A stretch of DNA of 64,000 nt from Sandaracinaceae bacterium (GTDB taxonomy: Bacteria > Myxococcota_A > Polyangia > Polyangiales > Sandaracinaceae): assembly GCA_019637095.1 (NCBI GenBank), contig JAHBWG010000009.1, positions 1-64,000 on the forward strand, written 5' to 3'. Shown piece after piece: positions 1 to 64,000 of this stretch (positions within the stretch are counted from its first letter, which is position 1; each line of letters opens with the position of its first letter). Below the pieces are notes generated by a model, which was not told the origin of the DNA, did no database searches, and worked only from the letters and a program-made list of their open reading frames with translations. The position numbers and the translations under genes were made by a program.

Positions 1-340
1 GGGGCACGACCCGGAGCCGCGCGAGCGCACGTATCGCTACCCCGACGCGACCACGGTGACGCAGGTCATCGCGCGCGGCCGGCCGCACCTGCGGCAGTGC
101 TACGAGACCGCGACGCGCCGCGTCGGCGCGCCGACCGCGCAGCGCGTGCGGATGAGAGTGCACATCGCGCCCGCGGGGCGTGTCTCGGACGTGGAGATCG
201 AAGGCGCGCAGCTCCCCGGCATGGCGGAGTGCCTCGAGCGGACGGCGTCGCGGTGGAGCTTCCCCGCGTCGCGCCGAGGCGCCGAGGCACCGCTCTCGCT
301 CGTGTTCGTCCCGGGAGAGCTCGCGCAGTCCGGTTCGTAG
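1..340 (+). CDS. AgmX/PglI C-terminal-domain protein, 5' end outside the window
   Basis: The frame is already open at base 2, so this is the last 112 or so residues of a longer protein. The segment reads RPHLRQCYE, then a hydrophobic strand ending in GRVSDVEIEG, then MAECLER and WSFPAS. This is the layout of the TonB-like C-terminal domain of AgmX/PglI proteins, which have a Cys in each half and are common in myxobacteria, often in gliding or envelope proteins. The fold assignment is from motif recognition. The rest of the protein, which would decide its role, cannot be seen. The stop TAG is followed by about 160 bp without a gene. Confidence 0.75.
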   Translation, partial: GHDPEPRERTYRYPDATTVTQVIARGRPHLRQCYETATRRVGAPTAQRVRMRVHIAPAGRVSDVEIEGAQLPGMAECLERTASRWSFPASRRGAEAPLSLVFVPGELAQSGS

Positions 341-501
341 CGTTCGCTCCGTAGGTCACTCGACGGCCGTGCCTCCGTCGTCGCGGCAGGCGACGCGCGC
401 GGCGCGAGGGGCGCCGTGGCGCGGGCGGTCCCCCTTTCGGCGCGGGCGGTCCCTGACCGAGCGCGCGCCCGAAGGCCAGAGTGGACCGCATGCCTCACGC
501 C

Positions 502-1455
502 ATGCGCGTCCTCGACGCGTCGCTGCTCTTGGTCCTCGCGCTCGCGGGCTGCGCCGACAGCGGCGACGACGGACACCTCGTCCCCCACACCGTGCTCGGC
601 GACCCGAGCCTCCCGCGCTTCGCCCTCGCCGACGGACGCCTCGTCCACCTCCGCACCTTCGGCGATCCCGAGGCGCCGGTGGTCGTCGTGCTCCACGGCG
701 GGCCCGGCGGCGATCACCGCGACTACCTTCACCTCGAGGCGTGGGCGGAGCGGTTCTTCGTCGTGCTCTGGGATCAACGCGGGACGGGGCTCTCCGAGCG
801 CGTGCCCGACGAAGAGCTCGACGGACCGACGTACCTCGCCGATCTCGACTACCTGGGCGAGACCTTCAGCCCGGGTCGGCCGCTCCACCTCGTCGGCCAC
901 TCGTGGGGAGGAGCGTACGCGACCTACTACGCGCAGCGGTTCCCGGCGCGCGTCGCCACGCTGGTCCTCGTCGAGCCCGGCGCGCTCGACGCGACCGCGG
1001 CCCGCCGCGCGAACGTGGTCAGCGTGGACTTCGGCGCCGGCGGCTTCCAGGAGTTCCTCAACACGACCGACTACCTGCTGCCCGACGCGGACGCGCGCGC
1101 GGACTACTTCTACGTGATCGCGCTCGCGGGGATGAAGGAGGACGTGGAGCTGCTCGGCTACGACTTCTGGCGCCTGGGCTATCGCGCGAACCTCGGCATC
1201 AACCGATGGCAGGGGAACTTCGACGGGAGCTACTCGTTCGACTTCACGACCGGCCTCGACGCCTTCGAAGGGCAGGTCCTCTTCGTCACCGGTACGAGCG
1301 AGGGGCGGCTCGGTCACGCGTTCCAGATGAGCGAGCACGTCCCTCGCTTCGCCGGCGCGCGCGTCCTCCACCTCCCCGACGCCACGCACAGCGAGCTGCT
1401 GCGCCTGCCCGAGTCGCTCGAGGCGATCGGCGCGTTCCTCGAGGAGGCGCGATGA
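502..1455 (+). CDS. Secreted alpha/beta hydrolase, prolyl iminopeptidase-like (S33)
   Basis: A 317-residue hydrolase anchored as a lipoprotein: a short hydrophobic leader ends in LALAGC (Cys about residue 17). Family motifs follow in order: HGGPGG (oxyanion loop, about 65), WDQRGTGLS, GHSWGG with the nucleophile Ser (about 134), and a C-terminal DATHSE with the catalytic His. These are features of proline iminopeptidase-type hydrolases. The usual Asp after the late beta strand (GxxD) is not there; the strand ends VTGTSE, so a Glu may serve or activity may be altered. Start 502 is chosen because it gives the cleanest lipoprotein signal; in-frame GTG 481 and ATG 490 are alternatives. It overlaps the next gene by ATGA, so the two are probably translated together. 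Confidence 0.85.
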   Translation: MRVLDASLLLVLALAGCADSGDDGHLVPHTVLGDPSLPRFALADGRLVHLRTFGDPEAPVVVVLHGGPGGDHRDYLHLEAWAERFFVVLWDQRGTGLSERVPDEELDGPTYLADLDYLGETFSPGRPLHLVGHSWGGAYATYYAQRFPARVATLVLVEPGALDATAARRANVVSVDFGAGGFQEFLNTTDYLLPDADARADYFYVIALAGMKEDVELLGYDFWRLGYRANLGINRWQGNFDGSYSFDFTTGLDAFEGQVLFVTGTSEGRLGHAFQMSEHVPRFAGARVLHLPDATHSELLRLPESLEAIGAFLEEAR

Positions 1456-2144
1456 GGACCGCGATCGGATGGGCGGTCGGGCTCGCGCTCTTAGGCGCGG
1501 CGATCTCGCCGACCGCGCACGCGCAGCGCACCGCGGAGGCCTTCCTGTACGACGACGAGCACGACGGCGCCGTCCGCGCGACCGTCGAGATGGACCCCGC
1601 GCTCGCGGTGGGCGTGGGCTACGTGCGCGCCGTGGACGTGTCGGTCGGGCGCTTCCACCGCCGCCTCGGCGTCCACCTCGACGCGACCGCCATCATCGGC
1701 TTCTCGAGCTGGGACTTCGCGGGCGGCGTGAGCATGCACCTCGCGGAGGGCGCCGGCTTCAACGCGCTCGCCACGATCGACCTCGAGCTCAAGGTGGTGC
1801 AGAACGACGTGCACACCGGCGTCGCCTACGGATACTCGGCGGCGGTGCGCCCCGGCTGGTTCGATCCAGCGTGGTACCTCGCGCTCGACGTCGGCCTGCA
1901 CGGCACCATCGCCACGACGCTCGTCCACCGCGGCGCGTACCGCGAGCGCTTCCCCAACGTGGCGGACGGCACCTACGTCACCGACAACCTCAGCTTCTTC
2001 CTCGGAGGCGTCGTCGGCTTTCGCATCGAGCGCGTCGTGCTGGTCGGGCTGCGCTTCGCGTGGCGCTTCCCGCGGACCTTCGAGACCTACGCTCCGTACT
2101 TCCAGCCCTACACGATCGACGTGGAGGTCGGGGCGCGGTTCTGA
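1452..2144 (+). CDS. Secreted outer-membrane-like beta-barrel protein, function unknown
   Basis: A 230-residue protein with a cleavable signal peptide (hydrophobic core about residues 5-20, cleavage after AHA). The rest alternates short polar and aromatic strands, e.g. AVGVGYVRAV, VRPGWFDPAWYLALDVG, FFLGGVVGF, VVLVGLRFAWRF, and ends in VEVGARF. A terminal aromatic residue and amphipathic strands are typical of small outer-membrane barrels. ATG 1452 overlaps the hydrolase stop (ATGA), so it is its operon partner. No specific family was recognised; the barrel assignment is inference from composition. The next gene, on the opposite strand, ends 4 bp away. Confidence 0.7.
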   Translation: MRTAIGWAVGLALLGAAISPTAHAQRTAEAFLYDDEHDGAVRATVEMDPALAVGVGYVRAVDVSVGRFHRRLGVHLDATAIIGFSSWDFAGGVSMHLAEGAGFNALATIDLELKVVQNDVHTGVAYGYSAAVRPGWFDPAWYLALDVGLHGTIATTLVHRGAYRERFPNVADGTYVTDNLSFFLGGVVGFRIERVVLVGLRFAWRFPRTFETYAPYFQPYTIDVEVGARF

Positions 2145-2148
2145 AGGG

Positions 2149-3174
2149 CTACGTGGTCTTCGCGTCGCGGTGCTGGCGGCGGTACTCCCCGGGCGTCACG
2201 CCGAACCAGCGCAGGCACGCGCGACGAAACGAGCGCGCGTCCGCGTAGCCGGCGCGCTCCGCGACCGCCTCGAGCTTGAGCGTGGACTCCGTGAGCAGCG
2301 TGGTCGCCACGTCGCGCCGGACCTCTTCCAAGAGCTCGCGGTAGCTGCGACCACGCGCCTCGAGCTCGCGCTGCAGCGTCCGCGACGTCGTCCCGAGCGC
2401 GCGCGCGGTGCGGTGCAGCGGGAGCGGACCGTCCCTCGCGAGGGTGTGCCGGAGGTGCGCCGACACGCGCGTCACCGGGTCGTCGACGGCGGCGAGGTCC
2501 GCCTCGAGGTGCTGCGCGAGCCGCGCGAGGTGGGGCGAGAGCGCCGGCCGCGCCGAGAGGAACGGGACGTCGAGCTGCGCGACGGGGAGGACCAGCCCGT
2601 TCGCGGGCATCGCGAAGCGCAGCGTGGTCCCGAACCGCGCCTCGCGCGCCGGCGTCCAGCCGCGGTGGCGTTCGTGCGCGAACCAGACCTCCGACACGGG
2701 GCGCGGCGTGTCGGAGGTGAGGTGGATCATCGTCAGGTAGTAGGCCATCGTGGCCTCCGCGATCAGCGCGGGCATCGGCCGGCCGTCGCGCCAGTGCGCG
2801 TCGCGCACGAACGCGCGGTCCCCCTCGGTCCAGAAGTCCATCCACGACGCCTCGTTGGCGAGCGCGTTGTAGCGGCGGATCGTGGTGAGCGCGTCGCGCA
2901 GCGTCGCGCAGCTCTCGGCGAGGAGCGCGACGATCCCGAAATCGGCGGCCGTGGCCTCGGCGCCGAGATCGAAGCCGACGCCCGGATCGTCGAGCCGCTC
3001 GGCGACGCGGTGGATGAACGCGGCGTGGCGCTCGAAGAGCACGCGCCCGTGCGGGTCCTCGAGGACGTCCGCGGGGATGCCGAGCTCCGCGAGCAGAGCG
3101 GAGGCGTCGAGCCCGCGCGCGCGCGCGTGCGACGCGGCGCGGCGCGTCCAACTCGACGTGAGGGTGACCGTCAT
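2149..3174 (-). CDS. AraC-family transcriptional regulator with PF12625-type N-terminal domain
   Basis: A 341-residue regulator. Residues about 20-190 match the arabinose-binding-like N-terminal domain of the OruR/ArgR-type AraC subgroup (IPADVLEDP near the N-terminus, then a hydrophobic core around FGIVALLAESC). The last 105 residues carry two helix-turn-helix units: ARALGTTSRTLQRELE and, later, AERAGYADARSFRRACLRWFG, ending in TPGEYR. Such proteins bind DNA in response to a small ligand. No SD is visible; a TAGGAT hexamer about 30 nt upstream could be its -10. It is convergent with the hydrolase/barrel pair, whose regulation by it is only possible, not shown. Confidence 0.9.
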   Translation of the reverse strand: MTVTLTSSWTRRAASHARARGLDASALLAELGIPADVLEDPHGRVLFERHAAFIHRVAERLDDPGVGFDLGAEATAADFGIVALLAESCATLRDALTTIRRYNALANEASWMDFWTEGDRAFVRDAHWRDGRPMPALIAEATMAYYLTMIHLTSDTPRPVSEVWFAHERHRGWTPAREARFGTTLRFAMPANGLVLPVAQLDVPFLSARPALSPHLARLAQHLEADLAAVDDPVTRVSAHLRHTLARDGPLPLHRTARALGTTSRTLQRELEARGRSYRELLEEVRRDVATTLLTESTLKLEAVAERAGYADARSFRRACLRWFGVTPGEYRRQHRDAKTT

Positions 3175-3251
3175 GAGGGCTCGGGCGCCGGGGCACCGCG
3201 GCGGATCCTACCACCGCCTCGCGCGAGAGCCGGGCGCGCGAGGCCCGCGGC

Positions 3252-3929
3252 TCACGCCGTGAGCGTGGGATCGTCGCTGATCGAGACGCCCGGCTCGAGC
3301 CGCGCGATGGCGCCGGCGAGCACGAGCCGGGTCGCGCCGGGCGCGGCCGGATCCGCCTCGCGGCGCGCGCGGCCGGCGACGGTGACGCGGTCGCCCTCGC
3401 GCAGCGCGCCCTCGCGCCACGCGAGGCGCGAGCGGCCCTTGCCCTCGGTGAAGGGGAGGCGGATCGATCCCTGTCCCTCGGCGAGCCGGGCGCGGATCGC
3501 GTCGTTGCGCGCGCGCTCGCCCGGCTCGTGCGGGGCGCCGAGCGCGAGGTGCGGGTGCGCGCCCTCGGCCTCGACCCAGACCGCGCCGCCCGGCATGTCG
3601 ACGAAGAAGCCGATCGCGCGCCACGCCTCGCCGGCCGAGAGCGCGGTCCACCCGCGCGGCTCGAGCTTGTGCTGCGTCCCCTCGACGAGCCACGCCACGC
3701 ACGCGCGGTCGTGGACCGGCGATCGCAGCGTCCGCGGCCCCGCGCGGACCACGCCCACCACGCGCACGGGCGCGCCGTCGGCGATCGCGCTCGGCTCGAC
3801 CGGCGCCATCGCCGCGAGCCGCCGCACGCGCGCGCGGTCGCCCACGACGCGGCCGAGCAGCCAGTAGGTGAGCCCCGCGAGCCCGACCGAGGCGACGAGC
3901 CCGATCGGGCAGATCCACTCGAGCGGCAT
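3252..3929 (-). CDS. Membrane protein with GIDE-like domain
   Basis: A 225-residue protein with one N-terminal membrane segment (about residues 5-26, ICPIGLVASVGLAGLTYWLL), then a cytoplasmic-looking domain. The pattern of a strand ending VVGVVRAG, then SPVHDRACVAWLVEG, later AIGFFVDMPGGAVWVEAEGA, and a final R.V.VAGRA strand resembles the GIDE domain of MUL1/MAPL relatives, which in bacteria is found without the RING finger. Start ATG 3929 follows a GAGG-containing SD. It is the last gene of the operon 6216-3252, 23 bp after the beta-helix lipoprotein. The GIDE call is by pattern and moderate in certainty; the function is unknown. Confidence 0.6.
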   Translation of the reverse strand: MPLEWICPIGLVASVGLAGLTYWLLGRVVGDRARVRRLAAMAPVEPSAIADGAPVRVVGVVRAGPRTLRSPVHDRACVAWLVEGTQHKLEPRGWTALSAGEAWRAIGFFVDMPGGAVWVEAEGAHPHLALGAPHEPGERARNDAIRARLAEGQGSIRLPFTEGKGRSRLAWREGALREGDRVTVAGRARREADPAAPGATRLVLAGAIARLEPGVSISDDPTLTA

Positions 3930-3952
3930 CACTCCTCGACGAGCTCGGCGGC

Positions 3953-5515
3953 TCAGTTCGGGCGGTAGTCCGCCCAGCCATCGGACCAGTCGTTCGTGCC
4001 TGCCGGCGCTGGCGTGAAGGCGCCGAGATAGGTGGTGGCGTCGAGACCGGCCGGAGGGGTGGTCGCGCCCGTCGTGGCCGGCGAGCCTGGCGGCGGCGTC
4101 CCGACGTTGAGGACCGGATCGACGAACCGGTTGGCGTAGACGCCGGCGTCGCCGAGCGCGCCCGCGCCCGAGCCGAGGCCCATCGTGCCGCCGCAGCTCC
4201 AGAGGATGCTGTGGCGCAGGTCGAGGTCGGCGGGGATCCGAGGCGCCGAGGTCGCGTCGGGCGCGAAGCACGCGCCCCCGCCCATGACGCCGGCGACGAT
4301 GCTGTTCCCCATGTGGATGCCGCCGCCGCTCAGCAGCTCGACGCCGGCGACGACGCTGTTGGTGACCGTGGCGTTCCAGATGGCCGGGGTGGAGTACGGG
4401 AGTCGACCGGCGTCCACGAAGCTGGTCCGCCCGCGGATGCCCGCGCCGCCCGCCGCGCCGACGAAGAGGAACTGGGCCGAGCCGACCCAGCCCTCGGAGT
4501 AGAGGAACCCCTCGTCGCGGCTCGCCCAGGAGGTGACGTGATCCATCGTCACCGTGCCGCCCCCGACGTAGACGTTCGTGTCCGCCGAGTGCGCGGTGTG
4601 GACGTAGTGCACCTCGGTGCGGGTGCCGCACGCGATGAGCGCGAGGTTCACGTTCTGGTCCTGGCCACCGAACGTGATGTTGACGTACTCGATGCGCCCG
4701 CAGTCGTGCGTGGGGTCCGTGCCGCCGTAGGCCACGATGTCGGCCGGGAAGCCGGGGATGACCGACGAGCCGCTCGGATCGTTGATCGGCGCCTGCCCGA
4801 AGACGAAGAGGCCGTGCCAGTCACCGGGCGCGCGCGCACCCTCGGGCTCCGCGCTCGTGAAGTGGATCGGGCGCGCCGCCGTCCCGAGCGCGAGGAGCCG
4901 CGCGTCGCGCTCGATGAACAAGCCCGCGCCGCGGCCGGCGCGTACGAGCGTCCCGGGGTGGACGGTGAGATCGCCGCCCTCGACGTTCACCACGCCCTCG
5001 AGGTGGTACAGGTGATCGCACGCCCACTCGGTCCCGGCGGGCACCGTCCCGCGCACGTCGATGACGGTCCGATCGCCGATCGCCGGGCACTCGCACGCGA
5101 GGACGCCGGCAGTGCATGCGCCGCTGTCGCAACACTCGGGGTCCGCGCAGTCGGTGCGTCCGTCGTCGTCGTTGTCGACGCCGTCGGAGCACTCGGCCAT
5201 CGAGCGCTCCGTACCGCCGCCGTCGGCGTGCGAGCCCGCGTCGGCGCTCGCGTCGCGCGGAGCGCCGTCCGCCTCGCCGCCGTCGAACGGGTCGGCGTCG
5301 AGCGCGGGGCCGGCGTCGAGCGCGGCGTCCACACCGCCCGCGTCCATGACGCCCGGCGTGCGGTTACAGAACCCGCCCGCGCAGCGGAACCCGTCGGGGC
5401 ACTGCTCGTCGGTCGTGCACGCGAAGGTGTCGTCGGGGATGGTGGCGCGGCAGCCGAGCGCGAGCGAGCCAGCCGATCCCAGCAGGATCACCGCGAAGCG
5501 CGATGCGGCCCGCAT
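3953..5515 (-). CDS. Beta-helix lipoprotein with Cys-rich and Asp/Ala-rich leader
   Basis: A 520-residue exported protein. A signal peptide ends in the lipobox LALGC (Cys about 22). Next comes a Cys-rich FACTTDEQCPDGFRC module, then a low-complexity linker rich in Asp, Ala and Gly (about 55-105), and an acidic Ca-binding-like patch DGVDNDDDGRTDCADPEC. From about residue 170 the chain has regularly spaced beta rungs (LTVHPGTLVRAG, GRIEYVNITFGG, VTMDHVTSWASR, SILWSCGG), the signature of a right-handed parallel beta-helix as in pectate-lyase-like folds. This architecture is typical of myxobacterial surface proteins. No catalytic residues were recognised. Its ATG shares one base with the stop of the upstream TPR gene (TGATG). 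Confidence 0.75.
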   Translation of the reverse strand: MRAASRFAVILLGSAGSLALGCRATIPDDTFACTTDEQCPDGFRCAGGFCNRTPGVMDAGGVDAALDAGPALDADPFDGGEADGAPRDASADAGSHADGGGTERSMAECSDGVDNDDDGRTDCADPECCDSGACTAGVLACECPAIGDRTVIDVRGTVPAGTEWACDHLYHLEGVVNVEGGDLTVHPGTLVRAGRGAGLFIERDARLLALGTAARPIHFTSAEPEGARAPGDWHGLFVFGQAPINDPSGSSVIPGFPADIVAYGGTDPTHDCGRIEYVNITFGGQDQNVNLALIACGTRTEVHYVHTAHSADTNVYVGGGTVTMDHVTSWASRDEGFLYSEGWVGSAQFLFVGAAGGAGIRGRTSFVDAGRLPYSTPAIWNATVTNSVVAGVELLSGGGIHMGNSIVAGVMGGGACFAPDATSAPRIPADLDLRHSILWSCGGTMGLGSGAGALGDAGVYANRFVDPVLNVGTPPPGSPATTGATTPPAGLDATTYLGAFTPAPAGTNDWSDGWADYRPN

Positions 5516-6216
5516 CAGAACGCCCCCGCGAGCGTGAGCCCGGTCGGGCCGAGCCGCAGGTTGGCGGACGCCGGCGCGTCGCCGCCACCGACCGCGAAGA
5601 GCACCACCCCCACGCTCGCCGCAACGACGCCGACGCCGAGCAACACGAAGCCCGCGATCGAGAGCGCCTCCGAGCGGCCGTACGCGTCGGACACCTCGGC
5701 CCAGGTGGTACCCCGCGCCGCGTTCTCGACGCTCGCGACGTCCGCCGCGGCGAGACCCACGAGCACGGCGCCGGCGATCGCCACGGCGCCGCCGCTCGCG
5801 AGAAGGACGACGCCGCCCACGTCTGGCCCCCCCGAACCGCCGGGCGAGGGGTCGGTGCGGCCGCCGTCGGAGCCGCCGGCCATCTGCGTCAGCGCGGCGA
5901 GCCGGTTGCGAGCGCGCGGCGCGCGCGGTGAGTCGGGCAACGCCTCGAGGAAGCCACGGTAGGCGTCGATCGCGGCCTGGTCGTGGCGCGCCTGCTCCGC
6001 CGACAGGGCGATGTTGTAGAGGAGCTCCGCGCGCCCGCTCAGCTCGTAGCTCTCGCGGAAGTAGCGCTCTGCGTCGGCGAAGCGACCGGCCTCGTAGGCC
6101 GACTCTCCCGCGTCGAAGAGGCCGCGAGCCTCGGCGTCGCGCTCACCCTGCGCGTGAGCAGGCGCGGCGGCCGCGAGCGCGACGGCCGCGCAGAACCAAG
6201 CGTGGATGCGGAGCAT
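5515..6216 (-). CDS. Exported TPR protein with C-terminal membrane segments
   Basis: A 233-residue protein. A signal peptide (residues 1-22, ending AHA) is followed by TPR-like helices (GLFDAGESAYEAGRFADAERYF, LLYNIALSAEQARHDQAAIDAY) at about 30-105, a Gly/Ser linker, then two hydrophobic segments (about 128-150 and 185-208). The layout is common in myxobacterial operons encoding cell-envelope lipoproteins, where the TPR part is thought to bind partners. It leads the operon that continues into the beta-helix lipoprotein and the GIDE-like protein. It lies 55 bp downstream of the T6SS cassette on the same strand, so some read-through is possible. Confidence 0.75.
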   Translation of the reverse strand: MLRIHAWFCAAVALAAAAPAHAQGERDAEARGLFDAGESAYEAGRFADAERYFRESYELSGRAELLYNIALSAEQARHDQAAIDAYRGFLEALPDSPRAPRARNRLAALTQMAGGSDGGRTDPSPGGSGGPDVGGVVLLASGGAVAIAGAVLVGLAAADVASVENAARGTTWAEVSDAYGRSEALSIAGFVLLGVGVVAASVGVVLFAVGGGDAPASANLRLGPTGLTLAGAF

Positions 6217-6271
6217 GTCACGAGGTTCCCACGCATGCGCGCGAGGCTCAACACTCGGGGGTTGGCTCGAC

Positions 6272-8620
6272 TCACACGTCGGAGCTGGGCATCACCTCGA
6301 CCGACGCGCCGGCGTTGCGCAGCCACGTCGCGAAGGTGCCGAGCGCGGTGCCGCTCGTGACGTGCAGCTTCGCCGCGTAGACCTCGGTCTGGATCATCGC
6401 GAACTCGTTCTTCATCCCGACGACGCCGAGCTGCATGCCGATCACGTCGAACTTGAACGAGCACCAGCTGAAGTTGTTGGCGCCGCCGTCGTACTTCCAG
6501 AGGCCGACCCAGCTCTTCTGCGAGTCGACGTGCGTGACGCCGCCCGGCGCGGAGAGCGAGACGCCCCCCGCGGCGGTGAGCTTCACGCCGCCCGGCGCGA
6601 CCACCGTGTAGCCGCCCGTCGCCGTCACGTCGTAGGCGCCGGTCGTCGTCTGCGTGATGCCGCCGACCACGGTCTTGGTGAGCGCGCCGGTGATCTCGTG
6701 GGTCATGTCGGTGCTGATCGTCAGCGTGTGGCTCCCGAGGATCGTCTCGGTCTGGCTGGCGGCGATGTCGCGCGTCTCGTTCGCCATGAGCTTCTCGGTC
6801 AGGCTCGCCGCCACCATGCGGGTCTCGGTCGCGTCGAACGTCTCCTCGACGTCGCCCGTGACCTTGCGCGTCTGGGTGCCGTCGACCGTCTCGTCGTAGT
6901 CGCCCTCGACGAGCACCGAGCGGTTGCCGTCCACCGTCATCGTCTGGTCGATGTCCACCTGCTCGACCTGGTGCTGGTGGATCGTCTGCGTCTGGTTCAC
7001 GTCGACCGTGTTGGTCTGGTCGTTGTGGACGAGCGTGTTGTGATCGTGCTCGACGACCTCGTTGTAGTCCTTCTGCGCGTGCGTGTAGATCTGCTCGCTG
7101 CCCGCGAGGTCCTCGAAGCGGAATTCGTTGAAGCCGCCGCCGCCGAGCGAGCTGTTCGACTTGATCGTGCTCTTGGTCTTCTCGTCGGGCAGCGGATACG
7201 GCAGCGAGTTGGCGCCGTCGTAGACGCAGCCGGAGACGAGCGGGCGGTCCGGGTCCCCGTCGACGAAGTGGACGACGACCTCCATCCCGATGCGCGGCAC
7301 GTACCAGAAGCCCCACGAAGCGCCGGCCCACGGCTGCTCGCAGCGCACCCAGCACGAGCTCGTCTCGTCCGCCGGGTTCTGCCGGTCCCAGAAGAACTGC
7401 ACCTTGATGCGGCCGTGCTCGTCGACGTGGATCTCCTCGCCCGACGGACCGGTCACGAGCGCCGTCTGGATGCTCGCGATGGTGGGCTTGGGCGTGCGCC
7501 GCGCCGGGCGATGCGTCGTCGCGATCGGGATGCACTCGAAGCGGTTGTGGTACGGCTCCGGCGTCGTCGCCTGCGTCGCCGCGTCCGGCGGCGGCGTGCT
7601 GAGGTGCTGCACGCTCGTGATCAGGTAGCGGCCGTCGCAGCCCGCGACCTCGTGGCCCGCGAGCTCGAACACGGTGCCGGGCGCGAACTGGATCACGCTG
7701 CCGCTGCCGTAGCCGACGATCGCGTCGCGCACGTGGGCCTCGCGGCGGATGCGCTTCTGGCGGCCCGAGTCCTCGGCGCCGTACGCGGTGCCGGCGTAGC
7801 CGCCGATCGTGAGCGAGCGGCCCTCGCCGTGCTCGTAGCTCTCGCGGTCGGTGCCCGCCGGGTCGGCGCCGCGCTCCTCGTCCTCGACCGTCATGTCGCC
7901 GGCGCGGGTCCAGTCCCAGTCGCGCGTGACGACGCTCGTGATCGTCGAGCGGTGCCGCAGGCGGAAGCGGTGGACCGGCTCGATGTCGACGATGTGCTGG
8001 TTGTGCGACGCGAACGGCACGAGCGCTCCCGAGGACAGCTCGGGCATCTGCCCGTTCGCGTCGCGCAGGTGCATCACCTCTTGCTCGCCCTCGTGCGTGA
8101 AGGTGTAGCTGATGCCCTCCTCCTGCATGAGGCGCTCGACGAAGTCGAGGTCGCTCTCCTGGTACTGCACGCAGTACTCGCGCGGCTCGTACGTCTCCTC
8201 GAGCTTGCTCTTGTCGATCGAGCGCCCGTAGGGCGAGAGGCCCTCCGAGAGCACCGCCTCGAGGATGTCCGGCACGGTCTCGTTCTGGAAGATGCGCGTG
8301 TCGCGGCGCAGCGAGAGCAGGTGCAGCGCGGGCACGATCTCGACGAGCACGTTCTGCTGCGCGTTGTGCGCGTCCTCGGACTCGCGCACGTGGCGCACGA
8401 TCCCGACGAGGCGGCGCACGTCGTCGGCGCGCTGGATCTCGAGCACGCAGTCCTTGCCGAGGTAGAGGCCGACGTCCGCGTCGATGTCGTGGTGCGCGAG
8501 CTCGACGCGCGCCCGGTACGGGCGGTCGAGCGCCTCGTCGATCTCGACGCGCCGCACGACGAGCGTCTCGCCCGGGAAGGCGGCCGTCTCGAAGTGGTAG
8601 TGGATGGTCGGGTCGGCCAC
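6272..8620 (-). CDS. vgrG: Type VI secretion spike protein VgrG (copy 1)
   Basis: A 782-residue spike protein that caps the T6SS tube and is fired into target cells. Residues about 1-380 form the gp27-like base (VGIVRHVRESE, YCVQYQESDLDFVERLMQEEGI). The OB fold follows at about 395-475 (EEIHVDEHGRIKVQFFWD, WGFWYVPRIGMEVVV, FVDGDPDRPLVSG). Residues about 510-690 are the gp5-type repeat region that makes the trimeric beta-helix needle, with many T.TV.G-type octads. The last 90 or so residues (after THVDSQKSWVG) form a distinct tail unlike the tails of the other two VgrGs here. It is last in the seven-gene cassette, 3 bp after copy 2. Length is typical for VgrG with a short extension. Confidence 0.95.
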   Translation of the reverse strand: MADPTIHYHFETAAFPGETLVVRRVEIDEALDRPYRARVELAHHDIDADVGLYLGKDCVLEIQRADDVRRLVGIVRHVRESEDAHNAQQNVLVEIVPALHLLSLRRDTRIFQNETVPDILEAVLSEGLSPYGRSIDKSKLEETYEPREYCVQYQESDLDFVERLMQEEGISYTFTHEGEQEVMHLRDANGQMPELSSGALVPFASHNQHIVDIEPVHRFRLRHRSTITSVVTRDWDWTRAGDMTVEDEERGADPAGTDRESYEHGEGRSLTIGGYAGTAYGAEDSGRQKRIRREAHVRDAIVGYGSGSVIQFAPGTVFELAGHEVAGCDGRYLITSVQHLSTPPPDAATQATTPEPYHNRFECIPIATTHRPARRTPKPTIASIQTALVTGPSGEEIHVDEHGRIKVQFFWDRQNPADETSSCWVRCEQPWAGASWGFWYVPRIGMEVVVHFVDGDPDRPLVSGCVYDGANSLPYPLPDEKTKSTIKSNSSLGGGGFNEFRFEDLAGSEQIYTHAQKDYNEVVEHDHNTLVHNDQTNTVDVNQTQTIHQHQVEQVDIDQTMTVDGNRSVLVEGDYDETVDGTQTRKVTGDVEETFDATETRMVAASLTEKLMANETRDIAASQTETILGSHTLTISTDMTHEITGALTKTVVGGITQTTTGAYDVTATGGYTVVAPGGVKLTAAGGVSLSAPGGVTHVDSQKSWVGLWKYDGGANNFSWCSFKFDVIGMQLGVVGMKNEFAMIQTEVYAAKLHVTSGTALGTFATWLRNAGASVEVMPSSDV
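7064..7180 (-). repeat. vgrG-internal conserved block, copy 1
   Basis: A 117-bp stretch coding for the end of the OB-fold linker (KTKSTIKSNSSLGGGG through THAQKDY). It recurs at 9416-9532 and 16548-16664. By eye it differs from the third copy at about six bases. Confidence 0.8.
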
Positions 8621-8623
8621 GGC

Positions 8624-10972
8624 TCAGGTCCTCAGCACGAACTCGTTGCCGAGCTCGGCCCCCTCGAGGACGAGGTGCGTCGTCGCGTTCTTGAGCGCCG
8701 CGACCTCGTCGGCCATGTCGATCCCGGACCCGACGAGCGCCATCACCACGTCCTCCGCCTTCATGCTCACGAGCGCGAGCGCGATGCCCAGGCACGCGCT
8801 CTCCTTGTAGACCCACGCCTCGGTGCAGAGCTGCCCCATGTTGAGGTGGCTGCCGCAGTAGACGTCCCAGAAGCTGTCGACGCGCTTCACGCCGCCGGGC
8901 GCGATCACCGTCATGCCCGCCGGCGCGATGTAGTTGATGCCGCCCGCCGCCGTGACGGAGTGGCCGCCGACCGCGGTGATCGAGAACGTCGCCGGGGTCG
9001 TCGTGGTGATCCCGCCGGTGACGGTGCGCGACCAGCTCCCCGTGACCGTCTCGGTCGAGCTGCCGAGGATCGTCATCGTGTGGCTGCCGCCGATCGTCTC
9101 GGTCTGGTCGCCGACGATCGTCCGCGTCTCGTCGCCGACGATCGTCTCGGTCACGTCGCCCGTGACGGTGCGCGTCTCGGTGGCCTCGAACGTCTCCTCC
9201 ACGTCGCCGACGACGTGGAGCGTCTCGGTGCCGAGCACCTCCTCGTCGAAGTTCGACTTCACGTGGACGGTCCGGTTCGCGTCGACCGTCATCGTCTGGT
9301 TCACGTCGACGCGCTCGGTCTGGTTGCCGTGCACGGTCTGGGTCTGGTTTCCGTCGACCTCGTTGGTCTGGCAGTTGTGGACGAGGGTGTTGTGGTCGTG
9401 CTCGACCTCCTCGTCGTAGTCCTTCTGCGCGTGCGTGTAGATCTCCTCCTGGCCGGCGAGATCCTCGAAGCGAAACTCGTTGAAGCCGCCGCCGCCGAGC
9501 GAGCTGTTCGACTTGATCGTGCTCTTGGTCTTGTTGTCGGGCAGCGAGTACGGCGTGGGGTTGGCGCCGTCGTAGAGCGAGCCGATCACGAGCGGGCGGT
9601 CCGGGTCCCCGTCGACGAACTGGACCATCACCTCCATGCCGATGCGCGGCACCCACCAGAAACCCCACCCGTCGCCGGCCCACGGCTGGCGCACGCGGAT
9701 CCACATCGCGCTGGTGTCGTCGTTGGCGCCGAGCCGGTCCCAGTGCAGCTGCGCGCGGATGCGGCCGTGCTCGTCGACGTGGATCTCCTCGCCCGCCGGG
9801 CCCGTGACGACCGCCGTCTGCGCGCCGTGGATGCGAGGCTTGACGTGCCGGCGCCGGGGGCGGTGCGGGACGCTCGCGGGGATGCACCAGATGCGGTTGC
9901 CGTACGCGTCCGCGGTGCCCGCGTTGGCGGCGCCGCCGTCGGGTGAGCCCGCGTCGTGCACCGCGCGCACGACGACGTACGTGCCGTCCATCCCGACCGT
10001 CGGGTGGCGCACGATCTCGAGCTTCGTGCCGGGCACCATCGCCTGCACGCTCGTGACGCCCTCGATGAGGACGTGCTCGCGCGCGTGCGCCTCGAGGCGG
10101 CGGCCGACCTGCACGTCGCCGTCCTGCTCCTGGTAGCGGCGCACGCCCTCGTCGTAGCTCCAGATCGAGAGCGAGCGGCCCTCGGAGTGCTCGTAGCTCT
10201 CGCGGTCGCGGCCCTCGGCGTCCTCGCCGCGGCGCTCCGCCTCGAGCGTCATGCCCCCGGCGCTCGCGGTCCAGTCCCAGTCGCGCGCCACCACGCTGGT
10301 CACGACCGCCTGGTGGACGCGATCGAAGCGGTGGATCCCCTCGCGATCGCCGATCTGCAGGTTCGAAGGCTCGTACGGGAACACGGGCCCGCTCGGCACG
10401 TCGACGAAGGCGCCGTTCGTGTCGGCGAGCACCATCGTCTCGACGTCTCCGTCGTGCTCGAACAGGTAGAAGATGCCCTCCTCCTCGAGCAGGCGCTGCA
10501 CGAACGCGAGGTCCGTCTCGCGGTACTGCACACAGTGCTCGCGCGTCGGGTACGTGCCCTCGAGCCGGTCGTCGACGGAGCGGCCGAGGTCCCCGAGCAC
10601 GGCGCCGAGCACCTCTTGCACGATCTCGGGCGCGGTCTTGCCCTGGAACACGCGCGTGTCGCGGCGCTGCGCGGCGTAGACGAGCGCGGGCTCGATCACG
10701 AGCTCGACCTGGAGGGAGCGCGACGCCGGGAGCTCGCGCACGCGGGTGACCACGCCGCAGAAGCGGCGCCCCACGGTGCCACCGCGCGCGAGCTCGACGA
10801 CGGCGTCGCCGCCGACGAACGTGCTCGCCTCCGCCTCCGACTCCACCTCCGCGCGCACGAGCACGCGGTACGGCGCGTCGAGCGCCTCGGTGACGCGCAC
10901 GAGGTAGGGCCGGATCGTGAGGTCCGGGTGCTCGGCGAGCGTGACGTGGCGAGTGGTGAAGATGGCGCTCAC
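8624..10972 (-). CDS. vgrG: Type VI secretion spike protein VgrG (copy 2)
   Basis: A 782-residue VgrG paralogue, the same length as copy 1 but divergent in the gp27-like base (about 1-380). It keeps the OB-fold motifs EEIHVDEHGRIRAQ (about 397), GFWWVPRIGMEVMVQF and the conserved KTKSTIKSNSSLGGGG block (about 482). The gp5-type repeats run to about 690 with a clear octad rhythm (TETI.GSHTMTI, TETVTGSWSRTV). The tail from about 697 is rich in small hydrophobic residues (CLGIALALVSMKAEDVVMALVG), differing from the other two VgrGs. It lies between the DUF4150 tip gene (12-bp gap) and copy 1 (3-bp gap) in one transcription unit. Confidence 0.95.
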   Translation of the reverse strand: MSAIFTTRHVTLAEHPDLTIRPYLVRVTEALDAPYRVLVRAEVESEAEASTFVGGDAVVELARGGTVGRRFCGVVTRVRELPASRSLQVELVIEPALVYAAQRRDTRVFQGKTAPEIVQEVLGAVLGDLGRSVDDRLEGTYPTREHCVQYRETDLAFVQRLLEEEGIFYLFEHDGDVETMVLADTNGAFVDVPSGPVFPYEPSNLQIGDREGIHRFDRVHQAVVTSVVARDWDWTASAGGMTLEAERRGEDAEGRDRESYEHSEGRSLSIWSYDEGVRRYQEQDGDVQVGRRLEAHAREHVLIEGVTSVQAMVPGTKLEIVRHPTVGMDGTYVVVRAVHDAGSPDGGAANAGTADAYGNRIWCIPASVPHRPRRRHVKPRIHGAQTAVVTGPAGEEIHVDEHGRIRAQLHWDRLGANDDTSAMWIRVRQPWAGDGWGFWWVPRIGMEVMVQFVDGDPDRPLVIGSLYDGANPTPYSLPDNKTKSTIKSNSSLGGGGFNEFRFEDLAGQEEIYTHAQKDYDEEVEHDHNTLVHNCQTNEVDGNQTQTVHGNQTERVDVNQTMTVDANRTVHVKSNFDEEVLGTETLHVVGDVEETFEATETRTVTGDVTETIVGDETRTIVGDQTETIGGSHTMTILGSSTETVTGSWSRTVTGGITTTTPATFSITAVGGHSVTAAGGINYIAPAGMTVIAPGGVKRVDSFWDVYCGSHLNMGQLCTEAWVYKESACLGIALALVSMKAEDVVMALVGSGIDMADEVAALKNATTHLVLEGAELGNEFVLRT
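9416..9532 (-). repeat. vgrG-internal conserved block, copy 2
   Basis: A 117-bp block matching 16548-16664 with only two differences by eye, while flanking vgrG sequence is much more diverged. Confidence 0.8.
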
Positions 10973-10984
10973 GGGCGAGACCTC

Positions 10985-11380
10985 TCAGGGTGCGAGCAAC
11001 AGGACGCGCACCTGGCTCGGGACGATCCGGACGCCGGGGGCGTTGGTGCTGTTCTGGATGTTGATGCTGGTGAGGCGTTGGGCCGGCATGGCGCCGAGCA
11101 ACACCGTGAACGCGCCGGTCACCGAGCGCGAGGGGCCCATCACCATCCCGGAGGCGACGCCGGTCGCGACCCCCGCGTTGTCGCCGTTGGTCAGCGGGAT
11201 GGTGGTCGCCAGGTTGTGCGACGGGCAGAAGCTGAAGAAGATCTTCGGGTAGGCGGGGATGGCCGTCGGGCCCATCGCGATGTTCGGGTACGGGATCGGG
11301 ACGGGGCCCGCGGGCGTGGGCGTGAGGCACACGTCGGGGAAGCCCATGTCCATCCCCATCATCTGCGTGTTGGCGAACAT
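10985..11380 (-). CDS. PAAR-like DUF4150 tip protein
   Basis: A 131-residue protein of the DUF4150 family, a PAAR-like domain that sharpens the VgrG spike. Visible family features are an N-terminal MFANTQMMGMD, FPDVCLTPTPAGPVPIPYPNIA, then the TTIPLTNGDNAG and GMVMGPSRSV loops and a C-terminal hydrophobic VRVLLLAP. There is no toxin extension: the whole length is the tip domain, so any cargo would have to be carried by another protein. It sits 4 bp after the DUF3540 gene and 12 bp before vgrG copy 2, the usual order in DUF2169/DUF3540/DUF4150 cassettes. Confidence 0.9.
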   Translation of the reverse strand: MFANTQMMGMDMGFPDVCLTPTPAGPVPIPYPNIAMGPTAIPAYPKIFFSFCPSHNLATTIPLTNGDNAGVATGVASGMVMGPSRSVTGAFTVLLGAMPAQRLTSINIQNSTNAPGVRIVPSQVRVLLLAP

Positions 11381-11384
11381 GGCG

Positions 11385-12029
11385 TCACCCCAGGTGGATC
11401 TGCTCGCCCTCGAGCTTGACCAGCTGATCGGCGTTCACGAAGGTGTTCTTGGAGCGCAGGTGGATCGTCTTGTCGGCGCGCGTGTCGATCTCGTGCGCGC
11501 GGGTCATGTCGATCTCCTCGACGAAGCGGTAGCAGCGCTTCATGCGCGTCGAGAGCCGCTCGAGCGTGGTGTCCACGAGGCCGATGACCGCCTTGGCCGA
11601 CTCGAGGCTCACGTGGGCGACGCCGCCGGTGAGGCCGAAGCGCTCGGTCGCCGCGCGCACGTCGAGGGCGCGCACGTCGAAGAGGCGCGTGGCGACGCCG
11701 ACGGAGCGCTTGGAGCGCAGCTCGACGCCCGCGTCGCCCTCGACGCGCACGGTGCCCGTCGCGCGGAGCGCGACGTCGCCGTCGAACCCGAGCGGCAGCG
11801 CGTCCTCGCGCGCGCGGTCGAGCACCGCGAGCACCCACGCGCGGCCGTCGGCCGCGACGGCGACGAGCACGCGGTCGCCCGGCGCCGGCACGACGAGGCA
11901 GCTCGCGGCGCGGCCCGCGCGGTAGCGCCCGCCGTCGGCGCGCACCCAGAGCTCGGGCTCGACGCGCTCGACCGCGGCGAGCTCCTGGGTGACCACGTCG
12001 GGGGCGAGCTTCTCGGCTAGGGCGTCCAT
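11385..12029 (-). CDS. DUF3540 T6SS accessory protein
   Basis: A 214-residue protein recognised as DUF3540 from its two parts. An N-terminal OB-like region (PELWVRADGGRYRAGRAASC, PGDRVLVAV) resembles a miniature VgrG gp5 core, and a C-terminal repeat region (VALRATGTVRVEGDAG, DKTIHLRSKNTF) ends in GEQIHLG. The family is restricted to T6SS gene clusters and is thought to assist spike assembly or cargo loading; its precise role is not established. It is 10 bp downstream of the pentapeptide-repeat gene and 4 bp upstream of DUF4150. Confidence 0.85.
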   Translation of the reverse strand: MDALAEKLAPDVVTQELAAVERVEPELWVRADGGRYRAGRAASCLVVPAPGDRVLVAVAADGRAWVLAVLDRAREDALPLGFDGDVALRATGTVRVEGDAGVELRSKRSVGVATRLFDVRALDVRAATERFGLTGGVAHVSLESAKAVIGLVDTTLERLSTRMKRCYRFVEEIDMTRAHEIDTRADKTIHLRSKNTFVNADQLVKLEGEQIHLG

Positions 12030-12039
12030 CGTTCCTCCA

Positions 12040-13101
12040 TCAGTACTTCGGCTGGAAATTCTCGACCCGCGCGAGCTCCTCGTCCGTCCCGAGCGCGAGC
12101 GCGCGGTTGGGCCCGAAGAGCGTGCGGTCTTCCTTCACGCAGTGCAGCTTCGTCCGGTACAGGTTCGCGCCGGTGAAGTTGCACAGCGACAGATCCGCGT
12201 GGCTCATGTCGGCCTCCGCGAGATCCGCGCGCTCGTAGGTCGTGCCCGCGCACGCCGTGCGGTGCCAGATCGTCTGGCGCAGATCCGCGCCCGTGAAGTC
12301 CCCCGCGGTCACCCGCGCGTCGTTGAAGATCGCGTTCGGGAGCTTGGCGCCCGTGAAGGAGCAGTTCGCGAGCTGCGCCTCGACGAAGAGCGCGCTCGGC
12401 GCCTCGACGCCGTCGAGCTCGGTGCCGTCGAGCCGCGCGCGCATGAAGTTGCACTGGAACAGCCGCGCCCCGTTGAAGCGCGCGCCGAGCAGATCGCAGC
12501 CGATGAACTGCACGTTGGCGAAGCGGCGCCCCGAGAGGTCCTGCCCGGCGAAGCCGCACTCGTGGAAGATGACCTTGTCGAACGCGGTGCCCTCGAAGCG
12601 GGCGCTCGTGAGGTCGAGCTTGAGCCACATCGAGCGGTCGAGGACGACGCGGCTCGCGTCGAGCCGCGCGACCTGGCACTCCGAGAGCGTGAAGCGCTCG
12701 GTGCGCGCGCCGCCGAGCACCATCTCGGAGCAGTCCGTCTCGAGGAACGCCGCCATCAGGAGGTTCGCGCCCGACAGATCCACGCCGCGCATGTCCATCT
12801 GGATCCACTGCGCGGCGGTGAGGTTCGCGCCGGTCATGCGCGCGCCCACCATGCTCGAGCCCTGGGCCTTCGAGAGGTGCAGGTTCGCGCCCGTGAGGTC
12901 CGCGCCCTCGAGCGAGCACGAGAAGAGCAACGCCTCCTTCATGTACGCGCCCGCGAGGCACGCGCGGTCGAGCTTGACCTCGTGGAAGATGACGCCGGAG
13001 AGGTCGACGCCGGAGAGGTCGAGCCCGGTCGCGTCGAGCGCGCGCGTCTCCTCGCCGGCGCGCACGCGCCGCAGGAGCTCCTCGCGGGTCACCGGCGTCA
13101 C
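12040..13101 (-). CDS. Pentapeptide-repeat protein of the T6SS cassette
   Basis: A 353-residue protein made almost wholly of A(D/N)LXX-type pentapeptide repeats (LDLSGVDLSGVIF, ADLTGANLHLS, ANLTAAQW, ADLAEADMSHADL), which fold as a right-handed quadrilateral beta-helix. Only the first 20 or so residues and the last 25 are non-repeat. GTG 13101 overlaps the upstream stop as GTGA and is chosen for this reason. Its position between the DUF2169 fusion and DUF3540 points to a T6SS cargo or spike-associated role, which is inference. A Qnr-like gyrase-protection role is not supported by context. Confidence 0.85.
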   Translation of the reverse strand: MTPVTREELLRRVRAGEETRALDATGLDLSGVDLSGVIFHEVKLDRACLAGAYMKEALLFSCSLEGADLTGANLHLSKAQGSSMVGARMTGANLTAAQWIQMDMRGVDLSGANLLMAAFLETDCSEMVLGGARTERFTLSECQVARLDASRVVLDRSMWLKLDLTSARFEGTAFDKVIFHECGFAGQDLSGRRFANVQFIGCDLLGARFNGARLFQCNFMRARLDGTELDGVEAPSALFVEAQLANCSFTGAKLPNAIFNDARVTAGDFTGADLRQTIWHRTACAGTTYERADLAEADMSHADLSLCNFTGANLYRTKLHCVKEDRTLFGPNRALALGTDEELARVENFQPKY

Positions 13102-15755
13102 GACGGCACCTCCGGCTCCTCGCGGCGCGGCCGCGCGCGCACCTTGAGCTGGATCGCGTCGGTCACGTTCGTCGTCTCGTCCGCTCGAACGAGCGCGAAG
13201 TCGGCGGCGTAGAGGTTCGCGCCGCGGAAGTCGGCGCCGCGGATGTCGGCCTTCTGCAGGAGCGCGCCCTTGAGATCGGCCGAGACCATCTGCGCGTTGC
13301 GCAGCCGCGCGCGGATCCACATCGACTCGTGCGCGACGGCTCGGTAGAAGCGCGCGCCCTCGAGCACCGCCTCGGAGAGATCCGACTTGTCGAGCCGCGC
13401 GCCGGAGAAGTCCGACCCGGTGAGATCGAGCCCGCGCAGGTTGGTCGAGATCAACGTCGCGCCCTTGAAGTCGGCACCGCGCCAGCTCGACGCGGGCCCG
13501 ACGCACGCGGCGTTGCTGAGCGTCGCGTTGACGAACGAGACGCCGTCGAGCGCGCACTCGAGGAAGGTCGCGCGCGTGAGGTCGGCGCCGCCGAGGTTCG
13601 CGCCCCGCAGGTCCACGTGGTGGAAGATGCACTCGCGCAAGCGCGCCCCCGTGAGGTCGGCCTCCTTGAGGCTGATCTCGTTGAAGATGGCGCGCTCTAT
13701 CGAGATGCCGCGCAGCGACGCGCGCTTGAAGGACGTCTCGTGGAAGAGCGCGGACGCGAGGCGGGCGCCGTCGAAGCGCGCGCCGCCGAGGTCGGTGCGG
13801 AAGAGCGTGGCCTCGGCGAGATCGGCGCCCTCGAGGTTCGCCCCGACCAGCTTGGCGCCCCCGAGGTTCGCCCCCTTCAGGCTCGCGCCGCGCAGGTCGG
13901 CCTCCGTCAAGTTGGCGTGCGCGAGGACGGCGCCCTCGAGCCGCGCTCGCGCGAGCTGGGCGCGGCTCAGATCGACCGACTCGAGCAGCGCGCGGGTGAA
14001 GTCCGCCCCCTCGAGCGGCAGCCCGGCGAGCCACGCGCCCGTCAGGTCGTGCTCGCGGAAGCTCTCGCCGCGCGCCGCCTGCGCCGCGACCTCCGCGCGC
14101 ACCGCCTGCGCGAGCGCCTCGGCCATCGGGAACGCGGGCGCCTGGATGTGCGCGGAGCGGCGGTAGCTGTCGAGCACCTGACGCTCCGTCTCCTCCATGC
14201 GCGTGACGTGCTCGGGGTCGCGCGCGTAGTGCGCGAGCTCGTCGACGGGGTGTCCGGCCTCGACCGTCTCGGCGTACAGCCGCTCGAACATCGCGCGGTT
14301 GGCCCCCGCGCTGAAGGTCGGCGGGCCGCGGTGCCCCTCGACGAGCTCCTGCATGACCTCCTCGGCGTCGAGCCCGAGCTCGCCGTAGAGCGCGCGCATC
14401 TCGCCGACCGCGCGCTCGCGCTCCGCCGCGAGCTTCGTCTTGGCCTGCGCGAGCTCCTTCATCGCGTTCTCGAACACGTCGCCGAGCTCGTCGAGCCCCG
14501 GGCCCTCGGCGGGCAGCGGCGCGAGCGGGTGCGGCCCGTGCTCGTCGGGCTCGAGCCCCTCGGCCGCGACGAGCGCGCGCGCCTCCTCGACGCGCTTGTC
14601 GGCCTGCCCGCGCAGGCGCTTCGCCGCGAGCCCCTCGTTCGAGAGCAGCTTCATCTGCTCCTCGATCTCGGGGCCGAAGCCCTTGACGCCAGGCGGGACG
14701 AGGTCCTCGTCGCGCAGGTGGACGGAAGGATCGTCTCGGCCCTCGGGCCCCGTGCGCTGCTCGTAGACGCGCTGGTAGTGCGGGAGCGGGCGCGGCTCGC
14801 CGAGGCGCTCCGCCGCGACCATGATCGCGTCGACGTCGCGCGCGTCGTCCTCGCGCACGCGCGTCGCGCCCTGGAACAGGACCACGCCGCGCTCGAGCGC
14901 GGGGAACAGCCACACCGTGGTCGCGCGCAGCTCCACCTCCTCGAGGCTCGTGTGCCCGCCGCGCACGATGAACGCGCGCCCGCGCATCCCGGGGAGCCGG
15001 CCGCGCAGGCGCGGCTTGGTGGGGTGCATGTTGAGGATCTCGAACGCCTCGTCGCCGACCCACGGCGCCTCGCGCTGCTGGTCGGCCGGCGCGAGGTTCC
15101 AGATCCGCCAGTCGAGATCCGCGGCGAAGCCGGGGTAGAGCTCTTCGAACCAGCGCTGATCGTAGGTGCCCGCGAGCGAGAAGCGCTGCGGCCAGTGGAA
15201 CTCGTACGCGCCCAGGCCCGCGGGCTCCGGGGCCGCCTTGGGGCTGTCGATCATCTTGCCCGGGAGCTCGAGGTTCGGCAGCGGCCGCACCTCGCGCCCC
15301 GCGTCGTCCTTCACGAGCGCGGCGCCGCGCCCGAGCGGGTTGGGCGCGTAGCCGGCGCCGCCGTACGCGCGCGCCCACTCGATGGGCATCGTCGTGAACG
15401 GGACCGGCTCGGTGGGCGTGTCGTCGGGCTTCCACACGCGATCGCCGATCACGTAGAGCGTCTTCTCGAGCTCGCCGAGCTTCACGGTGACCGGGCAGGT
15501 CGGCGTCGGGCGCCCGCCGGGCGCGTGGCACGCGCCCAGGACCAAGAGCTCCGCGCGCGACTTCGGGATCCCGACGTCGAGCGGCGTCGGACCGAGCACG
15601 TCGGCGAGCACCGTCCACATCTCGAGGTCGGTGAACACGGTGCCCGGCGGGTCGAACGCGAAGAACGCGGTCACCGTCACGCCGAGGTGGTGCTGCTTGG
15701 CGAGCGTGAACGGCCGCGTCAGGAAGCTGAGCTTGAACGGCTTGATCCCGCGCAC
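13098..15755 (-). CDS. DUF2169-pentapeptide-repeat fusion, T6SS accessory protein
   Basis: An 885-residue two-part protein. Residues about 1-300 are DUF2169, a T6SS adaptor domain found beside vgrG and PAAR genes (KPFKLSFLTRPF, MPIEWARAYGGAGYAPNPLGRG, WNLAPADQQ). Residues about 340-560 are charged and helical. From about 565 to 868 runs a second long pentapeptide-repeat helix (AHANLTEADLRGASLKGANLGGAKL). DUF2169 proteins are thought to help load the VgrG-PAAR complex; the fusion suggests the pentapeptide helix is held at the spike. It starts 3 bp after vgrG copy 3 and overlaps the separate pentapeptide gene by 4 bp. Confidence 0.85.
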   Translation of the reverse strand: MRGIKPFKLSFLTRPFTLAKQHHLGVTVTAFFAFDPPGTVFTDLEMWTVLADVLGPTPLDVGIPKSRAELLVLGACHAPGGRPTPTCPVTVKLGELEKTLYVIGDRVWKPDDTPTEPVPFTTMPIEWARAYGGAGYAPNPLGRGAALVKDDAGREVRPLPNLELPGKMIDSPKAAPEPAGLGAYEFHWPQRFSLAGTYDQRWFEELYPGFAADLDWRIWNLAPADQQREAPWVGDEAFEILNMHPTKPRLRGRLPGMRGRAFIVRGGHTSLEEVELRATTVWLFPALERGVVLFQGATRVREDDARDVDAIMVAAERLGEPRPLPHYQRVYEQRTGPEGRDDPSVHLRDEDLVPPGVKGFGPEIEEQMKLLSNEGLAAKRLRGQADKRVEEARALVAAEGLEPDEHGPHPLAPLPAEGPGLDELGDVFENAMKELAQAKTKLAAERERAVGEMRALYGELGLDAEEVMQELVEGHRGPPTFSAGANRAMFERLYAETVEAGHPVDELAHYARDPEHVTRMEETERQVLDSYRRSAHIQAPAFPMAEALAQAVRAEVAAQAARGESFREHDLTGAWLAGLPLEGADFTRALLESVDLSRAQLARARLEGAVLAHANLTEADLRGASLKGANLGGAKLVGANLEGADLAEATLFRTDLGGARFDGARLASALFHETSFKRASLRGISIERAIFNEISLKEADLTGARLRECIFHHVDLRGANLGGADLTRATFLECALDGVSFVNATLSNAACVGPASSWRGADFKGATLISTNLRGLDLTGSDFSGARLDKSDLSEAVLEGARFYRAVAHESMWIRARLRNAQMVSADLKGALLQKADIRGADFRGANLYAADFALVRADETTNVTDAIQLKVRARPRREEPEVPS

Positions 15756-15758
15756 GCC

Positions 15759-18116
15759 TCAGCCTCGGTTCTTGATCGCCGAGATCGTGGAGCTGATCCC
15801 GCTCTTGAGGCGGACGGCCTGGTTGCGGATCTTCGGGCCCAGCGTCTTGAGGTCGACGTGGTCCTTGGTGCAGGTCACCACGCCGAGCTCGATCTTGATG
15901 TTCGTGAACTGGAAGAGGATGTCGACCGCCTCCATCTGGATCGTGAAGACGGACCACGCGAGCGGGCTGTAGGCCTTCTTCAGGGTGCCGAGCCAGTCCT
16001 CGCCCTGGTCGATCTGCGTGAAGCCGGCGGGGGCGATGAACGTCGCGCCCGCCGGTGCGGTGAGCGTGATCGTGGCCGGCGTCGTCACGCTGAAGCCGCC
16101 GACCGCGATGATCGTGTGCGCGGCCGGCGTGGTGCTCTTGATGCCGGCCATCACCGTCTGCGAGAGCGCGCCGGTGATCGTCACGGTCGAGGCGCCCGTG
16201 ATCGTGCGCGACTGCGAGCCGTTGACCGTCTCGGTCTGGTTCGCGCTCAGCGTGCGCGTCTCGTTGGCCGCGAACGTCTCGGTCACGTCGCCCGTGATGG
16301 TGCGCGTCTCGTTCGCGTCGAAGGTCTCCTTCACGTCACCGACGACGTGCCGCGTCTCGGTGCCGTCGACCGTCTCGTCGAAGTTCCCCTTCACGTGCAC
16401 GGAGCGGTTGCCGCCGACGCTGAGCTCCTGGTTGCCGTCGACCTGCTCGACCTGGTTCTTGTGGATGGTCTGCGTCTGATCGACGTCGACCTCGTTCGTC
16501 TGGTCGTTGCCGACCCAGGTCGTGTGATCGTGCTCGACGACCTCGTTGTAGTCCTTCTGCGCGTGCGTGTAGATCTCCTCCTGGCCGGCGAGATCCTCGA
16601 AGCGGAATTCGTTGAAGCCGCCGCCGCCGAGCGAGCTGTTCGACTTGATCGTGCTCTTGGTCTTGTCGCCCGGCAGCGGGTACGGGAGCGCGTTCGTGCC
16701 GTCGTAGACGGAGCCCGAGATCATCGGCCGATCGGGGTCTCCGTCGACGAAGTGGACGACGACCTCCATGCCGATGCGCGGCACCCACCAGAAGCCCCAG
16801 CCGGCGCCGGCCCACGGCTGGCGCACGCGGATCCAGCAGCTCGAGCGGTCGTCGTTCGCGCCCTCGCGGTCCCAGTGGAACTGGACCTTGACGCGCCCGT
16901 GCTCGTCGACGTGGATCTCCTCGCCCGCCGGGCCGGTGACGACCGCCGTCTGCACGCCGGCGATCGCCGGCTTCCTGCGCCGCCGGCGCGGGCGGTATGG
17001 CGTCGCGACCGGGAGCGCCTCGACCGAGTTGACGTAGCCCTTGCCCTCCGCGTCCGCGCGGCGCGCGTCGGCGTGATGCGAGACGCCGGTCACGAAGTAC
17101 TCGCCGTCGTAGCCGGGCGTGGGGTGCCCGCTCACCTCGAAGCGCGTCCCCGGCGCCATGCCCACGACGCGCGAGACGACCTCGATCGACGCGGCGTCGC
17201 GCGCGTGCGCCTCTCTGCGCACCGAGGCCTGGCGCGCGGCGTCGTCCTTGCCGTACGCGGTGCCCGCGTAGTCGGTGATCCACGCGCTCTCGCCCCAGCC
17301 GTGCTCGTAGCGCTCGCGATCTCGACCGTGCGCGTCCTCGGACCTCGCCTCCTCGTCGAAGGGCATCGACGGGCGCGTCCAGTCCCAGTCGCGCACCACG
17401 ACGCTCGTCGTCGTGTCGCGGGTGCGCGCGCGGACCTCGAGGATCGGCTCGTCGACGTCGAGGTCCATCGCCTGCGGGCGGAACGGGATCGCGATCGAGC
17501 CCGTCTGCGTCGGGGTCTGCGGGTGCGCGGCGTTGCGGTCGCGCAGCACGAGCACCTCCGCGTCGCCCTCGTGATCGAAGGAGTACGCGATGCCCTCCTC
17601 TTCGATCAGGCGCTCGGCGAACGCGCGATCGCTCTCCTGGTACTGCACGCAGTACTCGCGCGTGGGGTAGGTCGCGTCGGTCGCGACGCGCAGCTCGCGC
17701 CCGTAGGTCGAGAGCGCGGGGCCGAGCACCGCCTCGAGGATCTCGATCGCCGTCTTCTCCTGGAAGATGCGCGTGTTGCGGCAGAGGTCGAGGAGCCAGA
17801 ACGCGGGCACGACCGTCGCCGTCGCCCAGGTCGCGCGGGCGCGCAGCTCGGGCGCGGGCGGCTCGCCGAGCTCGACCTCGGCGACGATCCCGTGGACGTG
17901 CCGCAGCGCGCCGCCGCCGCCGCGCTCGATCGTCAGCGTGGCGCTCTTGCCGACCATCTGCGCGACGTCCGCGTCGGGCTCGAGCACGCTGAGCGTCACG
18001 CGCGCGACGAAGGGCTCGTTCATCCGCTCGACGATCGTCGCGGACGCGACCTGGATGGGGGTGCCCGCGAGGCCGTCGCTCTCGAGCGTGAAGGAGATCG
18101 CCTCGGCCTCGGCCAT
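15759..18116 (-). CDS. vgrG: Type VI secretion spike protein VgrG (copy 3), first gene of the cassette
   Basis: A 785-residue VgrG. The gp27-like base holds YCVQYQESDRAFAERLIEEEGI. The OB fold (EEIHVDEHGRVKVQFHWD, about 400) is followed by the conserved KTKSTIKSNSSLGGGG block (about 484) and gp5-type octads (TETVNGSQSRTI, STVTITGALSQTV) to about 695. The tail (about 702-785, starting IDQGEDWLG) ends in a basic amphipathic stretch KIRNQAVRLKSGISS. Start ATG 18116 is preferred over in-frame ATG 18146 because a TATCCT hexamer lies 8 nt before it, matching the leaderless promoters seen elsewhere in the window. It heads the seven-gene operon to 6272. Confidence 0.93.
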   Translation of the reverse strand: MAEAEAISFTLESDGLAGTPIQVASATIVERMNEPFVARVTLSVLEPDADVAQMVGKSATLTIERGGGGALRHVHGIVAEVELGEPPAPELRARATWATATVVPAFWLLDLCRNTRIFQEKTAIEILEAVLGPALSTYGRELRVATDATYPTREYCVQYQESDRAFAERLIEEEGIAYSFDHEGDAEVLVLRDRNAAHPQTPTQTGSIAIPFRPQAMDLDVDEPILEVRARTRDTTTSVVVRDWDWTRPSMPFDEEARSEDAHGRDRERYEHGWGESAWITDYAGTAYGKDDAARQASVRREAHARDAASIEVVSRVVGMAPGTRFEVSGHPTPGYDGEYFVTGVSHHADARRADAEGKGYVNSVEALPVATPYRPRRRRRKPAIAGVQTAVVTGPAGEEIHVDEHGRVKVQFHWDREGANDDRSSCWIRVRQPWAGAGWGFWWVPRIGMEVVVHFVDGDPDRPMISGSVYDGTNALPYPLPGDKTKSTIKSNSSLGGGGFNEFRFEDLAGQEEIYTHAQKDYNEVVEHDHTTWVGNDQTNEVDVDQTQTIHKNQVEQVDGNQELSVGGNRSVHVKGNFDETVDGTETRHVVGDVKETFDANETRTITGDVTETFAANETRTLSANQTETVNGSQSRTITGASTVTITGALSQTVMAGIKSTTPAAHTIIAVGGFSVTTPATITLTAPAGATFIAPAGFTQIDQGEDWLGTLKKAYSPLAWSVFTIQMEAVDILFQFTNIKIELGVVTCTKDHVDLKTLGPKIRNQAVRLKSGISSTISAIKNRG
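16548..16664 (-). repeat. vgrG-internal conserved block, copy 3
   Basis: Third copy of the 117-bp block described at 7064 and 9416, inside vgrG copy 3. Confidence 0.8.
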
Positions 18117-18124
18117 CGCGAGCG

Positions 18125-18130
18125 AGGATA
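18125..18130 (-). promoter_or_regulatory. -10 hexamer for the T6SS cassette, leaderless type
   Basis: TATCCT on the minus strand ends 8 nt before ATG 18116. It is the same hexamer and nearly the same spacing as before 20783, 45168 and 55304. Confidence 0.55.
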
Positions 18131-18196
18131 CACGCGCGAGCCCCATCGGATCGAGCCCGGGTTGCGCGCGGCGGCGCGGCGCGACACCGAGGAGAA

Positions 18197-18667
18197 ATGG
18201 AGGACGAGCTCGGCGCGCACCTCGACGACGCGGCAGCGCTCGATCACGCGCTCGCCCGCGCGCCGCGCGCCCTCGCGCCCCGGCTCGTCGCGAGCCTCGC
18301 GCCCGCGCTCGTCGAGGCGGCGCGAGACGCGCTCGGGCGGTCGTCGTCCGCCGCGCTCTTCGCCCTCGGGCGCCCCGCGCTCTGGGTCGCGACCGCGGCG
18401 CTGATCGACGCGCTGCCGGGGCAGCGCGCGGCGCCGTGGCCGCCGCTCGAGCGCTGGGACGCGCTCGTCGAGGTGCGCGCGGGCCATCCCGAGACGGCCT
18501 GGCTCGTCGCCGACGTGCTCGCCGCGCTCGCGCCGGAGCAGGCGGCGCTCGCGCGCCGCGTCGTGCTCGGCGTCGAGCGCCGCTTCGGCCCGCGCGGGTG
18601 GGCCGCGCTCGCGGCGCGCGCCGGGGCCGGGCCGCACGCGGTCCTGCTCACGCGGCCGGCGGGCTGA
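18197..18667 (+). CDS. Ala/Leu-rich helical protein, function unknown
   Basis: A 156-residue protein starting at an ATG with a good SD (GAGGAGAA, 18190-18197). It is rich in Ala, Leu and Arg and looks all-helical (HLDDAAALDHALARAPRAL, LIDALPGQRAAPWPPL, ETAWLVADVLAALAPEQAAL). It has no signal peptide and no recognised motif. It is divergent from the T6SS cassette (80-bp gap) and lies 52 bp before the ArsA-like pair. A role in T6SS or in the ATPase pair is possible from position only. Confidence 0.6.
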   Translation: MEDELGAHLDDAAALDHALARAPRALAPRLVASLAPALVEAARDALGRSSSAALFALGRPALWVATAALIDALPGQRAAPWPPLERWDALVEVRAGHPETAWLVADVLAALAPEQAALARRVVLGVERRFGPRGWAALAARAGAGPHAVLLTRPAG

Positions 18668-18719
18668 CGCGCGACAAGCTCGGCGGCGCGGCCGGTTTTC
18701 TGCTAAGCATGCGGCGTTC

Positions 18720-19613
18720 ATGACTGCCGGAAGTCCTGCGGCGCGCGCGTTCCCGCCCCTCGCGTCGATCGTCCTGGTCACGGGCAAGGGCGGCGTCGGC
18801 AAGACGACGATCGCCGCGGGCATCGCCGCGGCCGCCGCCAAGCGCGACGGCAAGGCGGTCCTCGTGGAGTTCGGCGACGGCGACTCCGGCCGCCGCGTGC
18901 TCGCGGGCGCGCGCAAGAGCGGCGTGATGCACGAGGTCGTGGAGCCCAAGACGGCGCTCGAGGCCTCGGTCGGCCGGCTGCTCGGCTCGAAGATGCTCGC
19001 CAAGGTCTTCATCGGGAACTTCGCGGTGCGCCGCATGCTGCGCGCCGCGCCGGCGCTGCGCGAGCTCGCGATGCTCGACGCGGTCGGTCAGATCGCCGAC
19101 AAGGCCAAGGGCGCGCGCGTGGTCGTCGACATGCCGGCGACGGGGCACGGCCTCGCGTGGCTGCGGCTGCCGATCCAGATGCGGGACCTGTTCGGCTCGG
19201 GCGGGCTCTTCGAGCTGTCCGAGCGGCTCGTGCACCGGCTCGTCGCGCCGCGCGCGTGCTCGGTCGTCGTGGTGACGCTGCCCGAGCGCATGGTGCTGAC
19301 CGAGACGCTCGAGCTGTGCAGCGCGCTCGAGCGCGAGGTCGGCATGCCGCCGGCGCGCCTCGTCGTGAACCGCTTCCCGCACCCGCTCCCGCCGGGCGCG
19401 ATCGACCAGGCGCGCGCGCTCGGCACCGAGGCCGGCGCGCACCTCGTCGAGGTGCTCGAGGCGCGCGAGGCCGCGCGCGAGGAGGCGATCGCGGCGCTGC
19501 GCGGCGCGTCGTCGCTCGGCGTCGCGCTCGAGCCCCTGCTCCTGCCGCAGGCCGGGTTCGACCCGAACGCGGTGCAGGTCGCCGATTGGCTGGTCGCGAA
19601 GGAGGCCGCGTGA
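18720..19613 (+). CDS. ArsA/Get3-like P-loop ATPase, first subunit
   Basis: A 297-residue ATPase of the ArsA/Get3 (SIMIBI) class. The deviant Walker A motif GKGGVGKTT with its signature Lys is at about residue 22-30. A switch region VVDMPATGHGLAWL is near 138, and a strand VVVVTLPERMVLTETLEL near 182 is typical of this family, followed by the conserved VVNRF nucleotide-base site. It is shorter than fused arsenite pumps and overlaps a second ArsA-like gene by GTGA. Paired Get3-like ATPases occur in mycobacteria (Rv3679/Rv3680) and other bacteria, where they act as a complex; a similar heterodimer is the best guess here. No ars genes are nearby, so arsenite efflux is unlikely. Confidence 0.88.
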   Translation: MTAGSPAARAFPPLASIVLVTGKGGVGKTTIAAGIAAAAAKRDGKAVLVEFGDGDSGRRVLAGARKSGVMHEVVEPKTALEASVGRLLGSKMLAKVFIGNFAVRRMLRAAPALRELAMLDAVGQIADKAKGARVVVDMPATGHGLAWLRLPIQMRDLFGSGGLFELSERLVHRLVAPRACSVVVVTLPERMVLTETLELCSALEREVGMPPARLVVNRFPHPLPPGAIDQARALGTEAGAHLVEVLEAREAAREEAIAALRGASSLGVALEPLLLPQAGFDPNAVQVADWLVAKEAA

Positions 19614-20722
19614 GCCACCCGCCACCCCGGACGGTGGTCTGCGCGGGAGGCGGCGGCGTCGGCAAGACCACGACGAGCGCCGCGCTCGGCCTCGCGCTCG
19701 CGCGCCGCGGGCACAAGACGCTCGTCGTGACGGTCGATCCCGCGCGGCGGCTCGCCTCGGCGATGGGCGTCGAGGTCGGCGAGCAGGTGATGGAGGCGAG
19801 CGTGGAGCCGGGCGTGGAGGGGCGGCTCTTCGCGCTCATGCCCGAGCCGCGGCGCTCGACGCGCACCTTCATCGACCTGCTCTTCGAGCGGGAGCCCGAG
19901 GCGAAGGAGCGCATGCTCAAGAACCGCGTGTACCTCCTGCTCGCGGACGCGGCGGCGGGGATGCACGAGGTCGTCTCGCTCATGCTCGTCGCCAAGGCGA
20001 TCGAGGAGCGGAGGTTCGACTACCTCGTGGTCGACACCGCGCCCTCGCGGCAGGGGCTCGACTTCGTCTCGTACCCGGGTCGCCTCGCCACGCTCTACGA
20101 GGGGCGCGCGGTGGGCTGGCTCGGCAACCTCGCGGGCTCGGGCGAGGGCGGCGACGACGGCGAGGTCCGCGACGAAGGCGGCGGCCTGCTCGCCGCGGGC
20201 AAGAAGCGCATCGAGTCGCTCTTCGGTCGCCTGCTGAACCCGCGGACGCTGCGCGACCTCGCCGGCCTGTTCGCCGAGCTCGCGATCGTGAAGGACCGCT
20301 TCGCGCGCCTCGCGCGCGTCTCCGAGCACCTGCTCGTCGGGCCCGGGACGCGCTACCTCCTCGTCGCGGCGCCGACCGGCTCGGCCGCCGCCGACGCGCA
20401 GTTCCTGAGCCGCCGGCTCAAGCGCCTGGGTCAGCACCCGACCGCGCTCATCCTCAACCGCGCCGACGCCACCGCGCCGCCGTGGGTCGAGCAGCTCGCG
20501 CCCGAGCGCGCGCCCGCGGAGCTCGCCGCCGCGATCGAGGCGGTGCGCGCCGACTTCGCGACGCGCGTGCGCGCGGGCGATCACCTCGCGCTCTCGCTCA
20601 AGGGCGAGATGCCGCGCACGCCGGCGGTGCGCCTGCCCACGCTCGAGACGCGCGACCCGAGCCGCATCGTGCGCCAGCTCGCCGACCTGCTCGGCCCGCA
20701 CCTGACCCTGCTCGCCGGCTGA
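19610..20722 (+). CDS. ArsA/Get3-like P-loop ATPase, second subunit with altered Walker A
   Basis: A 370-residue partner of the preceding ATPase, starting at GTG 19610 inside its stop codon. The Walker A region reads GGGGVGKTT: the catalytic Lys of the P-loop is present, but the upstream signature Lys (KGGVGKTT in the first subunit) is Gly. Switch I (VVTVDPARRLASAMG) and switch II (VVDTAPSRQGLDF) are intact. A Gly/Asp-rich insert (about 180-200) precedes helices RLLNPRTLRDLAGLF. Loss of the signature Lys suggests this subunit may depend on its partner for catalysis across the dimer interface; that is inference. Confidence 0.88.
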   Translation: MSHPPPRTVVCAGGGGVGKTTTSAALGLALARRGHKTLVVTVDPARRLASAMGVEVGEQVMEASVEPGVEGRLFALMPEPRRSTRTFIDLLFEREPEAKERMLKNRVYLLLADAAAGMHEVVSLMLVAKAIEERRFDYLVVDTAPSRQGLDFVSYPGRLATLYEGRAVGWLGNLAGSGEGGDDGEVRDEGGGLLAAGKKRIESLFGRLLNPRTLRDLAGLFAELAIVKDRFARLARVSEHLLVGPGTRYLLVAAPTGSAAADAQFLSRRLKRLGQHPTALILNRADATAPPWVEQLAPERAPAELAAAIEAVRADFATRVRAGDHLALSLKGEMPRTPAVRLPTLETRDPSRIVRQLADLLGPHLTLLAG

Positions 20723-20769
20723 GGCGCCCCGCGGCGCGCGGGAAGGATCCGCGCGTGCCGGCTCCGCGG

Positions 20770-20775
20770 TATCCT
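20770..20775 (+). promoter_or_regulatory. -10 hexamer, leaderless type
   Basis: TATCCT ends exactly 7 nt before ATG 20783, and there is no SD. Confidence 0.6.
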
Positions 20776-20782
20776 CACGCGC

Positions 20783-21151
20783 ATGCGACTCGCGCCTTGC
20801 TCCGGTTGTCGGCGACACGTCGGGGTCGGCGCGCCGCGCTGCCCCTTCTGCGGCGCCTCGACGCGCGGGCTCACCGCGCGCGCGCCGCGCCACGTCGAGC
20901 GCCTGACGCGCGCGGCGATCCTCTACTTCGGCGCCACGCTCGCGAGCGGGTGCGGGCCGGACTCGCAAGGGCGCGGTGAGGAGGAGCCGGTGCTGATGCC
21001 GTACGGCGCGCCGCCGCTGCCGCCCGACGACGAGGGGACCTCCCGGCGCGCGCCCGACGACACCGTCGAGGACCCGCCCGCGCCCGTCTACGGAGGCCCG
21101 CCGGACGAGCTCGACGAGCCGCCGCCGCCGCCGCCTCGCCCCACGCCGTGA
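20783..21151 (+). CDS. Small zinc-ribbon protein with membrane segment and Pro-rich tail
   Basis: A 122-residue protein. The N-terminus holds two Cys pairs (CSGCRRHVGVGAPRCPFCG, residues 6-24), a zinc-ribbon pattern. A hydrophobic stretch ILYFGATLASGC (about 46-57) could be a membrane segment or an internal lipobox. The C-terminal half is Pro/Glu/Asp-rich and ends in a run of prolines. It has its own leaderless-type promoter and overlaps the next gene by GTGA. Similar short ribbon-plus-lipobox proteins seem common in myxobacteria, but I know no function. Confidence 0.7.
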   Translation: MRLAPCSGCRRHVGVGAPRCPFCGASTRGLTARAPRHVERLTRAAILYFGATLASGCGPDSQGRGEEEPVLMPYGAPPLPPDDEGTSRRAPDDTVEDPPAPVYGGPPDELDEPPPPPPRPTP

Positions 21152-22620
21152 GGGGTCGCGCCCGAGGTGCCGTCGCGATCGCCGCGCTGGCGCTCGCGTC
21201 GTGCGCGGCGGCCGTGAGCCCCGCGACGCGCGAGGCGTTCGGCGCGCTGCGCGTGTCCGCGAGCGAGTGCCGCGCGCCCGGCCCCGAGACGGTCACGCCC
21301 GACGCGATGGGCGCGGACCTCGACGTGCTCGCCCGCGTGCTCGCGCGCGGCTACGCCGGCTACACCACGGTCGGCGACGAGGCGCGCTGGGCGGGCGTCT
21401 TCGACGAGCTCCGCGAGGCTGTCGGCGACGCGCCGCGGAGCGCCGAGGCGTTCCGCGACCTGCTCGCCGAGCGGCTCCGCTTCGCCGACGACAACCACCT
21501 CGGCTTCTGGATCCGCGGCGCCGACGGCGCGCGGCGCTGGCGCGCGGCGGGCGCGCACCAACAGGCCGCGCTCTCCGAGGCGCGCTTCGTCCACGAAGAA
21601 GGCGCGTGGCGCGACGAAGAGGGCCGCGCCCTCGGCGCGTGCGCGGAGCACCTCGTCGCCGCCTGGCAGGACGGCGCGCTCACGCACCGCCTCGTGGCGC
21701 TCGCCGCGACGCCGCCGGCGACCCTCGCGTGCGACGCGCCAGACGACGCGCCGCGCGCGTTCGCGCTCCGGCCGATCGCACGCACGCGCGACCTCGGCCC
21801 CGCGTTCGAGCGCGAGGACGCGGAGCTCCCGTGGCTGCGCGTGCGCACGCTCGGCATGGCGCAGCGCGCCGCGCTCGACCGCTTCGTCGCGAGCGCCGCC
21901 GAAGTGCGCGAGGCCCCCGTCGTCGTGCTCGACCTGCGCGGCAACGGCGGCGGCAGCGACCGGTTCCTCCTCGCGTGGTTCTCGCACCTGACGAGCCAGC
22001 CGCTGCGCTACTTCGACACGCTGCGCGTCTCGAGCGATGTGGAATTGCAAGGTGCGTTGACGTTCTGGAGCTGCGAGGCGGAGGCCGCCGCGGGCGACGA
22101 CGCCGGCGCGGCGTGGGTCCGCGCGCGCGTCGCGCAGGCCGAGCGCGCGCTCGAGACCGCGATGCGCGAGCGCGGCCCGTTCGTCGACCGGATCGAAGGC
22201 ACCTACACCGAGCCCGGCCGCGCCCCCGCGCCCTTCCGCGGGCGACTGATCCTGCTCGTCGATCGCGGCTGCGGCTCCGCGTGCGAGACGGCGGTGCTGC
22301 TCGCGCGACAGCTCGAGGGCGCGCTCGTCGTCGGCGAGAACACGGAGGGCACCATGAAGGTCGGCGAGCTGCGCCACTACCGCCTGCCGGCCACGGGCGT
22401 GTGGGTCGCCGCCGGCCGCCGCGCGCACGCCGACCCCGCGCTCGGCACGTTCCCCGAGGGCCGCGGCTACCTCCCGGACGTATGGCTCGACGGCACCTCG
22501 ACGGAGCGCGACGTGATTGCGCTCGCTCGCTGCCTCACCACGCCGCCCTGCCCCGCCGCCCTCGACGCCGCCCGCGCCACAAGGCGCCGCCGGCCGAGGT
22601 CGCGATCGCCAAGGCACTGA
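21148..22620 (+). CDS. Exported S41-family (C-terminal processing) protease
   Basis: A 490-residue lipoprotein or periplasmic protein with a signal ending LALASC (Cys about 19). The middle holds DDNHLGFWI (about 112-120). The protease core follows: VVVLDLRGNGGGSDRF (about 255-270), then LILLVDRGCGSACETAVLLA (about 368-387) with the S41 nucleophile Ser in GSACE, then VVGENTEGTMKVGEL, whose Lys is the likely dyad partner. Length and order fit tail-specific or tricorn-core proteases without an obvious PDZ domain. GTG 21148 overlaps the upstream stop. The final 25 residues are Arg-rich and poorly conserved-looking. Confidence 0.85.
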   Translation: MRGRARGAVAIAALALASCAAAVSPATREAFGALRVSASECRAPGPETVTPDAMGADLDVLARVLARGYAGYTTVGDEARWAGVFDELREAVGDAPRSAEAFRDLLAERLRFADDNHLGFWIRGADGARRWRAAGAHQQAALSEARFVHEEGAWRDEEGRALGACAEHLVAAWQDGALTHRLVALAATPPATLACDAPDDAPRAFALRPIARTRDLGPAFEREDAELPWLRVRTLGMAQRAALDRFVASAAEVREAPVVVLDLRGNGGGSDRFLLAWFSHLTSQPLRYFDTLRVSSDVELQGALTFWSCEAEAAAGDDAGAAWVRARVAQAERALETAMRERGPFVDRIEGTYTEPGRAPAPFRGRLILLVDRGCGSACETAVLLARQLEGALVVGENTEGTMKVGELRHYRLPATGVWVAAGRRAHADPALGTFPEGRGYLPDVWLDGTSTERDVIALARCLTTPPCPAALDAARATRRRRPRSRSPRH

Positions 22621-22741
22621 AGAGCGCGAGGCGTGGGCGGAGTGAACGTGCGGACCACGAGCACGAAGGTCTCGTCGACTAGACCATTCTTCGAGTGGAT
22701 CCGCCGATCTCGACCGCCTGGCGCCAGGAGGCGATGTCGCC

Positions 22742-23578
22742 TTGGCAGTGGCGTACGGCAGCCAACCAGGCCGGCGCGGTACCGACAGCCCCCGCGAGGG
22801 CGAGGCCGGCGGCCTCTACGTGACCCGCGACGCCGTGCCGCGCAGGGCCTACTTGAAACCGCGCAAGCGCGAGCATGGGCCGTTCGGATGCCGCGCCGCG
22901 AGGGAGAAGATCGTCGCCGACCTGGCTCGAGATCTCGGAGTCGCGGTTCCTCCGGTGCTCTTGTTCGTTCGGCACGACGCTCCGCAGGGCGAGGAGACGT
23001 CGTGCTGCGTCTCGCTCGTTCTCTATGGGCGGCAGTTCCCCTGGCACCAGATCAAGCGCTGGGTGGAGGATCCGACGCAGAGCGAGAGGATCATGGAGCT
23101 CGTCATGCGGGATCTCCCGGTCTCGGCGGCGCGCGCCCTCGTGCTCAACGCGTGGGTCATGCAGTCCGAGCACGGCGACCACCCGCACAACATCGTGTTC
23201 GGCCTCGACAGCGACGGGGGGCCTCACTTCGTCTACCTCGACTACGCGCTCGCGCTCGGTCACCGCTTCGTCGACGATCCGCACTTCCGGGCGTTGGGGT
23301 GGCGCCGGTGGAAGGACGAGGAAGGTTGGAAGGCCCCAGTAACCGTGCCTTTCCCGCCGCTCATGCTCCAGCACGTAAGCCGCAGCGAGGTCGACGCGAC
23401 GCTGTCGCGTGTGGAGGACTTCCCCGAGGGCGAGGTGCAAGCCGTGGTCGGGCGCATCCCCGGGGACTATCTGCACGAGCAGGAACGAGATATCCTCATT
23501 GCGGGTCTAGTGGGGAGACGCAGGCTCATCCGGGCGCCGCTGGAAAGACAGCTCATGGGAAGCGGAGGTGGGACATGA
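22742..23578 (+). CDS. HipA-like kinase (HipA_2 type)
   Basis: About 278 residues with the kinase signature of HipA-related proteins: an N-lobe AYLKPRK (about 42-48), AAREKIVADLARDLGVAVPPV (about 57-77), a catalytic loop GDHPHNIVFG (about 143-152), where the DxxxxN pattern fits HipA, and a metal-binding YLDYALALG about ten residues later. HipA enzymes phosphorylate proteins such as tRNA synthetases in toxin-antitoxin systems; the HipA_2 group usually lacks a HipB partner and pairs with a DUF3037-like gene, as seems true here. The start is uncertain: TTG 22742 follows AGGAGG by 10 nt, and GTG 22748 is an alternative. Codon use looks less GC-biased than its neighbours, suggesting transfer. Confidence 0.7.
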   Translation: MAVAYGSQPGRRGTDSPREGEAGGLYVTRDAVPRRAYLKPRKREHGPFGCRAAREKIVADLARDLGVAVPPVLLFVRHDAPQGEETSCCVSLVLYGRQFPWHQIKRWVEDPTQSERIMELVMRDLPVSAARALVLNAWVMQSEHGDHPHNIVFGLDSDGGPHFVYLDYALALGHRFVDDPHFRALGWRRWKDEEGWKAPVTVPFPPLMLQHVSRSEVDATLSRVEDFPEGEVQAVVGRIPGDYLHEQERDILIAGLVGRRRLIRAPLERQLMGSGGGT

Positions 23579-24141
23579 GGCTCCGATACCAGACCGCGGT
23601 CGTCAGCTTCTGCCTCGACCTGACCGATCCGAGGGGCTACTCGATTCCGGTCGGGGTCCTCCTCGTTGGGCAGTCGGAGGGGCTCGGCGTCGCGGCGGCC
23701 ACCGCGCTCCGGACCGATCGCCTCGTTACCTCCGGCTTCCTCGATCCGATCTCGAGCGAGATCATCGGCGACCTCCTCGCGCTTCTGCAGGCTCACGTCA
23801 ACGAGGCCATCCAGGCGAATGATGGGAACGTCGACGTGAGCGACGTTCTGCTCTCATTGCGGTCGAGCCTGAGGAACAGCCTCTACGTCTCGTCGATCTC
23901 CCCGGAGCAATGCGAGGAGGTCGCCGACCCCATCGGCGCGCAGACCTTCGCGACGGGGTCGGTGCTCCGCGTGTTGCGGTCCGCGATCATCACCAGCTCG
24001 AACCAGCTCCGGGAGCGCGCCGCGAGCATGGAGGAGGACGAAGCCCCCTACCTCCTCGAGCCTCCGCCCGGCTACCTGCCCACGGCTTCGTGGCCGGTCC
24101 CGCCGTTCGGCGCTGGTCTCCGCGACTCACACCCCTGCTGA
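23575..24141 (+). CDS. Partner of the HipA-like kinase, possibly DUF3037-like
   Basis: A 188-residue protein that overlaps the HipA-like gene by ATGA and has an SD (GGAGGTGGGAC). The N-terminus YQTAVVSFCLDLTDPRGYSIPVGVLL resembles the opening of DUF3037 proteins, which often sit beside HipA_2 kinases. The middle is helical with Ser and Leu runs (DVLLSLRSSLRNSLYVSSIS), and the C-terminus is Pro-rich. The family link is tentative; tight coupling to the kinase is the firmest fact. It may act as inhibitor or antitoxin, which is inference. Base composition is lower in GC than the flanks. Confidence 0.6.
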   Translation: MRLRYQTAVVSFCLDLTDPRGYSIPVGVLLVGQSEGLGVAAATALRTDRLVTSGFLDPISSEIIGDLLALLQAHVNEAIQANDGNVDVSDVLLSLRSSLRNSLYVSSISPEQCEEVADPIGAQTFATGSVLRVLRSAIITSSNQLRERAASMEEDEAPYLLEPPPGYLPTASWPVPPFGAGLRDSHPC

Positions 24142-24437
24142 GTCGTCGGCGTCGCGATCGGGATCGCGGTCCGCTCGACTCCGGCGGGGCTGCGGCAGCC
24201 ACGCAATGCCGATGCCGCCGAACGGACCTCTGCGCGCTTGCCGGCCCACTCGAGCATCCAGACGCGCGGCGCCCTCCCGCCTCCGAGCGCTGCGCGGCCA
24301 CGGCTCCGACGGCGAAGAGGAGCAGCTGGTTCAGGTCCGTCGTCGTTCCGTTCACGGAACGGTCATGCCCACTCGTCAGGCATTGTGGAGCGGAGCTCGG
24401 AGCCACACGGTGTCTTCTCGAAAGAAGGGACGACCCC
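24142..24437. other. Intergenic region with one palindrome
   Basis: 296 bp with no convincing gene. It holds a palindrome at 24348-24362 (CCGTTC-ACG-GAACGG), about 75 bp before the pirin start, which could be an operator or hairpin. The rest shows nothing. Confidence 0.4.
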
Positions 24438-25307
24438 GTGACGACGACTACGACGCACCGAGAGAGCGACGCGCGCCCGCGCGCGATCGTGCAGCGCACG
24501 CGAGGGCACGGCGGCGGCCCGATCACGCGGCTCGCCAGCCCGTCGGACCTCGGCGAGCTCATGAAGCCGTTCGTGTTCCTCGACCTCTTCGACATCGACG
24601 GCGCGCGCGCTCCCGCGCTGGAGTCGGGCTGGCACCCGCACTCCGGGATCGCGACCGTGACCGTCGTGTTCGAGGGCTCCGCTCGGTACGCGGAGACGAC
24701 CGGCAGCGCCGGCGTGCTCCCCGCGGGCAGCGTCGAGTGGATGCGCGCCGGCGGCGGCGTCTGGCACACCGGTACCGGAGGCCCCGGTCGGCTGCGCGGC
24801 TTCCAGCTCTGGGTGGCGCTGCCGCCCGAGCTCGAGAACGGGCCGAGCAGCAGCCACTACGTGATGCCCGACGACGTGCCGCGGGTCGGACCGGCGCGGG
24901 TGATCCTCGGCTCGCACGCGGGCGGGTCGAGCCCGATCGCGACGCCGCCGATGACGTACCTCGCCGTGACGCTCGCGGACGGCGAGCGCTGGACGTATCG
25001 ACCGGAACGAGGTCACGACGTCGCATGGGTCGCGGTGCTCGACGGAAGCCTGCGCTCCAGCGACCGCATCGCGGGCGGTGAGCTGGCGATCTTCGAGCGC
25101 GGCGAGGCGGCGATCGAGCTCGTGGCGGAGGGCGAGACGCGCTTCGTGCTCGGCTCGGCTCCCCACCATCCGCACCCGCTGGTGCTCGGCAGCTACTCCG
25201 TGCACACGAGCGCGACGGCGCTGCGGCGCGGAGAAGAGGAGATCGTCCGCATCGGGCGCGAGCTGCGCGCGAGCGGCAAGCGGAGCTACGCGCTCGGTCT
25301 CGTCTGA
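24438..25307 (+). CDS. Pirin-family bicupin
   Basis: A 289-residue protein of the pirin family. The N-terminal cupin shows WHPHSGIATVTVVFEG (about 68-83), SVEWMRAGGGVWHTG (about 98-112), and RGFQLWVALP. A C-terminal cupin with RGHDVAWVAVLDG and GSAPHHPHPLVLG follows. Pirins bind Fe through three His and one Glu and act as quercetinase-like enzymes or regulators. Here the HPH pair and third His are kept, but the usual Glu two residues after that His (HxE) is Gly (HTG), so metal binding may differ. GTG 24438 follows an AAGGGACG SD. Confidence 0.88.
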   Translation: MTTTTTHRESDARPRAIVQRTRGHGGGPITRLASPSDLGELMKPFVFLDLFDIDGARAPALESGWHPHSGIATVTVVFEGSARYAETTGSAGVLPAGSVEWMRAGGGVWHTGTGGPGRLRGFQLWVALPPELENGPSSSHYVMPDDVPRVGPARVILGSHAGGSSPIATPPMTYLAVTLADGERWTYRPERGHDVAWVAVLDGSLRSSDRIAGGELAIFERGEAAIELVAEGETRFVLGSAPHHPHPLVLGSYSVHTSATALRRGEEEIVRIGRELRASGKRSYALGLV

Positions 25308-25347
25308 CTCGGCGAACGACGTCGTGCCGCCCGCGTGCGACGGCCGA

Positions 25348-25483
25348 TCATCGCGCGAGATACCGCGCGAGGCGGCGTCACATGATCGCGACCGCCTCGG
25401 GGCTCTCGTCGATCAGGACGAAGCCGCGACCGTGCTTGGCCGCCGCCTCGCCCGCGGTGCCGGAGCCGGCGAAGAAGTCGAGC
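25348..25483 (-). pseudogene. Duplicated 3' tail of the DNA methyltransferase gene
   Basis: 136 bp matching the last 136 bp of the methyltransferase gene (26374-26509) at a constant offset of 1026 bp. Over 25381-25483 I find a single difference from the other copy; the outermost 33 bp are more diverged. It still encodes LDFFAGSGTAGEAAAKHG through EAVAIM, but then has TGA where the intact gene has CGT. No other methyltransferase sequence precedes it; the joined sequence 25484-25587 is unrelated. It is a remnant, not a functional enzyme. The VapBC-like pair lies between the two copies. Confidence 0.85.
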
Positions 25484-25583
25484 CACGGTGCTCCTCCGAG
25501 TTGGCCGAGGCCGCGGGCGCTGGCCGCCACGAGGCCGGCGGTCGCACCTGCGTGGCGTTCATCTTCAGGGGCATCGGGACCGG

Positions 25584-26012
25584 TCAACGGCTCGTTCGCT
25601 TCCCCGCCGGGCGACCGCGCGAGCGAGGCGGCGGTCGAATGATCTCGACTTCAGGACCGCCGGGCACGTCCGCCCACGCCGCCTCGGTCGTGACGGCGGT
25701 GAGCCCGCGCGCCGCGGCGAGCGCCAAGCAAGCACGATCGCCGAAGGACAGGCCGAGCGCGCGCGTCACCTGGCGCAGCATTCCCGCGTGAACGGAGAGC
25801 GCGGCGTCGAAGTCGACCAGCCGAATCGGCAGACTGAGCGCCTCACGGACCGCGTCCTCCGGCATCCCGGCGTCCGCGAGCTTCGCCACGACCTCGGAGT
25901 GGTTCACGGTGCACATGACCGCATGCGCAAGCCGCGACGCGATCGCGTCCGCGCCCGGTTCGTCCTGTAGCAGCGCCAGCAGCGCTGATGCGTCGAGCAC
26001 GATCTCACTCAC
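25584..26012 (-). CDS. vapC: PIN-domain toxin, VapC family
   Basis: A 142-residue PIN-domain ribonuclease. The acidic active-site residues are in place: Asp in IVLDASALLALL (about 7), Glu in NHSEVVAKL (about 41), Asp in LSFGDRACLALA (about 93-104), and an acidic TTEAAWADV near 115. VapC toxins cut tRNA or rRNA. GTG 26012 is chosen because it gives the usual PIN N-terminus and overlaps the antitoxin gene by 8 bp, the normal arrangement in these modules. The last 25 residues are basic. The stop lies 100 bp from the duplicated methyltransferase tail. Confidence 0.88.
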   Translation of the reverse strand: MSEIVLDASALLALLQDEPGADAIASRLAHAVMCTVNHSEVVAKLADAGMPEDAVREALSLPIRLVDFDAALSVHAGMLRQVTRALGLSFGDRACLALAAARGLTAVTTEAAWADVPGGPEVEIIRPPPRSRGRPAGKRTSR

Positions 26013-26253
26013 GGGAGGCTTCCCGGCGCCGCTCGGCGCCGAGCTCCTGCGACAAGCGCCGGCCAGCCGGGACATACCGGCGCACGAGCTCCTGGGACCT
26101 CCGGATCGCCTCCGCCGGCGTCATGACCCGCAGCGAAGACTCCTCGAGGACGACCGTCACTTCGTCTCCGGCGTTCAGGCCCAGCTTCTTCCGGAACCGG
26201 GCAGGAAGCACCAGTCGCCCGGCAGAGTCGATTCGTCCCATAGCCTGTTCCAT
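26005..26253 (-). CDS. vapB: AbrB/SpoVT-type antitoxin, VapB-like
   Basis: An 82-residue antitoxin. The N-terminal swapped-hairpin DNA-binding domain is recognisable: GRIDSAGRLVLPARFRKKLG, then GDEVTVVLEESSLRVMTP (about 5-47). The C-terminal Arg/Glu-rich helix (RRSQELVRRYVPAGRRL) is the part that would wrap the toxin. It overlaps the vapC start by 8 bp. The start is uncertain: ATG 26253 is used, with ATG 26283 upstream and ATG 26241 downstream as alternatives. Short repeated ATATGG motifs around 26246-26260 may be part of an autoregulatory operator. Confidence 0.8.
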   Translation of the reverse strand: MEQAMGRIDSAGRLVLPARFRKKLGLNAGDEVTVVLEESSLRVMTPAEAIRRSQELVRRYVPAGRRLSQELGAERRREASRE

Positions 26254-26373
26254 ATCCCATATCCTGCAGTTCGTGCCGTGCACGTCAAGCCGCGCCGCCC
26301 TCGACGCGCGGCACCTCCGGTCGCTGCGCGGCGAACGTGGTCGACGCTCCGGCTCGTGCCCGCTGCCGGCTGA

Positions 26374-27198
26374 TCATCGCTCGAGGTACGGCGCGAGGCG
26401 GCAACGCATGATCGCGACCGCCTCGGGGCTCTCGTCGATCAGGACGAAGCCGCGGCCGTGCTTGGCCGCCGCCTCGCCCGCGGTGCCGGAGCCGGCGAAG
26501 AAGTCGAGCACGACGTCGCCGGGGTCGGTGTGCACGGTGACGATGCGCTCGAGCACGCCGAGCGGCTTCTGCGTCGGGTAGCCGGTCTTCTCTTTCCCGT
26601 TCGTCGGCACGATCGTGTGCCACCAGACGTCCGTCGGCGTCTTGCCGCGCGCGGCCTTCTCCGCGGAGACGAGCCCGGGCGCCATGTACGGGATGCGCGG
26701 CAGCGCCTCGTAGTGGAACACGTAGCGCTCGGGGTCGCGCGCGTAGAAGAGCAACGTGTCGTGCTTGGCCGGCCAGCGGCGCTTGCTGCGGCCGCCGTAG
26801 TCGTACGCCCAGACGATCTCGTTGATGAAGGCGTCGCGCCCGAGGAGCGCGTCGAGCGCGACCTTGACGTAGTGGACCTCGCGCCAGTCGAGGTGGACGA
26901 AGAGCGAGCCGTCGTCGGTGAGGCAGCGCAGGCTCGCCTCGATGCGCTCGATCAGCCAGCCGAGATAGTCCTCGCGGGGGCCGTCGGCGTACGCCGCGGA
27001 CGCGACGCGCTCGACCGCGTAGCGCGCCCCCTTGAAGCCCCCGCGCGCGCCGCCCGCGTCGCGCCGCACCTTGATCCGGTCGCGGCGCTGCGCCGTGCCG
27101 GTGTGGAACGGCGGGTCGATGTAGATCAGCCGCGCCACGCCGGCGTCGAGCTCGGCGAGCCGCGCGAGGCACTCGCCCTCGAGGATCTCTCGGATCAC
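26374..27198 (-). CDS. DNA methyltransferase, beta-class N4/N6 amino type
   Basis: A 274-residue site-specific DNA methyltransferase. The catalytic motif IV (LIYIDPPFHTG, about residues 24-34) comes before the SAM-binding motif I (LDFFAGSGTAGEAA, about 232-245), the circularly permuted order of the beta class. In between are FVHLDWREVHY and GYPTQKPLGVLERI, both usual for this family. No restriction enzyme gene is adjacent, so it is an orphan methylase or part of a regulatory circuit. It overlaps the histidine kinase stop by ATGA and ends the five-gene operon. The last 136 bp exist a second time at 25348-25483. Confidence 0.9.
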   Translation of the reverse strand: MIREILEGECLARLAELDAGVARLIYIDPPFHTGTAQRRDRIKVRRDAGGARGGFKGARYAVERVASAAYADGPREDYLGWLIERIEASLRCLTDDGSLFVHLDWREVHYVKVALDALLGRDAFINEIVWAYDYGGRSKRRWPAKHDTLLFYARDPERYVFHYEALPRIPYMAPGLVSAEKAARGKTPTDVWWHTIVPTNGKEKTGYPTQKPLGVLERIVTVHTDPGDVVLDFFAGSGTAGEAAAKHGRGFVLIDESPEAVAIMRCRLAPYLER

Positions 27199-28964
27199 GA
27201 GCGCGACCGGTCGGCGAACGGCAGCGCGGTGTCGGTCGCGGTGGTCGCCGCCTCGATCGGCGGCCCGCCGCGGGTGAGCACGAGCTCGAACACCGCGCCG
27301 CCGCCCTCCGCGTCGTGCACGTCGATGCGGCCGCCGTGGTCGCTCACGATCCGGTGCACGATCGCGAGCCCGAGCCCGGTGCCGCCGCTCTTGGTGGTGA
27401 AGTACGGCTCGAAGATCCGCGCCTTGTCCTCCTCGGAGATCCCGACGCCGTTGTCGATCACCTCGACGCGCACGCCGTCCTCGTGCGGCGAGAGCACCAC
27501 GTCGACGCGGCCGCCGCGCTCGCCGTGGCGCGCCTTGGCCGCGTCGCAGCCGTTCTGCACGAGGTTCACGAGCACCTGCGTGAGCTGCTCGCGGTCCGCA
27601 CGCACGGGCTCGAGCGCGCCCTCGAGCTCGAGCCGCACCCCGACCGCGCCGCCGCCGTGCAGGCCCACGGTGTGCTGCGCCACGTCCGCGACGTCGAGCA
27701 TCGCCGGGTCGGGCGGCGGCATGCGCGCGAAGCGGCTGAACTCGGTGACGATCCGCTTGAGCCGCTCGACCTCCTCGAGGATCGCGACCGTCGACTCGTC
27801 GAAGATCTCGTCGAAGTCCTCGAGCCGGCGCGCGTGCGCCTTGCGCATCGTCTCGATCGAGGTCTGGATGGGCATGAGCGGGTTCTTGATCTCGTGCGCG
27901 ATCTGGCGCGCGATGTCACGCCACGCGGCGATGCGCTCTGCACGACGCAAGCGGCTCTGCGCCTGCTTGAGCTGGCCCGTCATGCGGTTGAACGCGCTCA
28001 GCGCCTTGCCGACCTCACCGCCCGAGCTGACGGTGATCATCGTCTGCATGTCGCCCGAGGCGACGCGCGAGGCGGCGCTCTCGAGCGCGCCGAGCGGGCG
28101 CGTGATGCTCATCGACAGGAGCAGCCCGAGGAACAGGCCGCCCGCGAGCGCGGCGGCGAGGGTGTAGAGGGTCTGGCGCCGGATGTGCTCGAGGCGCTCC
28201 TCGAGCCGCGTCTCGTCGACCACCGCGACGACGCGCGCGGCGGGCGCGCCCTCGAGGTCCTCGAACACGTAGACGTCGCGGCGGGTGCGCGCGCCCGCGA
28301 GCTCGTCCGGCAGCGCTCCGTCCGGCCCGGTCAGCGCGAGCCGGACCGGCGGCACGTCGGCGGCGAGCGAGCCGACGAAGCCCGCGTCGAGCACCTGCCC
28401 GCCGACCGCGATCACGCGCACGTCGCCGCGCGTGGCGACGCACCCGGTGAGCAGCGCGCGCACCTCGTGCGTCTGGCCGTCCGCGCGCACGCGCAGCTCC
28501 CGCACGAACCAGCGCTCGCCCGCGCTCTCGACGGCGCGCGCGAGCTGCCCCTCGGTCGCGCCGGCGTGGCCCGGGAAGTGGCCGGCCGCGAGCACGCGCC
28601 CGTAGCGGCTCCCGGTGCGCCCGTCGAGGAGCATCAGGCCAGCGAGCCCCATCGAGCGCATGAGGGTCGGCAGGCGCTCGACGAGCTCGGCCTGCTCGAT
28701 CGGTCCGAACTGCTCGCCCTCGAGGTCCGCGAGCAGCCGGTCGACGAGGAACTCCCCGTCGCAGAGCCGCGCGACCGCGCGCCCCTCGCGCGCGCGCCGC
28801 TCGGCGACGCGGCGCTCCGCGGAGGCGGCGATGCCGAGGAGGCGCTCCTCGTGCTCGGCGCGCGCGTCGTCGAGGGTGTTCTGGAACAGCAGGTACCCGA
28901 GCGCGCTCGCGGGCGCGACCGCGACGATCACCGCGACGAGCGTGATGCGGACGCGCAGGCTCAT
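27195..28964 (-). CDS. Sensor histidine kinase, NtrY-like
   Basis: A 589-residue membrane kinase. TM1 is about residues 5-24, a periplasmic sensor of about 240 residues follows, and TM2 is about 265-285. Next comes HAMP (SITRPLGALESAASRVASGD). The HisKA box is ARQIAHEIKNPLMPIQ (phospho-His about 356), the N-box NLVQNGCDAAK, G1 DNGVGIS, and G2 GTGLGLAIVHRI (about 528). The kinase core resembles NtrY. No response regulator gene is adjacent. Its ATG overlaps the solute-binding protein stop, and its own stop overlaps the methyltransferase start, which places sensing and DNA methylation in one transcription unit. Confidence 0.93.
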   Translation of the reverse strand: MSLRVRITLVAVIVAVAPASALGYLLFQNTLDDARAEHEERLLGIAASAERRVAERRAREGRAVARLCDGEFLVDRLLADLEGEQFGPIEQAELVERLPTLMRSMGLAGLMLLDGRTGSRYGRVLAAGHFPGHAGATEGQLARAVESAGERWFVRELRVRADGQTHEVRALLTGCVATRGDVRVIAVGGQVLDAGFVGSLAADVPPVRLALTGPDGALPDELAGARTRRDVYVFEDLEGAPAARVVAVVDETRLEERLEHIRRQTLYTLAAALAGGLFLGLLLSMSITRPLGALESAASRVASGDMQTMITVSSGGEVGKALSAFNRMTGQLKQAQSRLRRAERIAAWRDIARQIAHEIKNPLMPIQTSIETMRKAHARRLEDFDEIFDESTVAILEEVERLKRIVTEFSRFARMPPPDPAMLDVADVAQHTVGLHGGGAVGVRLELEGALEPVRADREQLTQVLVNLVQNGCDAAKARHGERGGRVDVVLSPHEDGVRVEVIDNGVGISEEDKARIFEPYFTTKSGGTGLGLAIVHRIVSDHGGRIDVHDAEGGGAVFELVLTRGGPPIEAATTATDTALPFADRSRS

Positions 28965-30361
28965 CGCGGCGGCTCCTCGCGCCGCGCGAAGCTCAGGTCG
29001 GCGAGCCGCAGGCGCCCGAGCCCGTCGATCGCGAGCCCGCGCAGATCGGCGCGGTGATACAGCACGACGCGCTCGTGGCCGAGCACCATCGCGTCGAGCG
29101 AGGCGGCCGCGTCGTTGCCCACGTCGGGCTGCCCGAGCGCGGGCGCCAGCGCGCGGGCGCGGTCGAGCTGTCCGGCGGCCGCGAGCGCGGCGGCGGCCAT
29201 CGGCCCGCGGCCGGGCAGCGGCGGGCGCACGCGCGCGATCCGCAAGTCCCATTGCGATCGTGCGATGGTGCGCGCGTACGCCTCCGCGCCCAGCGGCTCG
29301 ACGGTGAGGTGGATCCCGCGCCCGTCGAGCATCCCCGCGATCGCCTCCGCGGCCGCGACCTCGCGCGGGCGGTCGGCGCGCGCGGGCATCGAGAGGCGCA
29401 GCCCGCTCTGCGAGCCCGTCGCGGGCAGCCGGGGCGCGGGCAGCCCCGGCGAGAGCGCGCGGCGCGCCACGAGCCCGACGCGCGCGAGGCGGCTGCGGTC
29501 GACCGCCGCGACGACCGCGCCCCAAGCCGCCTCGCTCTGGAGCGCGCGCGCGCGGTTGGGCACGAGGATCCACGGCGTCGCCACCGTGGCCTCGGTGCGC
29601 GTGACCGCGCGCGTCGGCGCGCGGCCGTAGAGGCTCGAGCCGTGCCACGACGCGTCGAGCGCGCCGAGCTCGAGCCCGCGGATCTCGGCGTCGCGCGGCT
29701 GCGCGGCGACGAGCACGACGCGGTCGAGCCACGGGGCGCCCTCGGGCGCGTGGCGGAACATCGAGAGCTCGCCGCCGCCGGCGCCGTCGAGCCGCGCGCG
29801 GTACGGGCCCGTGCCGAGCGGCCGGCGCTCGAGCTCGCCGCCCGCGACGATCGCGAGGGGCGCCGCCGCGAGCACGAGCTCGACGCGCACGCCGCGGCGC
29901 GAGAGCTCGAGCTCCACCGTCTGCGGGTCGAGCTCGCGGATGCGCGGCCGGCCGTGGTCCTGCGCGAACGCGCCGAGCAGCCAGGACGCCTGCGGGCTCG
30001 CGCTCGCCCGCAACAGCGAGCGCACGACGTGCCGCGCCCCGAGCGGCCGCGCGCTGCCGTGCAGGCGCGCCCCCTCGCGCAGCCGCACCCGCGCGATCGT
30101 GCCGTCGATCTCCGGCGGGCCCGCGGCGAGCACCGCCTCGACCGTGCCGTCCGCGCGGACCTCGTAGAGGTTGTCGTACACGGCCTCCACGAGCGTCGCC
30201 TCGAACCCCGTCTCGACGCGCAGCGGGTCGAGCGCGCCGAGCGGTTCGGGCACGGGGAGCGTCAGGACGCCGCCGTGCCGCGGCGGCAGCGCGCCGGACG
30301 CGGGCGCAGCGAGGGCGCCCACGAGCGCGAGCGCCGCGAGCGCCCTCAGCGCACGAGCCAC
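28961..30361 (-). CDS. Family 5 extracellular solute-binding protein
   Basis: A 466-residue exported protein. A signal peptide (about 1-24) precedes a family-5 pattern: LDPLRVETGFEATLVEAVYDNLYEV, IARVRLREGARLHG and ARHVVRSLLRA, the early part of the peptide/nickel-binding fold, then GTGPYRARL. No permease or ATPase genes are nearby, so it may serve as a ligand sensor for the neighbouring kinase rather than in uptake; that is inference. GTG 30361 is used, which overlaps the upstream FG-GAP gene by 16 bp. It overlaps the kinase gene by ATGA. Confidence 0.78.
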   Translation of the reverse strand: MARALRALAALALVGALAAPASGALPPRHGGVLTLPVPEPLGALDPLRVETGFEATLVEAVYDNLYEVRADGTVEAVLAAGPPEIDGTIARVRLREGARLHGSARPLGARHVVRSLLRASASPQASWLLGAFAQDHGRPRIRELDPQTVELELSRRGVRVELVLAAAPLAIVAGGELERRPLGTGPYRARLDGAGGGELSMFRHAPEGAPWLDRVVLVAAQPRDAEIRGLELGALDASWHGSSLYGRAPTRAVTRTEATVATPWILVPNRARALQSEAAWGAVVAAVDRSRLARVGLVARRALSPGLPAPRLPATGSQSGLRLSMPARADRPREVAAAEAIAGMLDGRGIHLTVEPLGAEAYARTIARSQWDLRIARVRPPLPGRGPMAAAALAAAGQLDRARALAPALGQPDVGNDAAASLDAMVLGHERVVLYHRADLRGLAIDGLGRLRLADLSFARREEPPR

Positions 30362-31758
30362 AGCGTGGCCCTCCCCGCGGGATCCGTCGGCTCCTCGATC
30401 GCCGCGAGCTCGGGGAGCCCGTCGCCGTCCGCGTCCCCCGCCGCCGCCGTCCAGACCGAGCCCGCGAGCGGCGGCGAGCGCCACATCGTGCGCAGCGCGC
30501 CGCGCGGCAGCGCCCGCAGGAGCGTGAGCTGGTCCCCCTGGCCCGCGAGCGCCGCCTGGCTCACGAGGATCTCGGCGGCGCCGTCGAGGTCGAGGTCACC
30601 CATCGCCAACGCCGTACCGTACCCGCTCGCCGCGGCGGCGCGCTCGTCGAACGACGGCCCGCGCGGGCGCTCGCGCGGTACGAGCACGCGCAGCGACACG
30701 CGCCCCGACGGCATGACGATCACCTCGTACGACGTGCGCGTCCCATCGGGCGCCGCGTACGACGCGAACGCGTACGCGTAGAAGTGCGCCGGGGCGGCGG
30801 GCGCGGGGCTCTCGCGCGGGTCGAGCTCGGGGTCGAAGAAGTCGCGGCCGGTGACCGCGCGCGCGCAGCCGCCGAGCATCGGGTAGCGGTCGGCCGGGCA
30901 TGGCCCCTCGGCGAGCTCGATCACCGGCCGCCCCGAGGCGAGCCGCACCGCGAGCCCGACCGCGTGCTCGCTGGTGCGCACGGCGGCGCGCTCGCCGCGC
31001 ACGATCGCGCTGCCCATCGGGCGCCGCGAGACGGTCGGCGCGCGCGGCACCGACGCGGGCACCGCGACGCGTCCGACGAGCTCGAGCCGCCGCCCGCGCA
31101 CGCGCAGCACGTGCACCTCGTCGGTGCGCGCGGCGACGAGCTCGGCGCGGCCGTCTCCGTCGAGATCGCCGATCGCGAGCGCGACGTAGCCGCGGCCCGG
31201 GAGCGCGAGCGAGCGCGCGCTCACGGTCTCGTCGGTGAGCCGCGGCGGATAGCCGACGAAGGCGCGCAGCGACGCGTCGAGGGGCACGCGCGCGGCGGCG
31301 ATCGGCGCGCGCACCTCGTCGCGCGTGCGCACCACCGCGCCCTCGACGAGGAGGTCCGCGCCGCGCACGCGCGCCGTGACCGTGACGAGCGTCGCGTCCC
31401 CGAGCCCCCGCGCGACGGCCGCGAGGGTCTCGCCCTCTCGCACCTCGAGCGCGGCGAGACGCGCCGGCGCGCGCCGCGGATCGGCCGCGAGCGCCTCGAG
31501 CAGCGGCGCGGCGAGCGCCGCGGCGAGGCCGCTCGCGTCCGGCGCGCCCTCGGGGAGCTCGGGCCGCACCACCACGGCCGTCGGGCCCTCGTCGGGGGCG
31601 CTCTCCGCGAGCGCGGCGAGCGCCGCGTCCCGCAGCGCCGACGACGCACTCTGCAATCCTTCTTGCGCGTGCCCGGGCGCTGGCGAGAGCCACGGCGCGA
31701 GCATCGAGGAGAGGACGCACGCGGCGCGGAGCCGACCCCACGCGCGGCGCGAGCTCAC
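30346..31758 (-). CDS. Exported FG-GAP/VCBS repeat protein
   Basis: A 470-residue protein with a signal peptide (cleavage near PGHAQ, about 33). The N-terminal half has alternating helices and strands (ALEVREGETLAAVARGLGDA), perhaps a TolB-like amino domain. The C-terminal half carries at least three FG-GAP motifs, AIGDLDGDGRAELVAAR, AMGDLDLDGAAEILVSQ and AAGDADGDGLPELAAIE, with Asp-rich Ca-binding loops; these form blades of a beta-propeller. It may bind ligands or partners at the cell surface. GTG 31758 overlaps the PBP stop by GTGA. Confidence 0.78.
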   Translation of the reverse strand: MSSRRAWGRLRAACVLSSMLAPWLSPAPGHAQEGLQSASSALRDAALAALAESAPDEGPTAVVVRPELPEGAPDASGLAAALAAPLLEALAADPRRAPARLAALEVREGETLAAVARGLGDATLVTVTARVRGADLLVEGAVVRTRDEVRAPIAAARVPLDASLRAFVGYPPRLTDETVSARSLALPGRGYVALAIGDLDGDGRAELVAARTDEVHVLRVRGRRLELVGRVAVPASVPRAPTVSRRPMGSAIVRGERAAVRTSEHAVGLAVRLASGRPVIELAEGPCPADRYPMLGGCARAVTGRDFFDPELDPRESPAPAAPAHFYAYAFASYAAPDGTRTSYEVIVMPSGRVSLRVLVPRERPRGPSFDERAAAASGYGTALAMGDLDLDGAAEILVSQAALAGQGDQLTLLRALPRGALRTMWRSPPLAGSVWTAAAGDADGDGLPELAAIEEPTDPAGRATLWLVR

Positions 31759-34190
31759 GGCTCGGCCCCGGGCGCGTCGTCCTCGTCCTCGCCGCCGCCG
31801 AGCTGCTCCATGAGGAAGTCCTCGGGCGCGACGACGTCGGGCGGGCTCGCCTGCTCGACGGGCACCGTCCCCTCGAGGAACACCTCCTCGATCGCGTTCG
31901 TCTGGCCCTCGTAGGCGAGCCGCCCGCTCACCGGATCGATCCGCGCGCTCGTCACGCCGCTCGGCATCGCGAACGGCGTCGCCGGCCGGCGCCGGTGCGC
32001 GGCCTCGGCGATCTCCATCCAGATCGGCAGCGCGCTCGCGGCGCCGCCCTCGCGGCGGCCGAGCGGGCGGCGGTCGTCGTAGCCGACCCACACGCCGAGC
32101 GCGCGCTCCGCGGAGTAGCCGACGAACCACGCGTCGCGCGCGTCGTTGCTCGTACCCGTCTTGCCGGCGAGCGGCCGGCGCAGCGAGCGCGCGCGCCGCG
32201 CGGTGCCCGTCTCGATCACGCTCGTCAGCATGCTCGTGAGCACGTACGCCTCCGCCGGGCTCATCGCCTGCCGCGGCTCGGCGCGCGGCGGCAGCGTCAC
32301 GTCGCCGTCGGGGCCCTCGATCCGCGTGATGATCCGCCACGGCTCCCAGCGCCCGCCCGCCGCGAAGGTCGCGTACGCGTTGGTGAGCTCGATCGGCCGC
32401 ACGTCGCTCGCGCCGAGCGCGAGCGCGAGCGTGGGCTCGAGCTCGGTCTCGATCCCGACGCTGCGCGCGAAGGTCACGACCTCGGCCGGCGTCACGTCCT
32501 CCATCACGCGCACCGCGACCTGGTTGACCGACTGCGCGAGCGCGTCGCGCAGGCGCAGCTCGCCGCGGAAGCTCCACGTCTCGAAGTTGCTCGGCCGCCA
32601 GTCCTCGTAGACGCCCGGCGCGTCGATCACGATCGTGGCCGGCGTGTAGCGCCGGGCGCGCAGCCCCACCGCGTAGACGAACGGCTTGAACGTCGAGCCC
32701 GGCTGCCGCACCGCCTGCGTCGCGCGGTCGAAGCCCGGCTCCGCGTCGTAGCCGCCGACGAGCGCGAGCACGTCGCGCGTGCGCACGTCGAGCACGATCG
32801 CGGCGCCCTCGGGCCCGAGCTCGATCCGGCCGAGCGCGCGCGCGTCCTCGGCCGCGCCGAGCTGCTGGATCGAGATGCGCACCCGCGCGCCCGCCTCGAC
32901 GGCGCGGCTCGCGGAGAGCCCGTCGGGGTTCCAGCGCGCGAGGTCCTCGAGCCGCGCCGCGACCTCGTGGCCGCCCGCGTCGCAGACGATCGTCCGCGAC
33001 TCGTCGTCCGCGCTCAGCACGGTCGCGTCGTACGTCCGGCCGACGCGCAGCGCGTCGACGGCGGCGAGCGGCGGCGGGCGGCGCGGCGCGCGGAGCGGCA
33101 GCCGGGTCCGCTGTCGCTCGTCGATGGCTCGCAAGCCGTGTTGCAGGGCGGTGCGCGCGGCGACCTGCAGGTCGTGGTCGAGCGTCGTGTGGATGGTGTA
33201 GCCCCCGCGGTCGGCCGCCTCGTCGCCGACCAGCGCGCGCAGCTGCCGACGCGCGTAGGCGAGCACCTCCGGCGCCGGCTGATCGCGGTCCGGCAGCGGC
33301 ACGATCGTGATCTCCGCCTCGGCCGCCGCCGCGATCTCCTCCGCGCTCAGGTCCGGCCAGTGCGACGCGCGCTTGCGCTCGAGCTGCGCGAGCACGAACG
33401 CCTGGCGGCGCCGCGCGGCCTCGAGGTGCGTGCGCGGCGAGAGGTGCGTCGGCGACTGCGGGATCCCCGCGAGCAGCGAGGCCTCCGCGAGCGTGAGCTC
33501 CTCGACGTCCTTGCCGAAGTAGAAGCGCGAGGCCTCCTGCACGCCGTAGCGCCCGTGCCCGAAGTTCACGTGGTTCAGGTACAGCTCGAGGATCTCGTCC
33601 TTCTCGAGCTCCTGCTCGAGCCGGCGCGCGAGGAGCAGCTCGCGGATCTTGCGCTGGAACGAGCGCTCGGGGCCGAGCACGAGGTTCTTGATCACCTGCT
33701 GGGTGATCGTGCTCGTGCCGCGGAAGTCGCCGCCGCGGGCGAGGCCGCGGGCGACCGCGCGCACCAGGCCCGGGTAGTCGAGGCCCTGGTGCCGGTAGAA
33801 GTCGGCGTCCTCCGCGGCGAGCACGCTGAGCACGAGGACGCGGGGCACGCGCGCGAGCGGCACCACGGTGCGCCGCTCCTGCCAGCTCTCGCCGAGCACC
33901 GCGCCGCCGCGATCGACGACGCGCGTGACCTGCGGCGGGCGATGCTCGCGCAGCCGCTCGACCTCCGGCAGATCGCGCCCGTAGTACCAGAACACGCCGG
34001 CGATCCCGAGCACGCCCGCGAGGACGAGCAGGAGCAGCGCGCCGGTGATGCGGCGCACCCACCGCCACGCGCGCGAGCCCGCGGGCTGCGTGCGCTCGGT
34101 GCGCGAGCGGCCGGCCGGCACCCCGCGCGGCCCGGTGGGTCGAGTCGTCTCGGGGTCCTCGCGGACCCGCCGTCGTCGCGCCGTGGCCAT
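31755..34190 (-). CDS. Class A penicillin-binding protein (PBP1a-type)
   Basis: An 811-residue bifunctional peptidoglycan synthase. A short basic cytoplasmic tail and one membrane helix (about 47-70) precede the GT51 transglycosylase (AAEDADFYRHQG about 125, RGTSTITQQVIKN about 155). A linker domain follows, then the transpeptidase with SxxK in GSTFKPFVYA (about 497), SVN in AQSVNQVA, and KTGTSN (about 676). The C-terminus is acidic. It polymerises glycan strands and cross-links peptides in the periplasm. First gene of the operon 34190-26374. A TAGGTT hexamer 11 nt before ATG, with TTGCGG 16 bp further up, is a plausible promoter. Confidence 0.94.
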   Translation of the reverse strand: MATARRRRVREDPETTRPTGPRGVPAGRSRTERTQPAGSRAWRWVRRITGALLLLVLAGVLGIAGVFWYYGRDLPEVERLREHRPPQVTRVVDRGGAVLGESWQERRTVVPLARVPRVLVLSVLAAEDADFYRHQGLDYPGLVRAVARGLARGGDFRGTSTITQQVIKNLVLGPERSFQRKIRELLLARRLEQELEKDEILELYLNHVNFGHGRYGVQEASRFYFGKDVEELTLAEASLLAGIPQSPTHLSPRTHLEAARRRQAFVLAQLERKRASHWPDLSAEEIAAAAEAEITIVPLPDRDQPAPEVLAYARRQLRALVGDEAADRGGYTIHTTLDHDLQVAARTALQHGLRAIDERQRTRLPLRAPRRPPPLAAVDALRVGRTYDATVLSADDESRTIVCDAGGHEVAARLEDLARWNPDGLSASRAVEAGARVRISIQQLGAAEDARALGRIELGPEGAAIVLDVRTRDVLALVGGYDAEPGFDRATQAVRQPGSTFKPFVYAVGLRARRYTPATIVIDAPGVYEDWRPSNFETWSFRGELRLRDALAQSVNQVAVRVMEDVTPAEVVTFARSVGIETELEPTLALALGASDVRPIELTNAYATFAAGGRWEPWRIITRIEGPDGDVTLPPRAEPRQAMSPAEAYVLTSMLTSVIETGTARRARSLRRPLAGKTGTSNDARDAWFVGYSAERALGVWVGYDDRRPLGRREGGAASALPIWMEIAEAAHRRRPATPFAMPSGVTSARIDPVSGRLAYEGQTNAIEEVFLEGTVPVEQASPPDVVAPEDFLMEQLGGGEDEDDAPGAEP

Positions 34191-34201
34191 CGCGCGCCCG
34201 G

Positions 34202-34229
34202 AACCTACCGCTGCTCCGTCGGACCGCAA
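34202..34229 (-). promoter_or_regulatory. Candidate promoter of the PBP operon
   Basis: On the minus strand, TTGCGG (-35) and TAGGTT (-10, 34202-34207) are separated by 16 bp, with 11 nt to ATG 34190. Confidence 0.4.
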
Positions 34230-34281
34230 AGCGAGCGCATCGAAGACGCGCCGGCGCGCCCGGCGCATTCCCGCGCGGGCC

Positions 34282-34758
34282 TCATCGCTCGAGGAACCTG
34301 GCGGTGAGCTCCGCGAGCTCCGCCGCGTCCCACGGCTCGGGCCCCGTCTGCGCGAGGTTGCGCGTGAGCCACGCCGCGGCGGGCTCGATCGCGGCGAACA
34401 CCCGCGTCGGGTTCGGCGGCCGTCCGAGCAGGACCATCGTCCCGAGGAAGCCGCGCACCGCGCTGCCGAGCAGCCCGCCGACGAGGATCACGTGCGCCGC
34501 GCCCGCGTCGTGGAGGCCCTCGGCGGTGTACTGGCGCGCGAGCTCGCGCACCTCGTTCGAGAAGCTCGGCGTGCCCGACACGATCAGGTTCACGAGCGCG
34601 CTCCCGCGCGGATAGCGCGCGTGGAGCGCCTGCGCGCCGACCCCGTACTGGCGCATGTGATCGGCGGTCGGCGCGTCGAACCACGCCACGAGGTGGACGT
34701 TCCTGGCGTACGCCTCCCGCAGCGTCTCGTCCTCGTAGACGAGGTGCCAGTCCGCCAT
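34282..34758 (-). CDS. Conserved-looking cytoplasmic protein, function unknown
   Basis: A 158-residue soluble protein without a signal peptide. Visible features are WHLVYEDETLREAYARNVHLVAWFDAPTA, SALVNLIVSGTPSFSNEVRELA, HVILVGGLLGSAVRGFLGTMVLLGR and IEPAAAWLTRNL. The strand-helix alternation resembles small sensory alpha/beta domains, but no family was recognised. A TATCGT hexamer ends 7 nt before ATG 34758, so the transcript is probably leaderless. It is divergent from the AraC regulator at 34863, which might control it; it lies downstream of nothing else on its strand. Confidence 0.7.
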   Translation of the reverse strand: MADWHLVYEDETLREAYARNVHLVAWFDAPTADHMRQYGVGAQALHARYPRGSALVNLIVSGTPSFSNEVRELARQYTAEGLHDAGAAHVILVGGLLGSAVRGFLGTMVLLGRPPNPTRVFAAIEPAAAWLTRNLAQTGPEPWDAAELAELTARFLER

Positions 34759-34765
34759 CTCTGGG

Positions 34766-34771
34766 ACGATA
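34766..34771 (-). promoter_or_regulatory. -10 hexamer, leaderless type
   Basis: TATCGT on the minus strand, 7 nt before ATG 34758. Confidence 0.55.
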
Positions 34772-34862
34772 GTCGGTCGACGACCGCGACGTCATCGGAG
34801 AATCGGTGCGCTCGTCGCGAGGCGTCGACGCGAGCGCGCCCACGTGCCATCGCTCGTGCGCG

Positions 34863-35882
34863 ATGAGCCGCGCGCCCACCATCTCAGCGACCGCCGTCGT
34901 GCTCGCCCTGCGGGCCGCCGGGCTCGAGGGGCCCGCGGCGGCGAGCGCGCTCCACGCGGTGGGGATCCCGGCGGCCGTCCTCGACGACCCCGAGGCGGAG
35001 GTGCCCTTCGCCAGCCACGCCGCGCTGCTCGAGCACCTCGCGGGCGTGGTCGGCGATCCCTCGTTCGGCCTGCGCGCAGGGCTCGGCGCGGCGCCCGCGG
35101 AGCTCGGCGCGGTCGGCTACGTGCTCACGATGTCCCGCGACGTCGAGGCGGCGGTGGGCAACCTCGTCCGCTTCTTCGCGATCCACCAGGAGGGCGCCGA
35201 CCTCTTCGTCGCGGACGACGGCGAGGTGCAGCGCCTCGGCTACCGCGTGCGAGACCCGGCGATCGCCCCCCGCCGCCAGGACGCGGAGCACACGATCGGG
35301 CTCGCCGTCGCGGCGTTCCGGGTCCTGCTCGGCCCCGACTGGCGGCCCGAGGCGGTGTGGTTCGAGCACGCCGCGCACGCCGACGTCTCCACGCCGCGCG
35401 CGCTCCTCGGGGTCACGCCGTCTCATGGGCGCCCGTACAACGCGATCGCGTTCCCTCGCGCGCTGCTCGCGCACCCGCTGCCGAGCCACGATCCGAGCTT
35501 GCTCAACATCCTCGAGCGCCACGCCGCCGGCCTGCTCGCCGAGCGCAGCCACGCCGACTCGTGGGCGGCCAAGGTCCGCGCCGAGATCGCCCTGCGCCTG
35601 CGCGACGGAGCGCCGAGCGCGGCCGAGGTGGGGCGCGCGCTCGGCGCGAGCGCCTCGACCCTCGGCCGGCGGCTGCGCGAGGAGAAGACGAGCTTCGCAG
35701 CGGAGCTCACCGCGGTCCGCCGCGCGCTCGCCGAGCGGTACCTGTCCGATCCCACGCTCTCGCTCACCGAGATCGCGTTCCTGCTCGGCTTCTCGGAGGC
35801 GAGCGCGTTCACGCGCGCGTTCGGGCGCTGGACCCAGACGACCCCCAAGGCGTTCCGGCGCGCCGCGCTCGCGCGCCGCTGA
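34863..35882 (+). CDS. AraC-family transcriptional regulator with PF12625-type N-terminal domain
   Basis: A 339-residue regulator of the same subgroup as the one at 2149. Its N-terminal ligand domain has GIPAAVLDDPEAEVPF, FGLRAGLGAAPAELGAVGYV and LVRFFAIHQEG. The C-terminal double helix-turn-helix shows GRALGASASTLGRRLREE and TEIAFLLGFSEASAFTRAFGRW, ending TPKAFRRAA. ATG 34863 is preferred because it gives the usual N-terminus for this group; an in-frame start at 34806 would add a basic stretch with no family match. It is divergent from the 158-residue protein, a common arrangement for a regulator and its target. Confidence 0.9.
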   Translation: MSRAPTISATAVVLALRAAGLEGPAAASALHAVGIPAAVLDDPEAEVPFASHAALLEHLAGVVGDPSFGLRAGLGAAPAELGAVGYVLTMSRDVEAAVGNLVRFFAIHQEGADLFVADDGEVQRLGYRVRDPAIAPRRQDAEHTIGLAVAAFRVLLGPDWRPEAVWFEHAAHADVSTPRALLGVTPSHGRPYNAIAFPRALLAHPLPSHDPSLLNILERHAAGLLAERSHADSWAAKVRAEIALRLRDGAPSAAEVGRALGASASTLGRRLREEKTSFAAELTAVRRALAERYLSDPTLSLTEIAFLLGFSEASAFTRAFGRWTQTTPKAFRRAALARR

Positions 35883-36057
35883 GCGCTCGAGGGGCTCCGC
35901 CGATGGCGGCCCCTCGAGGACCGGCTCGACCGCGTAGGCGCTCCGCTCTTCGAGCTCGTCGAGGACGACGCGGCGGTCGCGGTCAAGACTCTGCTCGCGC
36001 GGGTCAAGAACCGCCGGCGGCGGGGCGCTATCTCGAGTGCCCTCGGAGGGTCTCGCC

Positions 36058-37659
36058 GTGCTCGCCTCGTCTCGCCTCTTGCTCACGTCGAGTCTGCTCG
36101 TCTTCGCTGCCGGATGCACCGACGGACGCGCCACGTGTATCCCGGGTCGCCTCGGCTGCGAGTGCGCGCCCGCCGGCTGTGGAGCGGGCCTCGCTTGCGT
36201 CGATGGTCTCTGCGCCTACGACGACGAGCTCCCCTGCGGCGGCGTGTGCGCGCCGGACGAGGTCTGCTCGCTCGACGCGTGCGTGCGGTTGCCCGCGACC
36301 TGTCCCTGCCCGCTCGAGTCGTACTGCCACTTCGACACCAACACGTGCCGCGCCGGGTGCACCCTGGACGACGACTGCGCGCCGGGACGGATCTGCGAGG
36401 CCTCGCGCGCGTTGTGCCGCGCCGGCTGTCGCGACGACGCGGACTGCGCGGCCGGCTCGATCTGCGAGGCGACGCGGTGCGCGGTCGGTTGCCGCGGCGA
36501 CGGTGACTGCGGCGCGGGCTCGATCTGCGAGGACGGACAGTGCCGCGCCGGCTGCCGCTCGAGCGAGGCGTGCGGCGCGGGCGAAGCGTGCGTCGACGGA
36601 TCGTGCTTGCGCGGCTGCGCCTCGAGCGCGGCGTGCCCGGAGCGCGGGAGCGTCTGCGACCGCGGCGTGTGCCGATGCCCGCGCGGCCAGACCGTCTGCG
36701 GGGGTGCGTGCGTCGCGATCGACACCGTCGAGCGGTGCGGCGCCTGCGACCGGAGCTGCGGGCCGGGAGAGTCGTGCGAGGCGGGCCGGTGCACGTGCCC
36801 GCCCGGCGAGTGCGACGTCCAGCTCCTCGTCGAGGGCGGCCCGTCCGTACGTCACCTCGTGGTCCACGACGGCCTGGTCGACTACCTGCTCGCGGGCACG
36901 ATCTACCGCATCGCCGCGGATGGATCGTCGCCGCCCCGCGCGCTGCTCGATGGCGTCACGTCGTTCGACGTCGGCCCGACGTCCGTGCTCGCCGCCATCC
37001 GGAACCGGGACCTCGTCGTGCTCGAGGACGGCGCGCCCCGCGTCGTGCGCGCGAGCGTCACGCACCCGGACTCCGGCACCGGGACCGTCCGCGTCGGCGA
37101 GCAGTGGGCGGTCGTGTCTTTGCCCCCCCAGCGCGTGGCGCCCGTGGTCGCCTACTCCCTCGACGGGCGCACCTCGTACCAGCTCTCGCAGCACGCAGGG
37201 AGCATCGGCGTGATCCGCGGGGCGGACACCGTCTACTACCTCCAGGGCACCAGCGAGCCCTCCGACGTGCGCGGCGGCTTGCAGGCGTGGGAGGCCCGCG
37301 AGAGCCCGCCGCGGCTCTCGAACCTCGGGGATCTACCGGTCGGAACGGCGCGCGACCTCCCGCTCATCGTGAGCTCGTTCGCGTACGTCGGCGTCGTCGC
37401 CGGCACCTACCGCATGGCGCGCCATGGCTCCTCGAGGACGACCATCCGCGCGAGCCTGCGCGCCGCCGCCGCGGACTCGAGCGGCCTCGTGTGGGTGAGC
37501 GAGCGCGGCATCGAGCACGTGCCGGTGGCCAGCACCGAGAGCACGCTCCTCTACCCGTGGACCGCGTCGATCGCGCAGGTCGCGCTCGACCAGGACGGCT
37601 TCGTCTACTGGCTCGAGCCGAGCACCGGGCGGATCTGGCGCCGGCGGCTACCGCGCTGA
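36058..37659 (+). CDS. Cys-rich repeat lipoprotein with C-terminal propeller-like domain
   Basis: A 533-residue surface lipoprotein. The signal peptide ends in the lipobox VFAAGC (about 19). Residues about 25-250 hold some 45 Cys in tandem modules of the form C..GC..D.DC..G.ICE (e.g. GCRDDADCAAGSICE, GCRGDGDCGAGSICE), probably disulfide knots. The rest (about 255-533) is strand-rich with recurring V..DG..Y motifs, suggesting a beta-propeller like those of other myxobacterial lipoproteins. GTG 36058 is chosen to give a clean signal peptide; GTG 36037 is an in-frame alternative. The role is unknown, probably adhesion or surface display. Confidence 0.75.
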   Translation: MLASSRLLLTSSLLVFAAGCTDGRATCIPGRLGCECAPAGCGAGLACVDGLCAYDDELPCGGVCAPDEVCSLDACVRLPATCPCPLESYCHFDTNTCRAGCTLDDDCAPGRICEASRALCRAGCRDDADCAAGSICEATRCAVGCRGDGDCGAGSICEDGQCRAGCRSSEACGAGEACVDGSCLRGCASSAACPERGSVCDRGVCRCPRGQTVCGGACVAIDTVERCGACDRSCGPGESCEAGRCTCPPGECDVQLLVEGGPSVRHLVVHDGLVDYLLAGTIYRIAADGSSPPRALLDGVTSFDVGPTSVLAAIRNRDLVVLEDGAPRVVRASVTHPDSGTGTVRVGEQWAVVSLPPQRVAPVVAYSLDGRTSYQLSQHAGSIGVIRGADTVYYLQGTSEPSDVRGGLQAWEARESPPRLSNLGDLPVGTARDLPLIVSSFAYVGVVAGTYRMARHGSSRTTIRASLRAAAADSSGLVWVSERGIEHVPVASTESTLLYPWTASIAQVALDQDGFVYWLEPSTGRIWRRRLPR

Positions 37660-37674
37660 GGCCCCCGGTCGCGC

Positions 37675-37680
37675 TACGCT
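37675..37680 (+). promoter_or_regulatory. -10 hexamer, leaderless type
   Basis: TACGCT ends 7 nt before GTG 37688; no SD is seen. Confidence 0.55.
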
Positions 37681-37687
37681 CCCCCTC

Positions 37688-38554
37688 GTGCCGACCCTCG
37701 ACGAGCTGCGCCTCTTCGCGAAGTACCACCTCGTCCGCCGCCCCGGCGACGGGCCCGAGCCGGAGACCGAGCTCGGCGTCGTCTCGCTCGGTTACGACGC
37801 CGACGCCTACGTCGCGCAGCTCCGCGGCTACGCGGATCGCTTCGAGGTCACCACGCTCGCCGAGCTCGAGCACGCGGGCCGCAGCTATCCGGTGCTGTCC
37901 GTGCGCGTCCCCGCGGAGGTCGCGAGGAAGCGGCTCCTCGTCCTGGCTGGCGTGCACGGCAACGAGCACGCGGGGTTGCTCGCCGTGCCCGATCTGCTCG
38001 ACGCGCTCGCGACGGATCGCCCGCGCGACGTGGAGCTCGTGTTCGTCACGCCGGTGAACCCGATCGGCGCCGCGCACCTCTCGCGCTACGACGGCGGCGG
38101 CTACGACGTGAACCGCGACTTCGTGCGCTTCGAGACGCCGGAGGCCCGCGTCGTGCGCGACGTCGTCGACGCGGCGCGGCCGGACTTCGCGATCGCGCTC
38201 CACGAGGGGCCGCAGGACGCGAGCTTCATGTTCACCAACCCGAGCGTCCCGCGCGCGCTCGCCGAGCGCGTGCTGGCCGCGATCGAGGCGGGCGGGACGC
38301 GCCTCGCGACGACCGACTACTTCGGCAAGACGCTCTCGCCTCCCGGGCTCGCGCCGGTCGGCAGGGCGGGCAAGCTCGTCAACGCGCTCTGGGCGAGCAC
38401 CCTCGGCATGATGGCGAGCGGCGAGTGGTTCGACCGCCGCGGCGTGCCCGAGATCACGTTCGAGAGCAGCTGGCGACTGCCGAGCCGCGACGCGCGCGTG
38501 CGCGGCCACGTCGACCTCGTGCTCGCCGTCGCGCGCGAGCTGTCCGACGTCTGA
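37688..38554 (+). CDS. M14-type zinc deacylase/carboxypeptidase (AstE/aspartoacylase-like)
   Basis: A 288-residue soluble protein. Zinc ligands are visible in GVHGNEHAG (His and Glu, about residues 89-97) and in FAIALHEGP (His about 176); PVNPIGAAHLSRY and YDVNRDFVRF (about 118-145) contain the substrate Arg/Asn region. The C-terminal ITFESSWRLPSR supplies the likely catalytic Glu. The fold and motif order fit succinylglutamate desuccinylase/aspartoacylase or zinc carboxypeptidases of family M14. The substrate cannot be told. The gene has its own leaderless-type promoter just after the Cys-rich lipoprotein gene. Confidence 0.82.
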   Translation: MPTLDELRLFAKYHLVRRPGDGPEPETELGVVSLGYDADAYVAQLRGYADRFEVTTLAELEHAGRSYPVLSVRVPAEVARKRLLVLAGVHGNEHAGLLAVPDLLDALATDRPRDVELVFVTPVNPIGAAHLSRYDGGGYDVNRDFVRFETPEARVVRDVVDAARPDFAIALHEGPQDASFMFTNPSVPRALAERVLAAIEAGGTRLATTDYFGKTLSPPGLAPVGRAGKLVNALWASTLGMMASGEWFDRRGVPEITFESSWRLPSRDARVRGHVDLVLAVARELSDV

Positions 38555-38589
38555 CCTCGCGCGCAGGGCGCGGCGGCGCGTGCGCCACC

Positions 38590-39324
38590 TCAGCGCCGGC
38601 GGATGAACGTCACCGCCGCCTCGCCGGGGACCGCGCCCGCCTCGCACGTCTGGAAGAACACCACGCGGGGCGCGGTCACGTTCGTCACGCTCCAGCCGTC
38701 GACGAGCGCGGTGGCGCGCGGCGCGATCGCCACGCTCCCCGCGACGATCGCGTGCTCGAACCAGGCGTAGCCGCCGAAGCCGCACTCGCAGAGCGAGCCG
38801 CCGCCGCGATTACACGACGCGACGCCGTACGCGAGCGGCAGCGGCGCGTCGGCGACCTCGGTCGCGTACCACGGAAAGCGCACGCGCAGCGCGGTCGACG
38901 AGGCTCCCTCGACGCGCTCCCAGCCTTCGTAGGAGGAGCCGCCGACCTCGAGCACGACCTCCTCCCCGAGCTCGAAGTAGTCCGCCGGGTCCGGACCCAG
39001 CCACGGGAGCGCGACCGCTCCCGTCGCGGTGCTCAGCCCGATCGAGGTGAGTGTCAGCCGCGTGATCGTCGCCTGAGCGCGCGGCGCGCCGGTGGGCGCG
39101 AGATCCCAGTCGCGCGGCGCGCCCGTGACGCCGTCGGCGCAGAACGGCACGGAGGGTGGGTCGGGATGGCGCGTCTGCCCGCGACCTCGGCAGAGATCCC
39201 AGCCGCCGCCGTCGATCTCGGGCGCGGTCGAGCCGGCGTCCGCGGGGCGCCCCTCCGGTGGGCGGGTGGTGTCGCAGCCGCCGAGGAGGAGCGCGAGGAG
39301 CGCGAGGCGAAGCGAGGTGGTCAT
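38590..39324 (-). CDS. Lipoprotein, function unknown
   Basis: A 244-residue lipoprotein. The leader ALLALLLGGC places the lipid Cys at about 17, followed by a Pro/Asp-rich linker. The mature part has scattered Cys (WDLCRGRG, VPFCADG, SCNRGGGSLCECGFGG) and strand-rich segments (ATITRLTLTSIGL, YFELGEEVVLEVGGSSYEGW). No family was recognised. ATG 39324 is preferred to an upstream in-frame start at 39396 because it directly begins the signal peptide. It is convergent with the M14-type gene (35-bp gap) and divergent from a small lipoprotein-like frame. Confidence 0.7.
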   Translation of the reverse strand: MTTSLRLALLALLLGGCDTTRPPEGRPADAGSTAPEIDGGGWDLCRGRGQTRHPDPPSVPFCADGVTGAPRDWDLAPTGAPRAQATITRLTLTSIGLSTATGAVALPWLGPDPADYFELGEEVVLEVGGSSYEGWERVEGASSTALRVRFPWYATEVADAPLPLAYGVASCNRGGGSLCECGFGGYAWFEHAIVAGSVAIAPRATALVDGWSVTNVTAPRVVFFQTCEAGAVPGEAAVTFIRRR

Positions 39325-39415
39325 GCGCACCGAGGACGCAACCCACGGGCCACCGGGCACGCGACTTCGAACGGGGACGGGGACCCGGAAGGTCACGCCC
39401 TGACCGCGGGTCGGG

Positions 39416-39421
39416 TAGAGC
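39416..39421 (+). promoter_or_regulatory. Possible -10 hexamer, leaderless type
   Basis: TAGAGC ends 7 nt before ATG 39429. It lacks the final T of the TANNNT pattern. Confidence 0.35.
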
Positions 39422-39428
39422 GAGGGTC

Positions 39429-39674
39429 ATGCGTCATCCGCTCGCGCGCTGCGCCTTCGCCGCCGCGCTCGCCGTCCCCTCGCTCGCGCTCGCGGGGGGC
39501 TGCCCCGACGCCGAATGCGAGGAGGCGGCGCGGCCTTCACGAGCCGCGCTCCGTCGAACGGGCAGCAATGCCGCCCATGATCCCGGCGTAGCCGCCGGGC
39601 GGCGAGCGCGCGGGGCTCATGGTGAACCGGATCGTCACGCACCAGTGCCAACAAAAACTGGGCTAGGATCGTGA
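39429..39674 (+). CDS. Short secreted peptide or truncated lipoprotein remnant
   Basis: An 81-residue frame with a convincing signal peptide (LARCAFAAALAVPSLALAGGC, split by the likely lipobox LAGGC) but a mature part of low complexity that resembles no protein (ARPSRAALRRTG onward). The promoter hexamer and leader suggest that a real gene began here; the tail looks like the result of a deletion or frameshift. It lies between a divergent lipoprotein and the TetR gene. It could also be a genuine small peptide. Confidence is low. Confidence 0.35.
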   Translation: MRHPLARCAFAAALAVPSLALAGGCPDAECEEAARPSRAALRRTGSNAAHDPGVAAGRRARGAHGEPDRHAPVPTKTGLGS

Positions 39675-39684
39675 AGAGCCGCAC

Positions 39685-39712
39685 TTGACTGACCGAACGG
39701 GTCAGCTACAAC
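39685..39712 (+). promoter_or_regulatory. Promoter of the TetR gene (-35 TTGACT, -10 TACAAC)
   Basis: TTGACT (39685-39690) and TACAAC (39707-39712) are 16 bp apart, and the -10 ends 7 nt before GTG 39720. The palindromic operator lies exactly between the two boxes. Confidence 0.65.
39689..39705. promoter_or_regulatory. TetR-type operator palindrome
   Basis: CTGACC-GAACG-GGTCAG is a perfect 6-bp inverted repeat filling the spacer of the TetR-gene promoter, where binding would block RNA polymerase. This position implies autorepression of the TetR-TauE pair and perhaps the amidohydrolase downstream. Confidence 0.7.
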
Positions 39713-39719
39713 TGGGCCC

Positions 39720-40427
39720 GTGCCTCGCAAGCGCCCCGACGATCGGTTCGATCACCTCGTCGAGGCGGCGACGCGCGCGTTCATCGTCAACGGCGGCTTC
39801 CGGCGCACGTCCATCGAGGACGTCGCGCGCGAGCTCGGCGTCGCGAAGGGCACCGTCTACCTCTACGTCGAGTCGAAGGAGGCGCTCTTCGACGTGTGCC
39901 TGCGGCGCGCGGACGCGACCACCCCGTTCCCCGTTCCTGCGCTGCCGGTGCCGACGCCCGCGCCCGAGGCGACGCTCGCGTTCGTCCGCGACCTCATCGG
40001 CGGCGCCTCGCTCTTCGGCGCGCTCGACGCGCTGCTCGCGGACGACGAGGGCCGCGACCCGCGCGACGAGCTCGCGCAGATCGTCGACGAGCTCTACCGC
40101 GCGCTCAGCGATCACCGCGTGAAGCTGCGCCTCATCAACGCCTCGGCGGCCGACCTGCCCGAGCTCGGCGCGCTCTGGTTCGGCGCCGCACGCGGCGGGC
40201 TCAACCGCCGCCTCGCCGCGTACCTCTCTCGCCGCTCGACGGCCGGCGCGCTGCGCCCGATGCCCGACCCGGCGTGCGCCGCGCGCCTCGTCACCGAGAC
40301 GGTGTACTGGTTCGCGGTGAACCGCGCGTTCGACCCCGGCCCCGATCGGCTCGACGACGAGTTCGCGCGCGAGACCGTGCGCACCGCGCTCCTGCGCACC
40401 TTCCTCCCCTGCGAGCACGCCGCGTGA
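39720..40427 (+). CDS. TetR/AcrR-family repressor
   Basis: A 235-residue regulator. The N-terminal helix-turn-helix is clear: [29 protein letters not shown], then [16 protein letters not shown] (about 10-56). The C-terminal ligand domain is helical. A perfect palindrome sits in its own promoter, so it is probably autoregulated. It overlaps the TauE/SafE gene by GTGA. The co-transcribed transporter and the deacylase downstream suggest the inducer is an organic acid or acylated amino acid, which is inference. Confidence 0.92.
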
Positions 40428-41170
40428 CGATCGAGCCCGAGCTCCTCGCGTTCGCGCTGATCGTGTTCTGCGCCTACGCGGTGCAGACAGTGATCGGCTT
40501 CGGCAGCACCGTGCTGGCGGTCACGCTCGGCGCGCACCTGTTCGAGATCCGCGAGCTGCTCGCGCTCGAGGTGCCGATCTCGGTCTTGCAGACGAGCTAC
40601 GTCGCGCTCCGGCACCGCGCGTGGATCGACGGGGACCTCCTCTTCAAGCGCGTCCTGCCGCTGATGGCCGCGGGCACCGTCGCCGGCTTCCTGCTCTTCG
40701 CGGGCGTGTCGGCGAGCTGGCTGCGCGTCGTGCTCGGCGCCTCGATCCTGATCTTGAGCGCGCGCGAGCTGTGGGCGATGCGCCCGTCCGCCGCGCACGT
40801 CGCGCGCCCGCCGCTACCGCGGCCCGTGTCGATCGCCGCGATCCTCGGCGCCGGGATCTTCCACGGCGTGTTCGCGACCGGCGGGCCGCTGCTCGTCTAC
40901 GCGATCGGGCGCGAGGGGCTCGACAAGCACCGCTTCCGCGCGACGCTCGCGGTGGTCTGGCTGACGCTCGGGCTGATCCTGGTGACGAGCTTCGCGCTCG
41001 ACGGGCGCTACGCGCCGGCGACCGGGCTGCGGCTCCTGGTGCTCCTGCCCGCGGTGCCGCTGGGCATCGTCGTGGGCGAGTGGCTGCACCACCGCGTGGA
41101 CGAGCGGCGCTTCCGCGTCGCAGTGTGGGGCCTGCTGCTCGCCGCGGCGGTCACGCTCATCGTGAGGTAA
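40424..41170 (+). CDS. TauE/SafE-family membrane transporter
   Basis: A 248-residue integral membrane protein with about eight hydrophobic helices in two related halves. The family's signature lies in each half: [11 protein letters not shown] (about 17-27) and [19 protein letters not shown] (about 142-160). TauE/SafE proteins export sulfite, sulfoacetate or similar organic anions. The start GTG 40424 overlaps the TetR stop, so repressor and transporter are translationally coupled. The substrate is unknown. Confidence 0.88.
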
Positions 41171-41211
41171 CGGCGCCCCCGAGGCGCACGGCGACGAAGG
41201 GAACGAGAGAG

Positions 41212-42966
41212 ATGTACGACCTGAAGATCGTGGGGGGCACCATCGTCGACGGCACCGGGCTGCCGCGCTTCCGTGGCGACGTCGGGATCCGCGACGGCAA
41301 GATCGTGGACGTCGGCGCCTGCGCGGAGCCGGCGAAGGCGACGATCGACGCGGACGGCGCGATCGTCGCGCCGGGCTGGACGGACATCCACACCCACTAC
41401 GACGGGCAGGTGTCGTGGGACGAGGAGCTCGCGCCCTCGTCGATCCACGGCGTCACCACCGCCGCGATGGGGAGCTGCGGCGTCGGCTTCGCGCCGGTGC
41501 GGCCGACGGATCGGAAGCGGCTCGTCGAGCTGATGGAGGGCGTCGAGGACATCCCGGGCACCGCGCTGTCGGAGGGGATCTCGTGGGAGTGGGAGACGTT
41601 CCCCGAGTACATGGCCGCGCTCGACCGGATGCCGCACACGATCGACTTCCTCTGCCACGTGCCGCACGACGCGCTGCGCGTGTACGCGATGGGCGAGCGC
41701 GCGATCGCGTCGGAGCCGGCGACCGAGGACGACGTCGCGGCGATGCGCGCGCTGCTGCGCGAGGCGCTCGAGGCCGGCGCGGTCGGGTTCAGCACGGGCC
41801 GCAGCGACAACCACCGCAGCGTGCACGGCGAGTGGACACCGGCGAGCGAGGCGAGCGCGCGCGAGCTCGCGGGGATCGCCTCGGCGTTCCAGGGGCTCGG
41901 GCACGGCGTGCTGCAGGCGGTGAGCGACTTCGACGTCCTGCACGGCGACGAGCACTTCGAGCGCGAGTGGGGCCTGCTCGAGCAGATGCTCGAGGCGGCG
42001 GGCGGCCGGCCGATGAGCGTCTCCACCATGCAGCGCGACCACCAGAGCAAGCAGTGGCGCTGGATCTTCGAGCGCGCGAGCCGGTGCGTCGAGCGCGGCT
42101 ACGACGTGCGCTGCCAGGTCGCGCCGCGCGGCATCGGCGTGATGCTCGGGCTCACCGCGACGTTCCACCCGTTCATGGGCTTCCCGAGCTTCAAGGCGAT
42201 CAGCCAGCTCCCGCTCGCCGAGCGCGTGCAGCGCATGCGCGACCCGGCGCTCAAGGCGAAGATGATCACCGAGAAGAGCGAGCCGGTCGCCGGCGACGGG
42301 AGCATGCTGCCGCCGCTCGCGGACTTCTTCCTCTCGAACCTCGACATGGTCGCGATGCGCCTGTTCCGGCTCGGCGAGGAGCCGAACTACGAGCCGACGG
42401 TGCAGATGAGCTTCGCCGCCGAGGCGATGCGCCGCGGCGAGCCGGTCCTGTCCGTCATCTACGACGCGATGCTCGAGAACGACGGCGCCTCGCTCCTCTA
42501 CTTCCCGGTCTACAACTACTCGGGGATGAACCTCGACGTGGTGCACGAGATGTTGACGCACCCGCTCGCGCTCCCCGGCCTGAGCGACGGCGGCGCGCAC
42601 GTCGGCACGATCTGCGACGCGAGCTTCCCGACCTTCCTGCTCACGCACTGGGCGCGCGATCGCGAGCGCGCGCGGCTGCCGCTCGAGCAGGTGGTCCGGA
42701 TGCAGGCGCACGACACCGCGCGCTTCCTCGGCCTCGACGACCGCGGCACGATCGCGCCGGGCCAGCGCGCCGATCTGAACGTGATCGACTTCGATCACCT
42801 CCGGCTCATGCACCCGGTGATGCAAAAGGACTTGCCCGCGGGCGGGCAGCGCCTGATGCAGCACGCGAAGGGCTACCTCGCGACGCTCGTCCGCGGCGAG
42901 GTCATCGCGAAGGACGGCGCGCTCACCGGCGCGCGCCCCGGCCGCCTCGTCCGCGCGGGCCGTTGA
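41212..42966 (+). CDS. D-aminoacylase-like amidohydrolase
   Basis: A 584-residue metal-dependent hydrolase of the N-acyl-D-amino-acid deacylase group. The N-terminal strand [15 protein letters not shown] is followed by the metal motif DIHTHYDGQ (about 59-67), [10 protein letters not shown] with the bridging Cys of this family (about 90-99), and a late DGGAHVG (about 458-464) with the catalytic Asp. The C-terminal [15 protein letters not shown] closes the beta-sandwich. An SD (ACGAGAGAG) precedes ATG. It lies 41 bp after the TauE/SafE gene and probably belongs to the same TetR-controlled unit. Confidence 0.88.
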
Positions 42967-43120
42967 AGGTCTGTCGATAAATCGGACCGAGCACCGGGGT
43001 CGAGGTGGGTCCAGCCGCAAGGCGACGCGAGGAGTCGTGCGAAAGCACGGCGACGAGCGGCAACGCCGCGGATGGGCCCGCATCGGCCGCGGGGCGACGG
43101 GAGATTTATCGACAGACCTT
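42966..43120. repeat. 155-bp element bounded by perfect 17-bp inverted repeats
   Basis: AAGGTCTGTCGATAAAT (42966-42982) is repeated inverted at 43104-43120. The ends are unusually AT-rich for this DNA. Immediately beyond the right end, GACTCCTCGCGT (43121-43132) is the complement of 43025-43036 inside the element. It lies between two convergent genes, its first base being the last base of the amidohydrolase stop. There is no open frame. It may be a small non-autonomous mobile element or a structured terminator. Confidence 0.65.
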
Positions 43121-43153
43121 GACTCCTCGCGTGGGTTGCCGCTGCGCTGGCGC

Positions 43154-45085
43154 TCACGAAGGCGGCGACGCGAGGTCCGAAGGGCGCTCGAGGCGCGCGC
43201 CGGGCGCACGCCGGAACACGTGGGGACCCGCGCCGCGCCGGTCGGCGGACCCGATCCACTGCCAGCGCGGATCGCGGCGCAGCGCGTCTCGGAGCGCCCC
43301 TCGCACGCCGACCACCACCCACCGCGCGCCGCGCCGGTCGACCTCGGCGATCCACTCCGCCGCCGTGCGCGTCTCGGCGTCGAGGTGCTCGAGCCGGTTG
43401 TCGAAGCGCTCGTTCCAGAACAGCCCGATCCACGTCGCGCGGGCGACCACGACGAGCGCCCCGCGCCCGAGCTCCGCCTCGCGCGCCCTGGCGAGCGCGG
43501 CGGGGAGCAAGAGCGGCGCGCCATCCGGCTCGATCGCGCGCTGATGCTCGGTGCGCCAGAGCCGCGCGCGCGCCTCCGCGAGCGGGACGTGCCAGTCGGG
43601 CACCGAGTAGAGCGACCCGAGCAGCGGCCCGAGCACGAGCGCCATGCTGACGCCTTCGGCGAGCCGCGCGCGACCGCGCTGACCGAGCCAGTAGCCGACC
43701 AGGAGCAGCAGCCCGATCACCACGTGCAGGTTCAGCCGCGCCCAGTGGCGGGCGGGGCTGATCAGGAGGAACCCGACGAGCGGGACCGCGACCGCCAGCA
43801 GGCGCCACGCGCGTGCGCGCTCGCGCCCCCCGACCGAGCGCGCGACGGCGAGCGCGAAGCCCAAGAGCGCGAGCGGGGGGAGCACGCGCGGCGCGACCAC
43901 CCCATACCCGCGACGACGCCCGTCGGGGTCCTGGCGCGGTGGCTTGGGCAACGAGTAGACGGCGGCCAGCGCGCGCTCGGGCGGCAGGTTCTGGTCGACC
44001 AGGCGCAGCGGCCCCGGCAAGCGAAATCCCAGGACCTCGATCCGAGCCGGCCACAGGGGGTTGCCCGTGCGCGCTGCGTTGCGGACGAACGTCGGCGCCA
44101 TCATCGCCGCGCACAAGAGCAGCGCGCCCGCCCCGTGCGCGAGCCGCGCGCGGCGACCGGCGCGGACGCGCAGCGCCGGGACGAGCGCCACCGCCAGCAC
44201 GACCGGCACCACGAACAGGCCGGTCACCTTCGATGCGCCGAGCAACCCGAGCGCGAGCCCGAGCTGCCAGACCTCGGCCGGCCGCAGCGACGGGCGGCAG
44301 GCCCACGCGATCGAGGCCGCACAACACGTGGCGAACCCGAGGTCCACCATGCTCGTCGTGAGCTGCAGCACGATCCCGGGCAGCAGCGCGAACCCGCACG
44401 CGAGCCCGAGCGCCAGCGCCCGGGAGTCCACGAACCGACGCAGCGCCGCGTAGGTGCACACGACCATCGCGGGCAACAGCGCGCTCTGGACCATGTCGAC
44501 CACGCGCCGGTCCCACGCGATCACGAGCGGCAGGGTCACGTTCTCGACCAATCGCGGGAAGCCATCGACCTGAGGGAGCAGGTCGCCCGCCTCATCCCAG
44601 CCGACCCACGCGAAGCCTCGGTTCTGGAGCGCGAGCGCGATCATCGGCTCGTGGTAGGCGAGCCCGTCCCAGCTCGCGCTCGGCGAGAGGTACGCGAGCC
44701 ACCCCGTCCACAGGGTCAGCGCGCCGACCACGACGAGCCCCACGAGCGCCGCGTTCGACGAGCGCCACGACGTGCACGCGCCCAGCCGCGCGAGCCGCGC
44801 GAGGGTGCGCACGGTGTCTCTCCAGCGCACGCGCAGGCGCGGCGAGGCGAGCGTCACGGCGAGGAGCGCCGAGGGGATCGCGGTGAGCACGAGCGCGAGC
44901 GCCTCGCGGGTCAGGACCCCGAGCCACCCCAGCACGTGCACCGGCAGGAACAGGTACGCGAGCCCCGAGGTGATCGTCGCGAGCGCCGCGTCCGAGCCGC
45001 GACGCGAGAAGCTCCACGACGCGATCGTCACGCCCACGAACGACGTCGCGGCGCACAGCAGCGCGAACGCGGCGGGGCCCGGCAC
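43154..45085 (-). CDS. Polytopic membrane protein, GT39/PMT-like glycosyltransferase
   Basis: A 643-residue protein with some 11-13 hydrophobic helices. An early loop carries SWDGLAYHEPMIALALQNRGF, the position where ArnT/PMT-type enzymes have their acidic active-site residues. A C-terminal soluble part has VVVARATWIGLFWNERF and WIAEVDRRGARWVVVG, as in many GT39-like proteins that use lipid-linked sugars. GTG 45085 is chosen because a TATATC hexamer lies 6 nt upstream. It is divergent from the RCC1-like lipoprotein gene (82-bp gap). The exact donor and acceptor are unknown. Confidence 0.7.
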   Translation of the reverse strand: MPGPAAFALLCAATSFVGVTIASWSFSRRGSDAALATITSGLAYLFLPVHVLGWLGVLTREALALVLTAIPSALLAVTLASPRLRVRWRDTVRTLARLARLGACTSWRSSNAALVGLVVVGALTLWTGWLAYLSPSASWDGLAYHEPMIALALQNRGFAWVGWDEAGDLLPQVDGFPRLVENVTLPLVIAWDRRVVDMVQSALLPAMVVCTYAALRRFVDSRALALGLACGFALLPGIVLQLTTSMVDLGFATCCAASIAWACRPSLRPAEVWQLGLALGLLGASKVTGLFVVPVVLAVALVPALRVRAGRRARLAHGAGALLLCAAMMAPTFVRNAARTGNPLWPARIEVLGFRLPGPLRLVDQNLPPERALAAVYSLPKPPRQDPDGRRRGYGVVAPRVLPPLALLGFALAVARSVGGRERARAWRLLAVAVPLVGFLLISPARHWARLNLHVVIGLLLLVGYWLGQRGRARLAEGVSMALVLGPLLGSLYSVPDWHVPLAEARARLWRTEHQRAIEPDGAPLLLPAALARAREAELGRGALVVVARATWIGLFWNERFDNRLEHLDAETRTAAEWIAEVDRRGARWVVVGVRGALRDALRRDPRWQWIGSADRRGAGPHVFRRAPGARLERPSDLASPPS

Positions 45086-45091
45086 GGAGCC

Positions 45092-45097
45092 GATATA
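45092..45097 (-). promoter_or_regulatory. Possible -10 hexamer, leaderless type
   Basis: TATATC on the minus strand, 6 nt before GTG 45085. Confidence 0.4.
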
Positions 45098-45155
45098 CCA
45101 GAGCCGCGCGCTGGCGAACCGAGCGACGAGCCGGCGGTGCCGATGCGCTTCGCCG

Positions 45156-45161
45156 TATCCT
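45156..45161 (+). promoter_or_regulatory. -10 hexamer, leaderless type
   Basis: TATCCT ends 6 nt before ATG 45168; no SD is present. Confidence 0.55.
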
Positions 45162-45167
45162 CGCGCC

Positions 45168-47297
45168 ATGCATCGAAGAGGGAGGGCGCGCGCCGGCGCG
45201 GTCGTGATCGCGCTGGCGCTCGTGGCGTGCGGTACGCGCGAGCCGGCGGCGCCGGAGGTCACCGCGCCCGAGGTCACCGCGCCCGAGGCGCCGAGCAGGC
45301 CCGTGGAGACGTCGAGCGCGCCGCCGCTCGACCCACGCCTGACGCCGGGCGCCGGGACGCCGGTGGCCGCGCTCGGGCCTGGCGACGCGCTCCCGCTCGC
45401 GCCCGACCCGAGCCCCGCGCGCCCCGCGCGGCTCGCGGTCGGCGGCGCCACGAGCGCGCTCCTCGTCGACGGGGTCGTGCTCGTGTGGGGCGATCACCCG
45501 GCGCACCGCCCGCTGCGCGTCGAGCACGCCGGCCCCGTGCGGATCGCGGGGATCGCCGACGCGGTCGCGGCCGCGGTGGTGCCGGGCGGGGTGGCGATCC
45601 TGCGCGCGGACGGAAGCGTGCACGAGGTCGTCGCGGGCGAGGACGGCGAGCAGCGCGTGCGCGTCGCGGCGCCGGCGGCGCGCGCGATCGCGAGCACGCC
45701 GGGAGGCGCGGCCTGCGTCGTCACGCGGCGCGGCGAGGTCCACTGCTGGCGCGGCTTCGGCGGCCCGGACGATGGCGCGCCGCGCGCGCGACGGATCGCG
45801 TCGGTCACCGGCGCGCGGCGGATCGCGATCCGCGCCGGCGTGGGCGCCGCCGTCCTCGAGGACGGCACCGTGCGGACCTTCGGCGCGGGCGGCAACGCGG
45901 AGATGGGCACCGGCCCCGACGACGACGTGTGGGAGGAGGGGCGCGTGGCCCACCCGGTCGGCCTCGCCGGCGTGGTCGACGTCGCGGCGATCGACGGAAC
46001 CTTCTGCGCGCTCGTGGGCGACGGGACGGTGCGCTGCTGGGGCGAGCGGCCGGGCGATCCCTCGCAGACCGACGTGACGCCGACCGCGGTCGAGGGGCTC
46101 GACGGCGTGGTGTCGCTGCACGGTGGCGGGCGGCTCTTCTGCGCCCGGCGGCGCGACGGAAGCGTCGCGTGCTTCGGCGAGGGCGTGATCGGGCTGCCAC
46201 GGGCGGGCGCCCCGAGCCGCCACGCCGCGCCGGTCGAGGCGCCGATGGCGCGGGACGCGCTCGAGCTCGCGATCGGCGGCGCCCACGCGTGCTGGATCGC
46301 GGCCGACGGCTCCCCGCGCTGCGTGGGCGCCAACGAGGTCGGGCAGCTCGGCGCGCTGCCGCGCCGCACCGTCGTCGCGCGGGTGCCGGCGATCAGCGGC
46401 GCGCGCTGGGTCAGCGCGTGGGGCGGCTACTCGTGCGCGGGCGGCGACGCGGGCGCCGCGTGTTGGGGCGCGCCGTCGCTCGATCTGGCGAGCGAGCGCC
46501 CACGGCCGCTCACGCTGCCGTCGATCGAGCGCGCCGCCGCGGTGTGGATGGACGGCGGGCGCGCGTGCGTGCTCGGGCGAGACGGCACGCGCGAGTGCTT
46601 CGAGGAGCTCGGCGCGCCTCGCTCGCGAGGGCGGAGCGAGGGCGTGCGCGCCATCGCCGGCCCGTGCGCGCTCTTCGAGGATGGCAACGTTCGTTGCGGG
46701 ATCGACGCGGGCGCGCTCGTTCCGCTCGAGGGCGGACCGTTCAGCACCGTGGCCGCGCGCGCCGAGTGGAGCGGCGCGGAGGTCTGCGCCGCGCGCGCGA
46801 GCGGCGAGGGCGTGACGTGCGGCCGCTTCGAGCTCGACCGCGAGACCAGGGCGCCGCGCCTGCGGCCTACGCGGGCGCTGCCGGCGAGCGCGCCGAGCGA
46901 GCTCGCCCTGGGCGCGACGCCGTGCGCGCGACACGAGCGGGCGGTGACGTGCCACGGCGCGCGCGGGCCCTTCTCGGTCCCGGGCGAGTGGGACGAGCTC
47001 GCCGGCGGCGGGCTCGCGTGCGCGCGGCGCGGCGGCGAGGTCGCGTGCTGGGGCTACCTCGACATCGCGCAGCTCATGCACCTCGCGGGCGATCCGCACC
47101 CCGACGCGACGGATCGACCGACGCCGATCCCCGAGCTGCGCGACGCGATCGCCCTCGCGGTCGGAGGAGGCCACGGGTGCGCGCTGCGCGCCAGCGGCGA
47201 GGTCGCCTGCTTCGGGGACACGCGCTCGGGCGGCGTCGGTGGCGTGCCCGGCGGCGTCTCGGTCGAGCCCGTCACCCCGCGCCTCGACCCGCGCTGA
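45168..47297 (+). CDS. RCC1-like beta-propeller lipoprotein
   Basis: A 709-residue surface lipoprotein. The leader ends in LALVACG (Cys about 21), followed by a Pro/Ala/Glu-rich linker with duplicated PEVTAPEVTAPE. From about residue 85 on, the chain repeats a blade pattern of the type (C/A)A...DG.V.C(W/F)G, e.g. TFCALVGDGTVRCWGE, LFCARRRDGSVACFGE, HACWIAADGSPRCVG and GCALRASGEVACFGD. This is the regulator-of-chromosome-condensation-1 fold, widespread in myxobacterial outer-membrane lipoproteins. Around twelve blades may be present. It has a leaderless-type promoter. Function unknown. Confidence 0.8.
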   Translation: MHRRGRARAGAVVIALALVACGTREPAAPEVTAPEVTAPEAPSRPVETSSAPPLDPRLTPGAGTPVAALGPGDALPLAPDPSPARPARLAVGGATSALLVDGVVLVWGDHPAHRPLRVEHAGPVRIAGIADAVAAAVVPGGVAILRADGSVHEVVAGEDGEQRVRVAAPAARAIASTPGGAACVVTRRGEVHCWRGFGGPDDGAPRARRIASVTGARRIAIRAGVGAAVLEDGTVRTFGAGGNAEMGTGPDDDVWEEGRVAHPVGLAGVVDVAAIDGTFCALVGDGTVRCWGERPGDPSQTDVTPTAVEGLDGVVSLHGGGRLFCARRRDGSVACFGEGVIGLPRAGAPSRHAAPVEAPMARDALELAIGGAHACWIAADGSPRCVGANEVGQLGALPRRTVVARVPAISGARWVSAWGGYSCAGGDAGAACWGAPSLDLASERPRPLTLPSIERAAAVWMDGGRACVLGRDGTRECFEELGAPRSRGRSEGVRAIAGPCALFEDGNVRCGIDAGALVPLEGGPFSTVAARAEWSGAEVCAARASGEGVTCGRFELDRETRAPRLRPTRALPASAPSELALGATPCARHERAVTCHGARGPFSVPGEWDELAGGGLACARRGGEVACWGYLDIAQLMHLAGDPHPDATDRPTPIPELRDAIALAVGGGHGCALRASGEVACFGDTRSGGVGGVPGGVSVEPVTPRLDPR

Positions 47298-47309
47298 AGG
47301 ACCGCCGAC

Positions 47310-47325
47310 CGAGCGCGCGCGCTCG
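47310..47325. terminator. Palindrome between convergent genes
   Basis: CGAGCGCGCGCGCTCG is a perfect 16-bp palindrome in the 48-bp gap between two convergent genes. It could act as a two-way terminator, although no U-tract follows. Confidence 0.3.
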
Positions 47326-47345
47326 ATCGACGGTCCCGAGCGCGC

Positions 47346-48668
47346 TCAGCGACCCCAGTAGCAGAGCAGCTCGGTGGAGCCCGGCGTGCAGACGTAGCCC
47401 TCGGGGCACACCGCCGTCTCGATGCCGGAGGCGCCGCAGCGGATGAACTGGCGCGCGTCCTCGTGGCACGTGAACGTCGTGAACACGCTCCAGCCGCCGC
47501 ACGCGCTCGGGCTCGGCGCCACCGGCGGCGGATCGCTCGGCGGCGGATCGCTCGGCGGCGGATCGCTCGGCGGCGGATCGCTCGGCGGCGGATCGCTCGG
47601 CGGCGGAGCAGGAGGAGGCGGCGGCGGCGGCGCGCCGGGCGGCGGGCACGTCCAGTGCGCGATGAGCGGCCGCTCCGTGCAGCCGTTGCCCGCGATGCGG
47701 CCCGCCCGATCGAGGTGGAGACCCCGACAACTCCCGTTGCACCATCCACAGTAGGAGTCGTTGGTGCACGCGCTGCACGTCGCGTGCGCCGCGCAGCGAA
47801 CGTCCGCCGGCCCGCTCGGCGGCGGCGGCGAGGACGGCGGCGGCGGGTCGCTCGGCGGCGGCGGCGGCGGCGGCGTGCCCCCGGGCGGCGGCGGCGGCGG
47901 CGTGTCGCCGACCCACACGAGCGGCGCGCCGTCGCGCCACACGTCCGCGTAGCGGCGCAGCGACGCGAGGTGCGTGACCACGTCGCCGAACAGATCGTTG
48001 CCCGGCCCGACCACGTAGGCGCTGTTGACCTGGATGACCGCGCCCTCCTCGGTCATCGTCGGACCGCCCGAGTCGCCCGGGCAGAGGTTGTACGTCGTCT
48101 CGCCCCAGCGGTACGCGAACGCCTGCTTCGAGAACGCGCCGCCGCCGCCGCGCGCCTGGCAGCCGAAGCCGTAGATCGTCACCGCGCTCCCCCGCGCCGG
48201 GTGCGCACCCACGGGAGGCGCCGGCTGCGCGACGCTCGCCGGCACCGTCTCGGCGAGCTGCAACAGCGCCACGTCGTCGCGGCTCGACGACGAACGCCCG
48301 CCGAGGCTCACCATCTGCCGGATCGTGTAGCGGTAGCGCTCGCCCGGCCGGGGCTCGAGCGTGAAGTCGCCATAGCTGCCGGGCGCGCTGCTCGTGCGGT
48401 AGTCGACGCAGTGCGCGGCCGTCAGCACGGTGCGCGCGCTCCCGAAGAGCGTCGCGGTGCACGCGCCGCCGCCCACGCGGATCGAGCCCACCTCCGGGCG
48501 CTCGAACGTGTAGCGCCCGCGGATCAGCTCCGAGCTGTCCGTTTCGAAGTCGAACCCGTCCCCCGGCTGCGCGGCGCAGCCGGCGACGAGCGCGAGCGAG
48601 ATCGAGATCACCCAGCGAGAGAGCACCCCGTGAGGGAGCGGCGGGAGAAGGAGCGGCGAGCGCGGCAT
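47346..48668 (-). CDS. Secreted trypsin-like serine protease with PSI-like and Cys-rich domains
   Basis: A 440-residue lipoprotein. After the leader ISLALVAGC comes an S1 protease domain with the full triad: His in VLTAAHCVDY (about 84), Asp in RDDVALLQL (about 132), Ser in CPGDSGGPTM (about 198). A Pro-rich linker leads to a Cys module (CAAHATCSACTNDSYCGWCNGSC) resembling a PSI/plexin repeat. A second linker of five PPPSD units encoded by a 15-bp tandem repeat follows, then a C-terminal Cys-rich module. GGAGG lies 7 nt before ATG 48668. It is probably a surface-exposed predatory or adhesive protease. Confidence 0.88.
   Translation of the reverse strand: MPRSPLLLPPLPHGVLSRWVISISLALVAGCAAQPGDGFDFETDSSELIRGRYTFERPEVGSIRVGGGACTATLFGSARTVLTAAHCVDYRTSSAPGSYGDFTLEPRPGERYRYTIRQMVSLGGRSSSSRDDVALLQLAETVPASVAQPAPPVGAHPARGSAVTIYGFGCQARGGGGAFSKQAFAYRWGETTYNLCPGDSGGPTMTEEGAVIQVNSAYVVGPGNDLFGDVVTHLASLRRYADVWRDGAPLVWVGDTPPPPPPGGTPPPPPPPSDPPPPSSPPPPSGPADVRCAAHATCSACTNDSYCGWCNGSCRGLHLDRAGRIAGNGCTERPLIAHWTCPPPGAPPPPPPPAPPPSDPPPSDPPPSDPPPSDPPPSDPPPVAPSPSACGGWSVFTTFTCHEDARQFIRCGASGIETAVCPEGYVCTPGSTELLCYWGR
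47524..47598. repeat. 15-bp tandem repeat, five units
   Basis: Five exact copies of GGCGGCGGATCGCTC in the protease gene, in frame, encoding PPPSD on the minus strand. Unit number probably varies between strains. Confidence 0.9.
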
Positions 48669-48946
48669 CGACAGACCTCCGCACCCGCGGAGTGCAGCCG
48701 GCGTGCCGCACGTCCGCGACGTGGGACCGCTCGCGCCGCGCCGCGCGGCCGTCACCCGCCAGGAAACAGGGAGGACGCGAGGCCCGAGCGCGTGTCGCCT
48801 CGAAGCTGCCGGACGCAGCTCGGGGTGATCGATCGGCCACCCAGCGAGCGCGCCATCGAGACCGGTTGGAACAACCCTCCGAGGACTCGAATCAAGGCTG
48901 TCGACCAATCGAGAGCGCACGGGGCCGATAGCGCGTTTCGCGGCCG
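48669..48946. other. Intergenic region, no gene seen
   Basis: 278 bp upstream of the protease gene. No credible frame or RNA is seen on either strand. It leads directly into the multi-hairpin repeat. Confidence 0.6.
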
Positions 48947-49096
48947 GGCCATCGCGGAGCGATGGCCGTTGGCCGAGGGGGGCCCCATCGCCCCGCGAGG
49001 GGGTCGAACGCGGCTCCGCCGCGTTCGCGCTGGGGTGCGGGCCCCGCTGCGGCTCTGCAGCGGCGGGGGAGGGGTGCGAAGCACCCCTCAGCCAAC
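48947..49096. repeat. Multi-hairpin intergenic repeat, copy A
   Basis: Hairpins in order: GGCCATCGC-GGA-GCGATGGCC (48947-48967), GAACGCGGC-TCC-GCCGCGTTC (49006-49026), CCGCTGC-GGCTCT-GCAGCGG (about 49045-49064), GGGGTGC-GAA-GCACCCC (49071-49087). It ends nine bases short of the stop of the gene at 49097. Copies B (52094) and C (61878) share its start, and B also shares the second hairpin. Confidence 0.85.
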
Positions 49097-49687
49097 TCAG
49101 CACGGCCTGAGCGCGAACCCGCCGTCGGCCTGGGGCGTCTGCTCGAAGCAGCGCGCGCGGCAGCTCCCGGGACCGTGGTAGTCGAACTGCATCACGTAGT
49201 GCCCGTCGACGCGCGGCGAGAACGGCGCGATCGCCCGGCACTCTCCGTCGACGACGCGCCGCGTGACGCTGCGCGTGCGCGGGACGCTGCGCGTGCAGGT
49301 CCGGGGCTGGGTCCGCGCGGACGCCCCGAACCCCACGGTCTGCGTCCCACAGTTGTACTGCTCGTTCTCCATCACGGTCTCCATCCGCACCTCCGTGTGC
49401 GAGAAGACGGAGCGGAACTCCCAGCGGTCGGGGCGAGGTCGGACACGCACGGACCGCGTCAGCGGCGCCCCGCGGACGGCCGCGACGCGCTCGCCGAGGG
49501 AGATCTCGTGTCCGTCGAGCAGGGTCTGGTGTTGGAGATCGCGACCGGAGATGTCGTGGTGAATCACGCGCACGGTCACCGTCGCGTGCGGCTCGGTGAG
49601 CGACGGCGCCTCGTAGCGCGGCGGCCCACACGCCGCGAGCGCGATCAGCGGCAGAGCCGCACGCAGTCCGTGAGATCTCGATCGCAT
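49097..49687 (-). CDS. Lipoprotein, function unknown
   Basis: A 196-residue lipoprotein: the leader ALPLIALAAC puts the lipid Cys at about 20. The mature part has strand-like segments (ATVTVRVIHHDISG, LTRSVRVRPRPDRW, HTEVRMETVMENEQYNCG), an Arg/Thr/Ser tract (RTCTRSVPRTRSVTRRV) and four or more Cys near the C-terminus. No family was recognised. ATG 49687 has GGAG 8 nt upstream and overlaps the small Cys-rich gene by 43 bp in another frame. The multi-hairpin repeat begins 9 nt beyond its stop. Confidence 0.7.
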   Translation of the reverse strand: MRSRSHGLRAALPLIALAACGPPRYEAPSLTEPHATVTVRVIHHDISGRDLQHQTLLDGHEISLGERVAAVRGAPLTRSVRVRPRPDRWEFRSVFSHTEVRMETVMENEQYNCGTQTVGFGASARTQPRTCTRSVPRTRSVTRRVVDGECRAIAPFSPRVDGHYVMQFDYHGPGSCRARCFEQTPQADGGFALRPC

Positions 49688-49824
49688 CGTTGGAGCTCCG
49701 TGGCGTCTGAGGCGTGCAGCACACACGCGTCGTTGTGATGCTCGCACATGCTCACGCACGCAGGATCGATCGCGGGGCGGCACGCCGCCACGAACGTCAC
49801 CAGGAGGAGCACCACGTGTCTCAC
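49645..49824 (-). CDS. Small Cys-rich lipoprotein
   Basis: A 59-residue protein. The leader VVLLLVTFVAAC is a full lipoprotein signal (Cys about 15), and the mature 45 residues hold five more Cys (DPACVSMCEHHNDACVLHA, LQRCDRDLTDCVRLC) spaced as in small helical hairpins. GTG 49824 is chosen because TATCAG lies 7 nt upstream and it begins exactly at the signal; an in-frame GTG at 49848 would add eight residues. The 43-bp overlap with the next gene suggests coupling. The function is unknown. Confidence 0.65.
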   Translation of the reverse strand: MRHVVLLLVTFVAACRPAIDPACVSMCEHHNDACVLHASDATELQRCDRDLTDCVRLCR

Positions 49825-49831
49825 GCCCGCA

Positions 49832-49837
49832 CTGATA
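49832..49837 (-). promoter_or_regulatory. Possible -10 hexamer, leaderless type
   Basis: TATCAG on the minus strand, 7 nt before GTG 49824. Confidence 0.45.
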
Positions 49838-50095
49838 CCGCGCCGCACGCCACGATCGCAACGACCATCGTCCTCCCGGTCTCGGACTCACGTCATGCGA
49901 GCGAGCCTGATCTCACGGCACATCCGTCCCCCCGGGGCGAGCCATGACCGGGAGGCGATGAGACCCGGAGAGGGAAGAAGCACGCCGAGGTTGCGCCGCA
50001 CCATCGCTCCCGCGCTCGTGCTCGCGACCCCTCCCCGGGCCGAACGGGGCGATCTTCGAGCCGCGCACCGGGCTCGCGGATCTCACGCGGTGGTC

Positions 50096-50101
50096 TAGAG
50101 T
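50096..50101 (+). promoter_or_regulatory. -10 hexamer, leaderless type
   Basis: TAGAGT ends 7 nt before GTG 50109. It overlaps an alternative GTG at 50100, which argues against that start. Confidence 0.5.
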
Positions 50102-50108
50102 GGGTGCG

Positions 50109-50657
50109 GTGCGCGCGCTGTTCGCCTCGATCCTGCTCGCCGGCTGCGGCGCCGAAGCTGCGCCCGCGGCGCCGCACGAGCCCGCGGCGTCGCCGGTGCT
50201 CGAGGCGCGCGAGGAGGCGCCCGAGCCCGACTGGATCGACGTCGACGCCGCATCCGTCGGGCCGGCGCTCGCCGCCCACCCCGCCCGCGTCTTGATGGTC
50301 AACGTGTGGTCGACGTGGTGCGAGCCGTGCGTCGAGGAGATGCCGACGCTCGTCCGCGTCGCGCGCGCGCACGAGGCGCGCGGGCTCGGGCTCGTGCTGA
50401 TCGCCGCGGACGCGCCGTCGAACCGCGGCGCCGCGCGCGCGTTCCTGCGCGAGCAGGGCGCGCCGTGGCCGAGCTGGTTCAAGGTCGGGTCCGACGATCC
50501 GTTCATCCGGGCGCTCCACGCGGAGTGGTCCGGCGGTCTGCCGGCGACGCTCTTGCTCGACGAGCGGCGCCGCGTCACTCATTTCTGGGAAGCGCCCGTG
50601 ACGGAGGACGACCTCCGCGCGCCGCTCGAGCGCTTGCTCGGAGGAGACGAAGGATGA
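50109..50657 (+). CDS. TlpA-like thioredoxin-fold lipoprotein
   Basis: A 182-residue lipoprotein. The leader LFASILLAGC (Cys about 13) is followed by an Ala/Pro/Glu-rich linker and a thioredoxin fold: VLMVNVWSTWCEPCVEEMPTLV with the redox pair WCEPC (about 70-74), then LGLVLIAADAPSN, GLPATLLLDERR with the cis-Pro, and a C-terminal helix. TlpA/ResA-type proteins keep disulfides reduced outside the cytoplasm. It is first in a three-gene ATGA-coupled operon with another thioredoxin-fold protein and a murein endopeptidase. Confidence 0.87.
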   Translation: MRALFASILLAGCGAEAAPAAPHEPAASPVLEAREEAPEPDWIDVDAASVGPALAAHPARVLMVNVWSTWCEPCVEEMPTLVRVARAHEARGLGLVLIAADAPSNRGAARAFLREQGAPWPSWFKVGSDDPFIRALHAEWSGGLPATLLLDERRRVTHFWEAPVTEDDLRAPLERLLGGDEG

Positions 50658-51247
50658 AGCTGGCCACGATCGCGTTCGCCCTCACCACGTTGCTGACCGC
50701 AGGCGCGAGCGCGCTCGCGCTCGGAGAGCGCGCGCCGATGCGCACCCACCGCATGCGCGGCGTCGACGGCCAGATGGCCTCGGTCGCGAGCGTCGCCGGC
50801 CGGCACGGCACCCTGGTGATCTTCACCTGCAACCACTGCCCGTGGGCGCAGGCCTGGGAGAGCCGCATCACCGAGCTCGGCAACACCTACCGCGACCGCG
50901 GCGTGGGCGTGATCGCCATCAACCCGAACGACCCGGTGCAGTTCCCCGCCGACGGCTACGAGCAGATGCAGCGGCGCGCCGAGGCCGCGGGCATGCGCTT
51001 CCCGTACGTCGTCGACGAGACCTCGAACGTCGCCCGCGCGTACGGCGCGACGCGCACCCCCGAGGTGTTCCTGTTCGACCGGCGCGGCCGGCTCGTCTAC
51101 CACGGCGCCATCGACGACAACGCGCACCAGCCCGAGCAGATCCAGCACCACTACCTGCGCGACGCGCTCGAGGCGGTGATCGCGGGCCGCGCGATCGCCG
51201 AGGGCGAGACCCGCTTCCTGGGCTGCTCGATCAAGTTCCGCGAATGA
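50654..51247 (+). CDS. Exported thioredoxin-fold redoxin
   Basis: A 197-residue protein with a cleavable signal (about 1-23, cleavage after ALA). The redoxin core shows LVIFTCNHCPWAQAWE with a CNHC pair (about 59-62), GVGVIAINPNDPVQFPADGYEQM, FPYVVDETSNVARAYGATRTPEVFLFD with its cis-Pro, and YHGAIDDN. This pattern is a recognised subgroup of AhpC/TSA-like redoxins. ATG 50654 overlaps the TlpA stop, so both are made together and could act as an extracytoplasmic redox relay; that pairing is inference. Confidence 0.87.
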   Translation: MKLATIAFALTTLLTAGASALALGERAPMRTHRMRGVDGQMASVASVAGRHGTLVIFTCNHCPWAQAWESRITELGNTYRDRGVGVIAINPNDPVQFPADGYEQMQRRAEAAGMRFPYVVDETSNVARAYGATRTPEVFLFDRRGRLVYHGAIDDNAHQPEQIQHHYLRDALEAVIAGRAIAEGETRFLGCSIKFRE

Positions 51248-51951
51248 GTGGCCAGCGCCTCGCGTGGGGCGCCGCGGCGCTCCTCGTCGGCTCGAGCGCG
51301 CTCGCGCAGCGCGCAGACGCGCCCGCCGGCACGAGCGTCGGCGACACGCACGAGGGCTACCTCGTCGAGGGCGCCGAGCTCCCGCTCGAGGGGCCGGGCT
51401 TCCACTTCCACACCAACCGCGGCAACCCCGCGGCGCGCTACGGCACGCCCGCGCTCGTCGGCGCGATCACCCGCGCCGCCGCCGAGGTCGCGCGCGAACA
51501 CCCGGGGAGCGACCTCGAGATCCACGACCTGTCGTTCCGCACCGGCGGCCCGATCCGCGGCCACGGCTCACACCGGAGCGGGCGCGACGCGGACATCGCG
51601 TACTACGCCCTCGGCGCGGACGGGGCCCCCATGAGCCCGACGCGCTCGATCTGGTTCGCGCCGCCCGGGATCGAGCGCCACGCCCCCGAGGCGAGCGCGG
51701 CGCGCTTCGACGCGCGGCGGACGTGGCGCTTCGTCCGCGCGCTCCTGAACGACCGCGCGGTCCGCGTGAGCCACGTCTTCATGGCGCCGCACCTGCAACG
51801 TCTGTTGCTGCGCGCGGCTGGCCGCGACGCGGCGCACCTGCGCGCCGTCGTGCGCACCCCGCGCGGCCGGCGGGTCGACCCCCACGCGGACCACCTGCAC
51901 GTCCGCATCGAGTGCACGCCCGCGGACCGCCGCCACGGCTGCCGCGACTGA
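51244..51951 (+). CDS. MepA-like penicillin-insensitive murein endopeptidase
   Basis: A 235-residue exported hydrolase (signal about 1-21, ending SALAQ). The zinc site of the MepA (M74) / LAS metallopeptidase group is visible: GSHRSGRDADIAYY (His and Asp, about 99-112) and PHADHLHVRI (His-x-His, about 214-223). MepA cuts D-Ala-meso-DAP cross-links in peptidoglycan. ATG 51244 overlaps the redoxin stop. The pairing with two thioredoxin-fold proteins suggests that the endopeptidase, or a partner with disulfides, needs redox control. Confidence 0.87.
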   Translation: MSGQRLAWGAAALLVGSSALAQRADAPAGTSVGDTHEGYLVEGAELPLEGPGFHFHTNRGNPAARYGTPALVGAITRAAAEVAREHPGSDLEIHDLSFRTGGPIRGHGSHRSGRDADIAYYALGADGAPMSPTRSIWFAPPGIERHAPEASAARFDARRTWRFVRALLNDRAVRVSHVFMAPHLQRLLLRAAGRDAAHLRAVVRTPRGRRVDPHADHLHVRIECTPADRRHGCRD

Positions 51952-51999
51952 CGGTTCCTTCGAGCTCTCGGAGGAGCACGCTCCAACCGTCGGACCTTC

Positions 52000-52047
52000 G
52001 AGCGACCTCGCGGCCGAGCGACCTCGCGGCCGAGCGACCGCGTGGCC
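52000..52047. repeat. 16-bp tandem repeat
   Basis: GAGCGACCTCGCGGCC occurs twice exactly (52000-52031) and a third time with two changes (52032-52047), with further degenerate GCGCGGCC units to about 52072. It is noncoding and lies just before repeat copy B. Confidence 0.8.
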
Positions 52048-52093
52048 GCGCGGCCGAGCGCCCGCGCGGGCCGGCGGCCGCCGTTCGAGGCCA

Positions 52094-52243
52094 GGCCATC
52101 GCGCAGCGATGGCCGTTGGCCGAGGGGGCCCCATCGCTCCGCGATGGGTCGAACGCGGCTCCGCCGCGTTCGTCTCGGGTGGGAGGCCCCGTCGCGGCTT
52201 TGCCGCGATGGGGGGAGGGGCTGGAACAGCCCCTCCAGCCAGC
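52094..52243. repeat. Multi-hairpin intergenic repeat, copy B
   Basis: Hairpins: GGCCATCGC-GCA-GCGATGGCC (52094-52114), CCATCGC-TCC-GCGATGG (52131-52147), GAACGCGGC-TCC-GCCGCGTTC (52151-52171), CCCCGTCGCGGC-TTT-GCCGCGATGGGG (52187-52213), GGGGCTG-GAA-CAGCCCC (52217-52233). It ends ten bases from the aceA stop. It is the fullest copy. Confidence 0.85.
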
Positions 52244-53517
52244 TCAGTGGAACTGCTCTTCCTCGGTCGAGCCCTTGAGCGCGGTGGTCGACGACTCGCC
52301 GCCCGACACGAGGTCGGTGATGAAGTCGTAGTAGCCGGTGCCGACCTCGTGCTGGTGCTTGGTCGCCGTGTAGCCGATCGACTCCGCCTCGAACTCCTTC
52401 TGCTGGAGCTCCGAGTAGGCGCTCATGCCGCGCTCGTTGTAGTCGCGCGCGAGCATGTAGCTCGCGTAGTTCAGCATGTGGAAGCCGGCGAGCGTGACGA
52501 ACTGGAACTTGTAGCCCATCGCGCCGAGCTCGCGCTGGAACTTGGCGATCGTCGGCTCGTCGAGGTTCTTCTTCCAGTTGAAGCTCGGGCTGCAGTTGTA
52601 GGCGAGCCGCTTGTCGGGGAACTCCTGGAGCACCGCCTCGGAGAACTGCTTGGCCTGCGCGAGGTCCGGCGTGCTCGTCTCCATCCAGATCAGGTCCGCG
52701 ATCGGCGCGTACGCCTTCGCGCGCGCGATGCAGCTCTCGATGCCGGGCTTGACGTAGTAGAAGCCCTCGGAGCTGCGCTCGCCGGTGCAGAACGGGCGGT
52801 CGCGCTCGTCGACGTCGCTCGTCAGGAGCTTGGCGCTGTCCGCGTCGGTGCGCGCGACGAGCACGGTCGGCACGCCGCGCACGTCCGCCGCGAGGCGCGC
52901 GGCGGTCAGCGTCCGCAGGAACACGCTCGTCGGCACGAGCACCTTGCCGCCGAGGTGGCCGCACTTCTTCTCGCTCGAGAGCTGGTCCTCGAAGTGAACG
53001 CCCGCGGCGCCCGCCTCGATCATGTTCTTCATCATCTCGAACGCGTTGAGCGGCCCCCCGAAGCCGGCCTCCGCGTCCGCGACGATCGGCACGAAGTAGT
53101 CCGTGCGCGCGACGCCATCGACGCTGTCGATCTCGTCCGCGCGCATCAGCGCGTTGTTGAGGCGCTTGACGAGCTTGGGCACCGAGTCGGCCGGGTACAG
53201 GCTCTGGTCGGGGAAGGTCTGCGCGGCGCTGTTCGCGTCCGCGGCGACCTGCCATCCCGAGCAGTAGATCGCCTCGAGGCCGGCGCGCACCATCTGCACC
53301 GCCTGGCCGCCGGTCAGCGCGCCGAGCGAGCGGACGAAGGGCTTCTCCGCCATCGCCTTCCACAGGCGGCGCGCGCCCTTGTCGGCGAGCGTGTGCGAGA
53401 GCCGCACGCTGCCGCGCAGCTTCTGGACGTCGGCCTGCGTGTACGGGCGCACCACGCCCTTCCAGCGCGGGTGGCTCCAGTCGTCGGTGTCGCGGTCGGG
53501 GCGGGCGGGGGGGGTGC

Positions 53518-53521
<4 letters not shown>
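52244..53521 (-). CDS. aceA: Isocitrate lyase
   Basis: A 425-residue enzyme that splits isocitrate into glyoxylate and succinate, the first step of the glyoxylate shunt. The active-site signature [12 protein letters not shown] is intact (about 180-191), with [11 protein letters not shown] before it and [10 protein letters not shown] (about 315) after it, as in all bacterial isocitrate lyases. Length is normal. GTG 53521 overlaps the malate synthase stop by GTGA, so AceB and AceA are coupled. Copy B of the multi-hairpin repeat follows its stop and may end the transcript. Confidence 0.97.
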
Positions 53522-55122
<1,601 letters not shown>

Positions 55123-55147
55123 CGCGCCTCCTCTCGCCGGTGGCCGA

Positions 55148-55175
55148 GTGTTAAGCGCGGGCTCCGCGCTGTCAA
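55148..55175 (-). promoter_or_regulatory. aceBA promoter
   Basis: On the minus strand TTGACA (55170-55175) and TAACAC (55148-55153) are 16 bp apart. About 18 nt of leader, with SD, precede the aceB ATG. Confidence 0.6.
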
Positions 55176-55203
55176 ACCGTCAACGCGACCGCACCTGGTG
55201 ATT

Positions 55204-55237
55204 GTCAACCCAGTAAAGCCCACGATCTCGGGTTGAC
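55204..55237. promoter_or_regulatory. Inverted repeat upstream of aceB
   Basis: GTCAACCC (55204-55211) and GGGTTGAC (55230-55237) form a perfect 8-bp inverted repeat with an 18-bp spacer, just upstream of the aceB -35 and about 55 bp from the divergent gene's -10. It is a candidate binding site for a regulator. Confidence 0.45.
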
Positions 55238-55290
55238 GCGCCGCGTCGAGGGGCACGGTTTGTTGATGTGTAAAGCGTATCTGCGTGGGG

Positions 55291-55296
55291 TATCCT
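55291..55296 (+). promoter_or_regulatory. -10 hexamer, leaderless type
   Basis: TATCCT ends 7 nt before ATG 55304. Confidence 0.6.
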
Positions 55297-55303
55297 GCGC
55301 AGG

Positions 55304-56017
55304 ATGATCGAGCGAGGGTTCGTCGCGGGGGCGACGGGGCTGACCGGCGGGGCCGTGGTGCGCCACCTCCTCGCGCGCGGCGCCGAGGCGATCGCGCACG
55401 TGCGCCCGGACGCGCGCGACCTCGCGACGCATCGCGCGGCGTTCGAGGCGCTCGGGGCCACGGTCGACACGACGCCGTGGGAGCAGGCCGCGATGACCGA
55501 GACGCTGCGCCGGCTCGCGCCGAGCGCGGTGTTCGCGCTGCTCGGCACGACGCGCAAGCGGGCCAAGCAGGAGGGCGCGCGCGACGCGACGGCCGCGTAC
55601 GAGGCGATCGACTACGGGCTCACCGCGCTCTTGCGGCGAGCCGCCGAGGCGTCGGGGGTGCGGCCTCGCTTCGTCTACGTCTCGATGGTCGGGCTCGACC
55701 CGTCGCGCGACAGCAAGAACCCGTACACGCAGGTGCGCGTGCGGATCGAGCGCGAGCTCGCGGCCGGCGCGCTGCCGTACACGATCGTACGTCCGTCCGT
55801 CATCAGCGGCGACCGCGACGAGGCGCGCGCGGGCGAGTCGCTCGCGGCCGGCGTGCTCGACGGCGCGCTCGGCCTCGTCGGCGCGCTCGGCGCGCGGCGG
55901 CTGCGCGACCGCTACCGCTCGATCACCGGCGACGCGCTCGGCGCGGCGTGCGTCCGCCTCGCCTTCGACGCGGAGGCCGAGGACCGGGTCTTCGAGCCGG
56001 ACGCGCTCCGCGCCTGA
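55304..56017 (+). CDS. Atypical short-chain dehydrogenase (NAD(P)-binding)
   Basis: A 237-residue Rossmann-fold protein. The dinucleotide motif GATGLTGGAVVRHLL is at residues 9-23, followed by ALLGTTRKRAKQEGA (about 80-94), YVSMVGLDPS and NPYTQVRVRIERELAA, then PYTIVRPSVISGDR. This is the pattern of the atypical SDR group near YbjT/HTATIP2, which often lack the YxxxK catalytic pair; here no such pair stands in the normal place. It may be a redox sensor or reductase. It is divergent from aceBA with a 181-bp shared control region. Confidence 0.82.
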   Translation: MIERGFVAGATGLTGGAVVRHLLARGAEAIAHVRPDARDLATHRAAFEALGATVDTTPWEQAAMTETLRRLAPSAVFALLGTTRKRAKQEGARDATAAYEAIDYGLTALLRRAAEASGVRPRFVYVSMVGLDPSRDSKNPYTQVRVRIERELAAGALPYTIVRPSVISGDRDEARAGESLAAGVLDGALGLVGALGARRLRDRYRSITGDALGAACVRLAFDAEAEDRVFEPDALRA

Positions 56018-56039
56018 ACCGCGGCGCCCGCCCGTCTGC

Positions 56040-56045
56040 TACGGT
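56040..56045 (+). promoter_or_regulatory. Possible -10 hexamer, near-leaderless
   Basis: TACGGT ends 9 nt before ATG 56055, slightly longer than the usual 6-8 nt. Confidence 0.4.
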
Positions 56046-56054
56046 TCGGTCTCG

Positions 56055-57776
56055 ATGGGTCGGAGCCCTCTCGCCCAGAGCCTCGGCGTCGGCCTGTTCC
56101 GGGCCCGCGCCGATGGCGTGCTCGAGCACGTCGATGTCGCGATCGCCCGGCTCCTCGACGAGGCCGCCATCGCCCACCTCGAGTCCGTCGCCTCCGAGGA
56201 TGGGCCCGTCGAGGCGTGCCTCGGCAGCGCGCGCGTGATCGTCAAGCGCGAGGGCGACGCGCTCGTCGGGCTGGTGCTGCTCGACCCGCCGCCGCCGCGC
56301 TTCGAAGCGCGCTGGGAGAACCGCCTCCTCGAGCGCGCCTCGGACGGAGTCGTGCTCGCCCGCCACGGCGTCGTCCTGCGCGCGACGCGGCGCGCGGCGA
56401 CGCTCCTCGGGGTCGAGGACGAGCGCGCCCTCGTCGGCCAGCCGCTGCCGGAGCGCCTGCGCGACGCGAGCGGAGAGGTCCGCCTCGCGCTGCCGAGCGG
56501 CGCGCGCACCGTCGAGTCGGCGCGCATCCCGATCACGCACGAGGGCGAGGACGCCGAGCTCATCTTGATCCGCGACCTCACCGAACAGCGCATCTTGCAA
56601 GCGAAGTTGACACAATCGGACCGCGTCGCGGCGGTGGGTACGCTCGCCGCGAGCGTCGCGCACGAGATCAACAACCCGCTCACCTACGTGATGCACTACA
56701 TCGAGCAGCTGCGGCGCGACCTCGAGGACCTCGGCGAGGCCGAGGAGATCCCGCGCTCGCGGATCGAGAAGCTGCGCGAGGGGGCCTCGACGGCGGCGGA
56801 GGGCTGCCGCCGCGTGCGCGACATCGTGCGCGACCTCAAGGCGTTCGGTCGCCTCGACGACGAGCAGGACGTCCCGCTCGACGTGAACCGCGCGCTGCGC
56901 TCCGCGCTCCAGATGTCGGGCCACCGCGTCCGCGTGGTCGCGCGCCTCGAGGTCGAGCTCGGCCCGGTGCCGCCGGTGCGCGCGAACGACGGCCGCCTCT
57001 GCCAGGTCTTCCTCAACCTCCTGATGAACGCCGCGCAGGCGATCCGCCCGGGCACCGAGCGGAGCCGCGCGCGCGTCGAGGTCAAGAGCTGGTCCGACGG
57101 GGCCTGGGTCTACGTCTCGGTTCGCGACACCGGCGTCGGCATCGCGCCCGAGCACCTCGGCCGCCTCTTCGAGCCCTTCTTCTCGACCAAGGCCGAGGGC
57201 GTCGGCACCGGCCTCGGGCTCTGGATCTGTCGCGACATCGTGACCGGGATCGGCGGCCACATCGACGTGGCGAGCGCGCCCGGCGAGGGCACGACGATGA
57301 CCGTCGTGCTCCCGCGCGCGCAGGGCGAGGCCGCCAACGCGTCCTCGAGCCACCCGCCACCCGAGCCGATGGCGCCGTCGCCCTTCGGCACCCTGCGCCG
57401 GGTGCTGGTGGTCGACGACGAGCCCGCGGTGCTCGAGCTGCTCGCCGAGGCGCTCGGCGACTCGGCCGACGTGGTCACCGCGTCGGACGGGCACGAGGCG
57501 CGCGAGATCTTGCGACACGACAGCGAGTTCGACGCGATCCTGTGCGACCTGATGATGCCCGGCGTCGGCGGCGTCGAGCTGTTCGACTGGATCGACCGCG
57601 CGCGCCCCAAGCTCGCGCCCCGCATGATCTTCATGACGGGCGCGGCCTACTCCGAGGACGCCCGCGAGTTCCTGGCCCGCGTCGACAACGAGCGGCTCGA
57701 CAAGCCGTTCCGCGTCCGCGACGTGGAGCGCGTGCTCGACCGGGTCATCGACGGCGCCGCTCGCGTCCACGCGTGA
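56055..57776 (+). CDS. Hybrid sensor histidine kinase with C-terminal receiver
   Basis: A 573-residue soluble protein. The N-terminus (about 1-170) is PAS-like (LERASDGVVLARHGVVLRATRRA). HisKA contains ASVAHEINNPLTYVMHYI (phospho-His about 201). The N-box FLNLLMNAAQAI, G1 DTGVGIAP and G2 GTGLGLWICRDI follow. A Ser/Pro linker leads to a receiver domain from about 450 (RRVLVVDDEPAVLELL), with the phospho-acceptor Asp in LCDLMMPG (about 497) and Lys in LDKPF (about 548). There are no membrane helices. The order fits myxobacterial cytoplasmic hybrid kinases. The output partner is not in the window. Confidence 0.93.
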   Translation: MGRSPLAQSLGVGLFRARADGVLEHVDVAIARLLDEAAIAHLESVASEDGPVEACLGSARVIVKREGDALVGLVLLDPPPPRFEARWENRLLERASDGVVLARHGVVLRATRRAATLLGVEDERALVGQPLPERLRDASGEVRLALPSGARTVESARIPITHEGEDAELILIRDLTEQRILQAKLTQSDRVAAVGTLAASVAHEINNPLTYVMHYIEQLRRDLEDLGEAEEIPRSRIEKLREGASTAAEGCRRVRDIVRDLKAFGRLDDEQDVPLDVNRALRSALQMSGHRVRVVARLEVELGPVPPVRANDGRLCQVFLNLLMNAAQAIRPGTERSRARVEVKSWSDGAWVYVSVRDTGVGIAPEHLGRLFEPFFSTKAEGVGTGLGLWICRDIVTGIGGHIDVASAPGEGTTMTVVLPRAQGEAANASSSHPPPEPMAPSPFGTLRRVLVVDDEPAVLELLAEALGDSADVVTASDGHEAREILRHDSEFDAILCDLMMPGVGGVELFDWIDRARPKLAPRMIFMTGAAYSEDAREFLARVDNERLDKPFRVRDVERVLDRVIDGAARVHA

Positions 57777-57939
57777 CGTCGCCCCGCTGTTCCGGATCGA
57801 ATCAGTGTATCGATTCGCGACAGCAAGCTGTCCTGATACGGTACTCCCTGATTTGGGAGGTTCGTGTATTCGGCTGTCCATACCAGATGGCCTGGGCGTT
57901 GCGGTGGGCAGTCTCCATCACCCAATGGAGATCACCATC

Positions 57940-59067
57940 ATGAGGCGAGCCGCAGTTCTGGGCGTGTTGACCATGGGGCTGAGCGCGTGTACGGCGGAGG
58001 TGCCCACGGAGGGGCTACCCCAGGGCTTGACGGTCCTCGAGGCGGAGGTGGGCACGCTCTCGCTCGCGTACCGCGCGGCGGACGTCGTGATCTACATGCA
58101 GGCGCGGCGCGGGCACGAGACCCCCGAGCCGTACCGCCTCGCCGAGGACATGCCCGACTTCGAGGTCGACACGATGTTCACCGACGAGGCGGGCCACGTG
58201 TTCTACACGCGCCGCGGGGGCGACGGCTGGGTCGAGCCGTCCTGGAACCAGCGCCTCGACCCGCAGAACGAGAGCCTGCCGAACGTGGACGACAACGCGG
58301 TGCTCTACCGGCTGGCCGGCGAGGCGGCGGCGGTGATGCAGCAGGAGATCGAGCGCCAGGTGGGTCGTGAGCTCGCCGGCCAGCTCGGCCCGGAGCTCGA
58401 CGCGCTGCTCGAGTTCGCCTCTCACGCGCCGCAGCTCTACGCCGACGAGCTCCAGGTCCTGAACGAGCGGCGCGCGAACGACGGTCGCCCGACCCTCCAG
58501 ACGCCCGAGGTCCTGACGACGGGCGACGTGGCCTACGGCACCCCCGGCGCCTGCGGGAGCTGTGGCGGCACCGACTACGAGGCCGGCTACCGCTACCTCC
58601 GCCTCGGCACCGCGGGTCTCTGGTACAGCGGCAACCTCGGCGAGCACAGCGCGACGACCGTCTACCGCTGGAGCAACAACGCGTGGCTCCGCGTGCACGA
58701 CAACACGAACCACGGCTCGGCCGGCTCGACGATGAGCCAGAAGTGCACGCAGGACTACCGAGACAACCCGACCGTGAGCGGCGGCTGGTACCTCTCGCAG
58801 CTCCACCTGGGCTACTGCTCTGGTGAGTACAAGTGGGACTCGGACGGCGGTAGCGGCGGCCACAACTGCCACGACGACAGCCGAATCCAGATGAACAACG
58901 AGTGGTACGGCAACTCGGTCGGCCTCTACGGCACCCGCGTCCGCTGGTGCGACGGCGGCGACCGCGACCACGACATCAGCGTCAACGTCCTGTTCGTGGA
59001 GCTCGACCAGAACGGCAGCCCGAACTGCGACGGCAGCGCGAACCGCGGCTACTACACGCCGCTCTGA
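57940..59067 (+). CDS. Secreted lipoprotein, function unknown
   Basis: A 375-residue lipoprotein with leader VLTMGLSAC (about 15). The mature N-terminal half is acidic and helical (EAAAVMQQEIERQVGRELAGQL). The C-terminal half (about 205-375) is rich in Gly, Tyr, Trp, Asn and Cys: CGSCGGTDYEAGYRYLRLG, HDNTNHGSAGS, YCSGEYKWDSDGGSGG, NCDGSANRGYYTPL. This resembles secreted lectin- or adhesin-like modules, without a match I can name. GGAG lies 9 nt before ATG 57940; upstream in-frame ATGs exist but would spoil the signal. The 163-bp leader region holds small inverted repeats (57804-57821, 57822-57836). Confidence 0.7.
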   Translation: MRRAAVLGVLTMGLSACTAEVPTEGLPQGLTVLEAEVGTLSLAYRAADVVIYMQARRGHETPEPYRLAEDMPDFEVDTMFTDEAGHVFYTRRGGDGWVEPSWNQRLDPQNESLPNVDDNAVLYRLAGEAAAVMQQEIERQVGRELAGQLGPELDALLEFASHAPQLYADELQVLNERRANDGRPTLQTPEVLTTGDVAYGTPGACGSCGGTDYEAGYRYLRLGTAGLWYSGNLGEHSATTVYRWSNNAWLRVHDNTNHGSAGSTMSQKCTQDYRDNPTVSGGWYLSQLHLGYCSGEYKWDSDGGSGGHNCHDDSRIQMNNEWYGNSVGLYGTRVRWCDGGDRDHDISVNVLFVELDQNGSPNCDGSANRGYYTPL

Positions 59068-59135
59068 GCCTCCACGCCACGGTGAGGTGCGACGAGGCGT
59101 CCGCGGAGGCGGGCGCCTCGTCCGCGTTCGAAGGC

Positions 59136-59828
59136 TCAACCTTCGCAAGTCGGGTTGACGCAGAAGTCGTGAGGGTCCGCGTCGCGGGAGCGCGGATCGA
59201 TCTCGCTCCGCGGGCGGCGGTCGCAGATCCAACCGGTCAGGCCAGCGGCCTCGCACGCGGCGTCGTCGGTGCACGGAGCGCTGCACCGCTCGCGAAGGGG
59301 GTCGCAGGTGAGGTCAGCACCGCACGCGCGCCCCGAGCATGCGGCGTTCGGACCGCCCGCCGGCGCGTCTGGGACCGCGCACGCGAGCGCGAGCTCGGTG
59401 CCGAGCGGCGGCTCGGGCAGGAGTCGGATGGCGTTCGGAGACGGAGCACCCGGGCACGGCATGTCGTCGGTGAAGTCGTCGTAGAACCAGCCCTGGCCGG
59501 CGGGCGGCGGCGCGCCCGCGCTGCGGTCGGCCACGACGAGGGGCTCGAGCGCGCACCGCGCGCGGCCGGCGTCGAGGCCGAGGTCCCGGCCACCGACCGC
59601 GTCGCAGGTGACGCCCTCGGGCAGCCACACGCGGAGCTCGCAGCGCGCGAGGTCCACCCACGGACCGGGCACGCCGTCGCGGGCCTCGCAGGGCGGGGGC
59701 CCATCCCAGGTGACCGTGGAGACCTCGGTCGTGGTCGGACACGGGGGGCTCATCGGGAGGGCTCCGTCGCAGGCGAGGAGGGTGAGCGACGCGGCGAAGG
59801 CGCGCGTGGAGGAGCGGAGGTGGGACAC
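59136..59828 (-). CDS. Cys-rich lipoprotein, function unknown
   Basis: A 230-residue lipoprotein with leader AFAASLTLLAC (Cys about 20). The middle is Pro/Asp-rich with recurring Cys. The C-terminal 60 residues hold CSGRACGADLTCDPLRERCSAPCTDDAACEA, the same kind of Cys module as in the larger lipoproteins at 3953 and 36058. TATGGT lies 6 nt before GTG 59828, so it is probably leaderless. It is convergent with the 375-residue lipoprotein. Myxobacterial surface display is likely; the role is unknown. Confidence 0.72.
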   Translation of the reverse strand: MSHLRSSTRAFAASLTLLACDGALPMSPPCPTTTEVSTVTWDGPPPCEARDGVPGPWVDLARCELRVWLPEGVTCDAVGGRDLGLDAGRARCALEPLVVADRSAGAPPPAGQGWFYDDFTDDMPCPGAPSPNAIRLLPEPPLGTELALACAVPDAPAGGPNAACSGRACGADLTCDPLRERCSAPCTDDAACEAAGLTGWICDRRPRSEIDPRSRDADPHDFCVNPTCEG

Positions 59829-59834
59829 GCGCGG

Positions 59835-59840
59835 ACCATA
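59835..59840 (-). promoter_or_regulatory. -10 hexamer, leaderless type
   Basis: TATGGT on the minus strand, 6 nt before GTG 59828. Confidence 0.55.
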
Positions 59841-59871
59841 GATGGTGACGGCGCCCCGCGCCCACGCCCGG

Positions 59872-61344
59872 TCAACGAGGTGGGCTGCGACCCATCGCGA
59901 CGAGGGTCCAGTACGGGGGCCGGCGGCCGTGGCGCGCGCGGTACTCGGCGGCGCGCGCGCGGATCTGGTCGCGGATCGCGCCGTGTTGCGCCGACAGCCA
60001 CTCCACGCGCAGGCCGGTCGCGGCGCTCATGCCCTCCGGGATCGGGCCGACCGCGCCGAACAGGTTGAGCGCGACGGAGTAGCCTTTGACCAGGCGGGCG
60101 AGCGGCAGGCGCGCGTAGTCGTAGTCGACCTCGAGGCCCGCCTCGGCGCGCTCGAGCAGCACGTCGAGCACGGCGTTGTCGACGTGATCGTCGAAGAGCG
60201 TGTCGGGCTCGCGCCACTCCGCGACGACGCGGACCTGCGGGTCGTGCTCGAGGTCGCTCGGCGCGAGCGTCTCGAAGTTGCGGACGCCGAACTGCGCGAG
60301 CCAGCGCGTCAGCCCCGGCGAGGACATGCTCGAGAGCCCCGACCAGAGGTGCACGCCGCGCGCGGCGTACGGGGCGTACGCGACCTCGGAGCAGAAGAGC
60401 GCGCTCGGGTCGCGCCAGTCCATGGCGAAGTCGTAGGGGACGTGGCCGCCCTGCGCGCGCTCGAGCGCGTCGGTCGCGGCGCGATGCGCGAGGAGCGGGT
60501 CGGTCGCGACGGCGGGGTGATCGCTGCGCAGGCGCAGCGCCATGATGCGGAGCTTGGTGTCCGCGAGGTAGCGCTCGAGCGAGAAGACGCCGAGGCCGCT
60601 CTCGATGTGCGACTCGATGACGTGGGCGGCGCCGTCCTCTGCGACGTGGAGCAGCGCGACGTGCGAGAAGTTGCCCGGGTAGTCGTTGCCGCGCGCGATG
60701 AAGGCGCTCGTCGGCGCGCCGCCGCGCGAGACGAGGACGTCGCCGCTGTGCAGGCGCACGCCGAGCACCTCGACCGAGGGCGCCGCGGACGGCTCGTCGA
60801 GCCCGCGCAGCAGGCCGGGCGGGCCGGGCGAGTCGTCCATCTGCAAGAGGAGCTCCTCGAGCGCCGCGCGGCTCCCGTAGAGCAGGCGGTACGACGCGTC
60901 GCGCGCCGCGCGATCGCGTGGGATGTCCCACGCGCGGCGCTGATCCTCGAGCGCGACGCGCAGGCGGCGGACGCGCTCCGCGAGCTCCGGCACGCGCGCT
61001 GGGCAGGCGCCGCCCAGGCGCGCGGCGAGCCCGAAGAGGGCCGCCTCGAGCCGGGAGAGCATCGGCGCGTCGTGCGGGACGGGGGCGCCCTCGAGCTGCT
61101 CGAGGTGCGCGTCGAGCGCGGCGAGCCCCTCGTCGATCGCGGGCGTCTCGGCCTCGCAGCCGCGCGCGCGCGCCGCGTCGAAGTCGCGCTCGAGCGTCGC
61201 CCACACGTCGTCTTGCCCCCACACGAAAGGGCGTGGCGGCGGCGCGCCTGCCGGATCGACCGGCGGCTCCGGCACGAGCAGCGCGGCGGCGCCGAAGCCG
61301 AGCGCGGCGGCGAGCCCGACCCCGAGGCGGCGGCGCGGCGTCAC
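59872..61344 (-). CDS. Permuted papain-like hydrolase (YiiX/C92 type)
   Basis: A 490-residue exported protein with an N-terminal membrane/signal segment (GVGLAAALGFGAAALLV). Residues about 30-190 are helical. The catalytic region resembles the permuted NlpC/P60 family PF05708: SGDVLVSRGG and GNFSHVALLHV (catalytic His, about 225) come first, and LFCSEVAYAPYAA with the nucleophile Cys (about 325) follows, the reverse of the normal papain order. Such enzymes cleave amide or peptide bonds in the envelope. TACGCT lies 6 nt before GTG 61344, which decides the start. Confidence 0.82.
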   Translation of the reverse strand: MTPRRRLGVGLAAALGFGAAALLVPEPPVDPAGAPPPRPFVWGQDDVWATLERDFDAARARGCEAETPAIDEGLAALDAHLEQLEGAPVPHDAPMLSRLEAALFGLAARLGGACPARVPELAERVRRLRVALEDQRRAWDIPRDRAARDASYRLLYGSRAALEELLLQMDDSPGPPGLLRGLDEPSAAPSVEVLGVRLHSGDVLVSRGGAPTSAFIARGNDYPGNFSHVALLHVAEDGAAHVIESHIESGLGVFSLERYLADTKLRIMALRLRSDHPAVATDPLLAHRAATDALERAQGGHVPYDFAMDWRDPSALFCSEVAYAPYAARGVHLWSGLSSMSSPGLTRWLAQFGVRNFETLAPSDLEHDPQVRVVAEWREPDTLFDDHVDNAVLDVLLERAEAGLEVDYDYARLPLARLVKGYSVALNLFGAVGPIPEGMSAATGLRVEWLSAQHGAIRDQIRARAAEYRARHGRRPPYWTLVAMGRSPPR

Positions 61345-61350
61345 GCGCCG

Positions 61351-61356
61351 AGCGTA
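61351..61356 (-). promoter_or_regulatory. -10 hexamer, leaderless type
   Basis: TACGCT on the minus strand, 6 nt before GTG 61344. Confidence 0.55.
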
Positions 61357-61377
61357 GCGTAACCGCGCCGGCCAGGT

Positions 61378-61399
61378 GTTACGCCCTGCACGCCGTAAC
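61378..61399. promoter_or_regulatory. Inverted repeat with an extra half-site
   Basis: GTTACG (61378-61383) and CGTAAC (61394-61399) form a perfect 6-bp inverted repeat; a third half-site GCGTAAC lies at 61357-61363. The cluster sits between divergent genes at 61344 and 61482 and may be an operator. Confidence 0.4.
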
Positions 61400-61481
61400 G
61401 TTCGGCCGGTCGCGTGACGATCGTCCGGCGAGCGCGCCCGCGGCGGCGCTGGCACGGCATCTGCTCTTGGGAGCGCTCGAG

Positions 61482-61820
61482 ATGACGACCCGCGGTACCG
61501 CTCCCAGCCGCGCCCGGATGGCGCTCTGCATGGCCTTCTACACGCTCCTGCTGGCGCTCGGCGCCGCGCTGCCCGTGCTCGCCTCGTACGGCGACGCCTT
61601 CGATGCGAGGAGCGCTCGCCCGGTCGACGCCGGCGGGCAGGTCCGGCCTGCGCGCGCCGCGGACGCCACCGACGACGCTCGCGCGCCCCGCGTCGGCCCT
61701 CGGGGCCGCGCGCGCGCCCTCTCGGTCGGCGGCCGGTCCTCCGCGGGCGTCCCCGCGCTGCCCGCCCCCGCGCCCGCCGCGCCCACGCGCGCCGACGCCC
61801 GCGACGCCCGCGGCACCTGA
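61482..61820 (+). CDS. Small exported or membrane-anchored protein, function unknown
   Basis: A 112-residue frame starting at an ATG with GGGAG upstream. A short basic N-terminus precedes a hydrophobic stretch MALCMAFYTLLLALGAALPVLASY (split here by its two Met; about 13-36), which could be a signal peptide or membrane helix. The rest is Arg/Ala/Pro/Asp-rich and disordered-looking. It is divergent from the papain-like gene. The composition leaves some doubt that it is a real gene. Confidence 0.4.
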   Translation: MTTRGTAPSRARMALCMAFYTLLLALGAALPVLASYGDAFDARSARPVDAGGQVRPARAADATDDARAPRVGPRGRARALSVGGRSSAGVPALPAPAPAAPTRADARDARGT

Positions 61821-61877
61821 CGCCGCGCGCGCTCGCGTTCGAGACGAGTTCGAGACGGACCGCGCAGTTCGAGGCCA

Positions 61878-61978
61878 GGCCATCGCGTAGCGATGGCCGT
61901 TGGCCGAGGGGCCCATCGTTCTTCACGGGAGACGAGGAGAGAGGGGATGGGAACGGTGGCGCGACGCCTCCGGCCAGC
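61878..61978. repeat. Multi-hairpin intergenic repeat, copy C (degenerate)
   Basis: Shares the first hairpin GGCCATCGC-GTA-GCGATGGCC (61878-61898) and the following GTTGGCCGAGGGG with copies A and B, then diverges. A hairpin of one-mismatch stem (61955-61971) still lies just before the gyrB stop, as in the other copies. Confidence 0.7.

Positions 61979-64000
<2,022 letters not shown>

Follow-up and report, generated by a model that had tools for sequence, protein, structure and literature searches.

A candidate branch of HipA-like kinase and non-HipB partner modules, with a probably non-functional kinase, in a Sandaracinaceae genome

Within the window, i.e. the whole analysed stretch of 64,000 nucleotides (positions 1-64000 of one contig of the 9.25 Mb draft genome G000, which comprises 197 contigs), a kinase ORF overlaps the gene of a small protein. 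The original prediction described the two as a HipA_2-type kinase with an intact catalytic loop coupled to an atypical partner. The locus raises the question of whether this pair represents a kinase-based toxin-antitoxin module without HipB, and whether the kinase of the window can still act. The pair is here interpreted as a member of a rare branch of modules combining a HipA-like kinase with a non-HipB partner, which would function as toxin-antitoxin systems in the relatives, with the window kinase probably non-functional; a probability of roughly 0.55 is assigned to this reading.

The gene pair and its surroundings in the window

The two ORFs have ATGA in common, in agreement with the predicted overlap between the kinase and a protein of 188 residues. 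The following features were annotated at the pair and on both sides of it:

21148-22620: S41-peptidase-like gene, upstream of the pair
22742..23578, plus strand: kinase ORF of 278 aa opening with TTG, its core motifs running from GEAGGLY on; relatives found, superfamily assigned by hhalign
23575..24141, plus strand: partner gene, ATG start, 188 aa, intact; candidate antitoxin
24549-25304: pirin-like gene, between the pair and VapBC
25584..26075, minus strand: VapC-like PIN-domain toxin (PF01850, E=2.7e-12)
26005..26283, minus strand: VapB/AbrB-type antitoxin (PF04014 and TIGR01439)
26374..27198, minus strand: DNA N6/N4 methylase (PF01555; PDLC03300, E=4.3e-120)

The GC content of the kinase-partner stretch was 67.9% compared with 73.7% for the window, and equally low values were reached by 13 of 1252 sliding 1400-bp windows, which bears out the predicted difference from the flanks. 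VapBC and a DNA methylase had likewise been expected nearby and were located at 25584-26283 and 26374-27198, both on the minus strand. Among the seven proteins scanned (21148-27198) neither a restriction enzyme beside the methylase nor an HTH or HipB-like match was detected, the latter being consistent with the claim that a HipB-like DNA-binding antitoxin is lacking. Scans for promoters, terminators and Rfam families were all empty.

A direct repeat of 143 nt (25341-25483 and 26367-26509, 94% identical, 1026 nt apart) brackets the VapBC genes. The copy at 26367-26509 spans the 3' end of the methylase gene and the copy at 25341-25483 is a remnant of the methylase end; an insertion in which this end was duplicated may have brought VapBC to the locus.

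Relatives of the pair and its family placement

A search of 282 genomes of the phylum with the window kinase yielded one clear relative (genome G239, 42% identity) and three further weak matches, and the search with the partner returned G239 again (37% identity, the partner lying directly downstream of the kinase) together with five further weak matches. With a two-row kinase profile, four loci were found among 289 genomes of the class, namely in the window genome, G239, G286 and G367. A four-row kinase profile detected two, the window genome and G239, among 377 genomes of the phylum, and only G367 and G286 themselves among 30 genomes of the family of G367 and four of that of G286. The partner profile recovered the same four loci from 192 genomes of the class at E≤2e-70, besides three weak matches (E 9e-4 to 4e-3). 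The family is therefore known from only four loci, all in draft genomes of one class. The weak matches L002, L004-L006 and L009-L013 were discarded, as they carry no kinase or partner profile match at E≤0.05. Loci L088, L089 and L090 (3 kb each) score with the profile of the partner alone, at 17-22 bits, and contain no kinase; they may be remote partners or chance matches.

Kinase and partner are adjacent, with the kinase first, in 4/4 loci, so that the neighbourhood survey supports the prediction that a HipA-like kinase is coupled to a partner other than HipB. The overlap consists of ATGA in the window, G286 and G367 (there with the second kinase piece) and of 31 nt in G239. Since three further genomes of the class also have this kinase followed directly by this partner, the pairing is not due to chance. 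In its own genome the kinase is single-copy, a second place at E=0.045 scoring with no kinase profile. No relatives were found in plasmids, phages or viral contigs (IMG/VR), nor in the assembled genome contigs searched with the window kinase; alignment A2 returned one relative from these contigs, to judge from its length the G239 contig. On another contig of G367, a contig of 3.2 kb without the partner, L024:1-330 holds a further kinase copy, which is truncated and lacks the catalytic loop.

The genomic setting differs among the relatives. The pair of G286 is located within a defence island (region L022:291-17748), flanked on one side by the helicase genes of a Druantia type, DpdE/DrmD-like (E=1.2e-178) and DruE3-like (6.1e-92), and on the other side by PDC-M27A, B and C (E=3.6e-12, 1.7e-6 and 9.3e-76). 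The pair of G367 adjoins HicB and HicA. The genes scanned around the pair of G239, among them those of a WYL regulator and a methyladenine glycosylase, comprise no recognised defence gene. The suggestion of a defence or stress setting is thus supported mainly by the relative in G286.

No match to the window kinase was obtained from Pfam, NCBIfam or PHROGs at E≤1, and PADLOC reported only PDC-M03A, weakly (E=0.071). None of the family kinases exceeded the curated cut-off of PF20613 (HipA_2), two of the four matching weakly with a best E of 0.076. In profile-profile comparison by hhalign, the four family kinases aligned with nine HipA_2 kinases of class genomes over 238 columns with a probability of 97.3 and E=2.6e-11; the over-cut-off loci L028 and L034, whose kinase ORFs were not cleanly extracted, were omitted from this nine-row alignment. 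Against 13 HipA_2 rows the score was 74.9, a value reached by 0/100 column shuffles (maximum 21.7). The score against seven PDC-M03A kinases was 69.1, and HipA_2 and PDC-M03A scored 92.1 against each other; the PDC-M03A matches used were L047-L053, the weak ones beyond these being left out. In a tree of 24 rows the four family kinases formed one clade with support of 100/100, apart from HipA_2 and PDC-M03A. On the basis of the profile comparison and the separate clade, the kinase therefore belongs to the HipA-like superfamily as a branch of its own beside HipA_2 and PDC-M03A. The label 'HipA_2-type' thus holds at the level of the superfamily, reached by profile-profile comparison, and fails as a Pfam HipA_2 match at E≤1.

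The partners of all four loci share the motifs Y..A..S.C.DLTDP...S.P and LRNSL.V. No Pfam family, DUF3037 (PF11236) included, matched the partner above threshold, and a PvlArgDC match (17.1 bits against a cut-off of 22.7, in 1/4 members) was rejected. Comparison by hhalign with 11 proteins located in the DUF3037 position gave E=0.0088, with 0/200 shuffles scoring as high; these rows include L035, which is not a Pfam DUF3037 protein, and L040, which is below the cut-off, and leave out L043, L044, L072, L073, L079 and L080, in which the motif pattern was not found. Without L035, which acts as a bridging sequence, 13/200 shuffles scored as high, and among single DUF3037 sequences compared with the partner 0/11 beat all their shuffles. 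The weak likeness to DUF3037 that had been predicted is absent at the level of Pfam, and its trace in the profile comparison depends on L035; at most, these alignments make the partner a possible homologue of DUF3037. The protein at L035:2217-2972 (genome G032) lies directly after a HipA_2 kinase and has no Pfam match at E≤1. Its start resembles both DUF3037 and the window partner, and it is possibly a link between the two families.

Neither the window kinase nor the partner matched a solved structure, and their two profiles gave only E≥0.95. AlphaFold2 models calculated from two-row alignments had mean pLDDT values of 40.6 and 51.1, too poor to test the fold. The low-confidence partner model (pLDDT 51.1) has three strands followed by a pair of helices, then one more strand and a last helix, an order that was also read by eye in DUF3037.

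Frame break and catalytic positions of the window kinase

The kinases of G239, G286 and G367 open with a conserved IAxLWR...WRxxxxQAGxLG segment that is in frame with the GExGG loop. In the window, the conserved N-terminal segment lies in a different frame (22683-22803). The features relevant to the state of the kinase are:

22695..22795, plus strand: displaced kinase N-terminus in the other frame, resembling the N-terminus of the relatives
22776..22803: frame-change zone relative to G239, G286 and G367, holding a run of five C
22856..22858, plus strand: Lys39, kept, aligned with the Lys of YLKP
23168..23170, plus strand: Glu143, at the catalytic Asp position of the joint alignment
23177..23191, plus strand: D146-HPH-N150 loop, from the family alignment
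23240..23242, plus strand: Asp167 (LDY), kept, aligned with the Asp of HipA_2 (IDH) and PDC-M03A (FDH)

The displaced N-terminus matched the kinase of G239 by BLASTP with E=3e-6 and the family HMM with 16.3 bits (i-E 2.8e-4), and the DNA alignment revealed a net difference of two bases in the frame-change zone. As the N-terminus is found in the other frame, the window copy is therefore either frameshifted or mis-assembled, and the original start of the kinase was probably the GTG at 22695 and not the TTG at 22742. The kinase of G367 is interrupted as well, but independently and close to its C-terminal end. Kinases are thus broken in 2/4 loci and partners in 0/4, and the two broken loci are those without the catalytic Asp. 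A single-base assembly error in these draft genomes could be the cause of either break.

In the joint alignment, the position which we take to be that of the catalytic Asp is occupied by Asp in 13/13 HipA_2 and 7/7 PDC-M03A rows and, within the family, by Asp in G239 and G286, by Glu143 in the window and by Thr in G367. The positions of Lys39 and Asp167, presumably the nucleotide-binding Lys and the Mg-binding Asp, are kept in the window kinase, as are those of the helix Glu and Asn150. The sequence GDHPHN, which had been described as an intact DxxxxN loop, contains three residues between D and N and is thus a DxxxN spacing, and the aligned catalytic Asp is replaced by Glu143; HPHNIVFG is invariant in 4/4 family rows. 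An intact kinase as initially predicted is at variance with both the frameshift present in this assembly and the Glu at the catalytic Asp position.

It is conceivable, although unlikely, that the same toxin-antitoxin module is functional in the window, in which case the frame break would stem from a mistake of sequencing or assembly at the C run, and the catalytic acid would be D146 or Glu143 itself. The draft state of the genome with its 197 contigs, the retention of Lys39, Asn150 and Asp167, the open frame downstream and an Asp at the D146 position in 3/4 family members would all agree with such a kinase. However, the Asp found in 20/20 outgroup kinases is Glu in the window; G286, the remaining member, has Asn at the D146 position and keeps the aligned Asp, and the branch of the window kinase is the longest of its clade in the tree (0.93 compared with 0.48-0.55). 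Because of the N-terminal frame break and the Glu at the catalytic Asp position the window kinase is judged to be probably non-functional, and the most likely state of the window copy, as read from its sequence, is a dead kinase beside a working partner. A broken kinase with a kept partner would fit the decay of a toxin before its antitoxin, a pattern for which two loci are far too small a sample.

Proposed role and relation to known systems

The closest described counterpart is a HipA-like kinase paired with a DUF3037 protein. In Retron-Sda1, defence against Bas51 is reported to be lost when the HipA-like kinase is deleted, and deletion of DUF3037 to be toxic; the kinase-DUF3037 pair is equated there with PDC-M66 (PMC12548924). 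A further paper calls the related system DS-6 'HipAD', credits it to Brenes and Laub 2025, reports that defence is lost in a kinase mutant and predicts binding between kinase and partner (PMC13092281). In 78 genomes of the class, 6/6 DUF3037 matches adjoin a HipA_2 match, and HipA_2-DUF3037 plasmid pairs annotated by NCBI overlap by 4 nt (Streptomyces globosus, Pseudomonas syringae) or 23 nt.

The family resembles HipAD/DS-6/PDC-M66 in having the kinase first and a non-HipB partner second with a short overlap, and in its related kinase profile. Its partner opens with a similar stretch and shares the strand and helix order, as far as the low-confidence model and the reading of DUF3037 by eye permit. 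In contrast to HipAD, the window kinase has no match to PF20613 or PDC-M66A and the partner none to PF11236 or PDC-M66B, whereas three established pairs, included as a positive control, match both PDC-M66A and PDC-M66B. Furthermore, the family constitutes the separate 100/100 clade with a DH..HPHN loop instead of the NxDR..NPN of HipAD kinases, and the catalytic position of the window kinase is Glu. With HipBA and HipBST the pair shares a HipA superfamily kinase controlled by a neighbouring gene, but it differs in the lack of an HTH antitoxin and of a HipA Pfam match in the window, and in the downstream position of the partner, HipB reportedly lying upstream (in part from PMC8262856). The text of that paper, a survey of HipA homologues, contains no occurrence of DUF3037 (PMC8262856).

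By analogy with HipAD, the most likely mode of action of the family is that of a kinase toxin restrained by its partner as antitoxin. In the intact relatives, the kinase would act as a toxin that arrests growth and would phosphorylate a target in the host, and the downstream, translationally coupled partner would bind the kinase and neutralise it. Phage infection or stress would then release the kinase, upon which the infected cell would halt. In the window, the toxin kinase would have decayed and the partner would have been retained.

A non-toxic role of the pair, regulating or accessory to the neighbouring defence or stress genes and HipAD-like only by descent of the kinase, is considered quite improbable. 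The partner is not demonstrably a DUF3037 protein and the kinase lies outside both HipA_2 and PDC-M03A, which would leave room for such a role; the strict, overlapping pairing that HipAD shows as well, and defence or toxin-antitoxin genes around the pair in G286, G367 and the window, argue against it. Membership in PDC-M03, a PADLOC candidate system with a HipA-like kinase, was rejected as highly implausible: the kinases of G239 (E=1.8e-5, with no match to PDC-M66A) and G286 (E=6e-4) match PDC-M03A and a weak tree grouping with PDC-M03A was obtained (71/25), but the seven PDC-M03A loci (L047-L053) carry a loop of the DRHxxN spacing, their readable downstream genes encode a protein that is by eye unlike the window partner, the family falls outside the PDC-M03A clade with support of 96/94, and the hhalign score is lower than that for HipA_2 (69.1 compared with 74.9).

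Returning to the toxin-antitoxin reading with a decayed window kinase, the family may tentatively, at somewhat less than even odds, be proposed as a third, undescribed two-gene HipA-like kinase defence family beside HipAD and PDC-M03, with an antitoxin family of its own (Y..A..S.C.DLTDP...LRNSL.V), an altered loop (DHxxHPHN), a distribution so far limited to one bacterial class and, in the window, a dead kinase with a kept antitoxin. In the literature on DUF3037, HipA-like kinases, HipAD, PDC-M03 and PDC-M66, nothing recognisable as this family was found. If the proposal is true, kinase-based toxin-antitoxin defence comprises more than the families recognised by current Pfam and PADLOC models, and partner proteins can diverge far while the order of the kinase and partner genes persists. 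The pair of G286 inside its defence island offers a concrete pair for testing, and for the window locus caution is advised against labelling it as an active kinase.

In the loci L047-L051, the PDC-M03A kinase is followed by another kind of protein, which by eye is HIRAN/HipA-N-type-like.
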